In this document: piece after piece, positions 1 through 59,309 of the stretch
Position numbering within the stretch: position 1 is the first letter of the stretch
Layout: every line of letters starts with the position of its first letter
Origin: Sulfuritalea sp.
GTDB lineage: Bacteria > Pseudomonadota > Gammaproteobacteria > Burkholderiales > Rhodocyclaceae
Assembly: GCA_030680805.1 (NCBI GenBank)
Contig: JAUXUK010000061.1
Span: 1-59,309 of the forward strand
Direction of reading: 5' to 3'
Length of the DNA stretch: 59,309 nucleotides
Made by a program: the position numbers and the translations under genes
Notes under the pieces: model-generated
The model's database searches: none
Told to the model about the DNA's origin: nothing
Seen by the model: only the letters and a program-made list of their open reading frames with translations

Positions 1-2040
<2,040 letters not shown>

Positions 2041-2793
2041 GATGACGCGGGGATACCAATTCTTGCTCACTCATTGTGATGTGACCAGTGAGCGTCTGTT
2101 CGTTGGCCAAACGCTCACCGGACTAGCCGCCTCCTGACGGCTGTGCACTATTTTTTGGGTGCTTTCGAGTTGCTTCTTTTCTTGAGTGGGCAGAACAATA
2201 GCATCATACTGATGCTGCCATCAAGCAATTGAATGACAGTTTCTTGAATTGCATATGTCACAAGGCATAGCGCGCTCTGGGCGGCACGTTGCGGGGTCAA
2301 GGCGTGCCCATAGAAGACCAATTCGTGAAAATATTTTCTTCTGGCTACTGTCCTTTAGTCCTCAAGCAATGTCATTGCAAATCATCACACCCAATTGTGA
2401 TTTGTCGAAATGACACGCTGATGGAATGTTTCATGCCCCCCTTTTTTGTCACACAAGTAGCGTCTGACGTGATCGTTACGACAACAACCGCCCAGCAGAA
2501 GATTTGACATTATTGCCCTGATGTCCCCTGCTCCACGGAGGGTGACATTAGCCCCCATATGCGCATGATTCAAGAGAGTTGTCACGGTTGCGCCAGATTC
2601 CATATAGCGAATGGCATAGCCGTGTTTTTTGGCAGGTAAGACGGGGCAAGGCGTTGCCGCTGCCGGCAAGCCATACAATATTTGTTGCCAGGGGCATAGT
2701 CGTTCAGGTGTCAATAAATGACGCCGCACAGCTGAAATTGGAATCTCGGATGGATCTCTGCGCGCGGGAATTCGATGCGTCGCCGATCAATCT
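2041..2793. other. Non-coding stretch with short TGACATTA repeats
   Basis: No convincing gene was found in about 750 bases; the open frames here have no recognisable features. The left part is the upstream region of the secretion ATPase. Between 2368 and 2550 there are two direct copies of TGACATTA (2505-2512, 2543-2550), each followed by a CCC run, and an inverted partial copy (AATGTCA at 2368-2374). This is loosely like transposon-end repeats, but no partner end was found. Confidence 0.4.
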
Positions 2794-3189
2794 TTAGCGA
2801 GCCAGTAGGATGAACGTTAAACCCGCCAGAAGCATCGCTCCAATCTGGGGGCTCGACGGAGTAAGTCCGTGCGCAAAGCGGAAGAGGTGCTCGCAATTCC
2901 ACGTCAGCAATGAATATTTCTCACCGAGTCGGCTCGTAGCTCGCCTGACCACAATTTGAGCTGTCAGCAGGCCGGGATACGTTACGTCCATGATCGACAA
3001 GCCATCGCAAAACTCAGCGATAGGCTGCTCAACAACCCCTCCGGCTTTCCATGAATTCGAAATGACGGTCCGTTCGCCTTGCCAGAACCGATCAGTGACG
3101 ATGCCGAAGTGCCTGTAGAAGGGCAACTGTATTGCGACGACCGACCCTGGTTGGGCTAAATTGAATGGAACTGATTTTGGCGGTAACAT
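2794..3189 (-). CDS. LRAT-like (permuted NlpC/P60) protein with C-terminal membrane helix
   Basis: A 131-residue protein resembling the LRAT/H-REV107 group of permuted papain-like enzymes, whose members act as acyltransferases or phospholipases. The visible signature is a His in FYRHFGIVTDRF and a Cys in LLTWNCEHLFRFAHG. A hydrophobic tail (IGAMLLAGLTFILLAR) should anchor it in the membrane. ATG at 3189 was chosen; an upstream in-frame ATG at 3231 would overlap the divergent regulator. It is transcribed away from an XRE gene that also ends in a membrane helix. The actual substrate cannot be told from sequence. Confidence 0.7.
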   Translation of the reverse strand: MLPPKSVPFNLAQPGSVVAIQLPFYRHFGIVTDRFWQGERTVISNSWKAGGVVEQPIAEFCDGLSIMDVTYPGLLTAQIVVRRATSRLGEKYSLLTWNCEHLFRFAHGLTPSSPQIGAMLLAGLTFILLAR

Positions 3190-3201
3190 GGTGATCTCTA
3201 T

Positions 3202-3230
3202 TTGACGAATACATGCATTGTATTCATACA
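3202..3230 (+). promoter_or_regulatory. Probable promoter with embedded palindromic operator
   Basis: The short space between the divergent LRAT-like and XRE genes holds an inverted repeat with arms GAATACA (3207-3213) and TGTATTC (3219-3225) around TGCAT. A TTGACG box (3202-3207) lies 17 bases before a weak CATACA box (3225-3230), so the palindrome would fill the spacer. This is a likely autoregulation site for the XRE protein; the promoter boxes themselves are only moderate matches. Confidence 0.5.
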
Positions 3231-3237
3231 TGATCCA

Positions 3238-3600
3238 ATGTCAACTACTGCTCCTCACCGTGGCGTGATGCCATATGGCGTTCTTCTCGGCCAAGTGCTC
3301 AAGGCGCACCGGGACCGCCTTGCGATTGAGCAAAAGGATTTGGCCGCAAGCATTGGTACATCGCAGTCCGCCTACTCCCGTATGGAAACCGGCCACACAG
3401 CGGTCACCGTACCGCAACTTCGCACCCTGTCCAGGACGCTCGGAACGAGCGCCGGCAGAATTCTTGCGGAAGTCGATCAATTGGCAAAAAGCCTGGAAAC
3501 CCAGGGTATCGATGTGCCCGACCAACGGGAAACCAATGCTGCGGCGGTGTTGATTGGTTTGGGAGTTCTGTTGGCCCTGCTATCAACCGGTAAGGGCTGA
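3238..3600 (+). CDS. XRE-family regulator with C-terminal membrane helix
   Basis: A 120-residue protein with a helix-turn-helix of the Cro/CI type (about residues 17-70; EQKDLAASIGTSQSAYSRME is the recognition region). A linker follows, then a hydrophobic C-terminus (AAAVLIGLGVLLALL) that could be a membrane anchor. It is divergent from the LRAT-like gene, which has the same kind of hydrophobic tail, so the two probably work together at the membrane. ATG at 3238 was chosen because the frame's first start at 3202 lies in the promoter-like spacer. It would leave almost no leader on the mRNA. Confidence 0.75.
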   Translation: MSTTAPHRGVMPYGVLLGQVLKAHRDRLAIEQKDLAASIGTSQSAYSRMETGHTAVTVPQLRTLSRTLGTSAGRILAEVDQLAKSLETQGIDVPDQRETNAAAVLIGLGVLLALLSTGKG

Positions 3601-3739
3601 TTTGCCTATTCGACGCGAGGGCAGGAGGGCGCAACCTGGGGCGGATGTAAGCCCTGCTGAATCGTGCGAGCAGTTTGGCCGGCTCAATTCTTTTTCTGGC
3701 TTCGAGGAAGCGCCAGGCCGCTAGACCATTGCAGGTGCT

Positions 3740-3958
3740 TTACTTCATCGCCTCGGCCAGATCCTTATCCGTCACCCTGCCGGAACGATGGAGCCATAAC
3801 AGTATTGCCAAGGGCTTCGGAATGTTGCGACCGGATTCATAGCGGGATCCGCCCGACTGCGTGACGCCATAGCGTGCCCAGAAATCCAGTTGATTGAGAT
3901 TGGCTTTCTTCCGTGCGGTACCAATATCGGAAAAATCGAGTTTCTGCTTTCGGGCCAT
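3740..3958 (-). CDS. Small XRE-like DNA-binding protein
   Basis: A 72-residue helix-turn-helix protein; the stretch NQLDFWARYGVTQSGGSRYE followed by SGRNIPKPLAILLWL is typical of short Cro/CI-like regulators that consist of little more than the DNA-binding domain. Start chosen at ATG 3958 because GGAG lies seven bases upstream; ATG 3970 in the same frame is the alternative. No partner gene is apparent on either side, so its target is unknown. Similar short regulators are often antitoxin-like or phage/island regulators. Confidence 0.7.
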   Translation of the reverse strand: MARKQKLDFSDIGTARKKANLNQLDFWARYGVTQSGGSRYESGRNIPKPLAILLWLHRSGRVTDKDLAEAMK

Positions 3959-4226
3959 GGCGAGCTCCATCGAAGGTGTGGTGAAAGCGCTATGCTAGCC
4001 CAATGTTGTTCAGCGAGGTATCGCTGATGCTCGCCGAGCGCCGACGTCGGCCTGCCTGCCAGCAATACAGGGGCTATATATGTCGCCAGCAACCGTATCA
4101 ACGCACTACGACGGGCTTCTCTCAAGGCCGCACGGCTGAATGATTCGGTGGGGTGTCGGCGCAGGCTGTGGGATCGGTCTCATTGAAAGCAAGCGCGAGA
4201 TTCATCGCTCTCTTATTGACGAATCG

Positions 4227-4249
4227 AGTGGCTCACGTAGCGAGCCACT
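4227..4249. promoter_or_regulatory. 8-bp inverted repeat upstream of the phosphatase gene
   Basis: Arms AGTGGCTC (4227-4234) and GAGCCACT (4242-4249) are perfectly complementary with a 7-base loop, and a TTGACG box lies just upstream (4215-4220). It may be an operator or a short hairpin in the leader of the following gene. There is no T-run, so a terminator is unlikely. The rest of 3959-4331 shows no gene. Confidence 0.35.
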
Positions 4250-4331
4250 ACTGCGCGTAAGCTTGCAGCAACCATGATCCAGCCGCGTGTGGCCATGAGT
4301 AGTGAGTTCATACCGCAAAGGAGTGAGAGCC

Positions 4332-4985
4332 ATGATTCGATCAGTTGATTTTATTTCCCGCCTCAAGGCGGAATCCCTTCCTGCCAGAAATGACCGGGCG
4401 GTCATTTCCATTACCGAGCCCGAAGCAGATCCGGCCGTGCTCCCGTTCAATGAAAACAGGATTCTCCGACTGGTGTTTCACGACGTCGATCCGGGCGCCG
4501 AGACCGAAACGCGCTGGACGCTGTTCGATCCGTCGCACGCCGACCAGGTGATCCGCTTTGTGCGCCGGCTTCACGCCGATCCAGAGGATATAGACCTAAT
4601 CATTCATTGCCGGGCGGGTATCAGCCGGTCGGCCGCGCTCGCTTTGTTTGTAGCGGCGGACACAGAGTGTGAGTTTCGACGAAAGTCCTTTGCTGGCCTG
4701 GCCAACAAGCACATGCTGACCGTGCTTGAGCAAATGACCGGCACGTCGCTGCCGCGCCCGCGCGCGCTTCCGAAACGGGAGAGCTTCTCGGTTTCCGTTG
4801 TGCGCAATTTCCATACCGATGAGGCCGAGGTGACGGTGGAAAACACGCGCACCGGCGAAACGGTTGTAGTTGACGGCCCCATGCACTTTGCCGCCGCGTT
4901 TGCCGCCGCCGGAATCCAGAAGGTGTGGGGCGTTCTGAATCCACCGCCTAGTTACCATGTCCAGGATTGGGACAACCTGACGTGA
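4332..4985 (+). CDS. Protein-tyrosine/dual-specificity phosphatase-like protein
   Basis: A 217-residue cytoplasmic protein with the Cys-based phosphatase loop HCRAGISRS at residues 92-100 (catalytic Cys93 and Arg99). The region before it (LRLVFHDVDPG, then the DPSHADQVIRFVRRL helix) resembles small prokaryotic dual-specificity phosphatases. An Asp in HDVDPG could be the general acid. The C-terminal 70 residues, rich in charged and Ala residues, were not recognised. ATG 4332 was chosen because AAGGAG lies nine bases upstream; a GTG-type start at 4302 has none. It stands alone between small regulatory genes, so its substrate is open. Confidence 0.75.
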   Translation: MIRSVDFISRLKAESLPARNDRAVISITEPEADPAVLPFNENRILRLVFHDVDPGAETETRWTLFDPSHADQVIRFVRRLHADPEDIDLIIHCRAGISRSAALALFVAADTECEFRRKSFAGLANKHMLTVLEQMTGTSLPRPRALPKRESFSVSVVRNFHTDEAEVTVENTRTGETVVVDGPMHFAAAFAAAGIQKVWGVLNPPPSYHVQDWDNLT

Positions 4986-5202
4986 ATAGCTGCCCCGCCC
5001 ATGGGCTACTCGAGAAGATTTGGCGGGAGACATCGTATTTCCCTGAAAGGTAGATCGACCGGTGAGTGCTTATCTTGCTGCCGTTTCAATGAACCCGGAC
5101 AATCGCAAAGCCAGTTTTTTGGCGTCCTGCTAGAACATGGTTCGACCTGACTTCGACTTGCTGGATTTGCCACCGGATCCTCCGTCAAGCGGGGAGCCTG
5201 TC

Positions 5203-5721
5203 ATGGTCTTCTATGACTGCGAGTTCACGGATCTTTCGCCGGACTCCGCTTTACTGTCCATCGGTCTGGTCGCCGCTGACAGCGATGCCGAGCTGTACAT
5301 CGAAATCGCGGATGCCGACTTGAGGGGCAGCTCCGACTTCGTGAAGGAAATCGTGTTGCCACTGTTCGGTCGGCACGCCCCGGAGGTGCTGACTCGAACT
5401 GCGTCTGCGGCTCGCATCGAAACTTGGCTGGATATTATGCGTGGTGGCGATCGACAGCGCCAAATTCAAATGATCGCAGACTCATCATGGGACTGGGACC
5501 ACTTCCTCTCGCTGTTTCCGACGCGATCGCCCGGCGAACAGGCGTGGACGGTTGAATTCAATCTCGTCGATAGGATGGTGCAGCACATTCTCGACCTGGG
5601 TAGACCCGGTCGGACTCTTGAATCAGCGATGGCGACGTATCACCAGCAGCACGGCGAGCAGCATCACGCGTTGGTAGATGCCAGAGCCTTGAAGTTGGGG
5701 TGGATGGCGGCGAAGCGCTAG
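5203..5721 (+). CDS. DEDDh-type 3'-5' exonuclease
   Basis: A 172-residue protein with the signature of the DnaQ/RNase T exonuclease superfamily: motif I DCEFTDL (Asp5 and Glu7) at the very N-terminus and a C-terminal HHALVDARAL giving the His and Asp of the DEDDh group. It would act on single-stranded DNA or RNA ends in the cytoplasm. ATG 5203 was chosen because GGGGAG precedes it and motif I begins at once; ATG 5137 in the same frame adds 22 unconserved residues. No operon partner is obvious. Its place in an island beside nucleic-acid-modifying genes would suit a defence or RNA-turnover role, but this is inference. Confidence 0.75.
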   Translation: MVFYDCEFTDLSPDSALLSIGLVAADSDAELYIEIADADLRGSSDFVKEIVLPLFGRHAPEVLTRTASAARIETWLDIMRGGDRQRQIQMIADSSWDWDHFLSLFPTRSPGEQAWTVEFNLVDRMVQHILDLGRPGRTLESAMATYHQQHGEQHHALVDARALKLGWMAAKR

Positions 5722-6026
5722 TTTCGTTTGAAGGCTGCGCCGAAGGAAGGCGCAGCCGGGTAGTGCCCCGCGAAACTGGGAGTACTTGACCACGCATGGT
5801 GGCCAAGACATGCCAAATTCGGAGGCAATCGCTGCGATCTATCGCTGCTGCACCGGGTAAGGCCGAATGACTGTTTCTCCCGCAATTCCGAGATGAATTG
5901 GACAAACGATTCCGCTATTATGTCTCTGATGCACAATGGCCACCAAAACAATATGTTACCGTCTCATCCCTGATGCCTTGCCAAGCACGGATCAACCTGT
6001 TCCGTAGAGGCGCCATCTTGGCGGAT
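5722..6026. other. Intergenic stretch without recognised content
   Basis: About 300 bases between the convergent exonuclease and the methyltransferase operon. A hairpin-like CTGCGCC/GGCGCAG pair lies just after the exonuclease stop (around 5733-5755) and could end transcription, but it lacks a T-run. Nothing else was recognised. Confidence 0.3.
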
Positions 6027-6743
6027 TCAGAAAATGCGGCGATCATTAAGCTGATCACGGATATATGCAGCGCACCCAGAAATCCAGCGCGCTAATGCCG
6101 CCTCATCAGTAATGCTTGCTGAATGGGAAGACGTTGGATTTTGCCAGGTAGCAGACATTGCGAAGTGAAAATGGGAAATTCCGCTTGTCGGAATCCCTTC
6201 ATCCTCAGCGGGAGTAGTAGCCCAAGGTGCTGGAATTATTACAGGTGCCCAAGGCACGCCTTCGCTGGATATCGCATCGGTCGCCGGTCCCTCGACCATC
6301 ATGTCAATATTCCAATGCGGCTGAGCATGAGCCGATGCTTGTCCCCGCGGATCCCATTCCGCGCGAAAACGCAAAGTGGAGCTTCTTGGTGAGGCGCCGA
6401 TGAATAGCTTCAAGCTAATATGCGTGATGAAGCAACTCCCTTTATCCCAGAGATAATCGACTGCTATTTCGAGCCAAGCACCGTCTGCTGCTTGCGGTTC
6501 CCGAAGACATAAGACCGGGAACAGGCCTTCCTGGTCGCGGGTAAATGTCTCAGCGCTCGCTATTCGTAAGCTTTGACCACTGGGAATATTTAGTTGAATT
6601 GCGCGCGCGTGGCTGACGTTGAGTAGTCTCTTGATGCCACCCGCTATTGTTCTTCCAAAATCCTTCTCACACTTAATCTTGAAACCAGCGGGCTTAGTTG
6701 CTACTTGCGTGGCCATCGCTGCGTTCCGACCGTTAAGGTTCAA
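6027..6743 (-). CDS. Hypothetical protein coupled to the adenine methyltransferase
   Basis: A 238-residue protein not recognised by family. It has an N-terminal basic stretch and a mixed central part (FTRDQEGLFPVLCLREPQAA, then WLEIAVDYLW), with no evident signal peptide or membrane segment. The frame starts at TTG 6743, whose bases overlap the TGA of the methyltransferase; ATG 6716 is the alternative start. The tight overlap implies translational coupling, so it probably serves the same system as the methyltransferase, for example as a restriction or specificity partner. No nuclease motif such as PD-(D/E)XK or HNH could be found by eye. Confidence 0.6.
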   Translation of the reverse strand: MNLNGRNAAMATQVATKPAGFKIKCEKDFGRTIAGGIKRLLNVSHARAIQLNIPSGQSLRIASAETFTRDQEGLFPVLCLREPQAADGAWLEIAVDYLWDKGSCFITHISLKLFIGASPRSSTLRFRAEWDPRGQASAHAQPHWNIDMMVEGPATDAISSEGVPWAPVIIPAPWATTPAEDEGIPTSGISHFHFAMSATWQNPTSSHSASITDEAALARWISGCAAYIRDQLNDRRIF

Positions 6744-9094
6744 CCCCTAAGCCTGGTAGCTTGGGAAAAAAGTTCACCAGTCAGCCGGTCTCGCAATTCA
6801 GCTGAATAAGCCGATGCTTTGCTCATTGCCGTACCGATTAGCGCCAATTCATCAACAAAAGCTGACAAGTCTTCGTTGGCCATATTAACGAATGGCATTC
6901 TGCCCATAAATCGGGCCGACAAGTTGAACTGCCCGCCGGCGAGATTGTTTGAGATAGCAGCAATAAGATGCTTCGCGATCTCGGATCCGAGAGCAGCGGC
7001 CGTCGCATATCCGATACGATCCTCATCTAGTTCTGGAACTTTTGGCGACCAAGCGTACCCCTGTACCACCACAAACTCGCCGGTGCTGTCCCAAGCGAAG
7101 GAGCCAGATGATCCAAAATATGTAGAAACCAGTTTTGGCGTCTTCTTCTCAAAAACCGTGCGGTTGCGAGTCAAGCCCCACCAATTTGCGACGTCTACGC
7201 CAGCCCGCTTCAGCAAAGCACCTCTGTTCGGCGCCAGAAACTCCTGAAGATAGACAGGAAGCTTATCCTCTAAGGCGTCTTCGGACACTATCTCCAAGCT
7301 TGGCGCGCCGTATGGGTAGAACACCCAATGACCTTCGGAAATGCAACCATCCGTTATTGATGCATTCACTATCGCCGGCCTGAAATATTTGCGCTCAGTT
7401 CGCGGTAGCTGTTTGAAGTTTTCTGCATTCAATAGAAACGCAGAGTTGAGCCCTGTGATTGCACCTTGGTTAATCCTGTACAGCTTACTTAAACGAGGCA
7501 GACTAGAGAACTCCGAGATGAGTCGTCTTGACTCTGCGGGGCGAGGAGCCCACGCAGACTCGGTATCGGCGATCTTGGGTTCCGTATAGATCGAGAAACC
7601 TTGCTGATTGATTTCACAAACATCATCGCCGGGCATGCGTCCCAGACTTCGTAGGGTACGCAGGGCCTGATCTGCCGCATTGCTTGTATGGTCGGCCCAA
7701 ACCATAAGCGTCGGCGGCCGTTGGTCGAGCGCAGTGTCGCTCCGCTTCGCTACGTAAAGGGAAACATCCACGGTCGCGGCATCGAAAATCGATTGGTTAC
7801 CAAGTCGCACAATAACGCGCCGATCGAGGTTCTCGTCAAGGCGGGCCCGTAACTTTGCGGCCGAATCGCCATCGAGGAGCGAAGCAGGAATGACTGCCCC
7901 CAATGTGCCGCCACGTGCAAGACAAGCTGATGCTTTGACCAAAAAAGCAAACGCAAGATCGGGCCTGATACCAGCCAAGTCGCCGAGAATATCTGCGAGC
8001 CGATCCCGTGCTGTCGCTGACAGCGATCCCCATGATGCATATGGTGGATTCATTAGGCAGATGCTAGTGTCGGATGGCCAGTCGGCGCTTAACGCATCTC
8101 GCTGCTCTATCTCAATGGTAAATCGGCTACCGTGCCGCGCAATCTCGGTTGCCATCCCAAACCGTGCCATGAGTATGGCGTGCGGGGAAATGTCGTATCC
8201 AATAAAGCGCGCGCGGCCTTGAAAGCCATTTAGATCCAACTGTCGCGCGCATTCGCGTAAGAACTCGCCGCTACCACAAGCTGCGTCGAGGATGACCAAT
8301 TCCTCTTTAGAAAGGAGTTCAGGCGTAAGGCACTGTTCCACTAGAGTTCGAACAAGAGGAGTTGGTGTGAAATATGCTCCACTGAAACGAGATTTTGAGC
8401 CAGTGACAATCAGGTCGTCTTCGCCCAGCAGACTCATTTGAGGAGAGATTGCGACGATATTGTGGGTCTCTTGGAAGATACGACCCATCGCGTGTCGAAG
8501 CATCAAGACAATATCGACGTGCTTCTCGCTAGCACGGGGACGCGCTAAATCTCCAACGATGCGGTCGCGTTGGATGGCGCCAATGCGCTGCCATGCTTCC
8601 TGACACTGCAGGCGGTCTCCCCATTGCAGGTCGCCAATCGAAGACTGGCTTCTTGTTAAGGACTCTTGTAGCACGTACAAAAAGGCTTCAAGGCCCTGTG
8701 CCCCATCAGGAAGTGCGGCGCGAATACGATTGTAGATTCCCACAGCGTGAGCCACGATTGACTGCTCACGGGGAGTGCGCGTGGAATCGAGATATTGTTG
8801 AAACGCCCTTAGATTATTTGTTACTTCTGCTACCGAGGATCGGAGTAGTTCTGGGCGATCCCATCGTAGGACTTCCACCCCGTCGGTCGTGACGCGCACG
8901 TAGTGGTCGACGTCGGCGGACCATGCAATATCCCTTCGACCGAAAGGTGGCACGAGTTCTTCGTCAATATCTAGGCAAAAGTTGCCCTTTGCGCCGTTTA
9001 GCATCACGAAGCGTTGCTCGTTTGAGCCATAGCGTAACGGGACGGGTAAATACCCAAGATGCGAACGCCATTCATTAATATGCTGAAGGTTCAT
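6740..9094 (-). CDS. Large N6-adenine DNA methyltransferase (Eco57I/TaqI-like)
   Basis: A 784-residue protein that should transfer a methyl group from S-adenosylmethionine to adenine N6 in DNA. Motif I is DAACGSGEFL (about residues 270-279), preceded by YFTPTPLVRTLV (motif X-like), and the catalytic motif IV is NPPY at 349-352. About 240 N-terminal residues are mostly helical and unassigned; the C-terminal 350 residues resemble target-recognition regions of type IIG/Eco57I-like enzymes. ATG 9094 was chosen because GGAGGA lies just upstream, rather than TTG 9139. It lies between a DNA-binding protein gene and an unknown coupled gene. No endonuclease motif was found, so it may be an orphan or defence methylase. 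Confidence 0.85.
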   Translation of the reverse strand: MNLQHINEWRSHLGYLPVPLRYGSNEQRFVMLNGAKGNFCLDIDEELVPPFGRRDIAWSADVDHYVRVTTDGVEVLRWDRPELLRSSVAEVTNNLRAFQQYLDSTRTPREQSIVAHAVGIYNRIRAALPDGAQGLEAFLYVLQESLTRSQSSIGDLQWGDRLQCQEAWQRIGAIQRDRIVGDLARPRASEKHVDIVLMLRHAMGRIFQETHNIVAISPQMSLLGEDDLIVTGSKSRFSGAYFTPTPLVRTLVEQCLTPELLSKEELVILDAACGSGEFLRECARQLDLNGFQGRARFIGYDISPHAILMARFGMATEIARHGSRFTIEIEQRDALSADWPSDTSICLMNPPYASWGSLSATARDRLADILGDLAGIRPDLAFAFLVKASACLARGGTLGAVIPASLLDGDSAAKLRARLDENLDRRVIVRLGNQSIFDAATVDVSLYVAKRSDTALDQRPPTLMVWADHTSNAADQALRTLRSLGRMPGDDVCEINQQGFSIYTEPKIADTESAWAPRPAESRRLISEFSSLPRLSKLYRINQGAITGLNSAFLLNAENFKQLPRTERKYFRPAIVNASITDGCISEGHWVFYPYGAPSLEIVSEDALEDKLPVYLQEFLAPNRGALLKRAGVDVANWWGLTRNRTVFEKKTPKLVSTYFGSSGSFAWDSTGEFVVVQGYAWSPKVPELDEDRIGYATAAALGSEIAKHLIAAISNNLAGGQFNLSARFMGRMPFVNMANEDLSAFVDELALIGTAMSKASAYSAELRDRLTGELFSQATRLRG

Positions 9095-9175
9095 GCTATG
9101 TCCTCCGCCTCTTGTTCTGACGCATAGCAACTGGGCCAAGTGCGAGAGAAAGCTGAGCTGATTCCTGTACGACGT

Positions 9176-9613
9176 TCATTTTGCTTTTTTAACCGCATGT
9201 AACGGGAATATCGGATACTGACGCTCACCTTCTACACTATGCGCCAGTGTCTGGCATATTGGAGCAAGGGGGGTGACTAGGGCTATATCCGCCAAGCTTA
9301 TGACTTTGCCCGCCACGTAGACATCAACCCCTTTGGGCGTTAGCGCAATGTCATACCGATGCCACTCGAATGAGGATGTCTCCCTGAGCCAAACATGTAG
9401 GGCCATGAAGGCGTCAGCGTAGTTCGTGACAACCACCCCGGCCTCCTTCATCTTTAGGCCGATGAGAAGCGCCGCGGCGTTGGACTCATCATAAATCGCG
9501 TGGGTCCCCTTTCCCTGACCAGGCTGAGCAGGAACGATAACGCCTTTGTTCAGCCAGTCTTTGAACGTCGGCGTCGTGCATCCGGTCCTTTCGAGGAGTG
9601 TCTTTGCCTGCAT
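9176..9613 (-). CDS. Small protein with MerR/winged-helix-like N-terminus
   Basis: A 145-residue protein whose first 60 residues (MQAKTLLERTGCTTPTFKDW, then LNKGVIVPAQPGQGKGTHAIYDE) look like a MerR-type winged helix that binds DNA. The rest (ALTPKGVDVYVAGKVISLAD) is unassigned. It is the first gene of the methyltransferase operon, 81 bases upstream of that gene, and is the likely regulator of the operon from the AT-rich region in front of it. Start taken at ATG 9613; ATG 9652 in the same frame lies in AT-rich sequence unlike coding DNA. No ribosome binding site is seen. Confidence 0.65.
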   Translation of the reverse strand: MQAKTLLERTGCTTPTFKDWLNKGVIVPAQPGQGKGTHAIYDESNAAALLIGLKMKEAGVVVTNYADAFMALHVWLRETSSFEWHRYDIALTPKGVDVYVAGKVISLADIALVTPLAPICQTLAHSVEGERQYPIFPLHAVKKAK

Positions 9614-9779
9614 TGAGTAGATAATATAATATCTATTAAGATAAGTAAACATCTAACAAGGTTAAAAAACAACTGTAAAGGTTTTTATTTACCTTATAAA
9701 CCTAGCGCCGATCATCTACGATTGAGCTTATCGAGCGTCAGGCTCATATCATGAGCCTCACACCTCGTACACTGGCTGC
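9614..9779. promoter_or_regulatory. AT-rich divergent promoter region
   Basis: This is a strongly AT-rich stretch, unlike its surroundings, between divergent genes. It holds an interrupted inverted repeat (AGGTTT near 9678, AAACCT near 9698) and several TATAAT-like words. It is the probable promoter/operator of the minus-strand methyltransferase operon. Confidence 0.45.
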
Positions 9780-10049
9780 ATGTCACAGCCATCTACGACC
9801 TCCACAACCCACTTCTGGCTCAAGCGCGAAGCCGTCCCGCTCACGCTGGAAGCCGTGTCTGCCCTGGACGACGAAGCCGCCCGCCTGTTTCTGGCCGAAC
9901 TGCGCTGGGGCAGCCGCATGCACTGGACCTGTATCGGCATCTACCCGACGAATTTCAATCCAATGTCGAAGGCGAACATCGAGAAGCTCAGCAAGCGGGG
10001 CGAGCAGCTGACCCGCTGCCTTGTGGATACCTATGCGCCCGAACTTTAG
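9780..10049 (+). CDS. Hypothetical 89-residue protein
   Basis: A small protein with acceptable codon use for this genome and an amphipathic composition (FWLKREAVPLTLEAVSALDD, then EAARLFLAELRWGSRMHW). No family, signal peptide or membrane segment was recognised. The ATG at 9780 has no good ribosome binding site, and no operon partner is present. It may be a genuine small gene or a remnant in this recombined area. Confidence 0.45.
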   Translation: MSQPSTTSTTHFWLKREAVPLTLEAVSALDDEAARLFLAELRWGSRMHWTCIGIYPTNFNPMSKANIEKLSKRGEQLTRCLVDTYAPEL

Positions 10050-10176
10050 GCGACGGTCAGGGGGTCGAGGATCCCGCGTGTCCTGGAGAATAGGGTTCAG
10101 GTGGAGTTGGCAGGCAACGTCAGCTAAACGCCAAAGCCAAGCCATCGAATGACATACGTGCCAATGAGCGCAATGG

Positions 10177-10210
10177 CCGATTATGCAAAGTACCCGATTA
10201 TGGAAAGTAG
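10177..10210. repeat. Tandem 17-bp repeat upstream of a recombinase fragment
   Basis: Two adjacent copies, CCGATTATGCAAAGTAC (10177-10193) and CCGATTATGGAAAGTAG (10194-10210), match at 15 of 17 positions. They lie 120 bases before a truncated tyrosine recombinase and could be part of the terminus or binding site of that lost element. The remaining sequence of 10050-10329 shows no gene. Confidence 0.5.
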
Positions 10211-10329
10211 TCGGCGCGCTTTGGGCCGGATAGTAGGCAGGGAGCGGATTGGCAGAGTCTGAGTTCGCCTGAAGGTTGACATAATTTCAGTGGTCGCCTG
10301 GAGTGGTTGTTCCACTTCAGGAGACCGTT

Positions 10330-10806
10330 ATGAACCACACTTCTTTGCATCGGGCTGCGCGAAATGCCCAGCCATCGGCGGCGTTTTCTGGTGATGTCGC
10401 CGAGGAACTGCGCCGCTACGACGAGCACCTATGTGATGTACGAGGATTGTCGCCAGGTACCCGCCGTCAGCGTGCTTCGATCGTAGGGCGCTTGCTGCGA
10501 CGGAAGTTCGCTGATCGCCCAATCGATATTCCCAGGCTGCGCCCCGAGGACGTTCGCCGGTTCCTTGCCGACCAACTGGACGCGCGCCAAACGCCATCCA
10601 ATGCATCAAAGTTGGCATCGGCGTTGCGTAGCTACTTCCGTTACCGGACCACCTGCGGCGATCAGGTTGGCGGGCTGACCGCGGTAATCACGAACCCCGT
10701 TCACTGGAAGCTGGCGTCATTGCCACGAGCGCTCAAACCGGACGAGGCTGCCGGTGATGTGCCGGCAACGGATGCAGAGAGAATTTTGCAGTCGGTGTCA
10801 ATTTGA
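10330..10806 (+). pseudogene. Truncated tyrosine recombinase (N-terminal domain only)
   Basis: The first about 140 residues match the N-terminal SAM-like core-binding domain of tyrosine recombinases found in insertion-type elements (YDEHLCDVRGLSPGTRRQRA, LRSYFRYRTTCGDQV, then HWKLASLPRALKPDE). After ALKPDE, near 10745, the sequence stops resembling the family and no catalytic R-H-R-Y domain follows, so the gene is cut. The start ATG 10330 has a good AGGAG. The remaining codons up to 10806 read through the antisense strand of another broken gene. Confidence 0.75.
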
Positions 10807-11093
10807 ATTGATAACGGGTGATCAAAATCATTCGCCCTAATCTCGACAATTCCATCGTTTGAGAAGGTGATGTTCAATACATTTAGGTTGGTAACCTTGT
10901 GATCCTCATACAGCACTCGTATTTGGCCTCTAAAGCCTTCCGAACGGTCGGTGAGTAACGAATATGAATAGTGCAGGTAACTTAACGACTTGCGTTTAAG
11001 TTGATATGGGAACAGCTTAACGGCGAGGAGCAGACCGCAAAAAGCGATGATCGTCCCAACAATTTGCCAGAACGAGTCGTCTAGATCAAACAT
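10701..11093 (-). pseudogene. Membrane-anchored hypothetical protein, 3' end replaced
   Basis: The frame encodes an N-terminal membrane helix (WQIVGTIIAFCGLLLAVKLF) followed by a soluble domain (SYSLLTDRSEGFRGQIRVLY, then DHKVTNLNVLNITFSNDGIV) that looks natural up to about DTDCKILSAS, near 10775. The last 25 residues are the antisense of the recombinase fragment, so the original C-terminus is missing. The two broken genes meet tail to tail, indicating a deletion or insertion joint between about 10745 and 10775. Function is unknown; the protein may still be made in shortened form. Confidence 0.6.
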
Positions 11094-11402
11094 AGGAGTC
11101 GCTTATGGAAGCGGAAATTGGCAGTGCGCGGCCTAATTGCGCAGACTGAGCTAGTTTCCGGAAACATGTGGAGGAGTGCCTGACCCATGCCATAACGAAT
11201 TATTTCGTTGCGAAAATGTCAGGGTTATTGGCCAGAGCGCGGACATGGCCAAAATACCTTCAGCCGATGAATGACGAGAGACTATCCCATTGGGGCCTCC
11301 TTTTCAATCAATTTGCGATAAGCTATTTCTCGGATTCACTCCCCCCCTCAGCCTGTCAGAACTTTTGTGTGCGAGGCATAACATGTTGCAAAAGGAGCAT
11401 GT

Positions 11403-11571
11403 ATGCCAAGCAAGACCCGCAAGAAGAAACCGGCAGCGGCGCTGCCAATCATTCCAAAAATTCATTGACCAGTTTGTCAGCGGCCCGATGACAGCGGAGG
11501 CGGTCAATGTCGCCTCGATGGCGTTCAAGAAGGCGCTGATTGAGTGCGCCCTACGCGCCGGCTCATCCTGA
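11403..11571 (+). pseudogene. IS256-family transposase remnant (5' end, frameshifted)
   Basis: Starting at ATG 11403, after AAGGAG, the sequence reads MPSKTRKKKPAAALPIIPK. After a frame change near 11460 it continues as FIDQFVSGPMTAEAVNVASM and AFKKALIECALRAGSS before a stop at 11571. This is the N-terminus of IS256-type transposases; about nine tenths of the gene is absent. It is a dead remnant that marks past IS activity directly upstream of the sigma-like operon. The flanking 11094-11402 shows no other gene. Confidence 0.8.
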
Positions 11572-11638
11572 TTGCGACGATAAGGCCGCTTCGCCGGAGC
11601 CCGGCAAAATGCGAGGAAGCTACATATCAGGTCCAGCT

Positions 11639-11667
11639 TTACTTTCTTCTATTTCATCTCGGTTAAG
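11639..11667 (+). promoter_or_regulatory. Shared promoter-like element, copy 1 (sigma-like operon)
   Basis: TTACTTT (11639-11645), nine bases, CATCTCGGTTAAG (11655-11667). The same two blocks with the same spacing occur before the ubiquitin-like operon at 16473-16501, while the bases between and around them differ. Taken as -35 TTACTT and -10 GTTAAG, the spacer is 17 bases, but the -10 is unlike the housekeeping sigma-70 box. It may be recognised by the sigma-like protein encoded just downstream. Confidence 0.65.
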
Positions 11668-11697
11668 GACCAGAAACGACTAATTGGGGAGGTAACC

Positions 11698-11769
11698 ATG
11701 ACCGCAGACCAGCTTCCGGAGAATGAAACCAATGCGCCAGCGCGATCCAAACCACGAAAAACGCCTTAA
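11698..11769 (+). CDS. Possible 23-residue leader peptide overlapping the sigma-like gene
   Basis: ATG 11698 follows a strong GGGGAGG and encodes a short polar peptide (MTADQLPENETNAPARSKPR then KTP) ending at TAA 11769. It runs out of frame over the start of the sigma-like gene at 11723. It could couple or attenuate translation of the operon, or mark an ancestral start lost by a frameshift. No homologue is known to me. Confidence 0.35.
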   Translation: MTADQLPENETNAPARSKPRKTP

Positions 11770-12451
11770 CCAACTGTGCTCAACGAGCCCTCAAGAGTGC
11801 AAACGCCAGATCGGGGCCCGTAAGTACACGGACGCCGATTATGTTGTGTCGGAGGTTCTCGCATCTTTAGTCCGCTTACGCTTTGGCAAGGAGACAGGAG
11901 TACTGGATGTCGCCACGGCGGAATTGCATCGTAGAGTAATCAAGACGGTGGAAATCCGTGTTTGGGGATTGGGCAAGTGGTATGGTCTCATGCGTAACGA
12001 CAGTGAAATAGTTGCCGAGGCGGCGCAATATTTTTGGGATATCTTTCTCAAAGATGAACAGCAGGTATGCAATGCCGAGGTTCGTTTCGCCGTCTATCTG
12101 AATGACCGACTCGACGACTTCAGGCGTCATCTTCTGACCCAGAAAAACTCGCAAAAGTCCGTCGACGATATAGGCGAGGTAGACGATGATGGAAGCGAAG
12201 GTGCATATATAGACGCAGTCGGGGATCCGACTGCCGAGACCCTGGAAGAGATTGCAGCTCGCGTACAAAAGTCGAAACATCTGACAAGCATTTTGGTGGC
12301 TTTGCCGCAAAAGCAGCGCAACGCCTTCTACTATCGCGTGGCCTTTGGCTATGATTGGAAGACCGTGGCAGAACTACTGAAGTGCTCAATACCTACCGCT
12401 CGAAGCTACGTGGCAAGTAGCATAGAGCAGCTTCAAGGAGCACTCGAATGA
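11723..12451 (+). CDS. Sigma-70-family-like regulator
   Basis: A 242-residue protein whose C-terminal 50 residues form a region-4-like helix-turn-helix (ALPQKQRNAFYYRVAFGYDW, then KTVAELLKCSIPTARSYVAS), as in ECF-type sigma factors. The upstream part has an acidic linker (GEVDDDGSEGAYIDAV) and a helical region that may correspond to region 2. ATG 11723 has CCGGAGA just before it; ATG 11732 is also possible. It is the first main gene of a three-gene operon, coupled by ATGA to the next gene. It may direct transcription from the duplicated element found before this operon and before the ubiquitin-like operon. Confidence 0.7.
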   Translation: MKPMRQRDPNHEKRLNQLCSTSPQECKRQIGARKYTDADYVVSEVLASLVRLRFGKETGVLDVATAELHRRVIKTVEIRVWGLGKWYGLMRNDSEIVAEAAQYFWDIFLKDEQQVCNAEVRFAVYLNDRLDDFRRHLLTQKNSQKSVDDIGEVDDDGSEGAYIDAVGDPTAETLEEIAARVQKSKHLTSILVALPQKQRNAFYYRVAFGYDWKTVAELLKCSIPTARSYVASSIEQLQGALE

Positions 12452-13065
12452 CGATCGATCGATCGCAAGACGTGGAACGCCTGATCGAAGATTTCATGAT
12501 GGATCATCCCAGTCCCGTCGCCGATGACTGGAAGTGTCTGATTGATGCGTACCCGCAGCATGCCAGTCTGATCGCTGACGCAGCACTGTTCAGATCGGGT
12601 ACCGATGACATTGATGGTGAGCAAGGCGATCTATCACCTGCAGGTCAAAGCGCGTTCAACAACACTATCAGTAAGGTACTGAACTCGGTGCATCAGACAC
12701 CGAGTCCATTACTCGCGGCCGCAAGTAAGCGTGTGGCCTCCATCCAAGGGCCGAGTGCCAAGAATATCGCTATAGAACTTGGCATCGGCCCCTATGGATC
12801 GTTGCTCAGCGGGGTCCTGGTCGGGCGAACGGTTGCGCCCAGGCGCGTGCTGGAAGCGTTGGCGCACAAGCTGCAGATGTCGGCTGCGATCCTCGCTGAA
12901 GTATTTCGACAATCATTTGCGTCGTCGACGGTGCCTGCCTTCAAGTCAACCGAAGGCAAGCCGCAGGTTTCGGTGCAACCTGTGACTTGGGACGACGCGG
13001 TCCGGGCCATGGACGTAGGACCTGAGGAAACTGCCAGGCTGCGTGAGTTCGCAGAAGAATCCTGA
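12448..13065 (+). CDS. XRE-like protein, possible repressor or anti-sigma partner
   Basis: A 205-residue protein with a low-complexity N-terminal half and a central segment (KNIAIELGIGPYGSLLSGVL then VGRTVAPRRVLEALAHKLQM) that resembles a Cro/CI-type helix-turn-helix with its following helices. It starts at ATG 12448, overlapping the sigma-like gene's TGA (ATGA), with AAGGAG upstream. The next gene starts one base after its stop and encodes an ImmA/IrrE-type protease. In ImmR/ImmA, DdrO/IrrE and CapH/CapP pairs such proteases cleave XRE repressors, which makes this protein the likely cleavage target. That role is inference. Confidence 0.6.
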   Translation: MTIDRSQDVERLIEDFMMDHPSPVADDWKCLIDAYPQHASLIADAALFRSGTDDIDGEQGDLSPAGQSAFNNTISKVLNSVHQTPSPLLAAASKRVASIQGPSAKNIAIELGIGPYGSLLSGVLVGRTVAPRRVLEALAHKLQMSAAILAEVFRQSFASSTVPAFKSTEGKPQVSVQPVTWDDAVRAMDVGPEETARLREFAEES

Positions 13066-13066
13066 A

Positions 13067-16000
13067 ATGAACCCATTTCAGCGCGCCCGGGAGGAAGCGG
13101 CCAAGCTTCGTCAAAAGCTACTTCTGGATCGAGCTGAACTGCCCGTCCATGCGACGGAACTCTTGGACCAAATTGAGCCTCGCCTCAATTTGGGTATTGA
13201 GGAAGTACCCGAGGGCAGCTCCGAGTTGGGCGGAGGGGATGCCTGCCTTCAGCGCACTGAGCGCTATATCTACGTGAAAAAGGGTTTGAGTCCCGAGAAG
13301 CATGCTCAGCTGGTGGCGCACGAACTTGGTCATTTCGACCTTGATGCCAATAAGACGCCGATGACGGTCGCCACATTGAAATCCTTGGCGTGCCTTGACG
13401 GCACGCCTGCGGTGGTCAAAGTGGAGTCTTACGGTGCACGCGAGCGGCAGGAACTGCAGGCCAATGTGTTCGGCCGAGAGCTGCTGCTTCCGCGCGCCCT
13501 TGCTCGTGATCTCTTTGCCAAGGGACTCGGAGCACGAAAAGTTGCTCACGACCTCGGTCTGTCTGTTGATCTGGTTCAGCAGCAAATGCTTGACGCAGTA
13601 TTGCTTCCGCAGAGCATGGAAGAGGCGATTAAGGAGCTCCCTCAACCAAGCGGCGATCAGAGCGCAGCCGCAAAAGCTGAGGAACGCTTTGTCAACGTCG
13701 TAGCCGGTCCCGGGACAGGAAAGACGTCCACGCTGATTCATCGCGTCAAATACCTCATCGAAAAGAAACACGTGGATCCTAGCCATATCCTCGTGCTGAC
13801 GTTTACCAACAAGGCGGCATTCGAACTCGTTGAGCGCCTCCGCCACGCCGGTATAGAACGAGCCGCCGACATCTGGGCTGGTACGTTCCACGCCTTCGGA
13901 CTGGAGTTTCTTCGAAAGTACCACCAGTGTTTCGATCTTGAGAGTGACATCTCCGTTGCCGACAGGCTGAATGCGGTAATGCTTCTATGTCGAGAGATTC
14001 CGAACATCGACCTAAAGCACTATCTGCGCATTCAGGACCCCTACGAGTGGCTGGGTGGCGTAGTGCAGGCCATCCATCGCCTTAAGGAGGAGATGGTGTC
14101 GCCTGAGGAGTACCGACGCCGGTTGCCTAGCCTAGCCTGCAAGGATGATGACTTGCGCGCAAGGCGCGAAGATGTCGCGATGCTCTACGACAGTTATGAG
14201 AAGGCCTTGCGTCGGGCAGGAACAGTCGACTTTGTCGATCTGGTGGCCTTGCCGGCACGGGCCATTCGCGAGGATCGGGCGCGCTACTCGGAACTCGCGG
14301 ACAAATTCCAATACGTCCTAGTGGATGAGTACCAGGATGTCACGGAAGCCATGGTCGCACTCGTAAAGCAGCTTGCCCATAAGGCGAAGTCCCTGTGGGT
14401 TGTTGGCGACGTGCGACAGGCCATTCATCATTGGCGCGGCGCGTCGGTCAAGAGTCTTATAGTGTTCGAGAAGACGTTTCAGGACCAGGCCAGCAGCACG
14501 CGAAGTCGAATTCGCAAGTATCCGCTACAGATCAATCGACGCAGTTCCCAGGAGATTCTGGATCTCGTGACGAATGCCGGTCGTCAGCATGTTCTCGAAG
14601 CCCATTTGCCTCTCGACGAAATGACCGCCTCTGCCGGTAGTTGTGGTGATGGCCCGATTCTCGTGTCATGTGCCAATTCAACGGCCATTCCGTCAGTTGT
14701 CGAGACCGCGATCAGGAAACTGGTCACGCAAGGAACGCCTTATGGCGAACAAGCCGTTCTTTGCCGCCGGTCGGCCGACCTGGAGCACGTAGCCAGGCAC
14801 CTGCGTGCGGCAGGTATTCCGGTTCTACACCTGGGAGAACTTGCACAACGTCCGGAAATCAAGACTCTCTTGTGTCTGATGCAGTTGTTGGTCGAACGGC
14901 AGCCACGCGCGCTGATCGGCTTGGCGACGCAACCCAGGCTTCGAGTGCCATTGGCGGACGTCAAGAATCTCATGGCCTGCGCCGATGAAGATATCAAGTT
15001 TCAGCGAGGTCGCTGGCTAAAGAAGAACCTGCCAGTCACGCTCTCAAAGGATGCGCTTAGCGCCATCGCAACTCTGTCTCAGATGCTTCGTGGCCATTCG
15101 CGCCACTCTACGCCTTGGTCGTTTATCTGCGATATGGTTCTCGAGCACCGAGTCTGCCTCCCGCCACCCGAGGACACTTCAATCGCCTCCCAAGTCACCA
15201 GAATTGCACTCTGGCAATTCGCTTACTCGGTAAGGACCGGCGATGGTGATCGAAGGATTTCGGACCTTTCGCGCTACCTCATACGGCAACAGCTACGCCG
15301 GCGGATCGGCGAGACCTATGCCGAGCGGGATCTGCCGCCCGAGGCATCTTCACTCGACGCGGTTCGCATTCAAACCGTTCATGGCAGCAAGGGTCTTGAG
15401 TATTGGGCGGTTCATGTCGCGTTTATTGACGACAGCTCATATGGAGGCGACGCTCCGACATGGAGCCCGGAAGATAATGTGCTTGACGTCGTCCCTCCAG
15501 AAGCCTTGGGAAGCAAGGAGAGCGATCACCAATTCGAGCAATCAGTCGAACGCAATAACCTATTTTACGTGGCCTTATCGCGAGCCAAGCGGCGTCTCCT
15601 GCTGTACGAGGATGCGGAATGGTCTGATCGCAACCGTCCGCCGCAACTCAATCATCAGCCACTTACCTACCGCGTCGTTCGCGTTGGCGGGGATTCGACA
15701 ACAGTGACTCCTACCGCGTCGGCAGGTGCCATTGCAGCGACCTCAGGGCCGATAACCTTCGCGGAGTTTGAGGTGTTCGCGCGGTGTCCGCTGGAACATC
15801 ATTACCGGTTCCGCCTCGGGTTGAAACGTGAGCAGGAACTCGATGCTCCGCTGCGGGCCCGTCTCGCAATTATGTCAACCTTGGAACGTGCTGCCAAGGA
15901 GGGTAACACCCAAAATTATGGCGAAGCGCTTGTGGAGGCTTGGGACCAGTACCGCCTGCCGAAAAAAGAAATGGACCAGCGACTGTGGCAGGATTCAGAC

Positions 16001-16408
16001 ATAGTTGTTCAGCGAGGCTTGAGGCTGTTAAAAGACGCCGGAGGCCACTACACCGAGCCTCGTACCTCAGTGGGTGGGCTTCAAGTCCAGTTGCCGTGGA
16101 TGTTGGCTTCAACGGGTCGAAATGGGACGCCATATATGCTCCTGCGGATTGGCCCCCATGGAGCGCAGAACCTCATAACGCTTCTTCGACCAATGCTGAA
16201 TGGACTTTCTGGCAGCAGAGCTACATCCGTAGGAGTGGCCACCCTGCTTGCGCCGAAACTTGATACAGCGACGCAAAGCGGAAATGTGACACGGACGAAG
16301 GCCTATTCCGCTGCCAAGCGCTATCTCGCCGGCGACCTTGCTCCGGCCCCGGGCCGTGCCTGTAGGTACTGCGCCTATCTGACAATTTGTCCCACCAATC
16401 CATCGTAA
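13067..16408 (+). CDS. ImmA/IrrE metalloprotease-UvrD-like helicase fusion with Cys cluster
   Basis: A 1113-residue fusion. Residues about 1-180 form an ImmA/IrrE-type zinc protease: AHELGH has the HExxH at 85-89, and RQELQANVFGRELLLP supplies the third ligand region. From about 195 it is a superfamily 1A helicase with Walker A GPGTGKT (214-220), GTFHAFG, Walker B YVLVDEYQD, VHGSKGLEYWAVHVA and motif VI YVALSRAKRRL. The last 200 residues (FEVFARCPLEHHYRFRLG and a final cluster Cys1099, Cys1102, Cys1108) resemble the iron-sulfur PD-(D/E)XK domain of AddB/Cas4, but no catalytic D...(D/E)XK was seen. ATG 13067 was chosen. A DNA-sensing protease/helicase role is inferred. Confidence 0.85.
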   Translation: MNPFQRAREEAAKLRQKLLLDRAELPVHATELLDQIEPRLNLGIEEVPEGSSELGGGDACLQRTERYIYVKKGLSPEKHAQLVAHELGHFDLDANKTPMTVATLKSLACLDGTPAVVKVESYGARERQELQANVFGRELLLPRALARDLFAKGLGARKVAHDLGLSVDLVQQQMLDAVLLPQSMEEAIKELPQPSGDQSAAAKAEERFVNVVAGPGTGKTSTLIHRVKYLIEKKHVDPSHILVLTFTNKAAFELVERLRHAGIERAADIWAGTFHAFGLEFLRKYHQCFDLESDISVADRLNAVMLLCREIPNIDLKHYLRIQDPYEWLGGVVQAIHRLKEEMVSPEEYRRRLPSLACKDDDLRARREDVAMLYDSYEKALRRAGTVDFVDLVALPARAIREDRARYSELADKFQYVLVDEYQDVTEAMVALVKQLAHKAKSLWVVGDVRQAIHHWRGASVKSLIVFEKTFQDQASSTRSRIRKYPLQINRRSSQEILDLVTNAGRQHVLEAHLPLDEMTASAGSCGDGPILVSCANSTAIPSVVETAIRKLVTQGTPYGEQAVLCRRSADLEHVARHLRAAGIPVLHLGELAQRPEIKTLLCLMQLLVERQPRALIGLATQPRLRVPLADVKNLMACADEDIKFQRGRWLKKNLPVTLSKDALSAIATLSQMLRGHSRHSTPWSFICDMVLEHRVCLPPPEDTSIASQVTRIALWQFAYSVRTGDGDRRISDLSRYLIRQQLRRRIGETYAERDLPPEASSLDAVRIQTVHGSKGLEYWAVHVAFIDDSSYGGDAPTWSPEDNVLDVVPPEALGSKESDHQFEQSVERNNLFYVALSRAKRRLLLYEDAEWSDRNRPPQLNHQPLTYRVVRVGGDSTTVTPTASAGAIAATSGPITFAEFEVFARCPLEHHYRFRLGLKREQELDAPLRARLAIMSTLERAAKEGNTQNYGEALVEAWDQYRLPKKEMDQRLWQDSDIVVQRGLRLLKDAGGHYTEPRTSVGGLQVQLPWMLASTGRNGTPYMLLRIGPHGAQNLITLLRPMLNGLSGSRATSVGVATLLAPKLDTATQSGNVTRTKAYSAAKRYLAGDLAPAPGRACRYCAYLTICPTNPS

Positions 16409-16472
16409 TCTTCTGACGGTCCGTTCAACTCATGGATCGCCCTCTGTCTTCTAGGCAAGCGATAAGGTGGTT

Positions 16473-16501
16473 TTACTTTTTCAGTTGCCATCTCGGTTAA
16501 G
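16473..16501 (+). promoter_or_regulatory. Shared promoter-like element, copy 2 (ubiquitin-like operon)
   Basis: TTACTTT (16473-16479), nine bases, CATCTCGGTTAAG (16489-16501), lying 49 bases before the ubiquitin-like gene. It is identical in both blocks and in spacing to the element before the sigma-like operon. This suggests the two operons are switched on together. Confidence 0.65.
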
Positions 16502-16549
16502 TCAGTAGAAGGCCGTGTTGCTCACGGTCAGAAAACTGAGGACACAGAT

Positions 16550-17035
16550 ATGACAATCCAAATCTTTCTCCAATCGGAACTCCTTCAGGACATCGAGGCC
16601 CTTGAACTGCCGAGGGGCGTGACCGGGAAGGAGCTGCGTCAAGCAGTCCTGGCCAGGCTGCCAGCAGGCACTGACGTCGCGAATATGCATTTCTTCATCG
16701 AAGACGACGATGACGATCATCCGCTGGACAAGCGCAATGAGATTCCGGATGGGCTGCGGGTTCATCTTCACCGCCAAAAAGGGATCGATGTGGTGGTCCG
16801 GTATGCCGGTCGCGATGTCCGTCGCACGTTTCGTCCGAGCGCGACGGTTGGTCGCGTAAAGCGTTGGGCCACCGATGAGATGGGAATCACGCCGTCTGAC
16901 GGCGCGGAACTCATGCTGCAGTTGAGTGGAACTGACATTCGCCCCGACACGGATGTCCACATCGGAGCTCTGGTCCATTCGCCGGCAAAGTCGATCACTT
17001 TCGACTTGGTACCGTCTCCGCGCGTCAACGGCTGA
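16550..17035 (+). CDS. bilA: Tandem ubiquitin-like protein (BilA-like)
   Basis: A 161-residue protein made of two beta-grasp ubiquitin-like domains of about 78 residues. The first begins MTIQIFLQSELLQDIEALEL and contains the acidic loop EDDDDDHPLDKRNEIPDG; the second begins IDVVVRYAGRDVRRTFRPSA and contains GAELMLQLSGTDIRPD. It would be activated by the E1-like and E2-like proteins encoded downstream and attached to target proteins; in Bil (bacterial ISG15-like) systems the target is a phage structural protein. It ends in Arg-Val-Asn-Gly, so a C-terminal Gly is present without a long extension. It is the first gene of a tightly packed operon, with GAGGA before ATG 16550. Confidence 0.85.
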   Translation: MTIQIFLQSELLQDIEALELPRGVTGKELRQAVLARLPAGTDVANMHFFIEDDDDDHPLDKRNEIPDGLRVHLHRQKGIDVVVRYAGRDVRRTFRPSATVGRVKRWATDEMGITPSDGAELMLQLSGTDIRPDTDVHIGALVHSPAKSITFDLVPSPRVNG

Positions 17036-17045
17036 GGAGGAGGCC

Positions 17046-17501
17046 GTGGACTCTGGTCAGAACCTTCTTGAGGAGCACCTGCGAAGTGGTAGCTTTCTCG
17101 CAGGTGCCGCAAAGGGCCGCTGGCGCCTAGTGGAGTTCCGCTGGCCGGTGGTGATTGTCGAGGTGACCGCCCGGGATGGGCGGCTCTTTACTCTTCGCAT
17201 TGACTGCACGGGTTATCCCGACTTAGCGCCAACCGGGACGCTCTGGGACGTGGACGCCAATCGCCAGCTTCCAGCTGAACTTTGGCCACGCGGTGGTCGC
17301 GTTTCCCTTGTCTTCAATCCATCGTGGAAAGGGGGGGCGGCACTCTATCTACCATGCGACCGGCAGAGCATCGAAGGCCATGCAAATTGGCTATCGGAGC
17401 ATTCGTGGCTCATTTGGAACCCGTCGAAAGGTCTGCTGCAATATGTGCAGGCAGTCTGCGAAACGCTGCAAAGCCATGAACTCCAATTGCATGCGGCTTG
17501 A
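17046..17501 (+). CDS. bilB: E2-like conjugating protein (BilB-like)
   Basis: A 151-residue E2/UBC-fold protein. The core strands (RLVEFRWPVVIVEVTARDGR, then LFTLRIDCTGYPDLAPTG) and the segment ALYLPCDRQSIEGHANW fit bacterial E2-like proteins; Cys104 in LPCDR is the likely thioester site. It starts at GTG 17046 directly behind a strong GAGGAGGAGG, 10 bases after the ubiquitin-like gene. It should accept the ubiquitin-like protein from the E1-like enzyme and pass it to a target. Its 3' end overlaps the JAB peptidase gene. Confidence 0.8.
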   Translation: MDSGQNLLEEHLRSGSFLAGAAKGRWRLVEFRWPVVIVEVTARDGRLFTLRIDCTGYPDLAPTGTLWDVDANRQLPAELWPRGGRVSLVFNPSWKGGAALYLPCDRQSIEGHANWLSEHSWLIWNPSKGLLQYVQAVCETLQSHELQLHAA

Positions 17502-17964
17502 GTTTGCACAGGGCGTCTGGACCGGGCTCATGGATGACCTGCGTCGGCGTGGGCGGGGGCAGCGCGAGTCAGGGGCGTTCCTGCTCGGAGAGATTCGCGA
17601 TACCGGGCGGTTTGTGCATACCTGGCTACCCTATGACGAACTCGATCCAGGTTCCTTGGCCTATGCCTATGTCAGGCTGAGCAGCGATGCGTTCACGAAG
17701 CTATGGGCAATCTGCGCAGATCACGGATTGCAGGTCGTTGCCGATGTGCACACCCATCCCCTCGGCCCGGGACAGAGTCCGTCCGACCAGGCCAATCCGA
17801 TGATCGGGCTGCCAGGACATGTGGCAATTATCGTTCCTCGATTTGCGGCCGGGAACGTGCGCCCCGAGAACGTCAGCGTCAATACCTACCTAGGGGAAAA
17901 ACGATGGCAAAACGCGTTCGGCGCCGCTGCCGCCGAACTGATCAAAATAAGTGGGGGGTCGTAA
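17491..17964 (+). CDS. bilD: JAB/JAMM deubiquitinase-like peptidase (BilD-like)
   Basis: A 157-residue zinc isopeptidase of the JAB1/MPN/Mov34 family. The JAMM ligands are visible: Glu27 in ESGAFLLG, His87 and His89 in VHTHP, and Ser96/Asp99 in QSPSDQ. It would release or mature the ubiquitin-like protein. ATG 17491 was chosen; ATG 17476 in the same frame would lengthen the overlap with the E2-like gene. The stop codon TAA shares a base with the ATG of the E1-like gene, so the products are probably made in fixed ratio. The peptidase precedes the E1 here. Confidence 0.85.
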   Translation: MRLEFAQGVWTGLMDDLRRRGRGQRESGAFLLGEIRDTGRFVHTWLPYDELDPGSLAYAYVRLSSDAFTKLWAICADHGLQVVADVHTHPLGPGQSPSDQANPMIGLPGHVAIIVPRFAAGNVRPENVSVNTYLGEKRWQNAFGAAAAELIKISGGS

Positions 17965-19253
17965 TGCTGGCTGAATCATTTCATCGCTTGACCAAGGTCC
18001 TGCTCGATAGTGGCGAGGCGGCGACAATGGAGGATGCTGTACGATCCTTCAGGAATTATGGTGTGCGGATCGTGCTGGGGCGTTCGGTTGCAGACGATCC
18101 TATGGCGCAGGTAATCGCGCTGACCGCCATCAACTCAGCGTCAAGAAGCTTTTTGGGCAATGTCGAGGTCGTGGCATCTCCCAATATGCCGCTTTTGGTT
18201 CGAGGTTTTGAGGGTGCGTCTATGGGCGATTTCTTGAGCTGGCTTGGAATCGAGGGGAAGCCCAGTGACCCGCAGGCGACATGGCCGACCATCGCAGTCG
18301 GCGACAGTGAGCTTGAGCATGCTGGAAATGGGGCTCTTCATCCGTGGGCAGATGGCTGGCGGTATGGCTTGGGGCAACCGCATGTCAAGTCCGGGAAGTT
18401 CTTTCCCCCCGCAGGTGTTGCTGCAGCTGGTCTTGCGGTTAGCGATGCGTTTTCCATGCTCCGAGGAGACAATCGATACGCGGGACGTCGAAACGTTGCT
18501 CTATCTCTTTGGTCCGCTTCGCCCGTAGAGAATTGGAAAGATGAGCCGTCCTGCATTACTTCGGTCCCGTCCGTATGGTTGGTGGGACTCGGCCACCTAG
18601 GGCAGGCGTACGCCTGGACGCTTGGGTTCATGGCGCCGCATGAAGGCGCTGTGGTGTTTTGTCAGGACGTTGACTGCGTTACAGAGTCCACCGTTTTCAC
18701 ATCTCTGTTGTCGACAAAAGCCGATATATATCGATCCAAAGCGCGCTTGACGGCCTCTTGGTTGGAGGCAAGAGGCTACGAGACCAGGCTTGTCGAGCGG
18801 AGGTTCGACGAGCACCAGCGTGTTGGTCTTGGGGAGCCCCGAATTGCGTGCTTCGGAGTAGACAACACATCGGCACGCCGCGCAATCGAGGGGGCTGGCT
18901 TCCGGTTCGTAGTCGATGCCGGGTTAGGTGCTGGGTATCGTGACTTCCGGGCAATTCGAGTCCGTACCTTTCCAGGTCCATCAAAGGCGGCTGCAATTTG
19001 GGCTAACGCCGACGTTCATAACAGTATTGAAAGTGCCCCCGCCTACAAGGCTCTCCTTGCTGCAGGTGCCGATCCGTGTGGTGTAACCATTCTCGCGACT
19101 CGCGCCGTCGGAGCCCCGTTTGTCGGATGCGTTGCCGCCGCGCACACAGTTGCCGAGCTTATGCGAAATCAGCTTGGCTTTTCGACCCATGGGTACTTGG
19201 ATTTGAATCTGCGAGATCCGCAAGCCATTGAGGCGGCATGCGCCTTCGAATAA
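17964..19253 (+). CDS. bilC: E1-like activating enzyme (BilC-like, ThiF fold)
   Basis: A 429-residue protein with a C-terminal ThiF/MoeB-type adenylation domain: VWLVGLGHLGQA (about 205-216) is the nucleotide-binding glycine loop and CFGVDNTSARRAIEG (about 296-310) carries the conserved Asp and Arg. Cys372 in ADPCGV is a candidate for the thioester cysteine. The 190 N-terminal residues are a family-specific extension. It should adenylate the C-terminus of the tandem ubiquitin-like protein and hand it to the E2-like protein. The start ATG overlaps the peptidase stop (TAATG). Confidence 0.85.
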   Translation: MLAESFHRLTKVLLDSGEAATMEDAVRSFRNYGVRIVLGRSVADDPMAQVIALTAINSASRSFLGNVEVVASPNMPLLVRGFEGASMGDFLSWLGIEGKPSDPQATWPTIAVGDSELEHAGNGALHPWADGWRYGLGQPHVKSGKFFPPAGVAAAGLAVSDAFSMLRGDNRYAGRRNVALSLWSASPVENWKDEPSCITSVPSVWLVGLGHLGQAYAWTLGFMAPHEGAVVFCQDVDCVTESTVFTSLLSTKADIYRSKARLTASWLEARGYETRLVERRFDEHQRVGLGEPRIACFGVDNTSARRAIEGAGFRFVVDAGLGAGYRDFRAIRVRTFPGPSKAAAIWANADVHNSIESAPAYKALLAAGADPCGVTILATRAVGAPFVGCVAAAHTVAELMRNQLGFSTHGYLDLNLRDPQAIEAACAFE

Positions 19254-19282
19254 CGACAACCTTTGTAATTGGAGATCAATCT

Positions 19283-19609
19283 ATGTACGAATGGCTTATT
19301 ACCTGGTTTCTATCCCGGCCAACCCGTATCGTTCATGTCGGTAATTCGCTTTCCCGCGCAGGGATGTTCCTGATCGTCGCTGGACTGCTTGGGCGCGTAG
19401 CGACGATCGGGGTTTCGGCGACTAAGAGTATGAGCAGAATTGAGACTGGGGTTCTGTTACTTTCGGACCTCTACCCAACGGTGCCGACTTGGTGGATACC
19501 GGAGTCAATCATCGGTTATGGCCTGAGCATTATTCTGGTAATTGCAGGTCTGATTGTTGTTCAGACTGGACGAGAGATGACGCGAGCACTTGGCTCACAC
19601 GATTACTAA
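19283..19609 (+). CDS. Small two-helix membrane protein appended to the Bil operon
   Basis: A 108-residue protein with two strongly hydrophobic segments (AGMFLIVAGLLGRVATIGVS and IIGYGLSIILVIAGLIVVQT), a short basic N-terminus and a charged tail. ATG 19283 has GGAGA upstream, and the gene begins 29 bases after the E1-like stop on the same strand, so it is probably part of the operon. It is not one of the four standard Bil components. It may be an effector, a sensor or an unrelated passenger; no family was recognised. Confidence 0.6.
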   Translation: MYEWLITWFLSRPTRIVHVGNSLSRAGMFLIVAGLLGRVATIGVSATKSMSRIETGVLLLSDLYPTVPTWWIPESIIGYGLSIILVIAGLIVVQTGREMTRALGSHDY

Positions 19610-19802
19610 CCCTCGCACGGATTTTACGGGATAGGTCAGTTAAGTAGTCGCCGTGAAAAAATGCATGTCGAGTGCTAGCATTTTGGACGAAGCGCTTCGG
19701 GGCACCCGATCGACTGACCGCTGACGCTGCTGATCACGGGCGTCAAGTGTGCGAGCAGCTGTATCTCCTTAGTGTAAACAATTCTCTTGGGTAGGCAATC
19801 GC

Positions 19803-20462
19803 GTGGAATTCGCCAATCGGATATTTGTTGTTATCGGCCAGCAAGTTCTCGAGCTCGTCAAGATGTCGAAATTGATCGAGAAGAGTAGCGAGGATGAGAT
19901 TAGGTCGTTCGAATACCAGTGTCCCGACAGCGAGCAGTGCGGTGTTCCCGTCTACCCAGCACTTCCAGAAAAGGAAAAAGGGGGACGCCAGAAGGCTCCC
20001 CGTGCTTACTTCAGGGCGGGAAAGGCGCAGCCGCACAAGGATTGTTGTCGACGTGATGGCGTATGCATGCCGCCACCGAGTGATGTCAAACCAACAACGC
20101 CTCCACTGGGCGATGGATCGTCTAAGGGGCCTGGTTTAGTGCAAAACGCTGGCGTGACGACGGAAATCGGCGACATACCGCGCCGATTCGTGGAAGGTGA
20201 AACGCGTGGCGATCCGCCTGGCGATGACGGCGACCATCCCAATTATCCACCCGGCGGCGATCCTCGGTGGACAAGTGGCGTTGATGACGGCGGCAACTCT
20301 AAGAAGCGGGTGAGTGAGACGGGCACTCGACACGTGATCGACCTAGTCAGAGTATATGAAACGTATTCACGGGAAAGGCTGGAGAGCGAGCCGCTGGACA
20401 TAAGCCGGTGCCCTGGCAGAATGTATCGAGAAGTGGCTCAGCAAAATAGGACTGGCCGATAA
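19803..20462 (+). CDS. Zinc-finger-like (CoiA-type N-terminus) hypothetical protein, perhaps truncated
   Basis: A 219-residue frame from GTG 19803; the natural start may be the Met before SKLIEKSSEDEI. It carries a cysteine/histidine pattern (FEYQCPDSEQCGVPVYPALP, then a FRAGKAQPHKDCC segment) like the zinc-binding N-terminus of CoiA-related nuclease-like proteins. A disordered Gly/Pro/Asp-rich middle follows, and then a helix ending HVIDLVRVYETYSRERLE. The stop at 20462 is followed at once, in the same frame, by part of a RES domain, so this area is probably a recombination joint. The gap 19610-19802 shows no gene. Confidence 0.45.
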   Translation: MEFANRIFVVIGQQVLELVKMSKLIEKSSEDEIRSFEYQCPDSEQCGVPVYPALPEKEKGGRQKAPRAYFRAGKAQPHKDCCRRDGVCMPPPSDVKPTTPPLGDGSSKGPGLVQNAGVTTEIGDIPRRFVEGETRGDPPGDDGDHPNYPPGGDPRWTSGVDDGGNSKKRVSETGTRHVIDLVRVYETYSRERLESEPLDISRCPGRMYREVAQQNRTGR

Positions 20463-20684
20463 GTGGAGAACCTGCCCGTAACCTGGGTCGTTGAGCCGCC
20501 AGGAGCAGCGACTACCGATTGCGGTGACGCATGGCTGGCGAGCAACAGTTCAGCGCTGCTGGTGGTGCCCTCCGTGATCATTCACGAGGAGTCAAACGTG
20601 CTCATCAATCCTTTGCATCCGGACGCCAAGAAGATCACGGCAGCGGCCGTGAGGCCGTTTATTTTGGCTATCCGGAATCTATGA
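20463..20684 (+). pseudogene. C-terminal half of a RES-domain toxin
   Basis: The frame reads LPVTWVVEPPGAATTDCGDA, WLASNSSALLVVPSVIIHEE and SNVLINPLHPDAKKITAAAV, the second half of the RES domain (NAD-degrading toxins paired with Xre antitoxins). The first half with its conserved Arg and Tyr is absent. The last residues after VRPF diverge, just where the ISL3 element begins, so the IS probably cut the 3' end. No Xre/DUF2384 antitoxin is next to it. Not expected to be active. Confidence 0.65.
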
Positions 20685-20693
20685 TTGAAATGG

Positions 20694-22049
20694 CTAAATT
20701 TCGCCACTTTCAATAAGTCGGGTCAGTGTTGATATGTCGACTCCGAAGTTAACTTCACGCTCGATCTCGACATGTTGATTTGAACGTTTCGGAGCTTCGC
20801 CCCCGAAAGACATGTAGCCCACCGTGAATGCTCCGGCCGCCGGTTCTTCTCTTCGACGGGCGAATTTTGGCCGGATGATCTGCTTCTTGTATGCGCCTTC
20901 GGCAAACAGGATCTTGGCACGCAACGCCTCAAAGCTGTATCCCCTGCCCAGACGGTCCATGATCCGCAACAGCCCGTTCAGGCATTCGGTATAGGCATTG
21001 GTGACCGGATGATCGAAATACGCCAAGATGTACGGCTGCCAGTTTCGCCAGGCGCGGATCAGATCAGAGAAGGCATCCTTGACGTCAGGGGTGACAGCCC
21101 TATCCCAGGCCGCAAACCTCGCCAAGGCCTCTTTGGGTGTCTTGGCGTCGTAGATTTTGAAGAAGTCTTCCTTGAGCCGGTAGGCTCGCCCCAGTTCGGG
21201 GTAATTATTCAGCCAGCCGGATAGCTTGAGCGCGTCCTGATCGGTCAAGTCATGCTCGCGCTTCAGCATCACAAACCGGTCGTGCATGAGTCCGCGACGC
21301 TGTTTGGGCGTCAGCGACTCACGATAGCTTTTGCGAACCCGCTCAAAGGCTTCGTTGGCCATTTTCAAGACGTGGAACTTGTCGATGACGATACGGGCCT
21401 GGGGCATCACCGCTTCAACGGCGTCCTTGTAGGGCATCCACATGTCCATTGCCACGTATTGCACCTGCTCATGCCCATCCAGTCCGGACAGGTAGCGCAG
21501 GATCGTTTCCTTGTTCCGGTTCGGCAGGAGCTCAACGATGGTGTTGTTCTGGATATTGGCGATGACGCCGCGCGGCCTGACCAAGTGGATTTCATCGATA
21601 CCCATCCACTTGGGCGTTTCGAAGCGGATCGTCTTTTCGAGTTCGTTGATGTAATCGCGAAAGATCGAGCGGACAGACTTTTCGTCGATACCGACCTCAT
21701 CCGCAATGCTGGCAAAGGTGCGCTTGATTGCTTGCTTGCCAATCCATTCAATCAGGCGGGATGTCATCGGTCGACGGGCATCCACGACCGGCAGGGGCTC
21801 ATAGAAGGTTTTGGAGCAGGCCCGGCAGCGAAAACGACGTGTATCCACGTAAATTCCAACTCGCTTGCCGTGGCTGGGTAGATCTCGGACCAGTTGCTCG
21901 CGGCGTCCGAAGCCGACGATGCTGTCGGACCGGCAATGCACACATGCGGTCAGCGGAGCCTTGACCTCGGCTTTGACGTGGTAGTCGTGATCGTCATGCT
22001 CAACGTGTGTGACGTGATAGACGGGCAGGTTGAGGATGTTGATGGGCAC
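20694..22049 (-). mobile_element. ISL3-family insertion sequence, transposase gene
   Basis: A 451-residue transposase: N-terminal zinc-finger part (ACVHCRSDSIVGFG, FRCRACSKTFYE), helix-turn-helix (RTFASIADEVGIDEKSVRSI), then the DDE core with MGIDEIHLVRPRG, AMDMWMPYKDAVEAVMPQAR, IVIDKFHVLKMANEAFERVR and a C-terminal YTECLNGLLRIMDRLGRGYS. This is the ISL3 family and appears intact. It starts with GTG 22049. The exact ends are not clear: imperfect GGCT-type ends near 20668 and 22063 are possible and no target duplication was found. It lies between the cut RES gene and the last integron cassette genes. Confidence 0.85.
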
Positions 22050-22066
22050 TGTGAACCACCAGCCAC

Positions 22067-22486
22067 TCAGGGCCTGGTCGGCTTTGTGTCTCGCGGCGGT
22101 CCACCTGCTGCCCCGCCGCCAGTGCCATCCCCACCTCCATCGTTCAGCGCTTGTTGAATCTGTACAATTCTTATTGAGAATGAGGGAATGACGGATTGAA
22201 TGGTGTTCCAGACAAGTTTTAAGTTGACACCGCTGTACTCATGAACCAAACGATTGCGCATCCCCGAGATGTTGACCCACGGTACATCGGAATGCATTTT
22301 CGTCAATTCGTTACTAAGCTTTGATACCGCTTCACCGATGATGGCAATATTGCGAAGCACGGCATCTTGGACGAGTTCGCTGGACATAAATGCATCTAGG
22401 TCCATACCTTGCGTGTATCGATTGATTTTAGCGATGGCGGCTTGGATGTCCGTCAAGTAGTCGGCATCTCGAACCAGCTTGCTCAT
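22067..22486 (-). CDS. hepT: HepT-type (HEPN) ribonuclease toxin
   Basis: A 139-residue HEPN-domain protein. The RNase motif R-x4-H-x-Y is present in SGMRNRLVHEYSG. It should cleave RNA unless neutralised by the MntA protein, which AMPylates the HepT tyrosine in characterised pairs. It overlaps mntA by the ATGA at 22483-22486. The C-terminal 25 residues are an unusual Gly/Pro-rich tail (DGGGDGTGGGAAGGPPRD) next to the ISL3 element, so the natural end may have been changed by the insertion. Confidence 0.85.
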   Translation of the reverse strand: MSKLVRDADYLTDIQAAIAKINRYTQGMDLDAFMSSELVQDAVLRNIAIIGEAVSKLSNELTKMHSDVPWVNISGMRNRLVHEYSGVNLKLVWNTIQSVIPSFSIRIVQIQQALNDGGGDGTGGGAAGGPPRDTKPTRP

Positions 22487-22773
22487 AGCGCCATCGCTTC
22501 TGCTAAAACGGAATTGCGAAAACGCACAGGAAGGTCATCAGCGGTTAGCACATCAACCGTGCAGCCAAGCTGAGATTCGATCGCGTTTTGAAGCGCAACC
22601 ATATCCAATAGCGTAGCGTTGTCCGGGGCATCGACCAACAGATCTATATCACTATCGTCGGTATCGCTGCCATGTAGCACCGAGCCAAAGACCCGAACAT
22701 TCGCCATTCCCATTTGCGCAGCAATGGAGATCACTATTGAGCGGTTGGCTCTTAATGTTTCCGACGGCCTCAT
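22483..22773 (-). CDS. mntA: MntA-type nucleotidyltransferase antitoxin
   Basis: A 96-residue minimal nucleotidyltransferase with the GSx10DxD signature (VFGSVLHGSDTDDSDIDLLV) and a second acidic strand near GCTVDVLTADD. In MntA-HepT modules this protein AMPylates the toxin and so blocks it. It precedes hepT with a 4-base overlap and has its own strong promoter upstream. The pair lies at the far end of the integron array and is oriented like the cassettes. Confidence 0.85.
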   Translation of the reverse strand: MRPSETLRANRSIVISIAAQMGMANVRVFGSVLHGSDTDDSDIDLLVDAPDNATLLDMVALQNAIESQLGCTVDVLTADDLPVRFRNSVLAEAMAL

Positions 22774-22806
22774 GCACTACCCCTTAATTTGGTATTGCGA
22801 GACAGA

Positions 22807-22835
22807 ATGATAACAATTTGCACGATTCACGTCAA
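22807..22835 (-). promoter_or_regulatory. Sigma-70-type promoter for mntA-hepT
   Basis: On the minus strand, TTGACG (22835-22830) and TATCAT (22812-22807) are separated by exactly 17 bases, 34 bases before the ATG of mntA. The pair of boxes is close to consensus. It lets the last cassette be expressed without the integron promoter. Confidence 0.65.
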
Positions 22836-22912
22836 TCACTAATTCCGGTTTTGTGCATAGAGAATTTCCTGGTAGCGACTTCCGCTTCGCGCCCATAGCG
22901 AGCCTATCTGAC

Positions 22913-23001
22913 CAAGGAACGTAGAGGTGACCGGCGCTGCGCGGCTTTATCGCGCAGCGTCCAGAGAGCGAAGCGAACGGGGTCGACCGCCATGTTAGAG
23001 C
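22913..23001 (-). repeat. Integron attC site 4
   Basis: About 89 bases with long internal complementarity (GCTGCGCG and CGCGCAGC around a short loop). On the minus strand it begins with GCTCTAAC (23001-22994) and ends with GTTCCTT (22920-22914). It is nearly identical to the attC at 23984-24072 except for the outer boxes. The ending core is degenerate against GTTRRRY. Confidence 0.75.
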
Positions 23002-23459
23002 TTCTTACACTTGGTTTGCTTGCCACAAGATACGCAGAAGTTTCCTTCGTCGTAGCGACCGAGACAAGATTGAATTCCCATGCGTGAGCGCATGTTGTCC
23101 AGGATGCAACGGGGCGACTTCTCTGAGTCAGGACAAAACATCGCGACCTTCCTCCGCACTTCGGCTTCTTCAATCGCGGCCTCACGGAAAGGCTTTCGGC
23201 CATCGTAGGATTTCGCAAGCTCAACGTAAGTAGATTCGTGAAACAGCGAAAGGTAGAGGAACTCCGGCAGAAGCTTGGCTTGCCTTTTTGCTTTGACAAT
23301 CTCGCAAGTGTTGTCTGGGCAATACCTGATTTCGCGGCTCGACACGACCTCTATGGATTCGCCAAGATCGCGCTTGAGAAGGTGAAGCACGTTCAAATCC
23401 TCGGCTTGGGCGAACCCCGTCGCGAGGGCCAAGGTCAGCGTTATGGAAAGTGAGCGCAC
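22995..23459 (-). CDS. Integron cassette: secreted cysteine-rich protein
   Basis: A 154-residue protein with a signal peptide (MRSLSITLTLALATGFAQA, cleavage before ED) and nine cysteines in the mature part, ending with FCVSCGKQTKCKKL. The pattern suggests a periplasmic disulfide-rich or metal-binding protein; no family was recognised. Its GTG start is 14 bases inside the cassette boundary, and its stop codon lies in the first box of attC 4, which is typical of cassette genes. Confidence 0.7.
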   Translation of the reverse strand: MRSLSITLTLALATGFAQAEDLNVLHLLKRDLGESIEVVSSREIRYCPDNTCEIVKAKRQAKLLPEFLYLSLFHESTYVELAKSYDGRKPFREAAIEEAEVRRKVAMFCPDSEKSPRCILDNMRSRMGIQSCLGRYDEGNFCVSCGKQTKCKKL

Positions 23460-23464
23460 TGGAA

Positions 23465-23533
23465 GCTCTAACGTTTGAGCTGAGCGGGCTGCGCCGCTTT
23501 TGGCGCAGCTCCGCTCGAGCGATGGGTTGGGCC
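23465..23533 (-). repeat. Integron attC site 3
   Basis: About 69 bases that can fold on themselves (GGCTGCGCCGC and GGCGCAGCTCC). The minus strand begins with GGCCCAAC (23533-23526) and ends with GTTAGAGC (23472-23465). Each box is complementary to the start of the neighbouring cassette. Confidence 0.8.
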
Positions 23534-23551
23534 TTGATTCATGGCGGGTGG

Positions 23552-23860
23552 TTATTGCTTTGTAAGGCGGCCAATGAACACAAGCAGCAAAATGAGAACC
23601 GCAAAAACTGCCAGAATAATTTTTTGTGACTTCGGCATTCGCAACTTCTCACCTGGGCTTAAGCGAGCCGCAAGCCTCCTTCTTTCTGCGATGGCGAGCA
23701 GGACCATGGCAATAAGAATGGCGGAAGCGACAAAGATACTACCGATGCTTGCAGGAACAAGGCCGGATACCGAGACGACAAAGAGTGTGATGACAACTAG
23801 CCAGAGAGCCTTAAGCACAAAAGTCCCCCAGCAACGTGGCGGGTAAGGCCGCGCCATCAA
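23552..23860 (-). CDS. Integron cassette: three-helix membrane protein
   Basis: A 102-residue hydrophobic protein with three predicted membrane helices (ALWLVVITLFVVSVSGL, SIGSIFVASAILIAMVLLAI and IILAVFAVLILLLVFIG) and a basic loop. It ends 18 bases before attC 3. No family was recognised; small membrane proteins of unknown role are common integron cargo. ATG 23860 or 23857 may be the start. Confidence 0.65.
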   Translation of the reverse strand: MMARPYPPRCWGTFVLKALWLVVITLFVVSVSGLVPASIGSIFVASAILIAMVLLAIAERRRLAARLSPGEKLRMPKSQKIILAVFAVLILLLVFIGRLTKQ

Positions 23861-23983
23861 CAGCGCTGTGAAACGGCACAGAGAGTCGGCACTGGCGATA
23901 CGGCGAAACGAATGCGAGAACCACCACCGAAGCAGCGCGGGAAAGCGAGCGGCAGCGAACGGCGGAAAGGCTCATGATTGAAA

Positions 23984-24072
23984 GGCCCAACGTGGAGGTG
24001 ACCGGCGCTGCGCGGCTTCATCGCGCAGCGTCCAGTGACCGAAGGGAACGGGGTCGACCGCAGGGTTAGAGC
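23984..24072 (-). repeat. Integron attC site 2
   Basis: 89 bases; the minus strand begins with GCTCTAAC (24072-24065) and ends with GTTGGGCC (23991-23984), with a strong stem (GCTGCGCGGC and GCGCAGCG). It shares almost its whole interior with attC 4, indicating related sites. Confidence 0.8.
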
Positions 24073-24084
24073 GCACTTGGTTCC

Positions 24085-24516
24085 CTACCGAAGATTGGAC
24101 TGCACGAAGGATGGCTGCAAAAAGAAGAACAACGGAAGGGAAATGCCAAAAGCAAGGATGAGCAACATTACCACCACTCGCAAAGCACGAGGAGTACCTG
24201 GCTTACGGTCGAGCCTTGCGAGGGCAAAAGCGGCTGGCCCAAAGATGGCGCCGACCACGAGAACAAACAGCCAGCCCACCGGGGTGCTTGGAAAGAGCGG
24301 CAGAAGCATGAGAAACCAAATTACCTCCCCGAGTACGAGAGCTACGGTGAGTTGTGTGCCAAGGGGTTGGGCAGCAAACCACACGCGGCCCCAACCTGCT
24401 TGTGCTACTTGAGGGATGGTTGGGATACCCACTTCTTCAGCCCCACACCCTACGCAGCGGGACGCGCCAGCAGCATTGCTAGTTCCACAAGCGCAGGTCC
24501 AGTGGTGGTCGGGCAT
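24085..24516 (-). CDS. Integron cassette: zinc-ribbon membrane protein
   Basis: A 143-residue protein. The N-terminus is a zinc-ribbon-like four-cysteine unit (WTCACGTSNAAGASRCVGCG). Three hydrophobic helices follow (LTVALVLGEVIWFLMLLPLF, WLFVLVVGAIFGPAAFALAR and VVMLLILAFGISLPLFFFL). The start lies only 12 bases inside the cassette boundary, so there is no room for a normal ribosome binding site. No function is known. Confidence 0.7.
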   Translation of the reverse strand: MPDHHWTCACGTSNAAGASRCVGCGAEEVGIPTIPQVAQAGWGRVWFAAQPLGTQLTVALVLGEVIWFLMLLPLFPSTPVGWLFVLVVGAIFGPAAFALARLDRKPGTPRALRVVVMLLILAFGISLPLFFFLQPSFVQSNLR

Positions 24517-24520
24517 GTGC

Positions 24521-24592
24521 GCTCTAACGTCGAAGTTCAGGGGCGCGACGCAGCTTCATCGCGGCGCGGCCCCTGGAACGACGGGTTCGGCC
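24521..24592 (-). repeat. Integron attC site 1
   Basis: 72 bases; on the minus strand GGCCGAAC (24592-24585) to GTTAGAGC (24528-24521), with arms CAGGGGC/GCCCCTG able to pair. The first box is complementary to the start of the first cassette at 25308-25301 (GTTCGGCC), as expected for a complete cassette. Confidence 0.85.
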
Positions 24593-24609
24593 CCTGAAAT
24601 GCAGTCACG

Positions 24610-24957
24610 CTATGCAGCCTGCAACAGAAACTCAACTTTCACAGCCTCGTATGGAAAAACAATGTGGCCGTCCTCTGTCTTGCTAAGCACGCCAGCGTTG
24701 AGCAGCGCAGTGATGTCGCCGTGCACAGCTTTTACGTCTCGTTCAGCACGGCGTGCGGCTTCGCGAATGGACACCGGCCCCGCCCCGCAGAGCACCTTGA
24801 GTAGTTCCCACCGCTTTTCGGTTAGCACCCTCCATAGCAACTCGGGAGTGGCAAAGCTGATACGCGCAGTCTTCTGAGCTTTCCCTGTCTTCCAGGCGTG
24901 AGCAAACTCGGCCATTGAATCGGCAGGGGTACGCACATCAAGGGTTACTGTTTTCAT
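24610..24957 (-). CDS. tumA: TumA-like HTH antitoxin
   Basis: A 115-residue protein starting MKTVTLDVRTPADSMAEFAH with a winged-helix region (LWRVLTEKRWELLKVLCGAG, then PVSIREAARRAERDVKAVHG) typical of HVO_A0114-type DNA-binding antitoxins. It overlaps the upstream toxin gene by 20 bases. It should neutralise the TumE-like toxin and repress the pair through the inverted repeat at 25234-25253. It is the second gene of the first integron cassette. Confidence 0.75.
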   Translation of the reverse strand: MKTVTLDVRTPADSMAEFAHAWKTGKAQKTARISFATPELLWRVLTEKRWELLKVLCGAGPVSIREAARRAERDVKAVHGDITALLNAGVLSKTEDGHIVFPYEAVKVEFLLQAA

Positions 24958-25234
24958 GGTTCCACCTCGCAATATCTTTCTGGAAGTCGGCGATCAACTG
25001 ATCCGGCGTAGTAAAAGCGTAGGCGCCTTCCTTTTTGCCGAAATGCCGGTGGTCGCCTTTCCCGACTTCGTTGTCGTAGCGGAGAACGCATTCTCCACGG
25101 ACGACATAGGCTAGCCTGTACTTGAACTCGTGCGCCGACCCTTTGAGTGGATTCGGAAGGCGCCACAGTACCAATTCCGCAAACGCAGACTCCGAGTAGG
25201 CGATACGAGTGTTAACGAGCTGAACGGCTTTCAT
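24938..25234 (-). CDS. tumE: TumE-family toxin (DUF6516-like)
   Basis: A 98-residue protein (MKAVQLVNTRIAYSESAFAE, LVLWRLPNPLKGSAHEFKYR, then VLRYDNEVGKGDHRHFG) matching the TumE/DUF6516 toxin family, whose partner is a HVO_A0114-type antitoxin as found directly downstream. ATG 25234 was chosen; an upstream start at 25270 lies inside the promoter. It is the first gene after the attI region, so it is well placed for expression and cassette stabilisation. Confidence 0.75.
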   Translation of the reverse strand: MKAVQLVNTRIAYSESAFAELVLWRLPNPLKGSAHEFKYRLAYVVRGECVLRYDNEVGKGDHRHFGKKEGAYAFTTPDQLIADFQKDIARWNHENSNP

Positions 25235-25253
25235 GTTGGAGATAGTGCCAACA
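25234..25253 (-). promoter_or_regulatory. Inverted repeat operator in front of tumE
   Basis: Perfect 6-base arms TGTTGG (25234-25239) and CCAACA (25248-25253) with an 8-base spacer, touching the start codon. A TTGACA box lies just upstream on the minus strand (25270-25265). Probable autoregulation site of the toxin-antitoxin pair. Confidence 0.5.
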
Positions 25254-25300
25254 TATGTGGCCGTTGTCAATCAGTCCAACGCTTACGGTCGACAACAAGG

Positions 25301-25511
25301 GGCCGAACAGTGTTTACACGGACACCGGGGTCCGTATAACAGATGATATTGATGACGCGGGATTTGCTGTTCAAAGTTCATTATTTTCAGTCACATGGTA
25401 TTTTCGCGGTCAGTATAACAACTCCAATATGCCTGACACCTGTGGATTATTTTTGAGACCAGAATGCCGGGTATCCTTGCCTCTTTTTTGCCAACCAAAG
25501 GAGTGACACTC
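25301..25511 (-). other. attI region and candidate cassette promoter
   Basis: The first cassette starts with GTTCGGCC at 25308-25301, so the recombination point of attI is here. Next to it lies the inverted repeat ACGGAC/GTCCGT (about 25319-25336), a likely integrase-binding site. Further up, on the minus strand near 25423-25450, GTGTCA and TATACT are 16 bases apart and may be the cassette promoter. On the plus strand AAGGAG at about 25498-25503 precedes intI. Confidence 0.6.
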
Positions 25512-26487
25512 ATGGGGTAACAACCCCGCCAGCAACCCCCGCCTTCTCGATCAACTCTCCATTGTTTGCATGCGGCGCCATTTCAGCCGCAGCACGGAGA
25601 CTGCTTATCGCTACTGGGCCAGACAATTCGTGTTGTTCCATGGAAAACGCCATCCCAAGGAGATGGGGCCGGCAGAAGTTGAAGCCTTTCTGAACCATCT
25701 GGCGACCGCGCGTCACGTTTCGGCTTCTACCCAGTCCCAGGCATTGAACGCAGTAGTCTTTCTCTATGGCGAGGTACTTGGCCAGCCGCTCGGCCAGATG
25801 GAACATCTGAAGCGCGTTCAGCGGCGTATCCGGGTGCCGGTGGTTCTGACTCAGGATGAAGTAAAGGCAACGCTGGCGCAAATGCAGGGGACGCCCCGTT
25901 TGATGGCAGAGTTGATTTATGGCGCAGGACTGCGGATTCATGAGTGTGTGAGTCTGCGTATCAAGGACATCGATCTTGCTACCCGAACTGTGTCGGTGCG
26001 CAACAGCAAGGGAAGTAAGGATCGGACGACGGTACTGCCCGAACGGCTTGTGTCGCCCTTGCAGCAGCATTTGCTTCGCATCGCGGCCTTGCATCGGGAT
26101 GATTTGGCAAGAGGTGCCGGCCTGGCGCCGATGCCTGACGCATTGGCCAAGAAGTATCCGTCGGCGTCGGCTTCTCTCGCGTGGCAATATGTATTCCCTT
26201 CGGCCAGTCTGCGGCCATGGGGATCCAGTGGGCGCCAGGTACGCTGGCACACGTCTGATTCGACCATCCAGCGGGCATTCAAACGGGCAATTGTGCGCGC
26301 CAAGGTGACGAAACATGCAAGTGTCCATTGCTTGCGCCACAGCTTTGCAACGCATCTTCTTGCGGCCGGGACGGATATTCGGACGATCCAGTTGCTGCTT
26401 GGGCACAATAGCCTCAAGACGACGATGATTTATACCCATGTGCTGCAGGCAACCCGATTGGTCACAAGTCCATTCGATTCTCTGTAG
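25512..26487 (+). pseudogene. intI: Integron integrase IntI, frameshifted just after the start
   Basis: The protein has the tyrosine recombinase residues (Arg in [41 protein letters not shown]) and the IntI-specific insert ([20 protein letters not shown]). The best start, ATG 25512 with AAGGAG eight bases upstream, reads ATG-GGG-TAA. Removing one G from the run at 25514-25517 gives [15 protein letters not shown] joined to the conserved [13 protein letters not shown], 324 residues in all. In the sequence as given, only an internal ATG at 25570 opens the frame, losing the conserved LLDQ start. It is divergent from the cassettes as usual. It may be inactive, phase-variable or a sequencing error. 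Confidence 0.85.
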
Positions 26488-26828
26488 CTGAGGCATATGG
26501 CTACGAGCGATTGCTTTCGGATGAGGGTCCGAAGGTCTGCTTGTGGCCGTTCAGGAGGAGGGCTGTATTCGGTGTATCAATCATATCTTCCGGATTAATT
26601 GTACGCATACAGGCTAAACATGTCAATCATATGTTCCGCTTTCACATCCATACAGCAGCCCGGTACATCAATCACAAATTCCGGATAGCCTTTATTTTCG
26701 ATCCGCGATTCCAATGAAGCTCGATCTTGGTCCCGACTGACATTTATAACAATGTTAGCGAAATTATCCACGAACGATAATAATGCTAAGGTGCTCAAAA
26801 CTGGCAGATGTGAATCGCGGTTATCCTT
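26488..26828. other. Spacer between intI and the large minus-strand gene
   Basis: About 340 bases with lower GC. Three rough copies of TCAATCA..TTCCG occur near 26578, 26626 and 26668. A 67-codon minus-strand frame (26798-26595) covers two of them, but has no ribosome binding site and no recognised family, so it is not called as a gene. Confidence 0.3.
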
Positions 26829-28712
26829 TTACTTTTCGTCAATTGAGACAACCTGATCAAGGTGATTATCCAAGCTCAATTCGGCAGTTGTGGCAGGGGC
26901 CGCAGCTTCGTGGTCTGGCCGATCTACTGGCTTCAATATCCCGCGCAGGTGCGACACAATTCGCCTCGTCAGTACACTAGATTCAGTCAGGTTTTTGTGC
27001 GTCGCCGTCTTCCGCAGATAGTCGGGCATCTGATCATCTGACATCCACGCCCCCTTGTGGGCGGTATCCTGCAGGATTGACAAGAGTTCCTTTCCAGTCA
27101 ATGGCTGCAGATCTTTTCGCGCCATTATCAATACCGACATGGTTTCGCTGGTTCTTAGGCGCTCCGCCTCCAAGACGTAGCAAGTGCGTCCTTCAATCTC
27201 GGTCTCTACGATGGCGACATTTCTTGCCCGCAGTTTCTTCGGATGGAAACGACATATTGCCCACTTGAACTCCTTGTTGTTGGATGGGTCTCCCATCGGA
27301 AAATCCAAACAAAGTGGAGTCTCACTCGTTACAAGTTCGTCATCGATCTCGGCAACGTAACGAACAGTAAACGCCGTGCCGGACACGACTTCAGCCATTG
27401 CCGCAAAAAACAAATCCAGAGTTACCGGCAGTGTTGGCACGGGCGGATCGACGTTTGTATTGACCTGAGCTGGCCTATGGTCGGCTTGCCCCCAAATTCC
27501 AGCGCCGGTTCCGAACCCTTCCAGCGGCTCTCCGGAGACTTGGATGGCTTTCGCTCCGCAATACGCATTTTCATCCGGAGGCTCCTTGATCAATTTCTTT
27601 CCAGCCAAACTGGAGAATCGATCCTCGCGAATATCCACGACCAAGGGCTTGCCGTAGTTCGATGGTTCTTCGTCCGAGTGAAAGTTTGTTTCGGCCGGAT
27701 CATCGGACTTGTTCTTCTCTTCGTCGGCATCTTCCTTCTCGATGCGCTGCTTCCATGCTGTGGGCAGATTCTCTTCCCCCGCTTCTTTGCCGCGCAGATT
27801 TCGATTGTCTCTGTCACAAAGCAGGTCGTCGAACGGAAACGGCGCCGAGCAGCTCAGCAACTTCAAGACCAAAATGCGCCGATGTTCATCGGTGGGGCCA
27901 GGAAGCGGAAGGGTGATCGCCTCAACGGTTGTTTTGCCAGCGAATGGGAAACCGCACTTCAAGGCATGAAACGGCCCTGGATCGATACTGAAAGAATCAA
28001 CGTAGTGCCTTTGGAGTCCAGTATAGAGACCCCTAACTTGCTGCTGCATGTAGCGACTTGCATGGAAGCGCGCGAGAGTCCACGCATCCGTATCGGCAAT
28101 CCACTTTCTCAGATGGATCCGATAAGGGCCCTCTGAAATCTGACCGCATTTTTCCGGGTTGATCGATTCGGCATAAACGCCCCAGAACAGCGCCTGCGCA
28201 AGGCGCGTCGAGGATGCGTAATAGAAGCGAATAAGCTCAATGACTGGGATCAATACCGCCCATGGGTCACCTTCAACTTGAATGGCTGCGACCAACGTTC
28301 GCCCTGCGTGTGAAAAGTTTTCCGCAAACAAGTAGTGACTCTTCGGAATCGCACGATGTTTCATGGCCAAGTCGCCAAGCGACACGAACTGGACGGAAGA
28401 TGTGTCAAGCACCATCTTCCCCGCGTAGGCTCCAAGCAGGGGGTTTCGCACGGGCTTTGTTTTGTGCCAAACGGAACCGATAGACAGATATGGTAATTGA
28501 CCAACACCGATCCATTCTTGGCGAGTGATTGCAGAACGACGCGAAATCCTACTGAGCGGATCAGTCTCCCTCTCGGGTAGCGACGCAAGGAGAACTTGAA
28601 TCTGGGGTTCGCTTCGGACGCGCGGGTTCCGTTTTGTGCTACCGAACCACACGACTCGCCAAAATAGGTCGTCGCCCCCGAATTCCTCAATACCGTAGAT
28701 GTTTTTCGCCAT
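26829..28712 (-). CDS. Large island protein, possibly TnsE/TniE-like
   Basis: A 627-residue soluble protein. The N-terminal part (FWRVVWFGSTKRNPRVR, then a beta-rich region and IPVIELIRFYYASST) and the C-terminal domain (VETEIEGRTCYVLEAERLRT, then ILQDTAHKGAWMSDDQMPDY) resemble in order and spacing the target-selection protein TnsE of Tn7, with an acidic linker between. The similarity by eye is weak. Support comes from position: it is the last gene before a transposon-like end in comM, where Tn6022-type elements carry their tni genes. No tnsA/B/C genes are in the window. If not TnsE-like, it is an unknown island protein. Confidence 0.4.
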   Translation of the reverse strand: MAKNIYGIEEFGGDDLFWRVVWFGSTKRNPRVRSEPQIQVLLASLPERETDPLSRISRRSAITRQEWIGVGQLPYLSIGSVWHKTKPVRNPLLGAYAGKMVLDTSSVQFVSLGDLAMKHRAIPKSHYLFAENFSHAGRTLVAAIQVEGDPWAVLIPVIELIRFYYASSTRLAQALFWGVYAESINPEKCGQISEGPYRIHLRKWIADTDAWTLARFHASRYMQQQVRGLYTGLQRHYVDSFSIDPGPFHALKCGFPFAGKTTVEAITLPLPGPTDEHRRILVLKLLSCSAPFPFDDLLCDRDNRNLRGKEAGEENLPTAWKQRIEKEDADEEKNKSDDPAETNFHSDEEPSNYGKPLVVDIREDRFSSLAGKKLIKEPPDENAYCGAKAIQVSGEPLEGFGTGAGIWGQADHRPAQVNTNVDPPVPTLPVTLDLFFAAMAEVVSGTAFTVRYVAEIDDELVTSETPLCLDFPMGDPSNNKEFKWAICRFHPKKLRARNVAIVETEIEGRTCYVLEAERLRTSETMSVLIMARKDLQPLTGKELLSILQDTAHKGAWMSDDQMPDYLRKTATHKNLTESSVLTRRIVSHLRGILKPVDRPDHEAAAPATTAELSLDNHLDQVVSIDEK

Positions 28713-28738
28713 TGGGTGATGATACCCAAAATGGCGAG

Positions 28739-28817
28739 CATTCGCGTTTAGCGTTGTATTTCGTTACCTAATTCGCGACTACCGATATCGACCGGCGATC
28801 ACTTCGCAATTACCGAT
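28739..28817. repeat. Transposon-end-like array: three 17-bp repeats, 31-bp period
   Basis: Copies at 28739-28755, 28770-28786 and 28801-28817 (the last two are AATTCGCGACTACCGAT and ACTTCGCAATTACCGAT; 14 of 17 match) start exactly 31 bases apart. Regular arrays of this kind are the transposase (TnsB/TniA) binding sites of Tn7-like elements. The innermost copy abuts the point where comM stops resembling its family. Confidence 0.7.
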
Positions 28818-29115
28818 GGGCTTTACACCGCCGCCGACCAGCGCGGCGCTCGATGCCGAATGATGCGGCGCGCGAAAGGGGCGCTGGTTCCAGTGGGCGA
28901 GCTTGAAGCTGCCCGCCAGCGAATGCACGGCGGCGCTTTCCAGTGCCTCCGCCGATGTCATCGGTGGCAGCAGACCCGGCAGGCGTTGCGCCAGCATCGA
29001 CTTGCCGGCCCCCGGCGGGCCGCTCATCAGCAGGGAATGCCCACCCGCTGCGGCGACTTCGAGCGCGCGCTTGGCCTGCGCCTGGCCTTTGACTTCGGCC
29101 AGATCCGGATAGCGG

Positions 29116-29142
29116 GCAAAAGTCGGCGCTGGCGACACGGCG
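29116..29142. repeat. Dispersed repeat copy in comM
   Basis: CAAAAGTCGGCGCTGGCGAC then ACGGCG; on the minus strand it encodes VSPAPTFA. Related copies: 40665-40691, 56354-56379, 53001-53025 (reverse) and part at 52886-52908. Confidence 0.7.
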
Positions 29143-29280
29143 AAGGGCGCCAGCATCTCCCGGCCGGCGAGGTGCGCGCAGACCTGCAGCAGGTTTTTCG
29201 CCGGCAGGATGCTCATGCCTTCGATCAGCGCGGCTTCCGGCGCGCTTTCCAGCGGCAGGACGAAGGCGCGCGCCGCGTTG

Positions 29281-29328
29281 TGCTTGGTGCCGTGCTTGGT
29301 GCCGTTCTCGGTGTCGTGCCGTGGTCCG
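29281..29328. repeat. 12-bp tandem repeat inside comM
   Basis: Two perfect copies of TGCTTGGTGCCG (29281-29304) followed by two degenerate copies (29305-29328). They keep the frame and encode the His-Gly-Thr-Lys-like insertion in ComM. A related GTGCCGTGC-type stretch lies at about 30109-30131 between ubiK and the porin gene. Confidence 0.6.
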
Positions 29329-29734
29329 GCTTCGTGGCGGATCGCGGCGCACATCGCCAGCGTGCCGCGCACCGCACGCAGTTCGCCGGAGAGCGCCAGC
29401 TCGCCGACGAATTCGTGGCCATCGAGATCGGGGGCCTTGACCTGGCCGGAGGCGATCAGGATGCCCAGTGCAATCGACAGGTCGAAGCGCCCCGATTCCT
29501 TGGGCAAGTCGGCCGGCGCCAGATTCACGGTGATGCGCCGCTGCGGGAATTCAAAGCCGCAGTTCTGGATCGCGGCGCGCACGCGGTCGCGCGCTTCCTT
29601 GACTTCGGTGTCGGGCAGGCCGACCAGGGTGAATGACGGCAACCCGGCAGCGAGATGGACTTCGACGGTGACTTCGGGGGCCGCAAGGCCCGCCAGCGCC
29701 CGCGAGCGGAGAACGGCGAGCGACATCGGCGGTG

Positions 29735-29998
29735 TTACGTCGCGCTGGGGCTCGACGGGCTTGCCTGGCTGCGGGCTTCCAGTTCGCCGACGCGCGCTTC
29801 GAGCGCGACCAGCTTCTCGCGGGTGCGGGAGAGAACCTCGCGTTGCACGTCGAACTCCTCGCGGGTCACCAGATCGAGTTTGGCGAACAGGCCGGAGAGC
29901 GCGGCGCGCAGGTTTTTCTCGACGTCGCCGGCCGGCGAGGCCGCCAACAGGGAGGAAACGCGGGCGGACATTTCATCGAGCAGTTTTGGATTGAGCAT
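29735..29998 (-). CDS. ubiK: UbiK/BMFP-domain accessory factor
   Basis: An 87-residue coiled-coil protein (MLNPKLLDEMSARVSSLLAA, then LDLVTREEFDVQREVLSRTR and LVALEARVGELEAR) matching the YqiC/UbiK family, which assists the ubiquinone biosynthesis complex and associates with membranes as a trimer. Start ATG 29998 begins the conserved LNPKLLD. It lies eight bases upstream of comM and is transcribed with it. The intergenic 29999-30251 carries its promoter and, on the other strand, the sigma-54-like box of the porin gene. Confidence 0.85.
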   Translation of the reverse strand: MLNPKLLDEMSARVSSLLAASPAGDVEKNLRAALSGLFAKLDLVTREEFDVQREVLSRTREKLVALEARVGELEARSQASPSSPSAT

Positions 29999-30193
29999 GG
30001 CCTTGAATACGTTGCAATGACGCGGAAAGTCTAGCACAGCGCGGCAACAGACCGCTTCAGGCCGCCTGACGGTCGCAACTCGGCACCACTATGGTGCGAG
30101 CCTGCCCGTGTTTGGTGCCGTGCCTGGTGCGGTGCAATCGCTCGCCCCTTGCCTGCTTTGCCAAGTGTGTTGATTTTAAAAAGCAAATTCATC

Positions 30194-30209
30194 TGGCACG
30201 GTCTCTGCA
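30194..30209 (+). promoter_or_regulatory. Sigma-54 (RpoN) promoter
   Basis: TGGCACG (30194-30200), four bases, CTGCA (30205-30209) matches the -24/-12 consensus TGGCACG-N4-TTGCA with one mismatch and lies 43 bases before the porin ATG. It fits nitrogen-regulated expression of the porin-glnK-amtB block. Confidence 0.7.
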
Positions 30210-30251
30210 TTACGGAAGCTGTAATTCTCAACTCTATTAAGGAGCATCATC

Positions 30252-31103
30252 ATGCGCAAAACCTTACTCGCTGCCGCTGTTGCTGGCCTCGTTTCCGTTC
30301 CGTCGGTCGTCATGGCCCAGGCTGCGGCGGCGCCAGCCAGCCCGCATACCTTCACCGGCAACGTCGGCCTGGTATCCAACTATGTATTCCGCGGCATCAG
30401 CCAGTCCGCTGCCAAGCCTGCGATTCAGGGCGGTTTCGACTACGCCCACTCCAGCGGTCTGTATGCCGGCACCTGGGCGTCGAACGTGAGCTGGGTTGCC
30501 GACAACAACTGGTCGGCCACCAGTGCTGCCTCGAACAGTGTCGAGATCGATCTCTACGGCGGTTACAAGGGCACGATTACCGGCGATCTCGGCTTCGATC
30601 TCGGCCTCATCACCTACAACTATCCGGGCAGCAACACCTCCGTCGGCGGCACCTTCATCAAGCCTGACAGCACCGAGGTCTATGGTGCGGTGACCTGGAA
30701 GTGGCTGACGGTCAAGTACTCGCACTCGACCACCTCGCTGTTCGGCTGGAACAAGTTCGGCGGCACGGTCAATGACAAGACCAACGGCAGCGGCTACCTC
30801 GAAATCAACGGCGCCTTCGATATGGGCAACGGTTGGGGCGTCAGCGCCCACGTCGGCAACCAGAAGATCAAGGGCAACGGCCCGGCCTCCTACACCGACT
30901 ACAAGCTCGGCGTCACCAAGGATATGGGCTTCGGCGTCGTCGGCCTGGCGCTGACCAGCACCAACTCGAAGGGCAATTGTGCCGGCAACGCCGCGGCCAC
31001 CGCCAACGATGTTTATTGCTGGGGTTCGGTGGCAGGTTCGGGCAAGTCGGCTTATGACGCAGGCAAGTCGGCGGCAGTGCTGAGCTTCTCCAAGACGTTC
31101 TGA
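30252..31103 (+). CDS. TorF-family putative outer-membrane porin
   Basis: A 283-residue protein with a signal peptide (MRKTLLAAAVAGLVSVPSVV then MAQA) and a beta-barrel with alternating pattern ending in the aromatic C-terminal SFSKTF, typical of outer-membrane proteins. The start FTGNVGLVSNYVFRGISQS is the hallmark of the TorF/Gcw_chp family. AAGGAG precedes ATG. It stands in front of glnK-amtB as in many betaproteobacteria, so it may help ammonium or other nitrogen compounds cross the outer membrane, under sigma-54 control. Confidence 0.85.
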   Translation: MRKTLLAAAVAGLVSVPSVVMAQAAAAPASPHTFTGNVGLVSNYVFRGISQSAAKPAIQGGFDYAHSSGLYAGTWASNVSWVADNNWSATSAASNSVEIDLYGGYKGTITGDLGFDLGLITYNYPGSNTSVGGTFIKPDSTEVYGAVTWKWLTVKYSHSTTSLFGWNKFGGTVNDKTNGSGYLEINGAFDMGNGWGVSAHVGNQKIKGNGPASYTDYKLGVTKDMGFGVVGLALTSTNSKGNCAGNAAATANDVYCWGSVAGSGKSAYDAGKSAAVLSFSKTF

Positions 31104-31157
31104 TATGTGATTGACATTCCCGTCGGCGACCCGGCCGGCGTCGGCGGGAAAACGTAG

Positions 31158-31568
<411 letters not shown>

Positions 31569-31586
31569 GCTCTCGGGAGATCTGAA

Positions 31587-33083
31587 ATGAGAAAATATCT
31601 CGCCATCCTGCTGACGGCGCTGACCGTCGGCATCGCCGGCGGCGCTTCCAGCGCCTGGGCCGCCGACGACAAGCCTGCCGCGGCTACCGCGGCTCCGGCT
31701 GCAGCGGCGACCGCGGCGCCTGCAACTGCCGCTCCTGCGGCCGCTGCACCTGCTGTTGCCGCGCCGACCCCGGTGCCGAACAAGGGCGACAATGCCTGGC
31801 TGATGGTCGCCACGGCCTTCGTCATCCTCATGAGCATCCCCGGCCTCGCGTTGTTCTATGGCGGCCTGGTGCGCAGCAAGAACATGCTGTCGGTGCTGAT
31901 GCAGGTATTCGTCGTCTTCTCGGTGATCAGCGTGTTGTGGGCCGTGTATGGCTACAGCGTGGCCTTCACCGAAGGCAACGCCTTCTTCGGCAGCCTCGAC
32001 AAGCTGTTCCTCAAGGGCATCACGCCGGATTCGGTGGGCGCTACCTTCAGCAAGGGCGTGGTGATCTCCGAGTTCATCTTCGTCGCCTTCCAGGGCGCCT
32101 TCGCGGCCATCACCTGCGGATTGATCGTCGGCGCCTTCGCCGAGCGCATCAAATTCTCCGCGGTGCTGCTGTTCATGGTGCTGTGGTTCAGCTTCAGCTA
32201 CCTGCCGATGACGCACATGGTCTGGTACTGGACCGGTCCGGATGCCTACATCTCCGCGGAAGCAGCGGAAAAGGCCACCGCCACCGCGGGCTATCTGTTC
32301 CAGAAGGGCGCGCTCGACTTCGCCGGCGGCACCGTGGTGCACATCAATGCCGCCGTCGCCGGACTGATCGGCGCCTTCATGGTCGGCAAGCGCGTCGGCT
32401 ACGGCAAGGATTCGATGGCGCCGCACTCACTGACCATGACCATGATAGGCGCCTCGCTGCTGTGGTTCGGCTGGTTCGGCTTCAACGCCGGCTCGGCGCT
32501 CGAAGCCAACGGCACGGCGGCGCTGGCCTTCGTCAATACCTGGCTGGCGACCGCGATGGCGGCGACCTCCTGGATGGTGGCGGAATGGCTGGTCAAGGGC
32601 AAGCCCTCGATGCTGGGCGCCGCTTCCGGCGCGGTCGCTGGTCTGGTGGCGATCACCCCGGCGGCCGGCTTCGTCGGCGTGGTCGGTGCGCTGGCGATCG
32701 GTCTTGCGGCGGGCGTTATCTGCCTGTGGGGTGTCAATGGCCTGAAGAAACTGCTTGGCGCGGATGACTCGCTCGACGTGTTCGGCGTGCATGGCATCGG
32801 CGGCATCCTCGGCGCGTTGCTCACCGGTGTCTTCGCCGCACCCAGCCTGGGCGGCAGCGGCATCTACGACTACGTGGCGAACAAGGTGGCGGACAACTAC
32901 GACATCATGGGCCAGGTCATGATCCAGGCCACCGGCGTCGGCGTGACCCTGATCTGGTCCGGCACCGTGGCCTTCATCTGCTACAAGATCGTCGATATCT
33001 TCATCGGCCTGCGCGTGCCGGAAGACGAAGAGCGCGAAGGCCTCGACATCACCTCGCACGGCGAGTCGGCCTACCACAACTGA
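31587..33083 (+). CDS. amtB: Ammonium channel AmtB
   Basis: A 498-residue inner-membrane ammonium transporter with eleven predicted helices. Typical stretches are [55 protein letters not shown] (twin-His region) and [20 protein letters not shown]. It begins with a signal peptide ([20 protein letters not shown] then SSAWA) and an unusual 40-residue Ala/Pro-rich linker before the first helix. It is translated with glnK and followed by a strong terminator. Confidence 0.93.
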
Positions 33084-33093
33084 TCTACCCCCA

Positions 33094-33179
33094 GCCCCCT
33101 TCGCGACGAAGGGGGCGACCGCGTAGCTTCCCTCCACCGCGGTTTTCATTCGGGCGCCATGATTGGCGCCCGTTTTTTT
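33094..33179 (+). terminator. Tandem hairpins after amtB; second is a Rho-independent terminator
   Basis: First stem GCCCCCTTCG/CGAAGGGGGC (33094-33116, no T-run). Second stem CGGGCGCCA/TGGCGCCCG (33151-33172) followed by seven T (33173-33179). Confidence 0.85.
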
Positions 33180-33328
33180 GTGTCCCGACCGAGAGGGAGG
33201 GACGGTATGCAGAGCTGCCGGCCTGCGCGTCATCGTGGGCTGCCGGTTCCCAAGCCCCCGCTATGATATTGTGCGGAAGGGAGCAAACCAGTGCAGGTCA
33301 GTCCGGCTTTTCGCAGAAGGGGTGGATC

Positions 33329-34426
33329 ATGTTCGGTAGCGGAAAACTCAAGCAGGAAATCGCTGAACTGCGGCAGCGCCTCCAGGATCAGGAAGCAGCT
33401 TTCGCCAGAGAGCGAGCGGGCCTGCAACAGGAGAATGAGTCCGTGCAGCAAGGTCTGAATCAGGCAAAGGACCAAGTGGCTTTTGATGCCGGCCTGTTCG
33501 GCAATCTGCTGATATTTGCCCAGACGGTGGGAGGCTCGCAGCAGTCGCTGGCCCACTTGGCGAACTCCATGAAGGCCGAAGCCGCTGCGGCGGACAGTGC
33601 GTCGGCCCAGGCCTCCGACAATCTGGCCGCGGTCAATACGGTTTGCGACAATGTTCGCACCATGACGCAGAATACCCAGCACGTGGGACAGATCGTCGGA
33701 CTGCTGAATGACGAGGCGGCGAAGATTGGCGGTATTGTCAGCCTGATCAAGGAAATTGCCGACCAGACCAATCTGCTTGCGCTCAACGCAGCCATCGAGG
33801 CGGCTCGCGCCGGCGAGCAGGGCCGCGGCTTCGCGGTGGTTGCCGACGAGGTGCGCAAACTCGCCGAGCGCACGACCGGGGCGACGGCCGACATTTCGAA
33901 ACTGGTCACCACCATCCAGGCCGAGGCAGCCAGCGCCAAATCGGCAATGGAGATTTCGCCGGAGCAGTCAGCCACTTTTGAGTCTGACGCCGTCGCGGCC
34001 AACAGCACCATGCAGGTGCTGATCGAGACCTCCGGCAGCGCGCGCTGGGCGATCAGGGGCACCGCGCTGCGTACTTTTGTCGAGGTGGCCAAGATCGATC
34101 ACGTGATCTACAAGCTGGAGATCTACAAGGTGATGATGGGCTTGTCACAAAAAACCGCCGACGATTTTGCCAGCCATACCGCGTGTCGGCTCGGAAAGTG
34201 GTACTACGAGGGAGACGGACGCGAGTGCTTCGCGAAGTTATCGGCCTACGGCAAGATCGAGGTGCCGCACAAGCAGGTGCATGCGGCTGGCCGCGCTGCT
34301 GTCGTTCACTATCTGGCCGGGCAGTTTCAGGATTCCGTGCGCAGCATCGAGGCGATGGAAAATGCCAGCACGCTCGTGTTGCAGGAACTGGAAAACCTTG
34401 CCCTGGAAGGCGAAGGCGGAGCCTGA
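33329..34426 (+). CDS. Soluble methyl-accepting chemotaxis-type protein with CZB domain
   Basis: A 365-residue cytoplasmic receptor. After an N-terminal coiled coil comes the signalling hairpin ([20 protein letters not shown], then [20 protein letters not shown]), which contacts CheA/CheW, and a C-terminal zinc-binding CZB domain ([23 protein letters not shown], then HKQVHAAG giving the His/Cys ligands). There is no membrane segment. CZB receptors sense zinc or oxidants such as hypochlorous acid. ATG 33329 was chosen for its AAGGGG. No che genes are near, so it must use a distant pathway. Confidence 0.85.
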
Positions 34427-34487
34427 CGGACCTGGCATTGCCTGCTGCAGGTAGTAGCTCTATCTGTTCCGGGATCCTGCCGACGCT

Positions 34488-34955
34488 TCAGATTTCGGTC
34501 AGCGCCGTCTCCGGCGTAAGAATGCGAAACAGGCCGCGCAGCCGGTCGCGGCGCGCCAGGCGCAACAGTGCCTTGTCGGCCGTGATCAGCCAGTCGGCGC
34601 CGCCGTCACGGGCCAGTTCGAGAAACTTCTGGTCGTCGCGATCGCTGCAGCGCGGCAGGGCGGCGATGATGTCCGGGGGTGGCCCCGCAAAATGCATGAC
34701 ATGGGTGCCGTAAGCCGCCAGCGCGCCCTGCTGGCGCTCCTCCGCCAAGGCGAACATGGGGTAGCCGAGCACGCGGCGGAACTCGTTGAAACAGGCCTCA
34801 TTGGTAATCGCGTGCCACTCGCCGTTTTCGATCCTGGTCCGTAGCGGCGCGAAACGACTATCCGCAAATACGTAGAGCGAGACCAGCACATTGGTGTCGA
34901 GCACCACCCGCTTCGGCGCGGCGGATGAAATCGCAGTTTCAGTGAAGGTTAACAT
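34488..34955 (-). CDS. PIN-domain ribonuclease-like protein
   Basis: A 155-residue PIN-domain protein: KRVVLDTNVLVSLYV carries the first Asp, ITNEACFNEFRRVLGYP the Glu, and CSDRDDQKFLELARDGGADW and LITADKALL the remaining acidic residues. Members are magnesium-dependent RNases, often toxins of VapBC-like pairs, but no antitoxin gene is next to it. ATG 34955 was chosen; an in-frame start at 34988 is the alternative. Confidence 0.8.
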   Translation of the reverse strand: MLTFTETAISSAAPKRVVLDTNVLVSLYVFADSRFAPLRTRIENGEWHAITNEACFNEFRRVLGYPMFALAEERQQGALAAYGTHVMHFAGPPPDIIAALPRCSDRDDQKFLELARDGGADWLITADKALLRLARRDRLRGLFRILTPETALTEI

Positions 34956-35050
34956 CAGCTTGATCGGTGTCAGGCGCAGCGGCCGCAACTAAAAAACGGG
35001 CGGCGGATCTTGCGACCCGGCGCCCGCTTGTTCTCCCGGAGGAGCGTTGG

Positions 35051-36859
35051 TCACTTCTTCTTCTTTTGCGTGTCGAGGCGGAACTTGACGAAGGAGCCGG
35101 GTGCATCTTCCAGCGCCTTGAGCTTGCCCTTGGCCGGATCGCGCGCCGGTACTTTTTCGGAGTTCAGCTTGGTGACCCACTTCTGCCAGTCGGTCCACCA
35201 GGAGCCCTCGTGCTGCTTGGCGCCTTCGAACCATTCGTCCGGCGTGGCCGGGCGGGCGTCGTTGGTCCAGAAGCCGTACTTGTTGGCCGAGGGCGGATTG
35301 ACGATGCCGGCGATGTGGCCGGAACCGCCCAGCGCGAAGCGCACCGGGCCGCCCAGCGCGGTCGAGCCGAGATAGACGCTGCGCCACGGCGCGATGTGGT
35401 CTTCGATGGTGGAGATGAAGTAGGACGGCGTCTTGACCTTGGACAGATCGATCGGCGTGTCGAGCAGGGTGATGCCGCCCGGCTCGCGCAGCAGGTTGTT
35501 GAGGTACATGTTGCGCAGGTAGTAACTGTGCATCTTGTAGGGCATGCGCGTGGAATCGGAATTCCAGTAGAGCAGGTCGAAGGGGAAGGGTTCCTTGCCC
35601 ATCAGGTAGTTGTTGACCACGAAAGTCCAGATCAGGTCGTTGGAGCGCAGCATGTTGAAGGTGGTGCCCATCTCCGAGCCTTCCAGGTAGCCGCGTTCCT
35701 CCATCTTTTTTTCGAGGCTGGCGACCTGGCCTTCGTCGATGAAGACGCCGAGTTCGCCGGGGATCGAGAAATCCAGCAGGGCGACGAAGAAGGTTGCCGA
35801 GGCGATGCGCTTGTCCTTCTTGGCGGCCATGTAGCCCATGGTCGAACCGAGCAGCGTACCGCCGAGGCAGTAGCCGATCATGTTCACTTCCTTCTCGCCG
35901 GTCTGCTGGCAGACGACGTCGATGGCGGTGATCGCACCTTCGGTCATGTAATCGTCGAAGCCCTTCTTCGCCAGCTTGGCGTCTGGGTTGACCCAGGAAA
36001 TGACGAACACCGTGTGGCCCTGGTCGGTGGCCCACTTGATGTAGGAATTGCTCTCGCGCAGGTCGAGGATGTAGTACTTGTTGATCCAGGGCGGGATGAT
36101 CAAGAGCGGGCGCTTGTACTGTTCCTTGGTGGTCGGGGTGAACTGGATCAGCTGGATCATCTCGTTCTGGAAGATCACCTTGCCCGGCGACGAGGCGACG
36201 TTCTTGCCCATCTCGAACGCGTTGGGATCGGTCATCTTGACGCGCAACTGGCCGTCGCCTTCCTCGATGTCGCGCAGCAGGTTGTTGAAGCCCTTGAGCA
36301 GGTTCTGGCCGTGGCTCTTGACCGTCTCGCGCAGCACTTCGGGGTTGGTTGCGGCAAAGTTCGAGGGTGCCAGCGCATCGATGAACTGGCGCGTGAAGAA
36401 GTTCACCTTCTTCTTCGAGATGTCGTCGAGGTGCTCGACGTTGCCGACCGCATCGTGGATGTGGCGCGCCGTGATCAGGTAGGACTGCTTGATGAAGTCG
36501 AAAAGGAAATGTTCTTCCCATTGCGCGTCGGCGAATCGCTTGTCGCCCTTCTTCGGCTGCGCCACGGGGGCGCCTTCCATGCCCATCATGCGCAACGTCG
36601 AGTGCTGCCACAGCGAGAAATAGTCCCACACCAGGTTCATCTGCGCCTGCGCCAGCTTGTACGGATTGGCCAGCATCTTGGCCATCATGTCCATGAAGGC
36701 CTGGGCAATGCCCAGATCGTCGTTGGGTGCGGAAACGCCCTTCTTCATCTGGCGTTTCATGTGTTCCGTGATCAGGTTCGAGGCGCGCTGGGCGACCTCG
36801 GCGTAGGTCTTGGCAATTTCCTTCGGGTCGGGCAAAGGTCTGGCTTCGTGTGCGGACAT
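35051..36859 (-). CDS. phaC: Class I poly(3-hydroxyalkanoate) synthase PhaC
   Basis: A 602-residue synthase that polymerises 3-hydroxyacyl-CoA into storage granules. The nucleophile Cys331 is in the lipase-like box MIGYCLGGTLLG; upstream PLLIIPPWINKYYILDLRES and downstream LPYKMHSY- and GGSGHIAGIVNPP-type segments are family hallmarks, the last holding the catalytic His. AAGGAG precedes ATG 36859. Length matches class I enzymes, which need no second subunit. It lies 14 bases after an MBL hydrolase gene, presumably one operon. Confidence 0.93.
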   Translation of the reverse strand: MSAHEARPLPDPKEIAKTYAEVAQRASNLITEHMKRQMKKGVSAPNDDLGIAQAFMDMMAKMLANPYKLAQAQMNLVWDYFSLWQHSTLRMMGMEGAPVAQPKKGDKRFADAQWEEHFLFDFIKQSYLITARHIHDAVGNVEHLDDISKKKVNFFTRQFIDALAPSNFAATNPEVLRETVKSHGQNLLKGFNNLLRDIEEGDGQLRVKMTDPNAFEMGKNVASSPGKVIFQNEMIQLIQFTPTTKEQYKRPLLIIPPWINKYYILDLRESNSYIKWATDQGHTVFVISWVNPDAKLAKKGFDDYMTEGAITAIDVVCQQTGEKEVNMIGYCLGGTLLGSTMGYMAAKKDKRIASATFFVALLDFSIPGELGVFIDEGQVASLEKKMEERGYLEGSEMGTTFNMLRSNDLIWTFVVNNYLMGKEPFPFDLLYWNSDSTRMPYKMHSYYLRNMYLNNLLREPGGITLLDTPIDLSKVKTPSYFISTIEDHIAPWRSVYLGSTALGGPVRFALGGSGHIAGIVNPPSANKYGFWTNDARPATPDEWFEGAKQHEGSWWTDWQKWVTKLNSEKVPARDPAKGKLKALEDAPGSFVKFRLDTQKKKK

Positions 36860-36873
36860 GGTGACTCCTTGGG

Positions 36874-37893
36874 TTAGCTGATGCTGACGTAACGGGTGAG
36901 GCAGCTCTCTTCGATGCGTTGCAATTTTCCTGCGTGTTCGAGATAGTTCAAATGGGCAATCGCTTCACCCATCGCAAACATGGTCTGGTGGGGGTCGGGA
37001 ATCTCCCGGTTGAACAGCACGCTGATCAGTTCGGCGGCGCTCTTTGCCTCGCTCCGGCAGGCCTCGAGCAGCACCTCGCAACGCTCGGCATGGTGGGCAT
37101 GAAGCTCCGCGACGCGGGCATGCAGGCCGCGGAAGGGGCGGCCGTGCGAGGGCAATACCAGGGTGTCGGCCGGCAGTGCACGGAAGCCGTCGATGGAAGC
37201 CAGGAACAGGCCGAGCGGGTCGCCGTGCGGGTTGCTGGCCATCACCGAAATATTGGTCGAGATGCGCGGCAGCAGCATGTCGCCGGAAATCAGCACGCCG
37301 AGCTCCGCACAATACAAGCTCATGTGTTCCGGCGCGTGGCCATGGCCGACGATGGTGCGCCAGTCGTGGTCGCCGATCTTCAGCAACTGGTTGTCGAACA
37401 GGCGTCGATAGGTCGCCGGAATTGCCGGCACGCCTTTCTTGTAGCCGTTGCCGCGCTCGACCAGGCCATTGATGCGCGCTTCGTCGAGGCCATGCTGGCG
37501 GAAGAAGTCGACCATCGACCGGATCGAGTAGCCGGCGACCTGCTCGACGATCATGTGCGCAGCCAGATACTCGCCCTGGGCAATCCATAGTCCGGCGCCG
37601 GTTTCCTCTTCCAGCCAGGCAGCGAGGCCGAGGTGGTCGGGGTGGCAATGGGTGACGATGCAGCGCGTCAGTCGCCGTCCGACCAACACCGATTTCCAGG
37701 CCTCCCTGATCGGATCCTGCGCAAAGCCGGTATCCACCGCCGCAAATCCGTCGCCGTCCGCCAGCAGCCACAGGTTGATGTGGTTCAGCGCGAACGGCAG
37801 CGGCATGCACAGCCATTCGATGCCGGGGGCCACGGGCACCGCCGCGCCGGGGGCGGGCGAAGTCTCGTGCGGGTAGGCAATCGGGGCGTTCAT
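36874..37893 (-). CDS. MBL-fold metallo-hydrolase
   Basis: A 339-residue metallo-beta-lactamase-fold hydrolase with the zinc motif THCHPDHLGLAAW and later metal ligands in TIVGHGHAPEHMSLYC and LPSHGRPFRGL. A C-terminal helical part (HLNYLEHAGKLQRI) is of the LACTB2/BphG type, often thioester hydrolases. It is just upstream of phaC on the same strand, and divergent from the liu regulator, so a role in acyl-CoA or hydroxy-acid turnover is likely. ATG 37893 was taken; TTG 37905 is in frame. Confidence 0.8.
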   Translation of the reverse strand: MNAPIAYPHETSPAPGAAVPVAPGIEWLCMPLPFALNHINLWLLADGDGFAAVDTGFAQDPIREAWKSVLVGRRLTRCIVTHCHPDHLGLAAWLEEETGAGLWIAQGEYLAAHMIVEQVAGYSIRSMVDFFRQHGLDEARINGLVERGNGYKKGVPAIPATYRRLFDNQLLKIGDHDWRTIVGHGHAPEHMSLYCAELGVLISGDMLLPRISTNISVMASNPHGDPLGLFLASIDGFRALPADTLVLPSHGRPFRGLHARVAELHAHHAERCEVLLEACRSEAKSAAELISVLFNREIPDPHQTMFAMGEAIAHLNYLEHAGKLQRIEESCLTRYVSIS

Positions 37894-38027
37894 GGGCGCG
37901 TTCAAACGGGGTCTCTTTGCATCGGTGCGGGAAATCTGCTTAAACTGTCAACAGTTGGTCTGCCATCTTATCCAATTTTCGGGGCCTTATGTGCGGTGCA
38001 GCATTTGCCGCGTGTCTGCCCGCTGCG

Positions 38028-38447
38028 ATGAACAAAACCCAAACCATCACCGAACTGGCGCGCGAATTCGGCGTCACCACCCGTGCCATCCGCTATTGGG
38101 AATCCCACGGGTTGGTCTCCCCGGCGCGCGAAGGCGGCAACCGCATCTACAGCAAGCGCGACCAGACGCGGCTGAAACTGGCCTTGCGCGGCAAGCGGCT
38201 GGGGCTTTCGCTGGCCGAGATCAAGGACCTGATCGACATGTACGACACGGCGGAGGACGAGTCCTCCCAGTTGCTGTCCTTTCTCGGCGCGCTGGCCCAG
38301 CGCCGCGCCGCGCTGGAGCAGCAGCGTGACGATATCCAGGCCGTGCTTAAGGAAATCGCCCGCTTCGAGCGGCAATGCCGCGAGATGCTGAAGGCCGACG
38401 AGGGCAAGTCGGCTTCCAGTCCCCGCCCCAAGAAACGGCCCCGCTAG
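38028..38447 (+). CDS. liuR: MerR-family regulator of the liu operon
   Basis: A 139-residue regulator: N-terminal MerR winged helix (TITELAREFGVTTRAIRYWE, then SHGLVSPAREGGNRIY) and a C-terminal dimerisation coiled coil, without a metal-binding tail. MerR-type LiuR proteins control branched-chain amino acid degradation in proteobacteria. It is the first gene before the acyl-CoA operon and its stop codon lies inside a perfect palindrome that is the likely binding site. It is divergent from the MBL-phaC pair. Confidence 0.8.
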   Translation: MNKTQTITELAREFGVTTRAIRYWESHGLVSPAREGGNRIYSKRDQTRLKLALRGKRLGLSLAEIKDLIDMYDTAEDESSQLLSFLGALAQRRAALEQQRDDIQAVLKEIARFERQCREMLKADEGKSASSPRPKKRPR

Positions 38448-38473
38448 TTGACGTTGACGTCAACGTCAACTAG
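38444..38473. promoter_or_regulatory. Perfect 30-base palindrome, likely LiuR operator
   Basis: The half CTAGTTGACGTTGAC (38444-38458) is followed by its exact complement (38459-38473). It contains nested TTGACGT/ACGTCAA units like published LiuR-type sites, lies 25 bases before the first enzyme gene and overlaps the regulator's TAG. Confidence 0.8.
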
Positions 38474-38498
38474 GATGTGGGCTTCCGCAGGAGGAGAG

Positions 38499-38969
38499 AT
38501 GCCGCACACCGCACGTCCCGCCCGCAGCAGCTTCGAACCGCGCAACCCCGACTGGGAAGCCACGGTGCGGGGCAGCTTCGCCCGGCAGAAGGTGATGAGC
38601 CTGATCGGCGCCGAAATGGGCGCGCTGACGCCCGGTCATTGCGAGATCCGCCTGCCCTTCCGCGACGACCTGACGCAGCAGAACGGCTTCTTTCACGCCG
38701 GCATCACCAGCACCATCGTCGATAGCGCCGGCGGCTATGCCGGCTACACGCTGATGCCGGCCGGCGCCGACGTGCTGACCGTGGAGTTCAAGCTCAACCT
38801 GCTGGCGCCCGCCGACGGCGAGTTCCTGGTCGCCGAAGGCCAGGTGCTCAAGTCGGGGCGCAATCTCGTCATTACCCGCGGCGAGGTGTACGCCATAAAA
38901 AATGGCAAGGCCACCCACTGCGCCACGATGCAGCAAACCCTGATGACCATGCACGGCAAGGAGAAATGA
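38499..38969 (+). CDS. PaaI-family hotdog thioesterase
   Basis: A 156-residue hotdog-fold protein (HCEIRLPFRDDLTQQNGFFH, AGITSTIVDSAGGYAGYTLM, then VEFKLNLLAPADGEFLVAEG) likely to hydrolyse acyl-CoA thioesters. ATG 38499 follows a strong AGGAGGAG. It is the first enzyme gene after the operator and ends directly at the isovaleryl-CoA dehydrogenase start, so it is co-translated with the leucine pathway and may relieve CoA trapping. Confidence 0.8.
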   Translation: MPHTARPARSSFEPRNPDWEATVRGSFARQKVMSLIGAEMGALTPGHCEIRLPFRDDLTQQNGFFHAGITSTIVDSAGGYAGYTLMPAGADVLTVEFKLNLLAPADGEFLVAEGQVLKSGRNLVITRGEVYAIKNGKATHCATMQQTLMTMHGKEK

Positions 38970-40136
38970 ATGTTAGGACTCAATTTCGACCTCGGCGAAG
39001 ACATCGACATGCTGCGCGATGCGGTCTGGACTTTCGCGCAGAAGGAGATTCTGCCGCGCGCTGCGGAGATCGATCGGGTGAATGAGTTTCCTGCCGACCT
39101 GTGGCGGAAGTTCGGCGACATGGGCCTGCTCGGCATGACGGCCGACGAAGCCTATGGCGGGACCAACATGGGCTACCTGGCCCACATGGTGGCGATGGAA
39201 GAGATTTCGCGCGCATCGGCATCGGTCGGCTTGTCTTACGGCGCGCACTCCAATCTCTGCGTCAACCAGATCCGGCGCAACGGCACTGAAGCGCAGAAGC
39301 AGAAGTACCTGACCAAACTCATTTCCGGCGAGCATGTCGGTGCACTGGCGATGTCCGAGCCGGGCGCCGGTTCGGACGTGGTGTCGATGAAGCTGAAGGC
39401 CGAGCTCAAGGGCGACCATTACTTGCTGAACGGGTCCAAGATGTGGATCACCAACGGCGGCGATGCCGACACGCTGGTGGTGTATGCCAAGACCGATGCC
39501 GCGGCCGGTGCGCGAGGCATGACCGCCTTCATCGTCGAAAAGGGCTTTGCCGGTTTCAGCAAGGGCCAGCACCTCGACAAGCTCGGCATGCGCGGCTCCA
39601 ATACCTACCCGCTGTTCTTCGACGACTGCGAAGTGCCGGTGGAGAACGTGCTGGGCGGCGTCGGCAGCGGCACCAAAGTACTCATGAGCGGGCTCGACTA
39701 CGAACGCGCGGTGCTCTCCGGCGGGCCACTGGGCATCATGGCGGCCTGCATGGACGTGGTGCTGCCCTTCATCCATGAGCGCAAGCAGTTCGGCCAGAGC
39801 ATCGGCGAATTCCAGTTGATGCAGGGCAAGCTGGCCGACATGTACTCGACCTGGCAGGCCACGCGCGCCTATGTCTATGCGCTGGGCAAGGCCTGCGATC
39901 GCGGCGACCATGCACGCACGCTGCGCAAGGATGCCGCCGGCGCCATTCTCTACTCGGCGGAAAAGGCCACCTGGATGGCCGGCGAGACGATTCAGACACT
40001 GGGCGGCGTCGGCTACACCAACGAGTACCCGGCCGGGCGTCTGTGGCGGGACGCCAAGCTGTACGAGATCGGCGCCGGCACCAGCGAGGTCAGGCGCATG
40101 CTGATCGGCCGCGAGCTCTACAACGAGACCATGTGA
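38970..40136 (+). CDS. liuA: Isovaleryl-CoA dehydrogenase
   Basis: A 388-residue FAD-dependent acyl-CoA dehydrogenase converting isovaleryl-CoA to 3-methylcrotonyl-CoA in leucine breakdown. The catalytic Glu typical of isovaleryl-CoA dehydrogenases is in [16 protein letters not shown] rather than near the C-terminus. The FAD/substrate segments ([36 protein letters not shown]) and the C-terminal [20 protein letters not shown] are clear. Electrons go to ETF. The stop overlaps the next start (TGATG). Confidence 0.92.
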
Positions 40137-40657
40137 TGAGCCAGCACAAACGCGATGAATGGCAGAAGCTGCAGGACGAGGTGCTGGCCCGCTCCACCGG
40201 CCCGGGCGTGCTGACGCTCGAAAACCTTCGCGAATGCTCTGGGCTGGAACTGTTCCAGAAGATGATCGCCGGTGAGTTTCCGCGGCCGCCGATCAGCGAC
40301 ACGCTGGGCTTCTACCTGGTCGAAGCCGAAAAGGGCCGCGTCGTATTTCAGGGCAACCCGCAGCATCGCCACTACAACCCGATCGGCTCGGTGCATGGCG
40401 GCTTCCATGCCACGCTGCTCGACTCCTGCGTCGCCTGCGCGATCCAGTCCACCCTCGAAGCGGGCCAGGGCTACACCACCATCGAACTGAAGGTGAACTA
40501 CATCCGCGCGCTGACCGACCGTGTCGGCCCGGTGCGTGCCGAAGGGCGCGTGATTCACGCCGGCAAGCAGATCGGCACCGCCGAGGGCAAACTGGTGGAT
40601 GCCGACGGCAAGCTTTACGCTCATGCGACAACGACCTGTCTGATATTCAATGTCTAA
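40136..40657 (+). CDS. PaaI-family thioesterase
   Basis: A 173-residue hotdog thioesterase (DTLGFYLVEAEKGRVVFQG, then NPIGSVHGGFHATLLDSCVA and GYTTIELKVNYIRAL) with the HGG motif of the PaaI group. It overlaps the dehydrogenase stop by one base and runs eight bases into the next gene, so it is part of the same transcript. It probably hydrolyses acyl-CoA intermediates; specificity is not readable. Confidence 0.82.
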   Translation: MSQHKRDEWQKLQDEVLARSTGPGVLTLENLRECSGLELFQKMIAGEFPRPPISDTLGFYLVEAEKGRVVFQGNPQHRHYNPIGSVHGGFHATLLDSCVACAIQSTLEAGQGYTTIELKVNYIRALTDRVGPVRAEGRVIHAGKQIGTAEGKLVDADGKLYAHATTTCLIFNV

Positions 40658-41837
40658 ATCCACTGCAAAAGTCGGCGCTGGTGACACGGCGCCCAGCGTG
40701 CGCGAACTGGGCGCCGGCGATACCGCGGAGCTGGAACAGGTGCGCCAGTTCTTTCGCAACTACGCGGCCTGGCTCGGCGTCGATCTGTGCTTCCAGAATT
40801 TCGACGAGGAGATGGCTTCGCTGCCGGGGCGCTATGCCGCACCGGAGGGGCGCCTGTTCTACGCCGTGGTTGACGAAAATGGCGGCAAACGCGGCGCCGG
40901 CTGCGTCGGTATCCGCCCCCTGGCCGAGGGCGTCTGCGAACTCAAGCGCCTGTATGTCGATCCGGCGCAGCGCGGGCTCGGCATCGGCCGGCTGCTTGCG
41001 CTGGCGGCGATTCGCGCGGCGAAGCAGATCGGCTATCGCAAGATCATGCTCGACACCCTGCCGGCGATGCGCATTGCCGTGAAGCTGTATCGCGAGCTGG
41101 GTTTCCAGGAAGCGCCTGCCTACTACCAGACCTCGCTCGAAGGCACCCAGTTCCTCGCGCTCGATCTGGAGAACTGGTCGGAAGACAAGGTGGCCAACGA
41201 GAATCTGTTTCACCTGTTCGATTTCAACCGTGCCTGGGCGCAGCAGATGCGGCAGGTCGATCCCGGCTACTTCGAGAAGCTCTCCCATCTGCAGACGCCC
41301 GAATACCTCTGGATCGGCTGCTCCGATTCGCGCGTGCCGGCCAACCAGATCGTCGGCCTGTTGCCAGGCGAAGTCTTCGTCCATCGCAATGTCGCCAACA
41401 TCGTGGTGCACACCGACCTCAACTGCCTCTCGGTGATCCAGTTCGCCATCGACGTGCTCAAGGTCAAGCACATCATGGTGGTCGGCCATTACGGCTGCGG
41501 CGGCGTGAAGGCGGCGCTTGAGCATCAGCGCGTCGGGCTGGCCGACCTCTGGCTGCGCCATGTGCAGGATGTGCATGTGAAACACCTGGCGCGGGTCGAT
41601 GAACTGCCCGAAGACAAGCGCCACGATCGGCTGTGCGAACTCAACGTGCTGGAGCAGGTGATCAACGTGTCGCGCACCATCGTCGTTCAGGATGCGTGGC
41701 AGCGTGGGCAGAATCTCACCATCCACGGCTGGATCTACGGCCTCAAGGACGGCCTGGTGCGCGATCTCGGCCTCACCGTGAGCGACCCCGAGCATATTCC
41801 CGAGCGCTATGAACTGGCGCTGGCCACTTTGAACTGA
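40650..41837 (+). CDS. GNAT acetyltransferase-beta-carbonic anhydrase fusion
   Basis: A 395-residue two-domain protein in a single open frame. Residues about 18-170 form a GNAT acyltransferase (LKRLYVDPAQRGLGIGRLLA is the CoA-binding loop). Residues about 180-395 are a beta-carbonic anhydrase with zinc ligands in WIGCSDSRVPANQI and VVGHYGCGGVKAAL. The latter interconverts CO2 and bicarbonate, the co-substrate of the biotin carboxylase made by this operon. The first residues ([11 protein letters not shown]) come from a dispersed repeat. The role of the GNAT part is unknown. Confidence 0.88.
   Translation: MSKSTAKVGAGDTAPSVRELGAGDTAELEQVRQFFRNYAAWLGVDLCFQNFDEEMASLPGRYAAPEGRLFYAVVDENGGKRGAGCVGIRPLAEGVCELKRLYVDPAQRGLGIGRLLALAAIRAAKQIGYRKIMLDTLPAMRIAVKLYRELGFQEAPAYYQTSLEGTQFLALDLENWSEDKVANENLFHLFDFNRAWAQQMRQVDPGYFEKLSHLQTPEYLWIGCSDSRVPANQIVGLLPGEVFVHRNVANIVVHTDLNCLSVIQFAIDVLKVKHIMVVGHYGCGGVKAALEHQRVGLADLWLRHVQDVHVKHLARVDELPEDKRHDRLCELNVLEQVINVSRTIVVQDAWQRGQNLTIHGWIYGLKDGLVRDLGLTVSDPEHIPERYELALATLN
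40665..40691. repeat. Dispersed repeat copy at the start of the GNAT-carbonic anhydrase gene
   Basis: Same 27-base unit as in comM with one base changed (GGTGAC for GGCGAC). Here the plus strand is translated, giving KVGAGDTAP near the N-terminus. Confidence 0.7.
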
Positions 41838-41848
41838 AGGAGAACTTC

Positions 41849-43030
41849 ATGTCCGACCCCATCGTCATCGTCTCCGCCGCGCGCACTCCCATGGGCGGGT
41901 TTCAAGGCGATTTCAACTCGTTGACCTGCGCGCAACTCGGCAGCGTCGCCATCAAGGCGGCCGTGGAACGCGCCGGCCTCAAGGCCGAGCAGGTGGATGA
42001 AGTGATCATGGGCTGCGTGCTGCCCGCCGGGCAGGGCCAGGCGCCGGCGCGGCAGGCTTCGCTGGGTGCCGGCCTGCCGCTGGCGGCCGGTTGCACCACG
42101 GTGAACAAGATGTGCGGCTCCGGCATGCGTGCGGCAATGTACGCCCACGACATGCTGCTGGCCGGCAGTGTCGACGTCATGGTGGCGGGCGGCATGGAAT
42201 CCATGAGCAACGCGCCCTACCTGCTGCCCAAGGCGCGCGGCGGTTATCGGCTGGGCCATGGCGAGGTCAAGGACCACATGTTCCTCGACGGCCTCGAAGA
42301 CGCCTACGACAAGGGCCGCCTGATGGGCACCTTCGCCGAGGACTGCGCCGGCAGCTACAACTTCACGCGCGAGGCGCAGGACGCTTTCGCCGTCGCCTCG
42401 ACCACGCGCGCAAAGCAGGCCAACACCGACGGCAGCTTCGCCTGGGAAATCGCTCCGGTCACCGTGTCAGGCCGCAAGGGCGACACCATCATCGACAAGG
42501 ACGAGCAACCCTTTAAAGCGCAACTTGAAAAGATCCCGACGCTGAAGCCGGCCTTCCGCAAGGACGGCACCGTCACCGCCGCCAACTCGTCGTCGATCTC
42601 CGACGGCGCCGCGGCGCTGGTGATGATGCGTCGCTCGCATGCTGACAAGCTGGGCCTGAAGCACATTGCCACCGTCGTCGGCCACAGCACCTTCGCCCAG
42701 GAGCCGAATCTCTTCACCACCGCTCCGGTCGGCGCCATGAAGAAGCTGCTGGCGAAGAACGGCTGGAGCGCGGACAGCGTCGACCTCTGGGAAATCAACG
42801 AAGCCTTCGCCGTGGTCACCATGGCGGCGATGCACGATCTCAAGCTGCCGCACGACAAAGTCAATGTCCACGGCGGCGCCTGCGCGCTGGGTCACCCGAT
42901 CGGCGCTTCCGGCGCGCGCGTGATCGTCACCCTGATCGGCGCCCTGCGCGAAAACGGCAAGAAGCGCGGCGTCGCCAGCTTGTGCATCGGCGGCGGCGAG
43001 GCAACGGCCGTCGGCATCGAACTGGTTTGA
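41849..43030 (+). CDS. Acetyl-CoA C-acyltransferase (thiolase)
   Basis: A 393-residue thiolase. The nucleophile Cys is in TVNKMCGSGMRAAMYA, the active-site His in CALGHPIGASGARV and the second Cys in LCIGGGEA, with NEAFAV between. It would cleave acetoacetyl-CoA, the product of the leucine pathway after HMG-CoA lyase and CoA transfer, or run in reverse for PHB synthesis by phaC. SD AAGGAG; it lies 11 bases after the carbonic anhydrase fusion gene. Confidence 0.92.
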   Translation: MSDPIVIVSAARTPMGGFQGDFNSLTCAQLGSVAIKAAVERAGLKAEQVDEVIMGCVLPAGQGQAPARQASLGAGLPLAAGCTTVNKMCGSGMRAAMYAHDMLLAGSVDVMVAGGMESMSNAPYLLPKARGGYRLGHGEVKDHMFLDGLEDAYDKGRLMGTFAEDCAGSYNFTREAQDAFAVASTTRAKQANTDGSFAWEIAPVTVSGRKGDTIIDKDEQPFKAQLEKIPTLKPAFRKDGTVTAANSSSISDGAAALVMMRRSHADKLGLKHIATVVGHSTFAQEPNLFTTAPVGAMKKLLAKNGWSADSVDLWEINEAFAVVTMAAMHDLKLPHDKVNVHGGACALGHPIGASGARVIVTLIGALRENGKKRGVASLCIGGGEATAVGIELV

Positions 43031-43037
43031 TCTCGCC

Positions 43038-43898
43038 ATGACCCTGCAGACCCTCACCTACAGCACCGAGGGGCGCATCGCGCGCATCACGCTCAACCGG
43101 CCCGAGCGGCTCAACGCCATCGTGCCGGCGATGCCGCGCGAGATCCGCATCGCCGTGGATCGCGCCAATGCCGATGACGAGATTCACGTCATCATCCTGC
43201 AGGGCGCGGGGCGCGCCTTCTGTTCCGGCTACGACCTGAAGGACTTCGCCGAGGCCGACGCCGATACGCCCTGCACGCAGTCCATGCCCTGGGACCCGAT
43301 GGTCGATTACCGGACCATGAAGGGCTTCACCGACGACTTCTTCAGCCTCTGGCGCAGCCACAAGCCGACCATCTGCAAGGTGCAAGGCTTCGCCGTGGCC
43401 GGCGGCAGCGACATCGCGCTGTGCTGCGACCTGGTGGTGATGGCCGAGGACGCGCAGATCGGCTACATGCCCTCGCGCGTCTGGGGTTGCCCGACCACCG
43501 CGATGTGGGTTTATCGCCTCGGCGCCGAGAAAGCGAAGCGCATGCTGCTGACCGGCGACACCATCGACGGCAGGACCGCGAAAGAGTGGGGCCTCGTCAT
43601 CGACGCGGTGCCCGAAGCGGAGTTGGAAGATGCCGTGCTCAAGCTGGCCAATCGCATGGCCGGCGTGCCGAAGAACCAGCTCATGATGCAGAAGCTGATG
43701 ATCAACCAGGCCTACGACAACATGGGCCTGGCCAATACCCAGATGATCGCCACGCTGTTCGACGGCATCACGCGCCACTCGCCCGAAGGCCAGTGGTTCA
43801 AGCACTACGCTGAGGAAAAAGGTTACAAGGAGGCCGTGCGGCTGCGCGATTCCGGTGAGCCGATCCCCGGCAGCAAGAGCTACAAGGACTACAAATGA
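43038..43898 (+). CDS. Enoyl-CoA hydratase/crotonase-family protein
   Basis: A 286-residue crotonase-fold enzyme ([51 protein letters not shown]). The oxyanion-hole segments are present, but the usual catalytic Glu after the second one is not obvious, so the exact reaction (hydratase, isomerase or other) is open. It overlaps the next gene by ATGA, keeping it in the operon. Confidence 0.85.
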
Positions 43899-45028
43899 TT
43901 CTGACGCCCGAACAGGAACAGATCCGCGACATGCTGCGCGACTTTGCGCGAGAACAACTCGCGCCCAAGGCCGCCGAGTGGGACCGGACCTCGCACTTCC
44001 CTCGCGAGGAGTTGCGCCAGCTCGGCGAACTAGGCGTTTGCGGGATGGTGGTGCCCGAGCAATGGGGCGGCGCCGGCCTCGACTACGTTTCGCTGGCACT
44101 GGCGCTCGAGGAAATCGCTGCCGGCGACGGCGCCACCTCGACAATCATCAGCGTGCAGAACTCGGTGGTCTGCGGCCCGATCAACGCCTTCGGCACGGAT
44201 GCGCAGAAGGAAAAGTACCTGAAGAAACTGGCCGGCGGCGAGTGGCTGGGCTGCTTCTGCCTGACCGAGCCGCATGTCGGCTCCGATGCGGCGGCGATCC
44301 GCACTCGCGCAGTCAGGGATGGCGACCATTGGGTGTTGAACGGCGTCAAGCAGTTCATCACCACGGGCAAGAACGCGCAGGTCGCCGTGGTGTTCGCCGT
44401 GACCGATCCGGACGCAGGCAAGAAAGGTATTTCGGCTTTCATCGTGCCCGCCGATGCGCCGGGCTATGTCGTCGCCCGCGTCGAGGAGAAGCTCGGCCAG
44501 CACGCTTCGGACACGGCGCAGATCCTGTTCGAGAACTGCCGCATTCCCGCCGCCAATCTGCTCGGCGCCGAAGGACAGGGTTACCGCATCGCCCTGTCCA
44601 ACCTCGAGGGCGGCCGCATCGGCATTTCGGCGCAGGCAGTGGGCATGGCCCGCGCCGCGTTCGAGGCGGCGCTGAATTACTCGCATGAGCGCCAGAGTTT
44701 CGGCAAGCCGATCTTCGAACACCAGGCGGTGAATTTCCGTCTCGCCGACATGGCGACGCAGATCGAAGTCGCGCGGCAGATGGTGCATCACGCCGCGGCG
44801 CTACGCGATGCCGGCCGGCCCTGCCTCAAGGAAGCCTCGATGGCCAAGCTGTTCGCCTCCGAGATGGCGGAAAAGGTCTGCTCCGACGCGATCCAGATCC
44901 ACGGCGGCTACGGCTATGTCAGCGATTTCCCGGTCGAGCGCATTTATCGCGACGTACGCGTCTGCCAGATCTACGAAGGCGCATCCGACATCCAGCGCCT
45001 CGTGATCGGCCGAAGCTTTAGTCAATAA
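43895..45028 (+). CDS. Acyl-CoA dehydrogenase
   Basis: A 377-residue FAD acyl-CoA dehydrogenase of the short/medium-chain type; the catalytic Glu is at the usual C-terminal place in [19 protein letters not shown]. The segments [20 protein letters not shown] and [20 protein letters not shown] are typical. It is a second dehydrogenase beside liuA, so probably acts on another short acyl-CoA of branched-chain or fatty acid breakdown. Confidence 0.9.
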
Positions 45029-45040
45029 CAGGAGAAGATC

Positions 45041-45643
45041 ATGGCTGAGCCCATCGATTTCTGGTTCGACTTTTCCTCGCCGTATTCATACCTTGCCAGC
45101 GAACTGATCGACGATCTTGCGGCCAGGCATGGGCGCAAGGTAAAGTGGCGGCCGATCATGCTCGGCGCGGCTTTCAAGGCCTCGGGCCTGCCCTTGCTGA
45201 TCACCGTGCCGCTCAAGGGCGACTACAGCAAGCGCGACTTCGATCGCTCGGCGCGCTTCCTCGGCCTGCCCTACAAGTTTCCGTCGAAGTTTCCGCTCGC
45301 CACGCTGGTCGCGGCGCGCGGCTACTACTGGCTGCATGGGCAGGATTGCGCGAAGGCGAGGGAATTCGCCCATGCCGTGTTCCGCGCCTACTGGGTGGAT
45401 GATCGCGATATCAGCGAACTGCCGGTGGTGCTGGAGATCGTCGACCATCTGGGCATCGATCGCGATGCCTTCACCACCGCCATCGTCACGCCGGAAATCA
45501 AGGATCGCCTTCGGCAGGAAACCGATGACGCGATCGCCAAGGGCATGTTCGGCGCGCCCTACTTCATGGTGGATGGCGAACCCTTCTGGGGTGCCGACCG
45601 GCTACCGCAAATCGACAAGTGGCTCGCCACGGGAGGCTTCTAG
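45041..45643 (+). CDS. DsbA-like 2-hydroxychromene-2-carboxylate isomerase family protein
   Basis: A 200-residue thioredoxin-fold protein of the kappa-GST/HCCA isomerase type ([20 protein letters not shown] with Ser in place of the DsbA Cys, and [20 protein letters not shown]). Family members are glutathione-dependent isomerases in aromatic degradation; here it sits inside the leucine operon, so its substrate is unclear. CAGGAGA precedes ATG. Its TAG overlaps the next GTG. Confidence 0.85.
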
Positions 45644-47250
45644 TGTCCGTCATCAAATCCAAACTCAACACCCGCAGCGAGGAGTTCAAGGCCAACGCCG
45701 CGGCGATGAGCGCACTGGTCACCGACCTGCGCGAGAAGACCATCGCCGTCTCGGGCGGAGGCTCGCCGGAAACCGCAGCCAAGCACAAGGCGCGCGGCAA
45801 ACTGCTGCCGCGTGAGCGCATCAACGCGCTGATCGATCCCGGCGCGCCCTTCCTCGAATTTTCGGCGCTGGCGGCGCTGGGCATGTACAGCGGCGATGTG
45901 GCTTCGGCCGGCGTGGTCACCGGCATCGGTCGGGTCCAGGGCGTCGAATGCATGATCGTTGCCAACGACGCCACGGTGAAGGGCGGCTCCTACTTCCCGC
46001 TGACGGTGAAGAAACACCTGCGTGCGCAGGAAATCGCGCAGCAGAACCGCCTGCCCTGCATCTATCTGGTGGATTCGGGCGGCGCCAACCTGCCGACCCA
46101 GGACGAGGTCTTCCCCGACCGCGACCACTTCGGCCGCATTTTCTACAACCAGGCCAACATGTCGGCCTTGGGCATCCCGCAGATCGGCATCGTCATGGGC
46201 TCCTGCACGGCGGGCGGCGCCTACATGCCGGCGATGTCGGACGAATCGGTCATCGTCAAGAACCAGGGCACCATCTTTCTCGGCGGCCCGCCGCTGGTCA
46301 AGGCCGCCACCGGCGAGGTGGTCAGCGCCGAGGACCTCGGCGGCGGCGACGTGCATACGCGCATTTCCGGGGTCTGCGACCACCTGGCGGAGAACGACCA
46401 CCACGCGCTGTCGATCGCGCGGCGCATCGTCGGCAACCTCAACTGGCAGAAGCCGATGTCGCTCGACATCAGTACGCCGGAGGAGCCGTTGTACGATCCG
46501 AACGAGCTTGGCGGCGTGATTCCCTTCGACACCAAGAAACCCTACGATGTGCGCGAAGTGATCGCGCGCCTGGTCGACGGTTCGCGCTTCGACGAATTCA
46601 AGTCGCGCTACGGCACCACGCTGGTCACCGGTTTCGCCCGCCTGCACGGTTATCCGCTGGGCGTCGTCGCCAACAACGGCATCCTCTTCGGCGAGTCGGC
46701 GCAGAAGGGCGCGCACTTCATCGAGCTGTGCTCGCAGCGCGGCATACCGCTGCTGTTCCTGCAGAACATCACCGGCTTCATGGTCGGCCGCAAGTACGAG
46801 AACAGCGGCATCGCCAAGGACGGCGCGAAGATGGTCACCGCGGTGGCAACCACCCAGGTGCCGAAGTTCACCATGATCATCGGCGGCAGTTTCGGCGCCG
46901 GCAACTACGGCATGTGCGGCCGCGCCTACAGTCCGCGCATGCTGTGGATGTGGCCCAACGCGCGCATCAGCGTGATGGGCGGCGAGCAGGCCGCCTCGGT
47001 GCTGTCCACCATCAAGCGCGACGGCATCGAGGCTGCCGGCAAGCAGTGGAGCAAGGAAGAGGAAGAAGGCTTCAAGACGCCGATCCGCGACCAGTACGAA
47101 ACCCAGGGCCATCCCTACTACGCCACGGCGCGTATCTGGGACGATGGCGTGCTCGATCCGGCGCAGACGCGGCGCACGCTGAGCCTGGGCATTTCGGCAT
47201 CGCTCAATGCTCCCATCCTGCCGACCAAGTTCGGCGTCTTCCGCATGTAA
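45643..47250 (+). CDS. liuB: Methylcrotonyl-CoA carboxylase, carboxyltransferase (beta) subunit
   Basis: A 535-residue carboxyltransferase that moves CO2 from biotin to 3-methylcrotonyl-CoA. Recognised by [59 protein letters not shown] and [15 protein letters not shown]. It starts at GTG 45643, sharing a base with the preceding TAG and placed behind GGGAGG. It works with the biotinylated LiuD subunit encoded two genes on. Confidence 0.93.
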
Positions 47251-47259
47251 GGTGGAATC

Positions 47260-48051
47260 ATGTACAACAACATCCTCACCGAAATCGACATCGGCGTCGG
47301 CATCATCACCCTCAATCGCCCGGAGCGGCACAACGCCTTCGACGACGCGCTGATCGGCGAACTGTCGGCAGCCATCGACCTGATGGCGGCCGAGCCGGCG
47401 GTGCGCGTGCTGGTGATTTCGAGCACCGGCAAGAGCTTCTGCGCCGGCGCCGACCTCAACTGGATGAAGCGTGCGGCGGCCTACAGCGCCGACGAGAACC
47501 TGCGCGATTCGCGCGCGCTGGCCGAGATGCTGCGCAAGCTGGCGCAATGCCCCAAGCCGACCGTTGCCCGCGTTCAGGGCCCGGCCTATGGTGGCGGTGT
47601 CGGCCTGGTCGCCTGCTGCGACGTGGCGATCGGCACCTTCGATGCCGAGTTTTCGCTGACCGAGGTCAAACTCGGCCTGATCCCCGCCGTGATCAGTCCC
47701 CACGTCATTGCGGCAATCGGCGAACGCTACGCGCGGCGCTACATGCTGACGGCGGAACGCTTCTCGGCGGCCGAAGCCTACCGCATCGGTTTGCTGCACG
47801 AGATGGTGGCGGACGACGAGGGGCTCGACGAGGCGGTGGGCGAGATTGTGGAAGCATTGCTGAAGAACGGGCCACGCGCCATGGCGGAATGCAAGGCGCT
47901 GATCTCGGCCGTGGCATGGAAGCCGCTTGCGCCCGACGTGATCGAAGACACTGCCCAGCGCATCACGCGCCTGCGTGCCAGCACCGAAGGGCGCGAGGGC
48001 ATGAATGCCTTTCTCGAGAAACGCAAACCCAACTGGATCGCCCAGGGCTGA
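47260..48051 (+). CDS. liuC: Methylglutaconyl-CoA hydratase
   Basis: A 263-residue crotonase-fold hydratase ([39 protein letters not shown], then AEFSLTEVKLGLIPAVISPH, whose Glu is catalytic). It turns 3-methylglutaconyl-CoA into HMG-CoA. Placement between liuB and liuD and the GADLNWMK segment are typical for LiuC. Confidence 0.9.
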   Translation: MYNNILTEIDIGVGIITLNRPERHNAFDDALIGELSAAIDLMAAEPAVRVLVISSTGKSFCAGADLNWMKRAAAYSADENLRDSRALAEMLRKLAQCPKPTVARVQGPAYGGGVGLVACCDVAIGTFDAEFSLTEVKLGLIPAVISPHVIAAIGERYARRYMLTAERFSAAEAYRIGLLHEMVADDEGLDEAVGEIVEALLKNGPRAMAECKALISAVAWKPLAPDVIEDTAQRITRLRASTEGREGMNAFLEKRKPNWIAQG

Positions 48052-48055
48052 CACC

Positions 48056-50059
48056 ATGTTCACGAAAATACTGATTGCCAACCGGGGAGAAATCGCCTGC
48101 AGGGTCATCAAGACCGCGCACCGCATGGGCATCCGCACTGTTGCCGTGTATTCCGAGGCCGATGCCGGCGCGCGCCACGTGCGGCTCGCTGACGAAGCCG
48201 TCTGCATCGGCGCACCGGCGCCCAGGGAATCCTACCTGGTGGTGGACAAGATCATTGGCGCGGCACTGGCGACCGGCGCCCAGGCCATCCATCCCGGCTA
48301 CGGCTTCCTCTCCGAGAACGAGGAGTTCGCCGAGGCGTGCGCGAAGAACGGCCTCGTCTTCATCGGCCCGCCGGTGTTCGCGATTCGCGCCATGGGCTCG
48401 AAGTCCGAAGCCAAGAAGCTGATGGAAAAGGCCGGCGTGCCGCTGACGCCGGGCTATCACGGCGACACACAGGAGCCGGACTTCCTCAAGCAGCAGGCCG
48501 ACAAGATCGGCTACCCGGTGCTGATCAAGGCGGCGGCCGGCGGCGGCGGCAAGGGCATGCGCGCAGTGAACAAGAGCGAGGAGTTCCTCGACGCGCTGGC
48601 ATCCTGCAAGCGCGAGGCGCAGTCCTCCTTCGGCGATCAGCACGTGTTGATCGAGAAGTATCTGCAGCGTCCGCGCCACATCGAAATCCAGGTCTTCGGC
48701 GACAGCCACGGCAATTGCGTGTACCTGTTCGAGCGCGACTGTTCGGTGCAGCGCCGGCACCAGAAGGTGCTGGAAGAGGCCCCCGCGCCCAACATGCCGC
48801 CCGAGCGCCGCGCCGCGATGGGCAAGGCCGCGGTGGATGCAGCGCAGGCGGTCGGCTATGTCGGTGCCGGCACGGTCGAGTTCATCGTCAATCAGGACGG
48901 CACTTTCTACTTCATGGAAATGAACACGCGGCTGCAGGTCGAGCATCCGGTGACCGAAATGATCACCGGCCTCGACCTGGTCGAGTGGCAGTTGAAAGTC
49001 GGCGCCGGCGAGACGCTGCCGTTGCGTCAGGAACAGCTGCTGATTCGCGGCCATGCGCTGGAAGCGCGGATTTACGCCGAAGATCCGGACAAGGGTTTCC
49101 TGCCGTCCATCGGCAAGTTGATCCATCTCGCGCCACCGGCGGAAACCCTGCATGTGCGGGTCGATACCGGCGTCGAGCAGGACGATGAAATCTCGCCGCA
49201 TTACGACCCGATGATCGCCAAGCTGATCGTCTGGGACGAGACCCGCGAACGGGCGTTGGCCCGCATGCTGCAGGCTTTGGCCGACTATCGCGTGGTCGGC
49301 GTGTCGAACAACATCGGCTTCCTCTCGCGTCTGGTGGCCTGCCCGGCCTTCGCCCAGGCCGATCTCGACACCGGCCTGATCGAGCGTCAGCGCGCCTTCC
49401 TCTTTCCCGAGAGCGCCGAGCCGCCGGCCGAAGCCTGGCTGGTCGCCGCGCTGGCCGAATTGATACGCGATCAGCGTTACGCCGCCGCGGAAGCCGACGC
49501 GAGTCCCGACCCGCATTCGCCCTGGCATAAGCGCGATGGCTGGCGCATGAACGGCAATGCGCGACGCGAGATCAAGCTGCGTGCCGGCGAGACCGAAAAG
49601 GTGGTCAACGCCGGCTATGCCGGAGACAGTTTCGCGCTCGAACTGGAAGGAAAAGTCACTCCGGCCAACGGGCGCTTTGCCGGCAGCAGCGAGTTGCGCG
49701 TCGATCTCGGCGGCCGCCGCATCAACGTCACGGTCGTTTCGGCCAACGAAAAGCGCCACGTCTTCATCGACGGCGTCTGCTTCGTCTTTGCCGCCATCGA
49801 TCCGCTGTTCCACGCCGGCAGCGGTGGCGGCGCGGAGGGAGGGCTGACGGCGCCGATGCCGGGCAAGGTCATCGCGCTGATCGCGCCGGTCGGCAGCAAA
49901 GTGGAGAAGGGCGCGCCGCTCTTGATCCTCGAAGCCATGAAAATGGAACACACCATTGCCGCGCCGGCGACCGGAACGGTAAAGGCATTCCGCTTCAATG
50001 TCGGCGAGCAGGTCAGCGACGGCGCCGAGCTAGTAGAATTCGAAGCTGACAAGAAATAG
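48056..50059 (+). CDS. liuD: Methylcrotonyl-CoA carboxylase, biotin-carrying (alpha) subunit
   Basis: A 667-residue protein: N-terminal biotin carboxylase (ILIANRGEIACRVIKTAHRM, ATP-grasp loop AAAGGGGKGMRAV, FMEMNTRLQVEHPVTEMITG), a linker domain, and a C-terminal biotin carrier with Lys629 in LEAMKMEHT. It fixes bicarbonate on biotin for LiuB, so the carbonic anhydrase domain encoded upstream may feed it. ATG 48056 was chosen; the frame opens earlier at 48005. Confidence 0.93.
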   Translation: MFTKILIANRGEIACRVIKTAHRMGIRTVAVYSEADAGARHVRLADEAVCIGAPAPRESYLVVDKIIGAALATGAQAIHPGYGFLSENEEFAEACAKNGLVFIGPPVFAIRAMGSKSEAKKLMEKAGVPLTPGYHGDTQEPDFLKQQADKIGYPVLIKAAAGGGGKGMRAVNKSEEFLDALASCKREAQSSFGDQHVLIEKYLQRPRHIEIQVFGDSHGNCVYLFERDCSVQRRHQKVLEEAPAPNMPPERRAAMGKAAVDAAQAVGYVGAGTVEFIVNQDGTFYFMEMNTRLQVEHPVTEMITGLDLVEWQLKVGAGETLPLRQEQLLIRGHALEARIYAEDPDKGFLPSIGKLIHLAPPAETLHVRVDTGVEQDDEISPHYDPMIAKLIVWDETRERALARMLQALADYRVVGVSNNIGFLSRLVACPAFAQADLDTGLIERQRAFLFPESAEPPAEAWLVAALAELIRDQRYAAAEADASPDPHSPWHKRDGWRMNGNARREIKLRAGETEKVVNAGYAGDSFALELEGKVTPANGRFAGSSELRVDLGGRRINVTVVSANEKRHVFIDGVCFVFAAIDPLFHAGSGGGAEGGLTAPMPGKVIALIAPVGSKVEKGAPLLILEAMKMEHTIAAPATGTVKAFRFNVGEQVSDGAELVEFEADKK

Positions 50060-50074
50060 CAAGCAAAACTCAGA

Positions 50075-50998
50075 ATGACCCTCCCCAGCAAAGTACGCAT
50101 CGTCGAAGTCGGCCCGCGTGACGGCCTGCAGAACGAGAAGACGCCTGTCTCGACCAAGGTAAAAGTCGAGCTGATCCGCCGCCTCGGTGCGGCCGGCCTC
50201 AAGACCATCGAGGCCACTGCCTTCGTTTCGCCCAAGTGGGTGCCGCAGATGGCCGATCACGCCGAGGTCTTCGCCGCCATCGAGAAGCTGCCCGACGTCA
50301 CCTATCCGGTGTTGACACCGAACATGAAGGGCTTCGAGGCGGCGCTGGCGGCCGGCGCGAAGGAAGTCGCGGTGTTCGGCGCCGCGTCCGAATCCTTCTC
50401 GCGGAAGAACATCAACTGCTCGATCGCCGAATCGCTTGATCGATTCCGTCCCATCGTCGAAGCGGCGAAAGCGGCCGACGTGAAAGTGCGCGGCTATGTC
50501 TCCTGCGTGCTCGGTTGCCCCTACGAAGGCGAGGTCGCACCGCTGGTCGTGGCCGACGTGGCGCAGGCGCTGCTGGAAATGGGCTGCTACGAAATCAGTC
50601 TGGGCGACACCATCGGCGCCGGCACGCCGGAAAAGACCCGCGCCATGATCAAGGCCGTGGCACGTCGCGTGCCCTTGAAGAAAATCGCCGGTCATTTCCA
50701 CGACACCTACGGCATGGCCGCCGCCAACGTCTATGCCTCGCTGCAAATGGGCATCGGCATTTTCGAGTCCTCCGTCGCCGGGCTCGGCGGTTGCCCCTAT
50801 GCCGCGGGCGCGTCGGGCAACGTCGCGACCGAGGATGTGGTCTGGCTGCTGACAGGTCTCGGCATCGATACCGGGATCGACCTCGATGCGCTGGTCGACA
50901 CCGGCGTCTGGATCTCGAAGCAGCTCAAGCGCCAGCCGGCTTCCCGCGTGGCGCGCGCCGTACTCGCCAAGCGCGCGATGGCATCCGCCGATGCCTGA
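50075..50998 (+). CDS. liuE: Hydroxymethylglutaryl-CoA lyase
   Basis: A 307-residue TIM-barrel lyase splitting HMG-CoA into acetyl-CoA and acetoacetate, the last step of the liu pathway. Seen: [37 protein letters not shown]-type metal site (HFHDTYG), and the catalytic [20 protein letters not shown] loop with its Cys. It overlaps a DUF1289 gene by eight bases. Confidence 0.93.
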
Positions 50999-51173
50999 GG
51001 CCGTGGCCTCGCCCTGCATCAATGTCTGCAGGATGGAAGATGGCCTGTGCGCCGGCTGCTTTCGCACCATCGACGAGATCGCGCGCTGGGCCAACAGCGG
51101 CGACGCAGACAAGCAGCTGATTCTCGCCGCCGTGGCACAGCGGCGAGCCGGACCCGAATCGCCGCGGCAATGA
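50991..51173 (+). CDS. DUF1289 small cysteine protein
   Basis: A 60-residue protein with four cysteines in [20 protein letters not shown] and IDEIARW, the DUF1289 signature, probably binding zinc or an Fe-S cluster. Function unknown. It overlaps liuE by eight bases and the next MBL gene by four (ATGA), so it belongs to the operon. Confidence 0.85.
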
Positions 51174-52123
51174 AACTCCCCGGTTCGATCCAGCTCATCG
51201 AACGCGGCTGGCTGTCGTCGAACAACGTACTGTTCTTCGAGGGCGAGTCGGCCACGCTGGTCGATGCCGGCTATGTCGGCCACGCGCCGCAGACCGTCGA
51301 GCTCGTAAAGTCGGCGCTCGCCGGCCGGCGAAGCCGAATCCCCGGCGGACAGAGTCCGGGACGGCGACTCAGTCGTCTGATCAACACCCATTCGCACTCC
51401 GACCACATCGGCGGCAACGCTGCGCTGCAGGCCGCTTTCGGCTGCAAGATAGTGATTCCCGCCGGCATCGAACGCATGGTCAGCGACTGGGATACCCATG
51501 CCCTGCTGCTGGATGCCGCACAACAGCGCGGCGCCCGCTTCGCCCACGACGCGGTGATCGAGGCCGGCAGCGAATTCGACATGGGTGGGCTGACCTGGCA
51601 GGCGCTGCCGGCGCCCGGCCACGACATGGAGGCGTTGATTTATTACTGCCCGGAGAAGCGCATCCTGATCTCGGGCGATGCCTTGTGGCGGGACGGTTTC
51701 GGCATCATCTTCGGCGAGTTGATGGGCCGCAAGGATGCTTTGCCGGCGACGCGCAGCACGCTGGAAATGATCGGCCGGCTCGGCGTCGACATCGTCATTC
51801 CCGGCCATGGCGCCGCCTTTGATGATTTCGATGCTGCCTTGGGCCGCGCCTTCCAGCGCCTCGCTTCCTTCGAGGCCGATGGTGCGCGCATGGGGCGCAA
51901 TGCCGTGCGCGCCTGCTTCACCTTCAACCTGCTCGACCTGCAGCGGCTGCGCGAGGACGAACTGCCGGCCTATCTGAAGAGCGTGCCCTTCTTCGACCAC
52001 GTCAATCAGCGCATGCTGGGCTTTTCCGACGAAGATTTCGCGTCCTGGCTGCTCGGCGAATTGCTCAGGTCGCGCTCGATAGAACTGCGCGACGGTTGGA
52101 TACTGCCAACCATGGCGCCTTAG
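51170..52123 (+). CDS. MBL-fold hydrolase
   Basis: A 317-residue metallo-beta-lactamase-fold hydrolase with LINTHSHSDHIGGNAALQ, HDMEALIYYCPEKRILISGD and VIPGHGAAFDDFD supplying the metal ligands. Probably a thioester hydrolase such as of the glyoxalase II type. There is a basic loop (GRRSRIPGGQSPGRRLSR) that most relatives lack. It overlaps the DUF1289 gene by ATGA. Confidence 0.82.
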   Translation: MKLPGSIQLIERGWLSSNNVLFFEGESATLVDAGYVGHAPQTVELVKSALAGRRSRIPGGQSPGRRLSRLINTHSHSDHIGGNAALQAAFGCKIVIPAGIERMVSDWDTHALLLDAAQQRGARFAHDAVIEAGSEFDMGGLTWQALPAPGHDMEALIYYCPEKRILISGDALWRDGFGIIFGELMGRKDALPATRSTLEMIGRLGVDIVIPGHGAAFDDFDAALGRAFQRLASFEADGARMGRNAVRACFTFNLLDLQRLREDELPAYLKSVPFFDHVNQRMLGFSDEDFASWLLGELLRSRSIELRDGWILPTMAP

Positions 52124-52136
52124 AGCCAATCTCAGC

Positions 52137-52883
52137 ATGGCCGATACCGTAGACACTGAAACACTGGCCCGCCTGCTGCGCAGCCGCCGCAGCGTCCGGG
52201 ATTTTTCCGCTGCGGAAGTGCCAGCGGAACTGATCGATGCCATCCTCGACGACGCGCGTTGGGCGCCGAGCTGGTCGAATACGCAGCCCTACAAGATTGC
52301 CGTCGCCATGGGCGATCTGAAAGAGCAGCTCAAGGCCCAGCTTTCGGATCGCTACGATGCCGCGACCAGGCTGCAAGGCGGCGGTGTGTTCGGCAAGCTC
52401 GCCGCCTTCCTGACCCGCAGCAAGGCCCTGCCCGACGGCGACTTCAATACGCGCTTCGAGTATCCGCAGGAACTGGTGCCGCGCCGCCGGGCGACCGGCT
52501 TCGGGCTGTACGCCACGCTCGGCATCGCCCGCGAGGACGGCGCGGCGCGCAACCGCCAGATGCGCCGCAACTTCGAGTTCTTCGGCGCTCCGGTTGTCCT
52601 CTTCATTTTCGTGCGACAGGAACTGGGCGCTTACTCGGTTCTCGACGCCGGCATTTTCCTGCAGTCGCTGATGTTGTCCGCGCAGGCGCGCGGCCTCGGC
52701 ACCTGCGCCGAAGGCGCGCTGGGCACCTGGGCCGGGCCGGTGCGGCAGGCCTTCGAGGTGCCGCCCGCCTACAAGCTACTGTGCGGGCTTGCGCTCGGCT
52801 GGCCCAGCGATCACGTTGTCAATACGTTCAATCCGGGTCGTGCGGACTTAGCGGAGATGCTGATTCCAATAAAGCGCGGCTGA
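52137..52883 (+). CDS. Nitroreductase-family flavoprotein
   Basis: A 248-residue FMN-binding nitroreductase-fold protein (RLLRSRRSVRDFSAAEVPAE, DDARWAPSWSNTQPYKIAVA, DAGIFLQSLMLSAQARGLGT). Its natural substrate is not evident. It lies 13 bases after the MBL gene and is the last gene of the operon; repeats and the rapZ promoter follow. Confidence 0.85.
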   Translation: MADTVDTETLARLLRSRRSVRDFSAAEVPAELIDAILDDARWAPSWSNTQPYKIAVAMGDLKEQLKAQLSDRYDAATRLQGGGVFGKLAAFLTRSKALPDGDFNTRFEYPQELVPRRRATGFGLYATLGIAREDGAARNRQMRRNFEFFGAPVVLFIFVRQELGAYSVLDAGIFLQSLMLSAQARGLGTCAEGALGTWAGPVRQAFEVPPAYKLLCGLALGWPSDHVVNTFNPGRADLAEMLIPIKRG

Positions 52884-53132
52884 GGTCGGCGGCTCGCCAG
52901 CGCCGACTCTTGGAGTTCCGTCATTCCCGCGGCTCTGCATGCCTTGGATTCCGCTTCGCGGGTTGGCAAAGCGGGAATCCAGAGGTCGGTTTGAATTTAC
53001 CGCCGTATCACCAGCGCCGACTTTCTACCTTCGCTTCTACGCCCGCACCGGGTCTCGCCCCGGCATCTCCCTTCAAGGCACAAGGGAACTCGCTGCGCAC
53101 CGGCGCCAAGTAATCCGCTATCCTTTCACCCC
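52884..53132. repeat. Intergenic repeat cluster between nitroreductase gene and rapZ
   Basis: Holds two copies of the GTCGGCGCTGG-type dispersed repeat in reverse (about 52886-52908 and 53001-53025). A second repeat family lies between them at 52937-52970 (GGATTCCGCTTCGCGGG core), itself within an ATTCCCGC...GCGGGAAT inverted repeat. The second family also occurs at 31166-31197 before glnK. No gene is present. Confidence 0.65.
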
Positions 53133-53975
53133 ATGCAAGTCGTCCTCATCAGCGGCCTTTCCGGTTCCGGCAAATCCATTGCACTCAACGTGCTGGAGGA
53201 TTCCGGCTACTACTGCGTCGACAACCTGCCGGCGCCGCTGTTGTCCGATCTGGTCGGTCACCTGCGGCTGGAAGGGCATCAGCAGGTGGCGGTCGCCGTC
53301 GACATGCGCGGCGGATCGAGCATTGCGGCGCTGCCGCCGCAACTTCGCAGCCTTGAAGCCGAGGGCATCACGCTGCGCTTCGTGTTCCTCGACGCGCGCA
53401 ACGACGTGCTGATCCAGCGTTTTTCCGAAACCCGCCGCCGTCATCCGCTGGCCGGCGACGATGTGACGCTGGAGGAGGCCATTGTTCGCGAGCGCGAGGC
53501 GCTGGAAATGCTGGCCTCGCTCGGCCACCATATCGACACCAGCAACCTGCGGCCCAATGCGCTGCGCGCCAGCATCAAGGAGTTCGCCGCGCTGGACGAG
53601 CGCAGCGGCTTGACCCTGCTGTTCGAATCCTTCGGCTTCAAGAACGGCATTCCGCTCGATGCCGATCTGGTGTTCGACGTACGCTGCCTGCCCAACCCGC
53701 ATTACGATCCGGCGCTGCGTCCGCTCACCGGGCGCGATGCCGATGTGATCCGCTTTCTCGAAGCGCAGCCCGAAGTGGCGCGCATGGAAGCCGACCTGCG
53801 CCGCTTCATCGGCGACTGGCTACCGGCCTATATCCGCGACAATCGCTCCTATCTCACGGTGGGCATCGGCTGCACCGGCGGCCAGCACCGCTCGGTGTAT
53901 CTCGCCGAGAAGCTCGCCGCGCACTTTCGCGAATCGGCGCGCGTGCTGGTTCGGCATCGCAGCCTGATCGAATGA
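53133..53975 (+). CDS. rapZ: RNase adapter protein RapZ
   Basis: A 280-residue protein with an N-terminal P-loop kinase-like fold ([33 protein letters not shown]) and the conserved C-terminal domain ([20 protein letters not shown]). In enteric bacteria it binds glucosamine-6-phosphate and directs RNase E to the GlmZ RNA; in betaproteobacteria the role is less defined. The stop overlaps the next ATG (ATGA). Confidence 0.93.
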
Positions 53976-54415
53976 AGGGCGGCGCTCCAGACGGATTGCG
54001 TGAGCTGCTGGCGCATGCGGCTGGCGCTGGACATGCGCCCTGGCGCACGCTGCTCAAGCCCGGCGATTGGCTCCTGCTGCTGGCCGCCGCCCTGCTCGTC
54101 GCGGCGTCCTATCCGCTGCTGTGGCGCGGTGGCGTTGCGGATCGCGCGATCGTCAAGCGCGATGGCCAACTGGTCACCGAGCTGGCGCTGAACATTCCGC
54201 GCAAGTACGAGGTCACCGGCGCCCTCGGCACCACGGTGATTGAAGTGCAGCCCGGTCGCGCCCGCGTGCTTTCCGACCCGGGACCGCGCCAGTACTGCGT
54301 GCAGCAGGGCTGGCTGGTGCGCGCCAACGCCGTGGCGATCTGCGCGCCGAATCACGTCACGCTGCAGCTCTCGGGACGCGGCGGGCCGAACGGCTATGAC
54401 ACGCTCAACTATTGA
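53972..54415 (+). CDS. NusG domain II-type membrane-anchored protein
   Basis: A 147-residue protein with one membrane helix ([19 protein letters not shown]) and a NusG-II-like beta domain ([20 protein letters not shown]-type strand, [34 protein letters not shown]). Such proteins are usually encoded with a Gx-type transporter gene, which follows here with a 20-base overlap. Role unknown, perhaps in electron transport or prenyl metabolism. Confidence 0.8.
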
Positions 54416-54941
54416 GCTGCCGGTCACCGCCGACGACTACCGCATCGCGCGCTATGCGGCGGCAGCGATTGCGCTGACGGTCGCCGAGGCCGCCCTGCCG
54501 AGCCCGCTGCCGGGCATCAAGCCGGGGCTCGCCAACATCATCGTACTGGTGGTGCTGGCGCGCTACGGCTGGCGCGATGCTGCCTGGGTCAGCCTGCTGC
54601 GCGTGGTGGCGGGCAGCCTGGTGATCGGCCAGTTCCTCGCGCCAGGCTTCTTCCTCGCGCTGGCAGGTGCCTTGTGCAGCCTCGCCGTGCTGGCGCTGGC
54701 GCAGCATCTGCCGCCGCGTTTCTTCGGTCCGGTGTCGGCCAGCGTGCTGGCGGCCTTCGCCCACATCGGCGGACAGATCCTGCTTGCTCGCGTCTGGCTG
54801 GTGCCTCACGACGGCGTGTTCTACCTGCTGCCGCTGTTCGCCACGGCGGCGCTGGCATTCGGTACCATCAACGGTCTCGTTGCGGCGCGCCTGCTGGCAA
54901 TTCCCATAGCCGCGCCCGCCTTGCTGAAAGCCGGCCAATGA
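54396..54941 (+). CDS. Gx transporter family / heptaprenyl diphosphate synthase component I-like
   Basis: A 181-residue membrane protein with five or so helices. The stretch AALPSPLPGIKPGLANIIVL and the repeated small-residue helices are the hallmark of the Gx transporter (HepS-like) family, related to ECF-type S components. It is translated from ATG 54396 inside the preceding gene and overlaps the next by ATGA. Confidence 0.82.
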   Translation: MTRSTIELPVTADDYRIARYAAAAIALTVAEAALPSPLPGIKPGLANIIVLVVLARYGWRDAAWVSLLRVVAGSLVIGQFLAPGFFLALAGALCSLAVLALAQHLPPRFFGPVSASVLAAFAHIGGQILLARVWLVPHDGVFYLLPLFATAALAFGTINGLVAARLLAIPIAAPALLKAGQ

Positions 54942-55546
54942 TCATTCCGCTGTTTCCCCTGCAGTCGGTGCTGTTCCCCGGTGGGCGCCTGCCCATGCGG
55001 ATTTTCGAGCAGCGCTACATGGACATGGCCAAGGTCTGCCTCAAGGAGTCGGCATCCTTCGGCATCTGCCTGATCGCGCGCGGCGAAGAGGTCGCCCAGG
55101 CCGGCCGGAAAGCCGCCGAGCCGCACGCTGTAGGCACGCTGGCGCATATCGCCGACTGGGACATGCCGCAGCTGGGCGTGCTCAACATCATCGCCCAGGG
55201 CGGCGAGCGTTTTCGCGTCCTGCGCCACTGGACCGAGGATTCGGGCCTGTTGAAAGGCGAGATCGAATTGATCGCCGAACCGCCAGTATTGCCGGTGCCC
55301 GGCGCTTACGCGCGGCTGGTGCCGCTATTGCGTGCCATCGTGGACGAGATGGCGGCCGGCGCGCCCAATGCTCCGGCCACCCCGCATCGCTTTTTCGATG
55401 CCGGCTGGCTCGGCATGCGCTATGCCGAGGTGCTGCCGATCCCCGTCGCGGCGAAGCAGAAGCTGCTCGAAGTGGAAGACAGCATCGACCGCCTCGAAAT
55501 CATCTATCGCTTCCTCGAAAGCAAGGGCTTGTTGCCGGACGCCTGA
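54938..55546 (+). CDS. LON substrate-binding-domain protein
   Basis: A 202-residue protein consisting of the Lon N-terminal (PUA-like) domain only: MIIPLFPLQSVLFPGGRLPM, RIFEQRYMDMAKVC, then GTLAHIADWDMPQLGVLNI. No ATPase or protease part. Such stand-alone proteins are common and uncharacterised. It starts at ATG 54938 overlapping the previous stop. Confidence 0.87.
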   Translation: MIIPLFPLQSVLFPGGRLPMRIFEQRYMDMAKVCLKESASFGICLIARGEEVAQAGRKAAEPHAVGTLAHIADWDMPQLGVLNIIAQGGERFRVLRHWTEDSGLLKGEIELIAEPPVLPVPGAYARLVPLLRAIVDEMAAGAPNAPATPHRFFDAGWLGMRYAEVLPIPVAAKQKLLEVEDSIDRLEIIYRFLESKGLLPDA

Positions 55547-55550
55547 TCCG

Positions 55551-56192
55551 ATGTCCGGACTATCCCCGTTTTTCGTTGCCTACATTGCGGCATGGAGCGT
55601 CGCCTGCGTCCTGGCGTTGGCCGTCTATCTGCGTGACAGGCCGGCTTTCGCTTTCTCCCACGCCGCGTATTGGTGTTATCTCGGCGCGCCCTGGAAGTTG
55701 GCGACGTTTGCCGTCGCCACCCTAGGCATAACGCTGATTGCCCCCTATACCGACGACCCGACCTGGGACTACGTCGATGCGCCGCTGATGGCGGTGCTGA
55801 CCTTCGCCACCGCGCCCTGGGCCATCGGCGTCCTCTACCTTGCCCTGCGCCGGCGCGCGCCCCTCAAGCAGGCCTATGTCGCGGCCTGCGCCTGGATGTT
55901 CTCGGCGAGTTGGTGCTACGACATCTATCTGGTCTGGCGCGACGGGGTCTATCCGCTCACCTGGCTCCCCAACATCGGCGCCTCGTCGACCTTGTATGTG
56001 GCGGCAGGCTTGTTGTGGAATCTGGAATGGCGCGCCGGGCGCGGCGTGGTATTCGGTTTCATGCTCGACGGCTGGCCGGCACTGCCGCCCGACCCGTCCG
56101 GCCTGCGGCGCATCTTCTGGTTCGCCCTGCCGCTAATGCTATTCGCCGCGGTTGCGATCCTGTCTTTCGTGGTGCCCAATCCCTTCGGTTGA
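55551..56192 (+). CDS. Hypothetical integral membrane protein
   Basis: A 213-residue protein with about six hydrophobic helices ([65 protein letters not shown]). No family recognised. It starts four bases after the LON gene stop. Its last 54 bases overlap the convergent 3' end of mutY. Confidence 0.75.
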   Translation: MSGLSPFFVAYIAAWSVACVLALAVYLRDRPAFAFSHAAYWCYLGAPWKLATFAVATLGITLIAPYTDDPTWDYVDAPLMAVLTFATAPWAIGVLYLALRRRAPLKQAYVAACAWMFSASWCYDIYLVWRDGVYPLTWLPNIGASSTLYVAAGLLWNLEWRAGRGVVFGFMLDGWPALPPDPSGLRRIFWFALPLMLFAAVAILSFVVPNPFG

Positions 56193-57347
56193 TGCCGCCT
56201 GTTGGAGGATGCGCCGTACGGGTGCCGGTAGCGCGGCGGCGGCCAGCGCATCAAGCGAGAACCAATGTTGGCCGGTTTCCATTGCGTGGAGCGACGGTTC
56301 GACCAGCACTCTCAGTGGCGCAATATGCAATTTGAAATGGCTGAAGGTGTGCACAAAAGTCGGCGCTGGCGATACGGCGATCACGCGGCAGGCAAAGTTC
56401 CGTTTGGCCCATTCCTGCGCATCGGCGCCTTCGGGCAGTTCCGGCAGCGATTGCAAGCCGCCCCAGATGCCGGCGGGCGGGCGGGTTTCGAGCAGCACGC
56501 GGTCGCCGTGCAGCAGCACCAGCAGCGTGGCATGGCGCAGCGGAACCTCGCGGTGCGGCCTGGCTTGGGGCAGCTCGGCGGTGCGGCCGGTGCTGCGGGC
56601 GACGCAGATGTCGTCGAGCGGACAAGCCTCGCAGCGCGGCTTGGTTCGTGCGCAGGCCATGGCGCCAAGATCCATCTGCGCCTGGTTGTAGATGGCGCCG
56701 TGGCGTTTCGGCATCAGTTCTTCGGCCAAGGACCAAAGACGCTTTTCCACCGCGCCACTGCCCGGGAAACCTTCGATGCCGAAGGCGCGGCACAGCACGC
56801 GCTTGACGTTGCCGTCGAGGATCGGCGCGTGGGCGCCGAAGCAGAAGGTGGCGATCGAGTTGGCCGTGGAACGGCCGATGCCCGGCAGTTGCGCGATGAC
56901 CGATGGATCGCGCGGAAATTTCCCGCCGTGCTGCGCCATCACTGTGTGCGCCGCCGCGTGCAGGTTGCGCGCGCGGGCGTAGTAGCCGAGCCCGCTCCAC
57001 AGCGCCATGACGTCCTCGACGGGCGCGGCGGCGAGGTCGGCGAGTTGTGGAAAGCGTTCGAGGAAGCGCAGGTAATACGGAGTCACCGTCGTCACCTGCG
57101 TCTGCTGCAGCATGATTTCCGACAGCCAGACGCGGTAGGGGTCCGTCGTGTTCTGCCACGGCAGATCGTGGCGGCCGTGGCGCTTGTGCCAGCGGATCAG
57201 GCGAGTTGAAAATTCTTCACCGCAGAGGCGCAGAGGCGCAGAGGATACGCAGAGAACACCCTTCGCCGCGTCTTCGGTCTTCTCTGCGCGGCTTTTCTCT
57301 GCGCCTCTGCGCCTCTGCGGTAAGGCCTTGTCGTGTGCTTTCTTCAC
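56139..57347 (-). CDS. mutY: A/G-specific adenine glycosylase MutY
   Basis: A 402-residue base-excision repair enzyme that removes adenine opposite 8-oxoguanine. Seen: [31 protein letters not shown], the helix-hairpin-helix [15 protein letters not shown] with [12 protein letters not shown], the Fe-S cysteines ([17 protein letters not shown]) and a NUDIX-like C-terminal domain. It starts at GTG 57347, overlapping purT's TGA (GTGA). Residues about 10-45 ([20 protein letters not shown] and onward) are encoded by an inserted inverted-repeat element, and SPAPTF in the C-terminal domain by a dispersed repeat. The normal protein would begin near [14 protein letters not shown]. Confidence 0.92.
56354..56379. 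repeat. Dispersed repeat copy in mutY
   Basis: Same unit (AAAAGTCGGCGCTGGCGAT then ACGGCG); the minus strand encodes VSPAPTF between the conserved parts of the MutY C-terminal domain, the same reading as in comM. Confidence 0.7.
57219..57321. mobile_element. MITE-like element with perfect 25-bp inverted ends, inside mutY
   Basis: 103 bases whose first 25 (57219-57243, beginning ACCGCAGAGGCGCAGAGG) are the exact reverse complement of the last 25 (57297-57321). The arms are built of an 8-9-base GCAGAGGC unit. It encodes no transposase and is translated in frame as part of MutY. Elements with this CGCAGAGGCGCAGAG end are known to recur in many bacterial genomes. Confidence 0.8.
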
Positions 57348-58546
57348 ACACTCACCGGCCGCACCCGGCTCGCTGCGAGCTTGGCGCGCTGGCGCGCTTC
57401 GTCGGTCGTGTCGCCATTCGCCACGGCAACGCCCATGCGTCGCTTGACGAAGCTTTCCGGTTTGCCGAACAGGCGCAGGTCGGACTCCGGCACTTGCAGC
57501 GCGTGGGCCACGCCTTCGAAGGCGATGCCCATTTCCTCAAGCCCGCCGTAGATCACCGCCGACGCACCGGGGCGACGCAGCGAGGTGTCCACCGGCAGGC
57601 CGAGAATCGCCCTCGCGTGCAGTTCGAATTCGGACAGGCGCTGCGTCGCCAGCGTCACCAGACCGGTGTCATGCGGGCGCGGGCTGACTTCGGAGAACCA
57701 CACCGCATCGCCCTTGATGAACAGTTCGACGCCGAAGATGCCGCGGCCGCCGAGGTTGCCGGTAATGGCGCCGGCGATGTCGCGCGACTTCTGCAGCGCG
57801 GCCGGCGTCATCGCCATCGGTTGCCAGGATTCGACATAGTCGCCATTCACCTGGACATGGCCGATTGGCTCGCAGAAAAAGGTTTCCACGTCGCCGGAGG
57901 CGCCGACGGCACGTACCGTGAGCTGGGTGATTTCGTAGTCGAAGTCGATGAAGCCCTCGACGATCACTCGTCCCGCGCCGACTCGCCCGCCGGCTTGCGC
58001 ATAGTCCCAGGCCTTTGCCACGTCGGCCTGCGTTTTCAGCAGCGACTGGCCCTTGCCGGAGGACGACATGACCGGCTTCACCACACAGGGAAAACCGATT
58101 CCATCATCGATCGCCGCCTGCAGTTCGGCGAGCGAATCCGCAAACTGGTAGGGCGAGGTGGGCAGGCCGAGTTCTTCCGCCGCGAGCCGGCGTATCCCCT
58201 CGCGGTTCATGGTCAATTGCGCGGCGCGCGCGGTGGGAATCACCTCGGCCAGCTTCGCCTGTTCGATTTCCACCAGCATCGCCGTGGCGATGGCCTCGAT
58301 CTCCGGCACCACCAGATGCGGCCTCTCCTGCTCGATCAGCGCGCGCAGCGCGGCGCCGTCGGTCATGGTCACCACGTGACTGCGATGCGCCACCTGCATG
58401 CCCGGCGCGTCGGCATAGCGATCGACGCCGATCACTTCGCAACCCAGCCTTTGCAATGCGATAATGACTTCCTTGCCCAGTTCGCCGCAACCCAGCAGCA
58501 TGACGCGCGTGGCGGATGGAGAAAGCGGAGTGCCGATACGATTCAT
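57344..58546 (-). CDS. purT: Formate-dependent GAR transformylase PurT
   Basis: A 400-residue ATP-grasp enzyme using formate and ATP to formylate glycinamide ribonucleotide in purine synthesis. Seen: [33 protein letters not shown], the ATP-grasp loop [12 protein letters not shown] and [22 protein letters not shown] 58546 was chosen ([12 protein letters not shown]); ATG 58555 is in frame. mutY follows with a 4-base overlap. Confidence 0.93.
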
Positions 58547-58617
58547 GATGCCCATCAGGTGCTCCCGATAACAAAGTAAGTTCCCCGGATTTTAGAGCCT
58601 CTTGAAGACCTGCCCCA

Positions 58618-59109
58618 ATGAACCCGCCGTATCAGCATCTTCTTGACCTGCGTCTCCTGCGCGATGCGTTGGGTGAGTTCGCCACCGGCGTGACGGTGGT
58701 CACCGCGCGCAGCGCCGACGGCCAGCCGGTCGGAGTCACCATCAATTCCTTCGCCTCGGTGTCACTCGAGCCGCCGCTGGTGTTGTGGAGCCTCGGCCTC
58801 GAGTCGGCTTCGCTGGCGGTGTTCGAGGCGTGCAGTCACTACGCGGTCAATGTCCTCGCCGCCGACCAGACGGAATTCTCACAGCGTTTTTCGCAGTCGC
58901 AGAGCGACAAGTTTGACGGCATCGATCTGGGAGTCGGCGCCGGCGGCGCGCCGATTCTTCCCGGCTGCTGCGCACTGTTCGAGTGCCGCAACGAAGCACG
59001 CTATCCCGGCGGCGACCACGTCATTCTGATCGGCTATGTCGAGAGCTTCAGTCGCGAAGAGAAGCCACCACTGATTTTTCATGGTGGCCGTTACCGCACC
59101 CTGCTTTAA
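58618..59109 (+). CDS. Flavin reductase-like FMN-binding protein
   Basis: A 163-residue flavin reductase domain protein (LRDALGEFATGVTVVTARSA, DGQPVGVTINSFASVSLEPP, LVLWSLGLESASLAVFEACS, GDHVILIGYVESFS). It probably reduces FMN or FAD with NAD(P)H for a partner monooxygenase; no partner gene is visible. Divergent from purT. Confidence 0.87.
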   Translation: MNPPYQHLLDLRLLRDALGEFATGVTVVTARSADGQPVGVTINSFASVSLEPPLVLWSLGLESASLAVFEACSHYAVNVLAADQTEFSQRFSQSQSDKFDGIDLGVGAGGAPILPGCCALFECRNEARYPGGDHVILIGYVESFSREEKPPLIFHGGRYRTLL

Positions 59110-59309
59110 CGTGAAACACCTCATCCGGAGCGACTGGTGGAAATCGAGCGAAGCGAGCTAACCAGTAGCCCCGCCCTGGGGCGGGGGCGAGGCGGGGTTT
59201 CGCGAGGCATGCCTCGCGCCGCCGCAGCCGGCAGGCTGTGCAAAGCCTGCCGTGGGCCGCGCAGCGGGGGGTGGGGGGCCTTCAATTCGCCTTTCGTGTG
59301 TTTCATCAT
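59110..59309. repeat. GC-rich palindrome cluster at the window end
   Basis: Contains an 18-base perfect palindrome (CGCGAGGCATGCCTCGCG, 59201-59218), a hairpin GGCAGGCT/AGCCTGCC (59230-59251) and outer GTGAAACAC (59111-59119) and GTGTTTCA (about 59297-59305) arms facing each other. No credible gene; possibly a small structured repeat element. Confidence 0.5.

What the first reader, a model, noticed from the sequence alone, without database searches (positions are those of the whole stretch)
11639..19609. Two co-regulated operons: sigma-like/XRE/protease-helicase module next to a Bil ubiquitin-like system
Operon 1 (sigma-like, XRE-like, ImmA/IrrE-UvrD fusion) and operon 2 (tandem Ubl, E2, JAB, E1, small membrane protein) are adjacent, co-oriented and preceded by the same bipartite element. 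In characterised CapP/CapH, ImmA/ImmR and IrrE/DdrO pairs, a metalloprotease cleaves an XRE repressor after DNA damage. By analogy, a helicase-coupled protease sensing phage or damaged DNA could free the sigma-like factor and switch on conjugation. This would be an inducible Bil defence system with a built-in sensor.
Basis: partly seen in the sequence, partly recalled or inferred. Interest (0 to 1): 0.92.

Follow-up and report, generated by a model that had tools for sequence, protein, structure and literature searches.

The report
Sigma-factor switch for bacterial ubiquitin-like defence
A bacterium's ubiquitin-like anti-phage gene set sits next to a three-gene control module (a dedicated sigma factor, a small partner protein and a protease fused to a DNA helicase), and relatives in several phyla repeat both this pairing and the matching promoter-like signals, which points to a switch that turns such systems on.

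Summary
Operon 1 (two-domain sigma factor, helical partner "mid", ImmA/IrrE-UvrD fusion with a nuclease-dead Fe-S-type tail) precedes a Bil operon; both follow TTTACTTT-N9-CATCTCGGTTAAG, which has no third site in the assembly at up to 3 mismatches. Of 29 distinct judgeable module loci found by mid or fusion alone, 27 have Bil (9) or the related Bub system (18) beside them, including 5 of 5 in a hold-out sample. A -35/-10-like element, T[TA]CCG-N16-CGAT, lies before the Ubl gene in 32 of 41 loci. Where it could be defined, 31 of 32 loci have a second copy: before the sigma gene (mostly Bil) or inside it, about 180 nt before its end (mostly Bub). The element follows the module's phylogeny across payloads. 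Best reading: a sigma-driven controller of Bil and Bub, resembling CapH/CapP but acting by activation. That sig reads the element, that mid restrains sig and is the protease's substrate, and that DNA ends or ssDNA are the signal are inferred. Papers searched show no description, but key Bil and Bub papers were not held.

The parts
11638..11667 (+). Bipartite element copy 1 (TTTACTTT-N9-CATCTCGGTTAAG), promoter-like, before operon 1
   Evidence: 0 of 100 shuffles; 2 sites in own genome. The -10-like part TCGGTTAA matches the family's GCGATTAA at 6 of 8 letters (compared by eye); the -35-like part departs from T[TA]CCG
11723..12451 (+). sig: two-domain sigma factor (regions 2 and 4)
   Evidence: Pfam Sigma70_r4_2 E 4.2e-7; 17 of 20 family members match it at E up to 1, best 2.6e-8; profile against PDB: sigma-H E 7e-8 over the second half, FliA E 2e-6 over both domains; model pLDDT 71 matches sigma H at E 3e-4, region 4 alone at rmsd 1.5
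12448..13065 (+). mid: small all-helical partner (candidate anti-sigma factor and protease substrate; XRE-like label weak)
   Evidence: family A2, 21 members with a YPEY..EL N-terminal motif and S.K...KP tail as consensus; no significant Pfam or PDB match; AF2 pLDDT 71
13067..16408 (+). fusion: Peptidase_M78 (ImmA/IrrE) - UvrD helicase - degenerate PD-(D/E)XK domain with four conserved Cys; GTG 13043 is an alternative start
   Evidence: Pfam M78 8e-10, UvrD 2e-60, PDDEXK_1 2e-7; HE.GH, Walker A residues, DE.QD and C915/C1107/C1110/C1116 invariant in 18; catalytic DxK motif lost
16472..16501 (+). Bipartite element copy 2, before the Bil operon; ATG of the Ubl gene 49 nt downstream
16550..17035 (+). 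Ubl, tandem ubiquitin-like protein (BilA)
   Evidence: PADLOC PDLC03844 E 1.4e-48
17046..17501 (+). E2-like protein (BilB, DUF7665)
   Evidence: PADLOC PDLC03845 E 1e-55; Pfam DUF7665 E 2.9e-62; start inferred from SD + GTG
17476..17964 (+). JAB/JAMM deubiquitinase-like protein (PADLOC BilC); start uncertain
   Evidence: PADLOC PDLC03846 E 7.8e-60; Prok-JAB E 1.1e-6
17964..19253 (+). E1-like protein (PADLOC BilD)
   Evidence: PADLOC PDLC03847 E 2.6e-145; start read
19238..19609 (+). small membrane protein with two hydrophobic peaks, no convincing relative beside the other loci
   Evidence: no Pfam or PADLOC hit

Best explanation
The three-gene module is a dedicated controller of bacterial ubiquitin-like conjugation systems. 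Shown by sequence and comparison: (a) sig-mid-fusion is a conserved unit whose neighbour is nearly always Bil or Bub; (b) a -35/-10-like element sits before the Ubl operon and again before sig or inside sig shortly ahead of mid; (c) the element co-varies with the module even between different payloads; (d) the fusion keeps protease, helicase and Fe-S-type residues but has lost the nuclease DxK motif. Inferred: sig is the sigma factor that reads this element; at rest mid holds it inactive. When the UvrD-like motor and its nuclease-dead end engage exposed DNA ends or ssDNA (phage DNA, repair products), the M78 domain cleaves mid, freeing sig to switch on the Ubl operon and, as feedback, mid plus fusion (with sig itself in most Bil loci).
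For: Neighbourhoods: fusion-based genome scan 8 of 9 judgeable loci with Bil or Bub; mid-based search of own class and one order 15 of 16; hold-out phylum sample 5 of 5. One locus is shared by the first two sets: 27 of 29 distinct. Bil to module: 6 of 7 strong Bil loci, Fisher p 4e-9. Element: pattern within 100 nt after the fusion stop in 32 of 41 loci (one a duplicate) against about 0.03 per 100 nt over whole loci; 31 distinct sites with spacing 16 (23), 17 (6) or 15 (2). Second copy: before sig in 12 of 13 testable Bil loci at p at most 0.01, best match at the same spacing in all 12 (window's own entry is circular); inside sig 177-189 nt before its stop in 17 of 31 loci, 12 of the 17 at synonymous-shuffle p at most 0.01; 31 of 32 loci have a second copy at up to 3 of 16 mismatches, against 6 further sites elsewhere in 672 kb on both strands; internal copy in 3 of 4 hold-out loci with an element. 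Element distance follows fusion distance between different payloads (rho 0.53, p 0.003, 28 loci), and the Bil/Bub labels need at least 5 changes on the fusion tree. G545 holds only two sites of its element at up to 1 mismatch, both at its module. Sigma fold. M78 part: CapP E 0.0016 and IrrE E 0.025 in the PDB. PprI and CapP are ssDNA-activated M78 proteases (PMC10904395, abstract and passages).
Against: No experiment. Mid has no detectable anti-sigma homology; the protease-mid pairing rests on gene order and analogy. L035 (Roseiflexus, distant) has the module without a Ubl system found nearby; L146 is decayed. L161 has Bil without the module on its 6.5 kb contig. The fixed pattern alone appears near sig in only 14 of 41 loci, against roughly 6 expected. 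8 of 41 loci have no element by the pattern and were not testable. In Bub loci the copy before sig is found in 2 of 18. Five of the 17 internal copies have shuffle p 0.04-0.11. L021 and the hold-out L169 lack a second copy. Sig is a weak profile match (30-48 bits) in L035, L155, L156, L157, L159 and L160 and split in L013. Elements also differ more between than within payloads (5.3 against 3.8 of 16). In one search the top row by E-value is a 'CAP REPEAT' chain without any single significant stretch, ahead of CapP.
Confidence: 0.65

Rival explanations
1. CapH/CapP-like derepression: mid is a DNA-binding repressor that occupies the bipartite element, the M78 domain destroys it, and the sigma-like protein is only an accessory.
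For: M78 protease next to a small HTH-compatible protein, as in CapH+CapP and DdrO/IrrE; weak HTH_31 hit and a weak HTH fold row.
Against: The two boxes are neither inverted nor direct repeats of each other (by eye) and are spaced like a -35/-10. A sigma-gene match accompanies mid in the module loci surveyed, though weak in some and split in one. No member of the mid family has a significant Pfam HTH match.
Confidence: 0.2
2. The fusion is not the sensor but a working part of the defence (a helicase acting with the Ubl system, or a conjugation target); sig and mid regulate through another signal.
For: UvrD-family proteins are defence effectors elsewhere (a GajB model is the best PADLOC hit, E 2e-57).
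Against: By gene order the fusion ends the sig-mid operon, with the element between it and the Ubl genes, and it is shared by two different Ubl systems. The nuclease DxK motif is absent in 41 of 41 aligned full-length members.
Confidence: 0.1
3. Hitch-hiking: independent neighbours in defence islands with no functional link.
For: Defence genes cluster on plasmids and islands in general (established knowledge).
Against: 27 of 29 distinct loci with Bil or Bub and shared co-varying elements.
Confidence: 0.03

Closest known systems
CapH + CapP (M78 protease + HTH repressor controlling immune operons, Bub among them)
   Same: M78/IrrE-type protease with HExGH, encoded beside a small putative regulatory partner and upstream of an immune operon. 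Of the 5 opened plasmid Bil loci without any part of the module, 3 have an HTH + ImmA/IrrE pair beside Bil (L014, L015, L019)
   Different: Protease fused to a UvrD helicase and a dead nuclease; a sigma factor is the third gene; bipartite -35/-10-like element; control by activation (inferred)
CapK + CapS and CapW/BrxR controllers (PMC13373217)
   Same: DNA-damage-responsive controllers next to Bub, Bil or CBASS operons
   Different: No GHKL/STAS or WYL match in sig, mid or fusion; sigma-based
IrrE(PprI)/DdrO and ImmA/ImmR
   Same: M78 protease paired with a small regulator; PprI is ssDNA-activated (PMC10904395)
   Different: Helicase fusion, sigma factor, local target
ECF-type sigma/anti-sigma pairs (sigma H, sigma E/RseA, AlgU/MucA)
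   Same: Two-domain sigma with its own promoter class, overlapping downstream gene as candidate inhibitor
   Different: Soluble M78-helicase instead of membrane proteolysis (general knowledge); inhibitor has no known anti-sigma family
Bil (BilABCD) and Bub operons
   Same: The payloads; the window's is a full Bil operon
   Different: The text read here (PMC13373217) names CapW, CapHP and CapKS as controllers, not this module

Membership tests
Bil (BilABCD) | Four adjacent genes: tandem Ubl, E2, JAB peptidase, E1 | tested here: met
   PADLOC models E 1.4e-48 to 2.6e-145 in order
Bil (BilABCD) | E2 CEHH residues and JAMM motif | tested here: inconclusive
   C, E, H in place and a later H two positions off the CEHH numbering of PMC11354881; HTH-x6-SPSD in the JAB protein; read by eye
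Bil (BilABCD) | Conjugates Ubl to phage proteins and protects | not testable with these tools
   needs phage assays
CapH + CapP controller | M78 protease with HExxH | tested here: met
   HExGH in 46 of 47 fusions, the other being split (L156); Pfam M78 in 18 of 18; CapP E 0.0016
CapH + CapP controller | HTH repressor as partner | tested here: inconclusive
   HTH_31 E 0.03 in the window protein, 1 of 21 members; weak fold row
CapH + CapP controller | Two-gene system with stand-alone protease, no sigma factor | tested here: not met
   helicase fusion plus a sigma-gene match in the module loci; L007 has sig and mid without the fusion
Sigma-70 family, ECF-like | Regions 2 and 4 | tested here: met
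   region 4 in 17 of 20 at E up to 1; FliA aligned over both domains; fold. Region 2 is not among the Pfam families listed
Sigma-70 family, ECF-like | Cognate promoter at own operon and target operon | tested here: inconclusive
   matching elements at both places; transcription from them not tested
Anti-sigma factor (for mid) | Binds and inhibits the adjacent sigma | not testable with these tools
   no similarity to a known anti-sigma domain reported
AddAB/RecB-type helicase-nuclease | Active PD-(D/E)XK site | tested here: not met
   DYKTG of neighbouring AddB-like proteins (2 of 3 comparators, L010 and L022; L019 did not show it) has no D/E-x-K counterpart in 41 of 41 aligned fusions; motif names recalled
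CapK+CapS or CapW | GHKL/STAS or WYL domains | tested here: not met
   not among the Pfam hits listed for sig, mid or fusion members

The most novel reading that the evidence does not exclude
A fourth class of immune-operon controller: a dedicated alternative sigma factor, held by mid and released by a helicase-coupled M78 protease that reads DNA ends, working as a portable switch exchanged between Bil and Bub and found in Pseudomonadota, Cyanobacteria, Chloroflexota and Verrucomicrobiota, with a feedback promoter that in Bub loci lies inside the sigma gene itself.
Probability: 0.6. Interest if true: 0.87.

Novelty: new variant of a known kind. Interest (0 to 1): 0.78.

Why it matters
How bacteria keep ubiquitin-like conjugation off until it is needed is open, and Bub has not been shown to protect against phage (PMC13373217). 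This module gives a testable answer: its promoter-like letters are in hand, it predicts which transcripts rise together, and it would use a sigma factor (positive control) where the three controllers described in PMC13373217 use repressors. The helicase fused to the protease suggests what is sensed. Repeated exchange between Bil and Bub implies that both answer the same alarm.

Tried and rejected
Single-sequence tblastn of sig and mid in plasmids found nothing; profiles and gene neighbourhoods were needed. A first element pattern had a mis-typed core and is not used; one search replaces it. A generic 30-nt within-locus match worked for most Bil loci (own partner best of 41 in the window, L005, L008, L032, L151, L155, L156, L159, L160 and in L009) but for none of the Bub loci, which led to the internal copy. 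The small membrane protein was tested as a conserved part and rejected. Weak mid hits (G603, G475, G428, G768:C16, the second G759 hit) and weak E1 hits (G603, G588, G688) were not opened; E1 fragments L162 and L164 were dropped from the Bil count, and the G301 match (L163) gave no Bil hit. Not judgeable: L033, L036 and L153 (contig ends). The genome searches scored at most 8 (mid) or 4 (E1) candidates per genome, so prevalences are lower bounds. Of 36 plasmid records with a Bil E1, 15 were opened: 9 with the module (L013's sig is split by an IS256), 1 with sig and mid but no fusion (L007), 3 CapH/CapP-like, 1 XRE-peptidase-like (L016), 1 without any (L017). Three further kinds of plasmid, not opened, have the fusion match 2.1-2.5 kb from E1 by coordinates. 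The pdb_via library was not available.

Full report
What is there. The window holds two co-oriented gene sets. Operon 1 is sig (sigma factor), mid (small helical protein, overlapping sig's stop) and a fusion of an M78/IrrE peptidase, a UvrD helicase and a C-terminal PD-(D/E)XK/Fe-S-type domain. Operon 2 is a complete Bil set in the order Ubl, E2, JAB, E1 (PADLOC E 1.4e-48 to 2.6e-145) plus a small membrane ORF without a convincing relative in the other loci searched. The bipartite element TTTACTTT-N9-CATCTCGGTTAAG stands before both; it has two matches at up to three mismatches in the window, none in 100 shuffles, and no other site in the 86%-complete assembly.

The module is a unit. Profiles of mid (21 members), sig (20) and the fusion (18) were built from the window and plasmid loci. 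All 11 genomes searched that were reached through true fusion relatives also have a mid match; two of these loci are from Chloroflexi (L032, L035) and one from an Opitutaceae genome (L038). A cyanobacterial plasmid carries the module too (L025).

Its neighbours are Bil or Bub. Three samples were chosen by mid or fusion, not by payload. Fusion scan: 11 loci with mid among 80, 2 cut by contig ends, 8 of 9 judgeable with Bil (2) or Bub (6). Mid search of the own class (369 genomes) and of an order sample (397 genomes): 17 strong loci including the window, 1 cut, 15 of 16 with Bil (7) or Bub (8); two of the Bub loci (L148, L149) are near-copies. Hold-out phylum sample (398 genomes), run after the models and the element pattern were fixed: 5 of 5 new loci with Bub. 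One locus is shared by the first two samples (L039 = L147), so 27 of 29 distinct loci, 9 Bil and 18 Bub; in some (L031, L165) the Bub proteins match only weakly. The exceptions are L035, a distant Roseiflexus module, and L146, a decayed copy. Ten plasmid loci chosen by the fusion add 8 with adjacent Bub-like genes (one divergent, L024), one with a Bil Ubl remnant (L009) and one with IS66 genes downstream and a Bub Ubl match about 6 kb away (L023).

From the Bil side, 7 strong Bil loci (E below 1e-100) occur in the 397 order genomes and 6 have the module within about 6 kb; genome-level Fisher p is 4e-9. The seventh (L161) has what look like Xre/RES toxin-antitoxin genes upstream (named by eye). 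Of 15 opened plasmid Bil records (of 36), 9 have the module, 1 sig and mid only, 3 a CapH/CapP-like pair, 1 an XRE-peptidase-like gene and 1 none of these. So the module looks like an alternative to CapH/CapP, on small numbers.

The promoter-like elements. Comparing the DNA before sig with the DNA before the Ubl gene shows shared bipartite elements with locus-specific letters. The pattern T[TA]CCG-N-CGAT/CGAC/CGCT occurs within 100 nt after the fusion stop in 32 of 41 loci (one a duplicate), against a background of 0.03 per 100 nt over whole loci; spacing is 16 in 23, 17 in 6 and 15 in 2 of 31 distinct sites. In two further loci (L027, L166) a -35-like box lies in the last codons of the fusion (by eye). 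The same fixed pattern near sig is less striking, 14 of 41 against roughly 6 expected, but each locus's own letters do better: taking the Ubl-side boxes of the 33 loci that have them and searching near sig, 12 of 13 Bil loci have a second copy at p at most 0.01 (200 shuffles), best at unchanged spacing in all 12 (shifts by one cost one mismatch); 2 of 18 Bub loci and 1 of 2 others do. The window's entry is circular there, because its boxes were defined from its own two copies.

The second copy in most other loci is inside sig: 17 of 31 loci have it at 3 or fewer of 16 mismatches, always 177-189 nt before sig's stop, that is shortly ahead of mid. When sig is rewritten with synonymous codons from the same locus, a match as good arises at p at most 0.01 in 12 of the 17 and at 0.04-0.11 in the other five, so it is not only the conserved YRxxL..AI peptide; several of these loci are close relatives and not independent. 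Altogether 31 of 32 loci have a second copy in one of the two places, against 6 further sites elsewhere in 672 kb on both strands. Of the four hold-out loci with an element, three have the internal copy and one (L169) has none. Bil loci thus mostly place the whole module under the element, Bub loci only mid and the fusion.

The element belongs to the module. On a tree of 41 fusions (quick method, SH-aLRT support) the Bil and Bub labels need at least five changes. Element distance follows fusion distance also between loci with different payloads (rho 0.53, permutation p 0.003, 28 loci), although elements also differ more between than within payloads (5.3 against 3.8 of 16). L157 (Bub) shares the TCGCT-type -10 with its Bil sisters L155 and L159. 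In G545 a genome-wide search with its own element found two sites at up to one mismatch, both at the module; the same pattern gave one or two chance-like hits away from the module in three of nine other genomes.

The proteins. The sig profile finds ECF sigma factors and FliA in the PDB (best E 7e-8); the model (pLDDT 71) matches sigma H at E 3e-4 and further sigma factors, with low whole-chain TM but region 4 at rmsd 1.5. Mid finds nothing significant by sequence or fold, so calling it an anti-sigma factor is an inference from position and logic. In the PDB the M78 part matches CapP (E 0.0016) and IrrE (0.025), behind a 'CAP REPEAT' chain that has no single significant stretch. All 43 fusions that reach the C-terminus keep its C..C....C tail. 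At the position of DYKTG in two neighbouring AddB-like proteins, 41 of 41 aligned full-length fusions have no D/E-x-K; two loose matches elsewhere in the tail (L025, L034) are not at that position. A DNA-engaging but non-cutting end would suit a sensor.

Mechanism. Shown: unit, neighbours, elements, co-variation, residues. Inferred: sig reads the element; mid restrains sig; the fusion's motor detects DNA ends or ssDNA and its protease removes mid; the Ubl system and the module are then transcribed. Precedent for ssDNA-activated M78 proteases: PprI and CapP (PMC10904395, abstract and passages; PMC13373217, abstract, passages and Discussion).

Literature. PMC13373217 names CapW/BrxR, CapH+CapP and CapK+CapS as damage-responsive controllers, with 219 of 544 Bub operons next to CapW or CapHP and 59 next to CapKS; a sigma/helicase module does not appear in the parts seen. 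Searches listed no paper that by title or abstract start describes it (listings capped, at most 20 rows each). PMC1779556, PMC8195603, PMC5512222 and PMC11354881 were checked by passages. Chambers 2024, Hor 2024, Gong 2025, Ye 2026 and Burroughs 2011 are not held, so an earlier mention there, or lumping with CapHP, cannot be excluded.

Noticed in passing
window 11698-11769: An ATG with a strong SD-like GGGGAGG opens a 23-codon ORF that overlaps the start of sig (11723) in another frame; sig's own ATG lacks an evident SD. Leader peptide, translational coupling or frameshift unknown.
   Followed up: partly
window from about 28000: G+C rises from about 0.53-0.58 to 0.61-0.67; the module lies in the lower-GC stretch with an N6-methylase gene (6740-9139) and an ISL3 transposase (20694-22049), consistent with an acquired island.
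   Followed up: partly
L013 10580-15305, L018 10483-14288, L021 14175-17776; also L008 17788-19239, further away: DNA repair exonuclease + large ATPase gene pairs (SbcCD-like by annotation) recur downstream of Bil and Bub loci that carry the module.
   Followed up: no
L010 5709-7585, L022 4726-6568: DUF6088 + AbiEii-type genes directly precede sig in two Bub loci, possibly in one operon with it.
   Followed up: no
L013 1515-3561: An IS256 element splits sig in a Sphingorhabdus plasmid while the fusion and Bil genes still match their models.
   Followed up: no
L035 2704-7697: A distant Roseiflexus module (sig, mid, M78-UvrD) has no Bil or Bub match nearby; it may show the ancestral use or another target.
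   Followed up: partly
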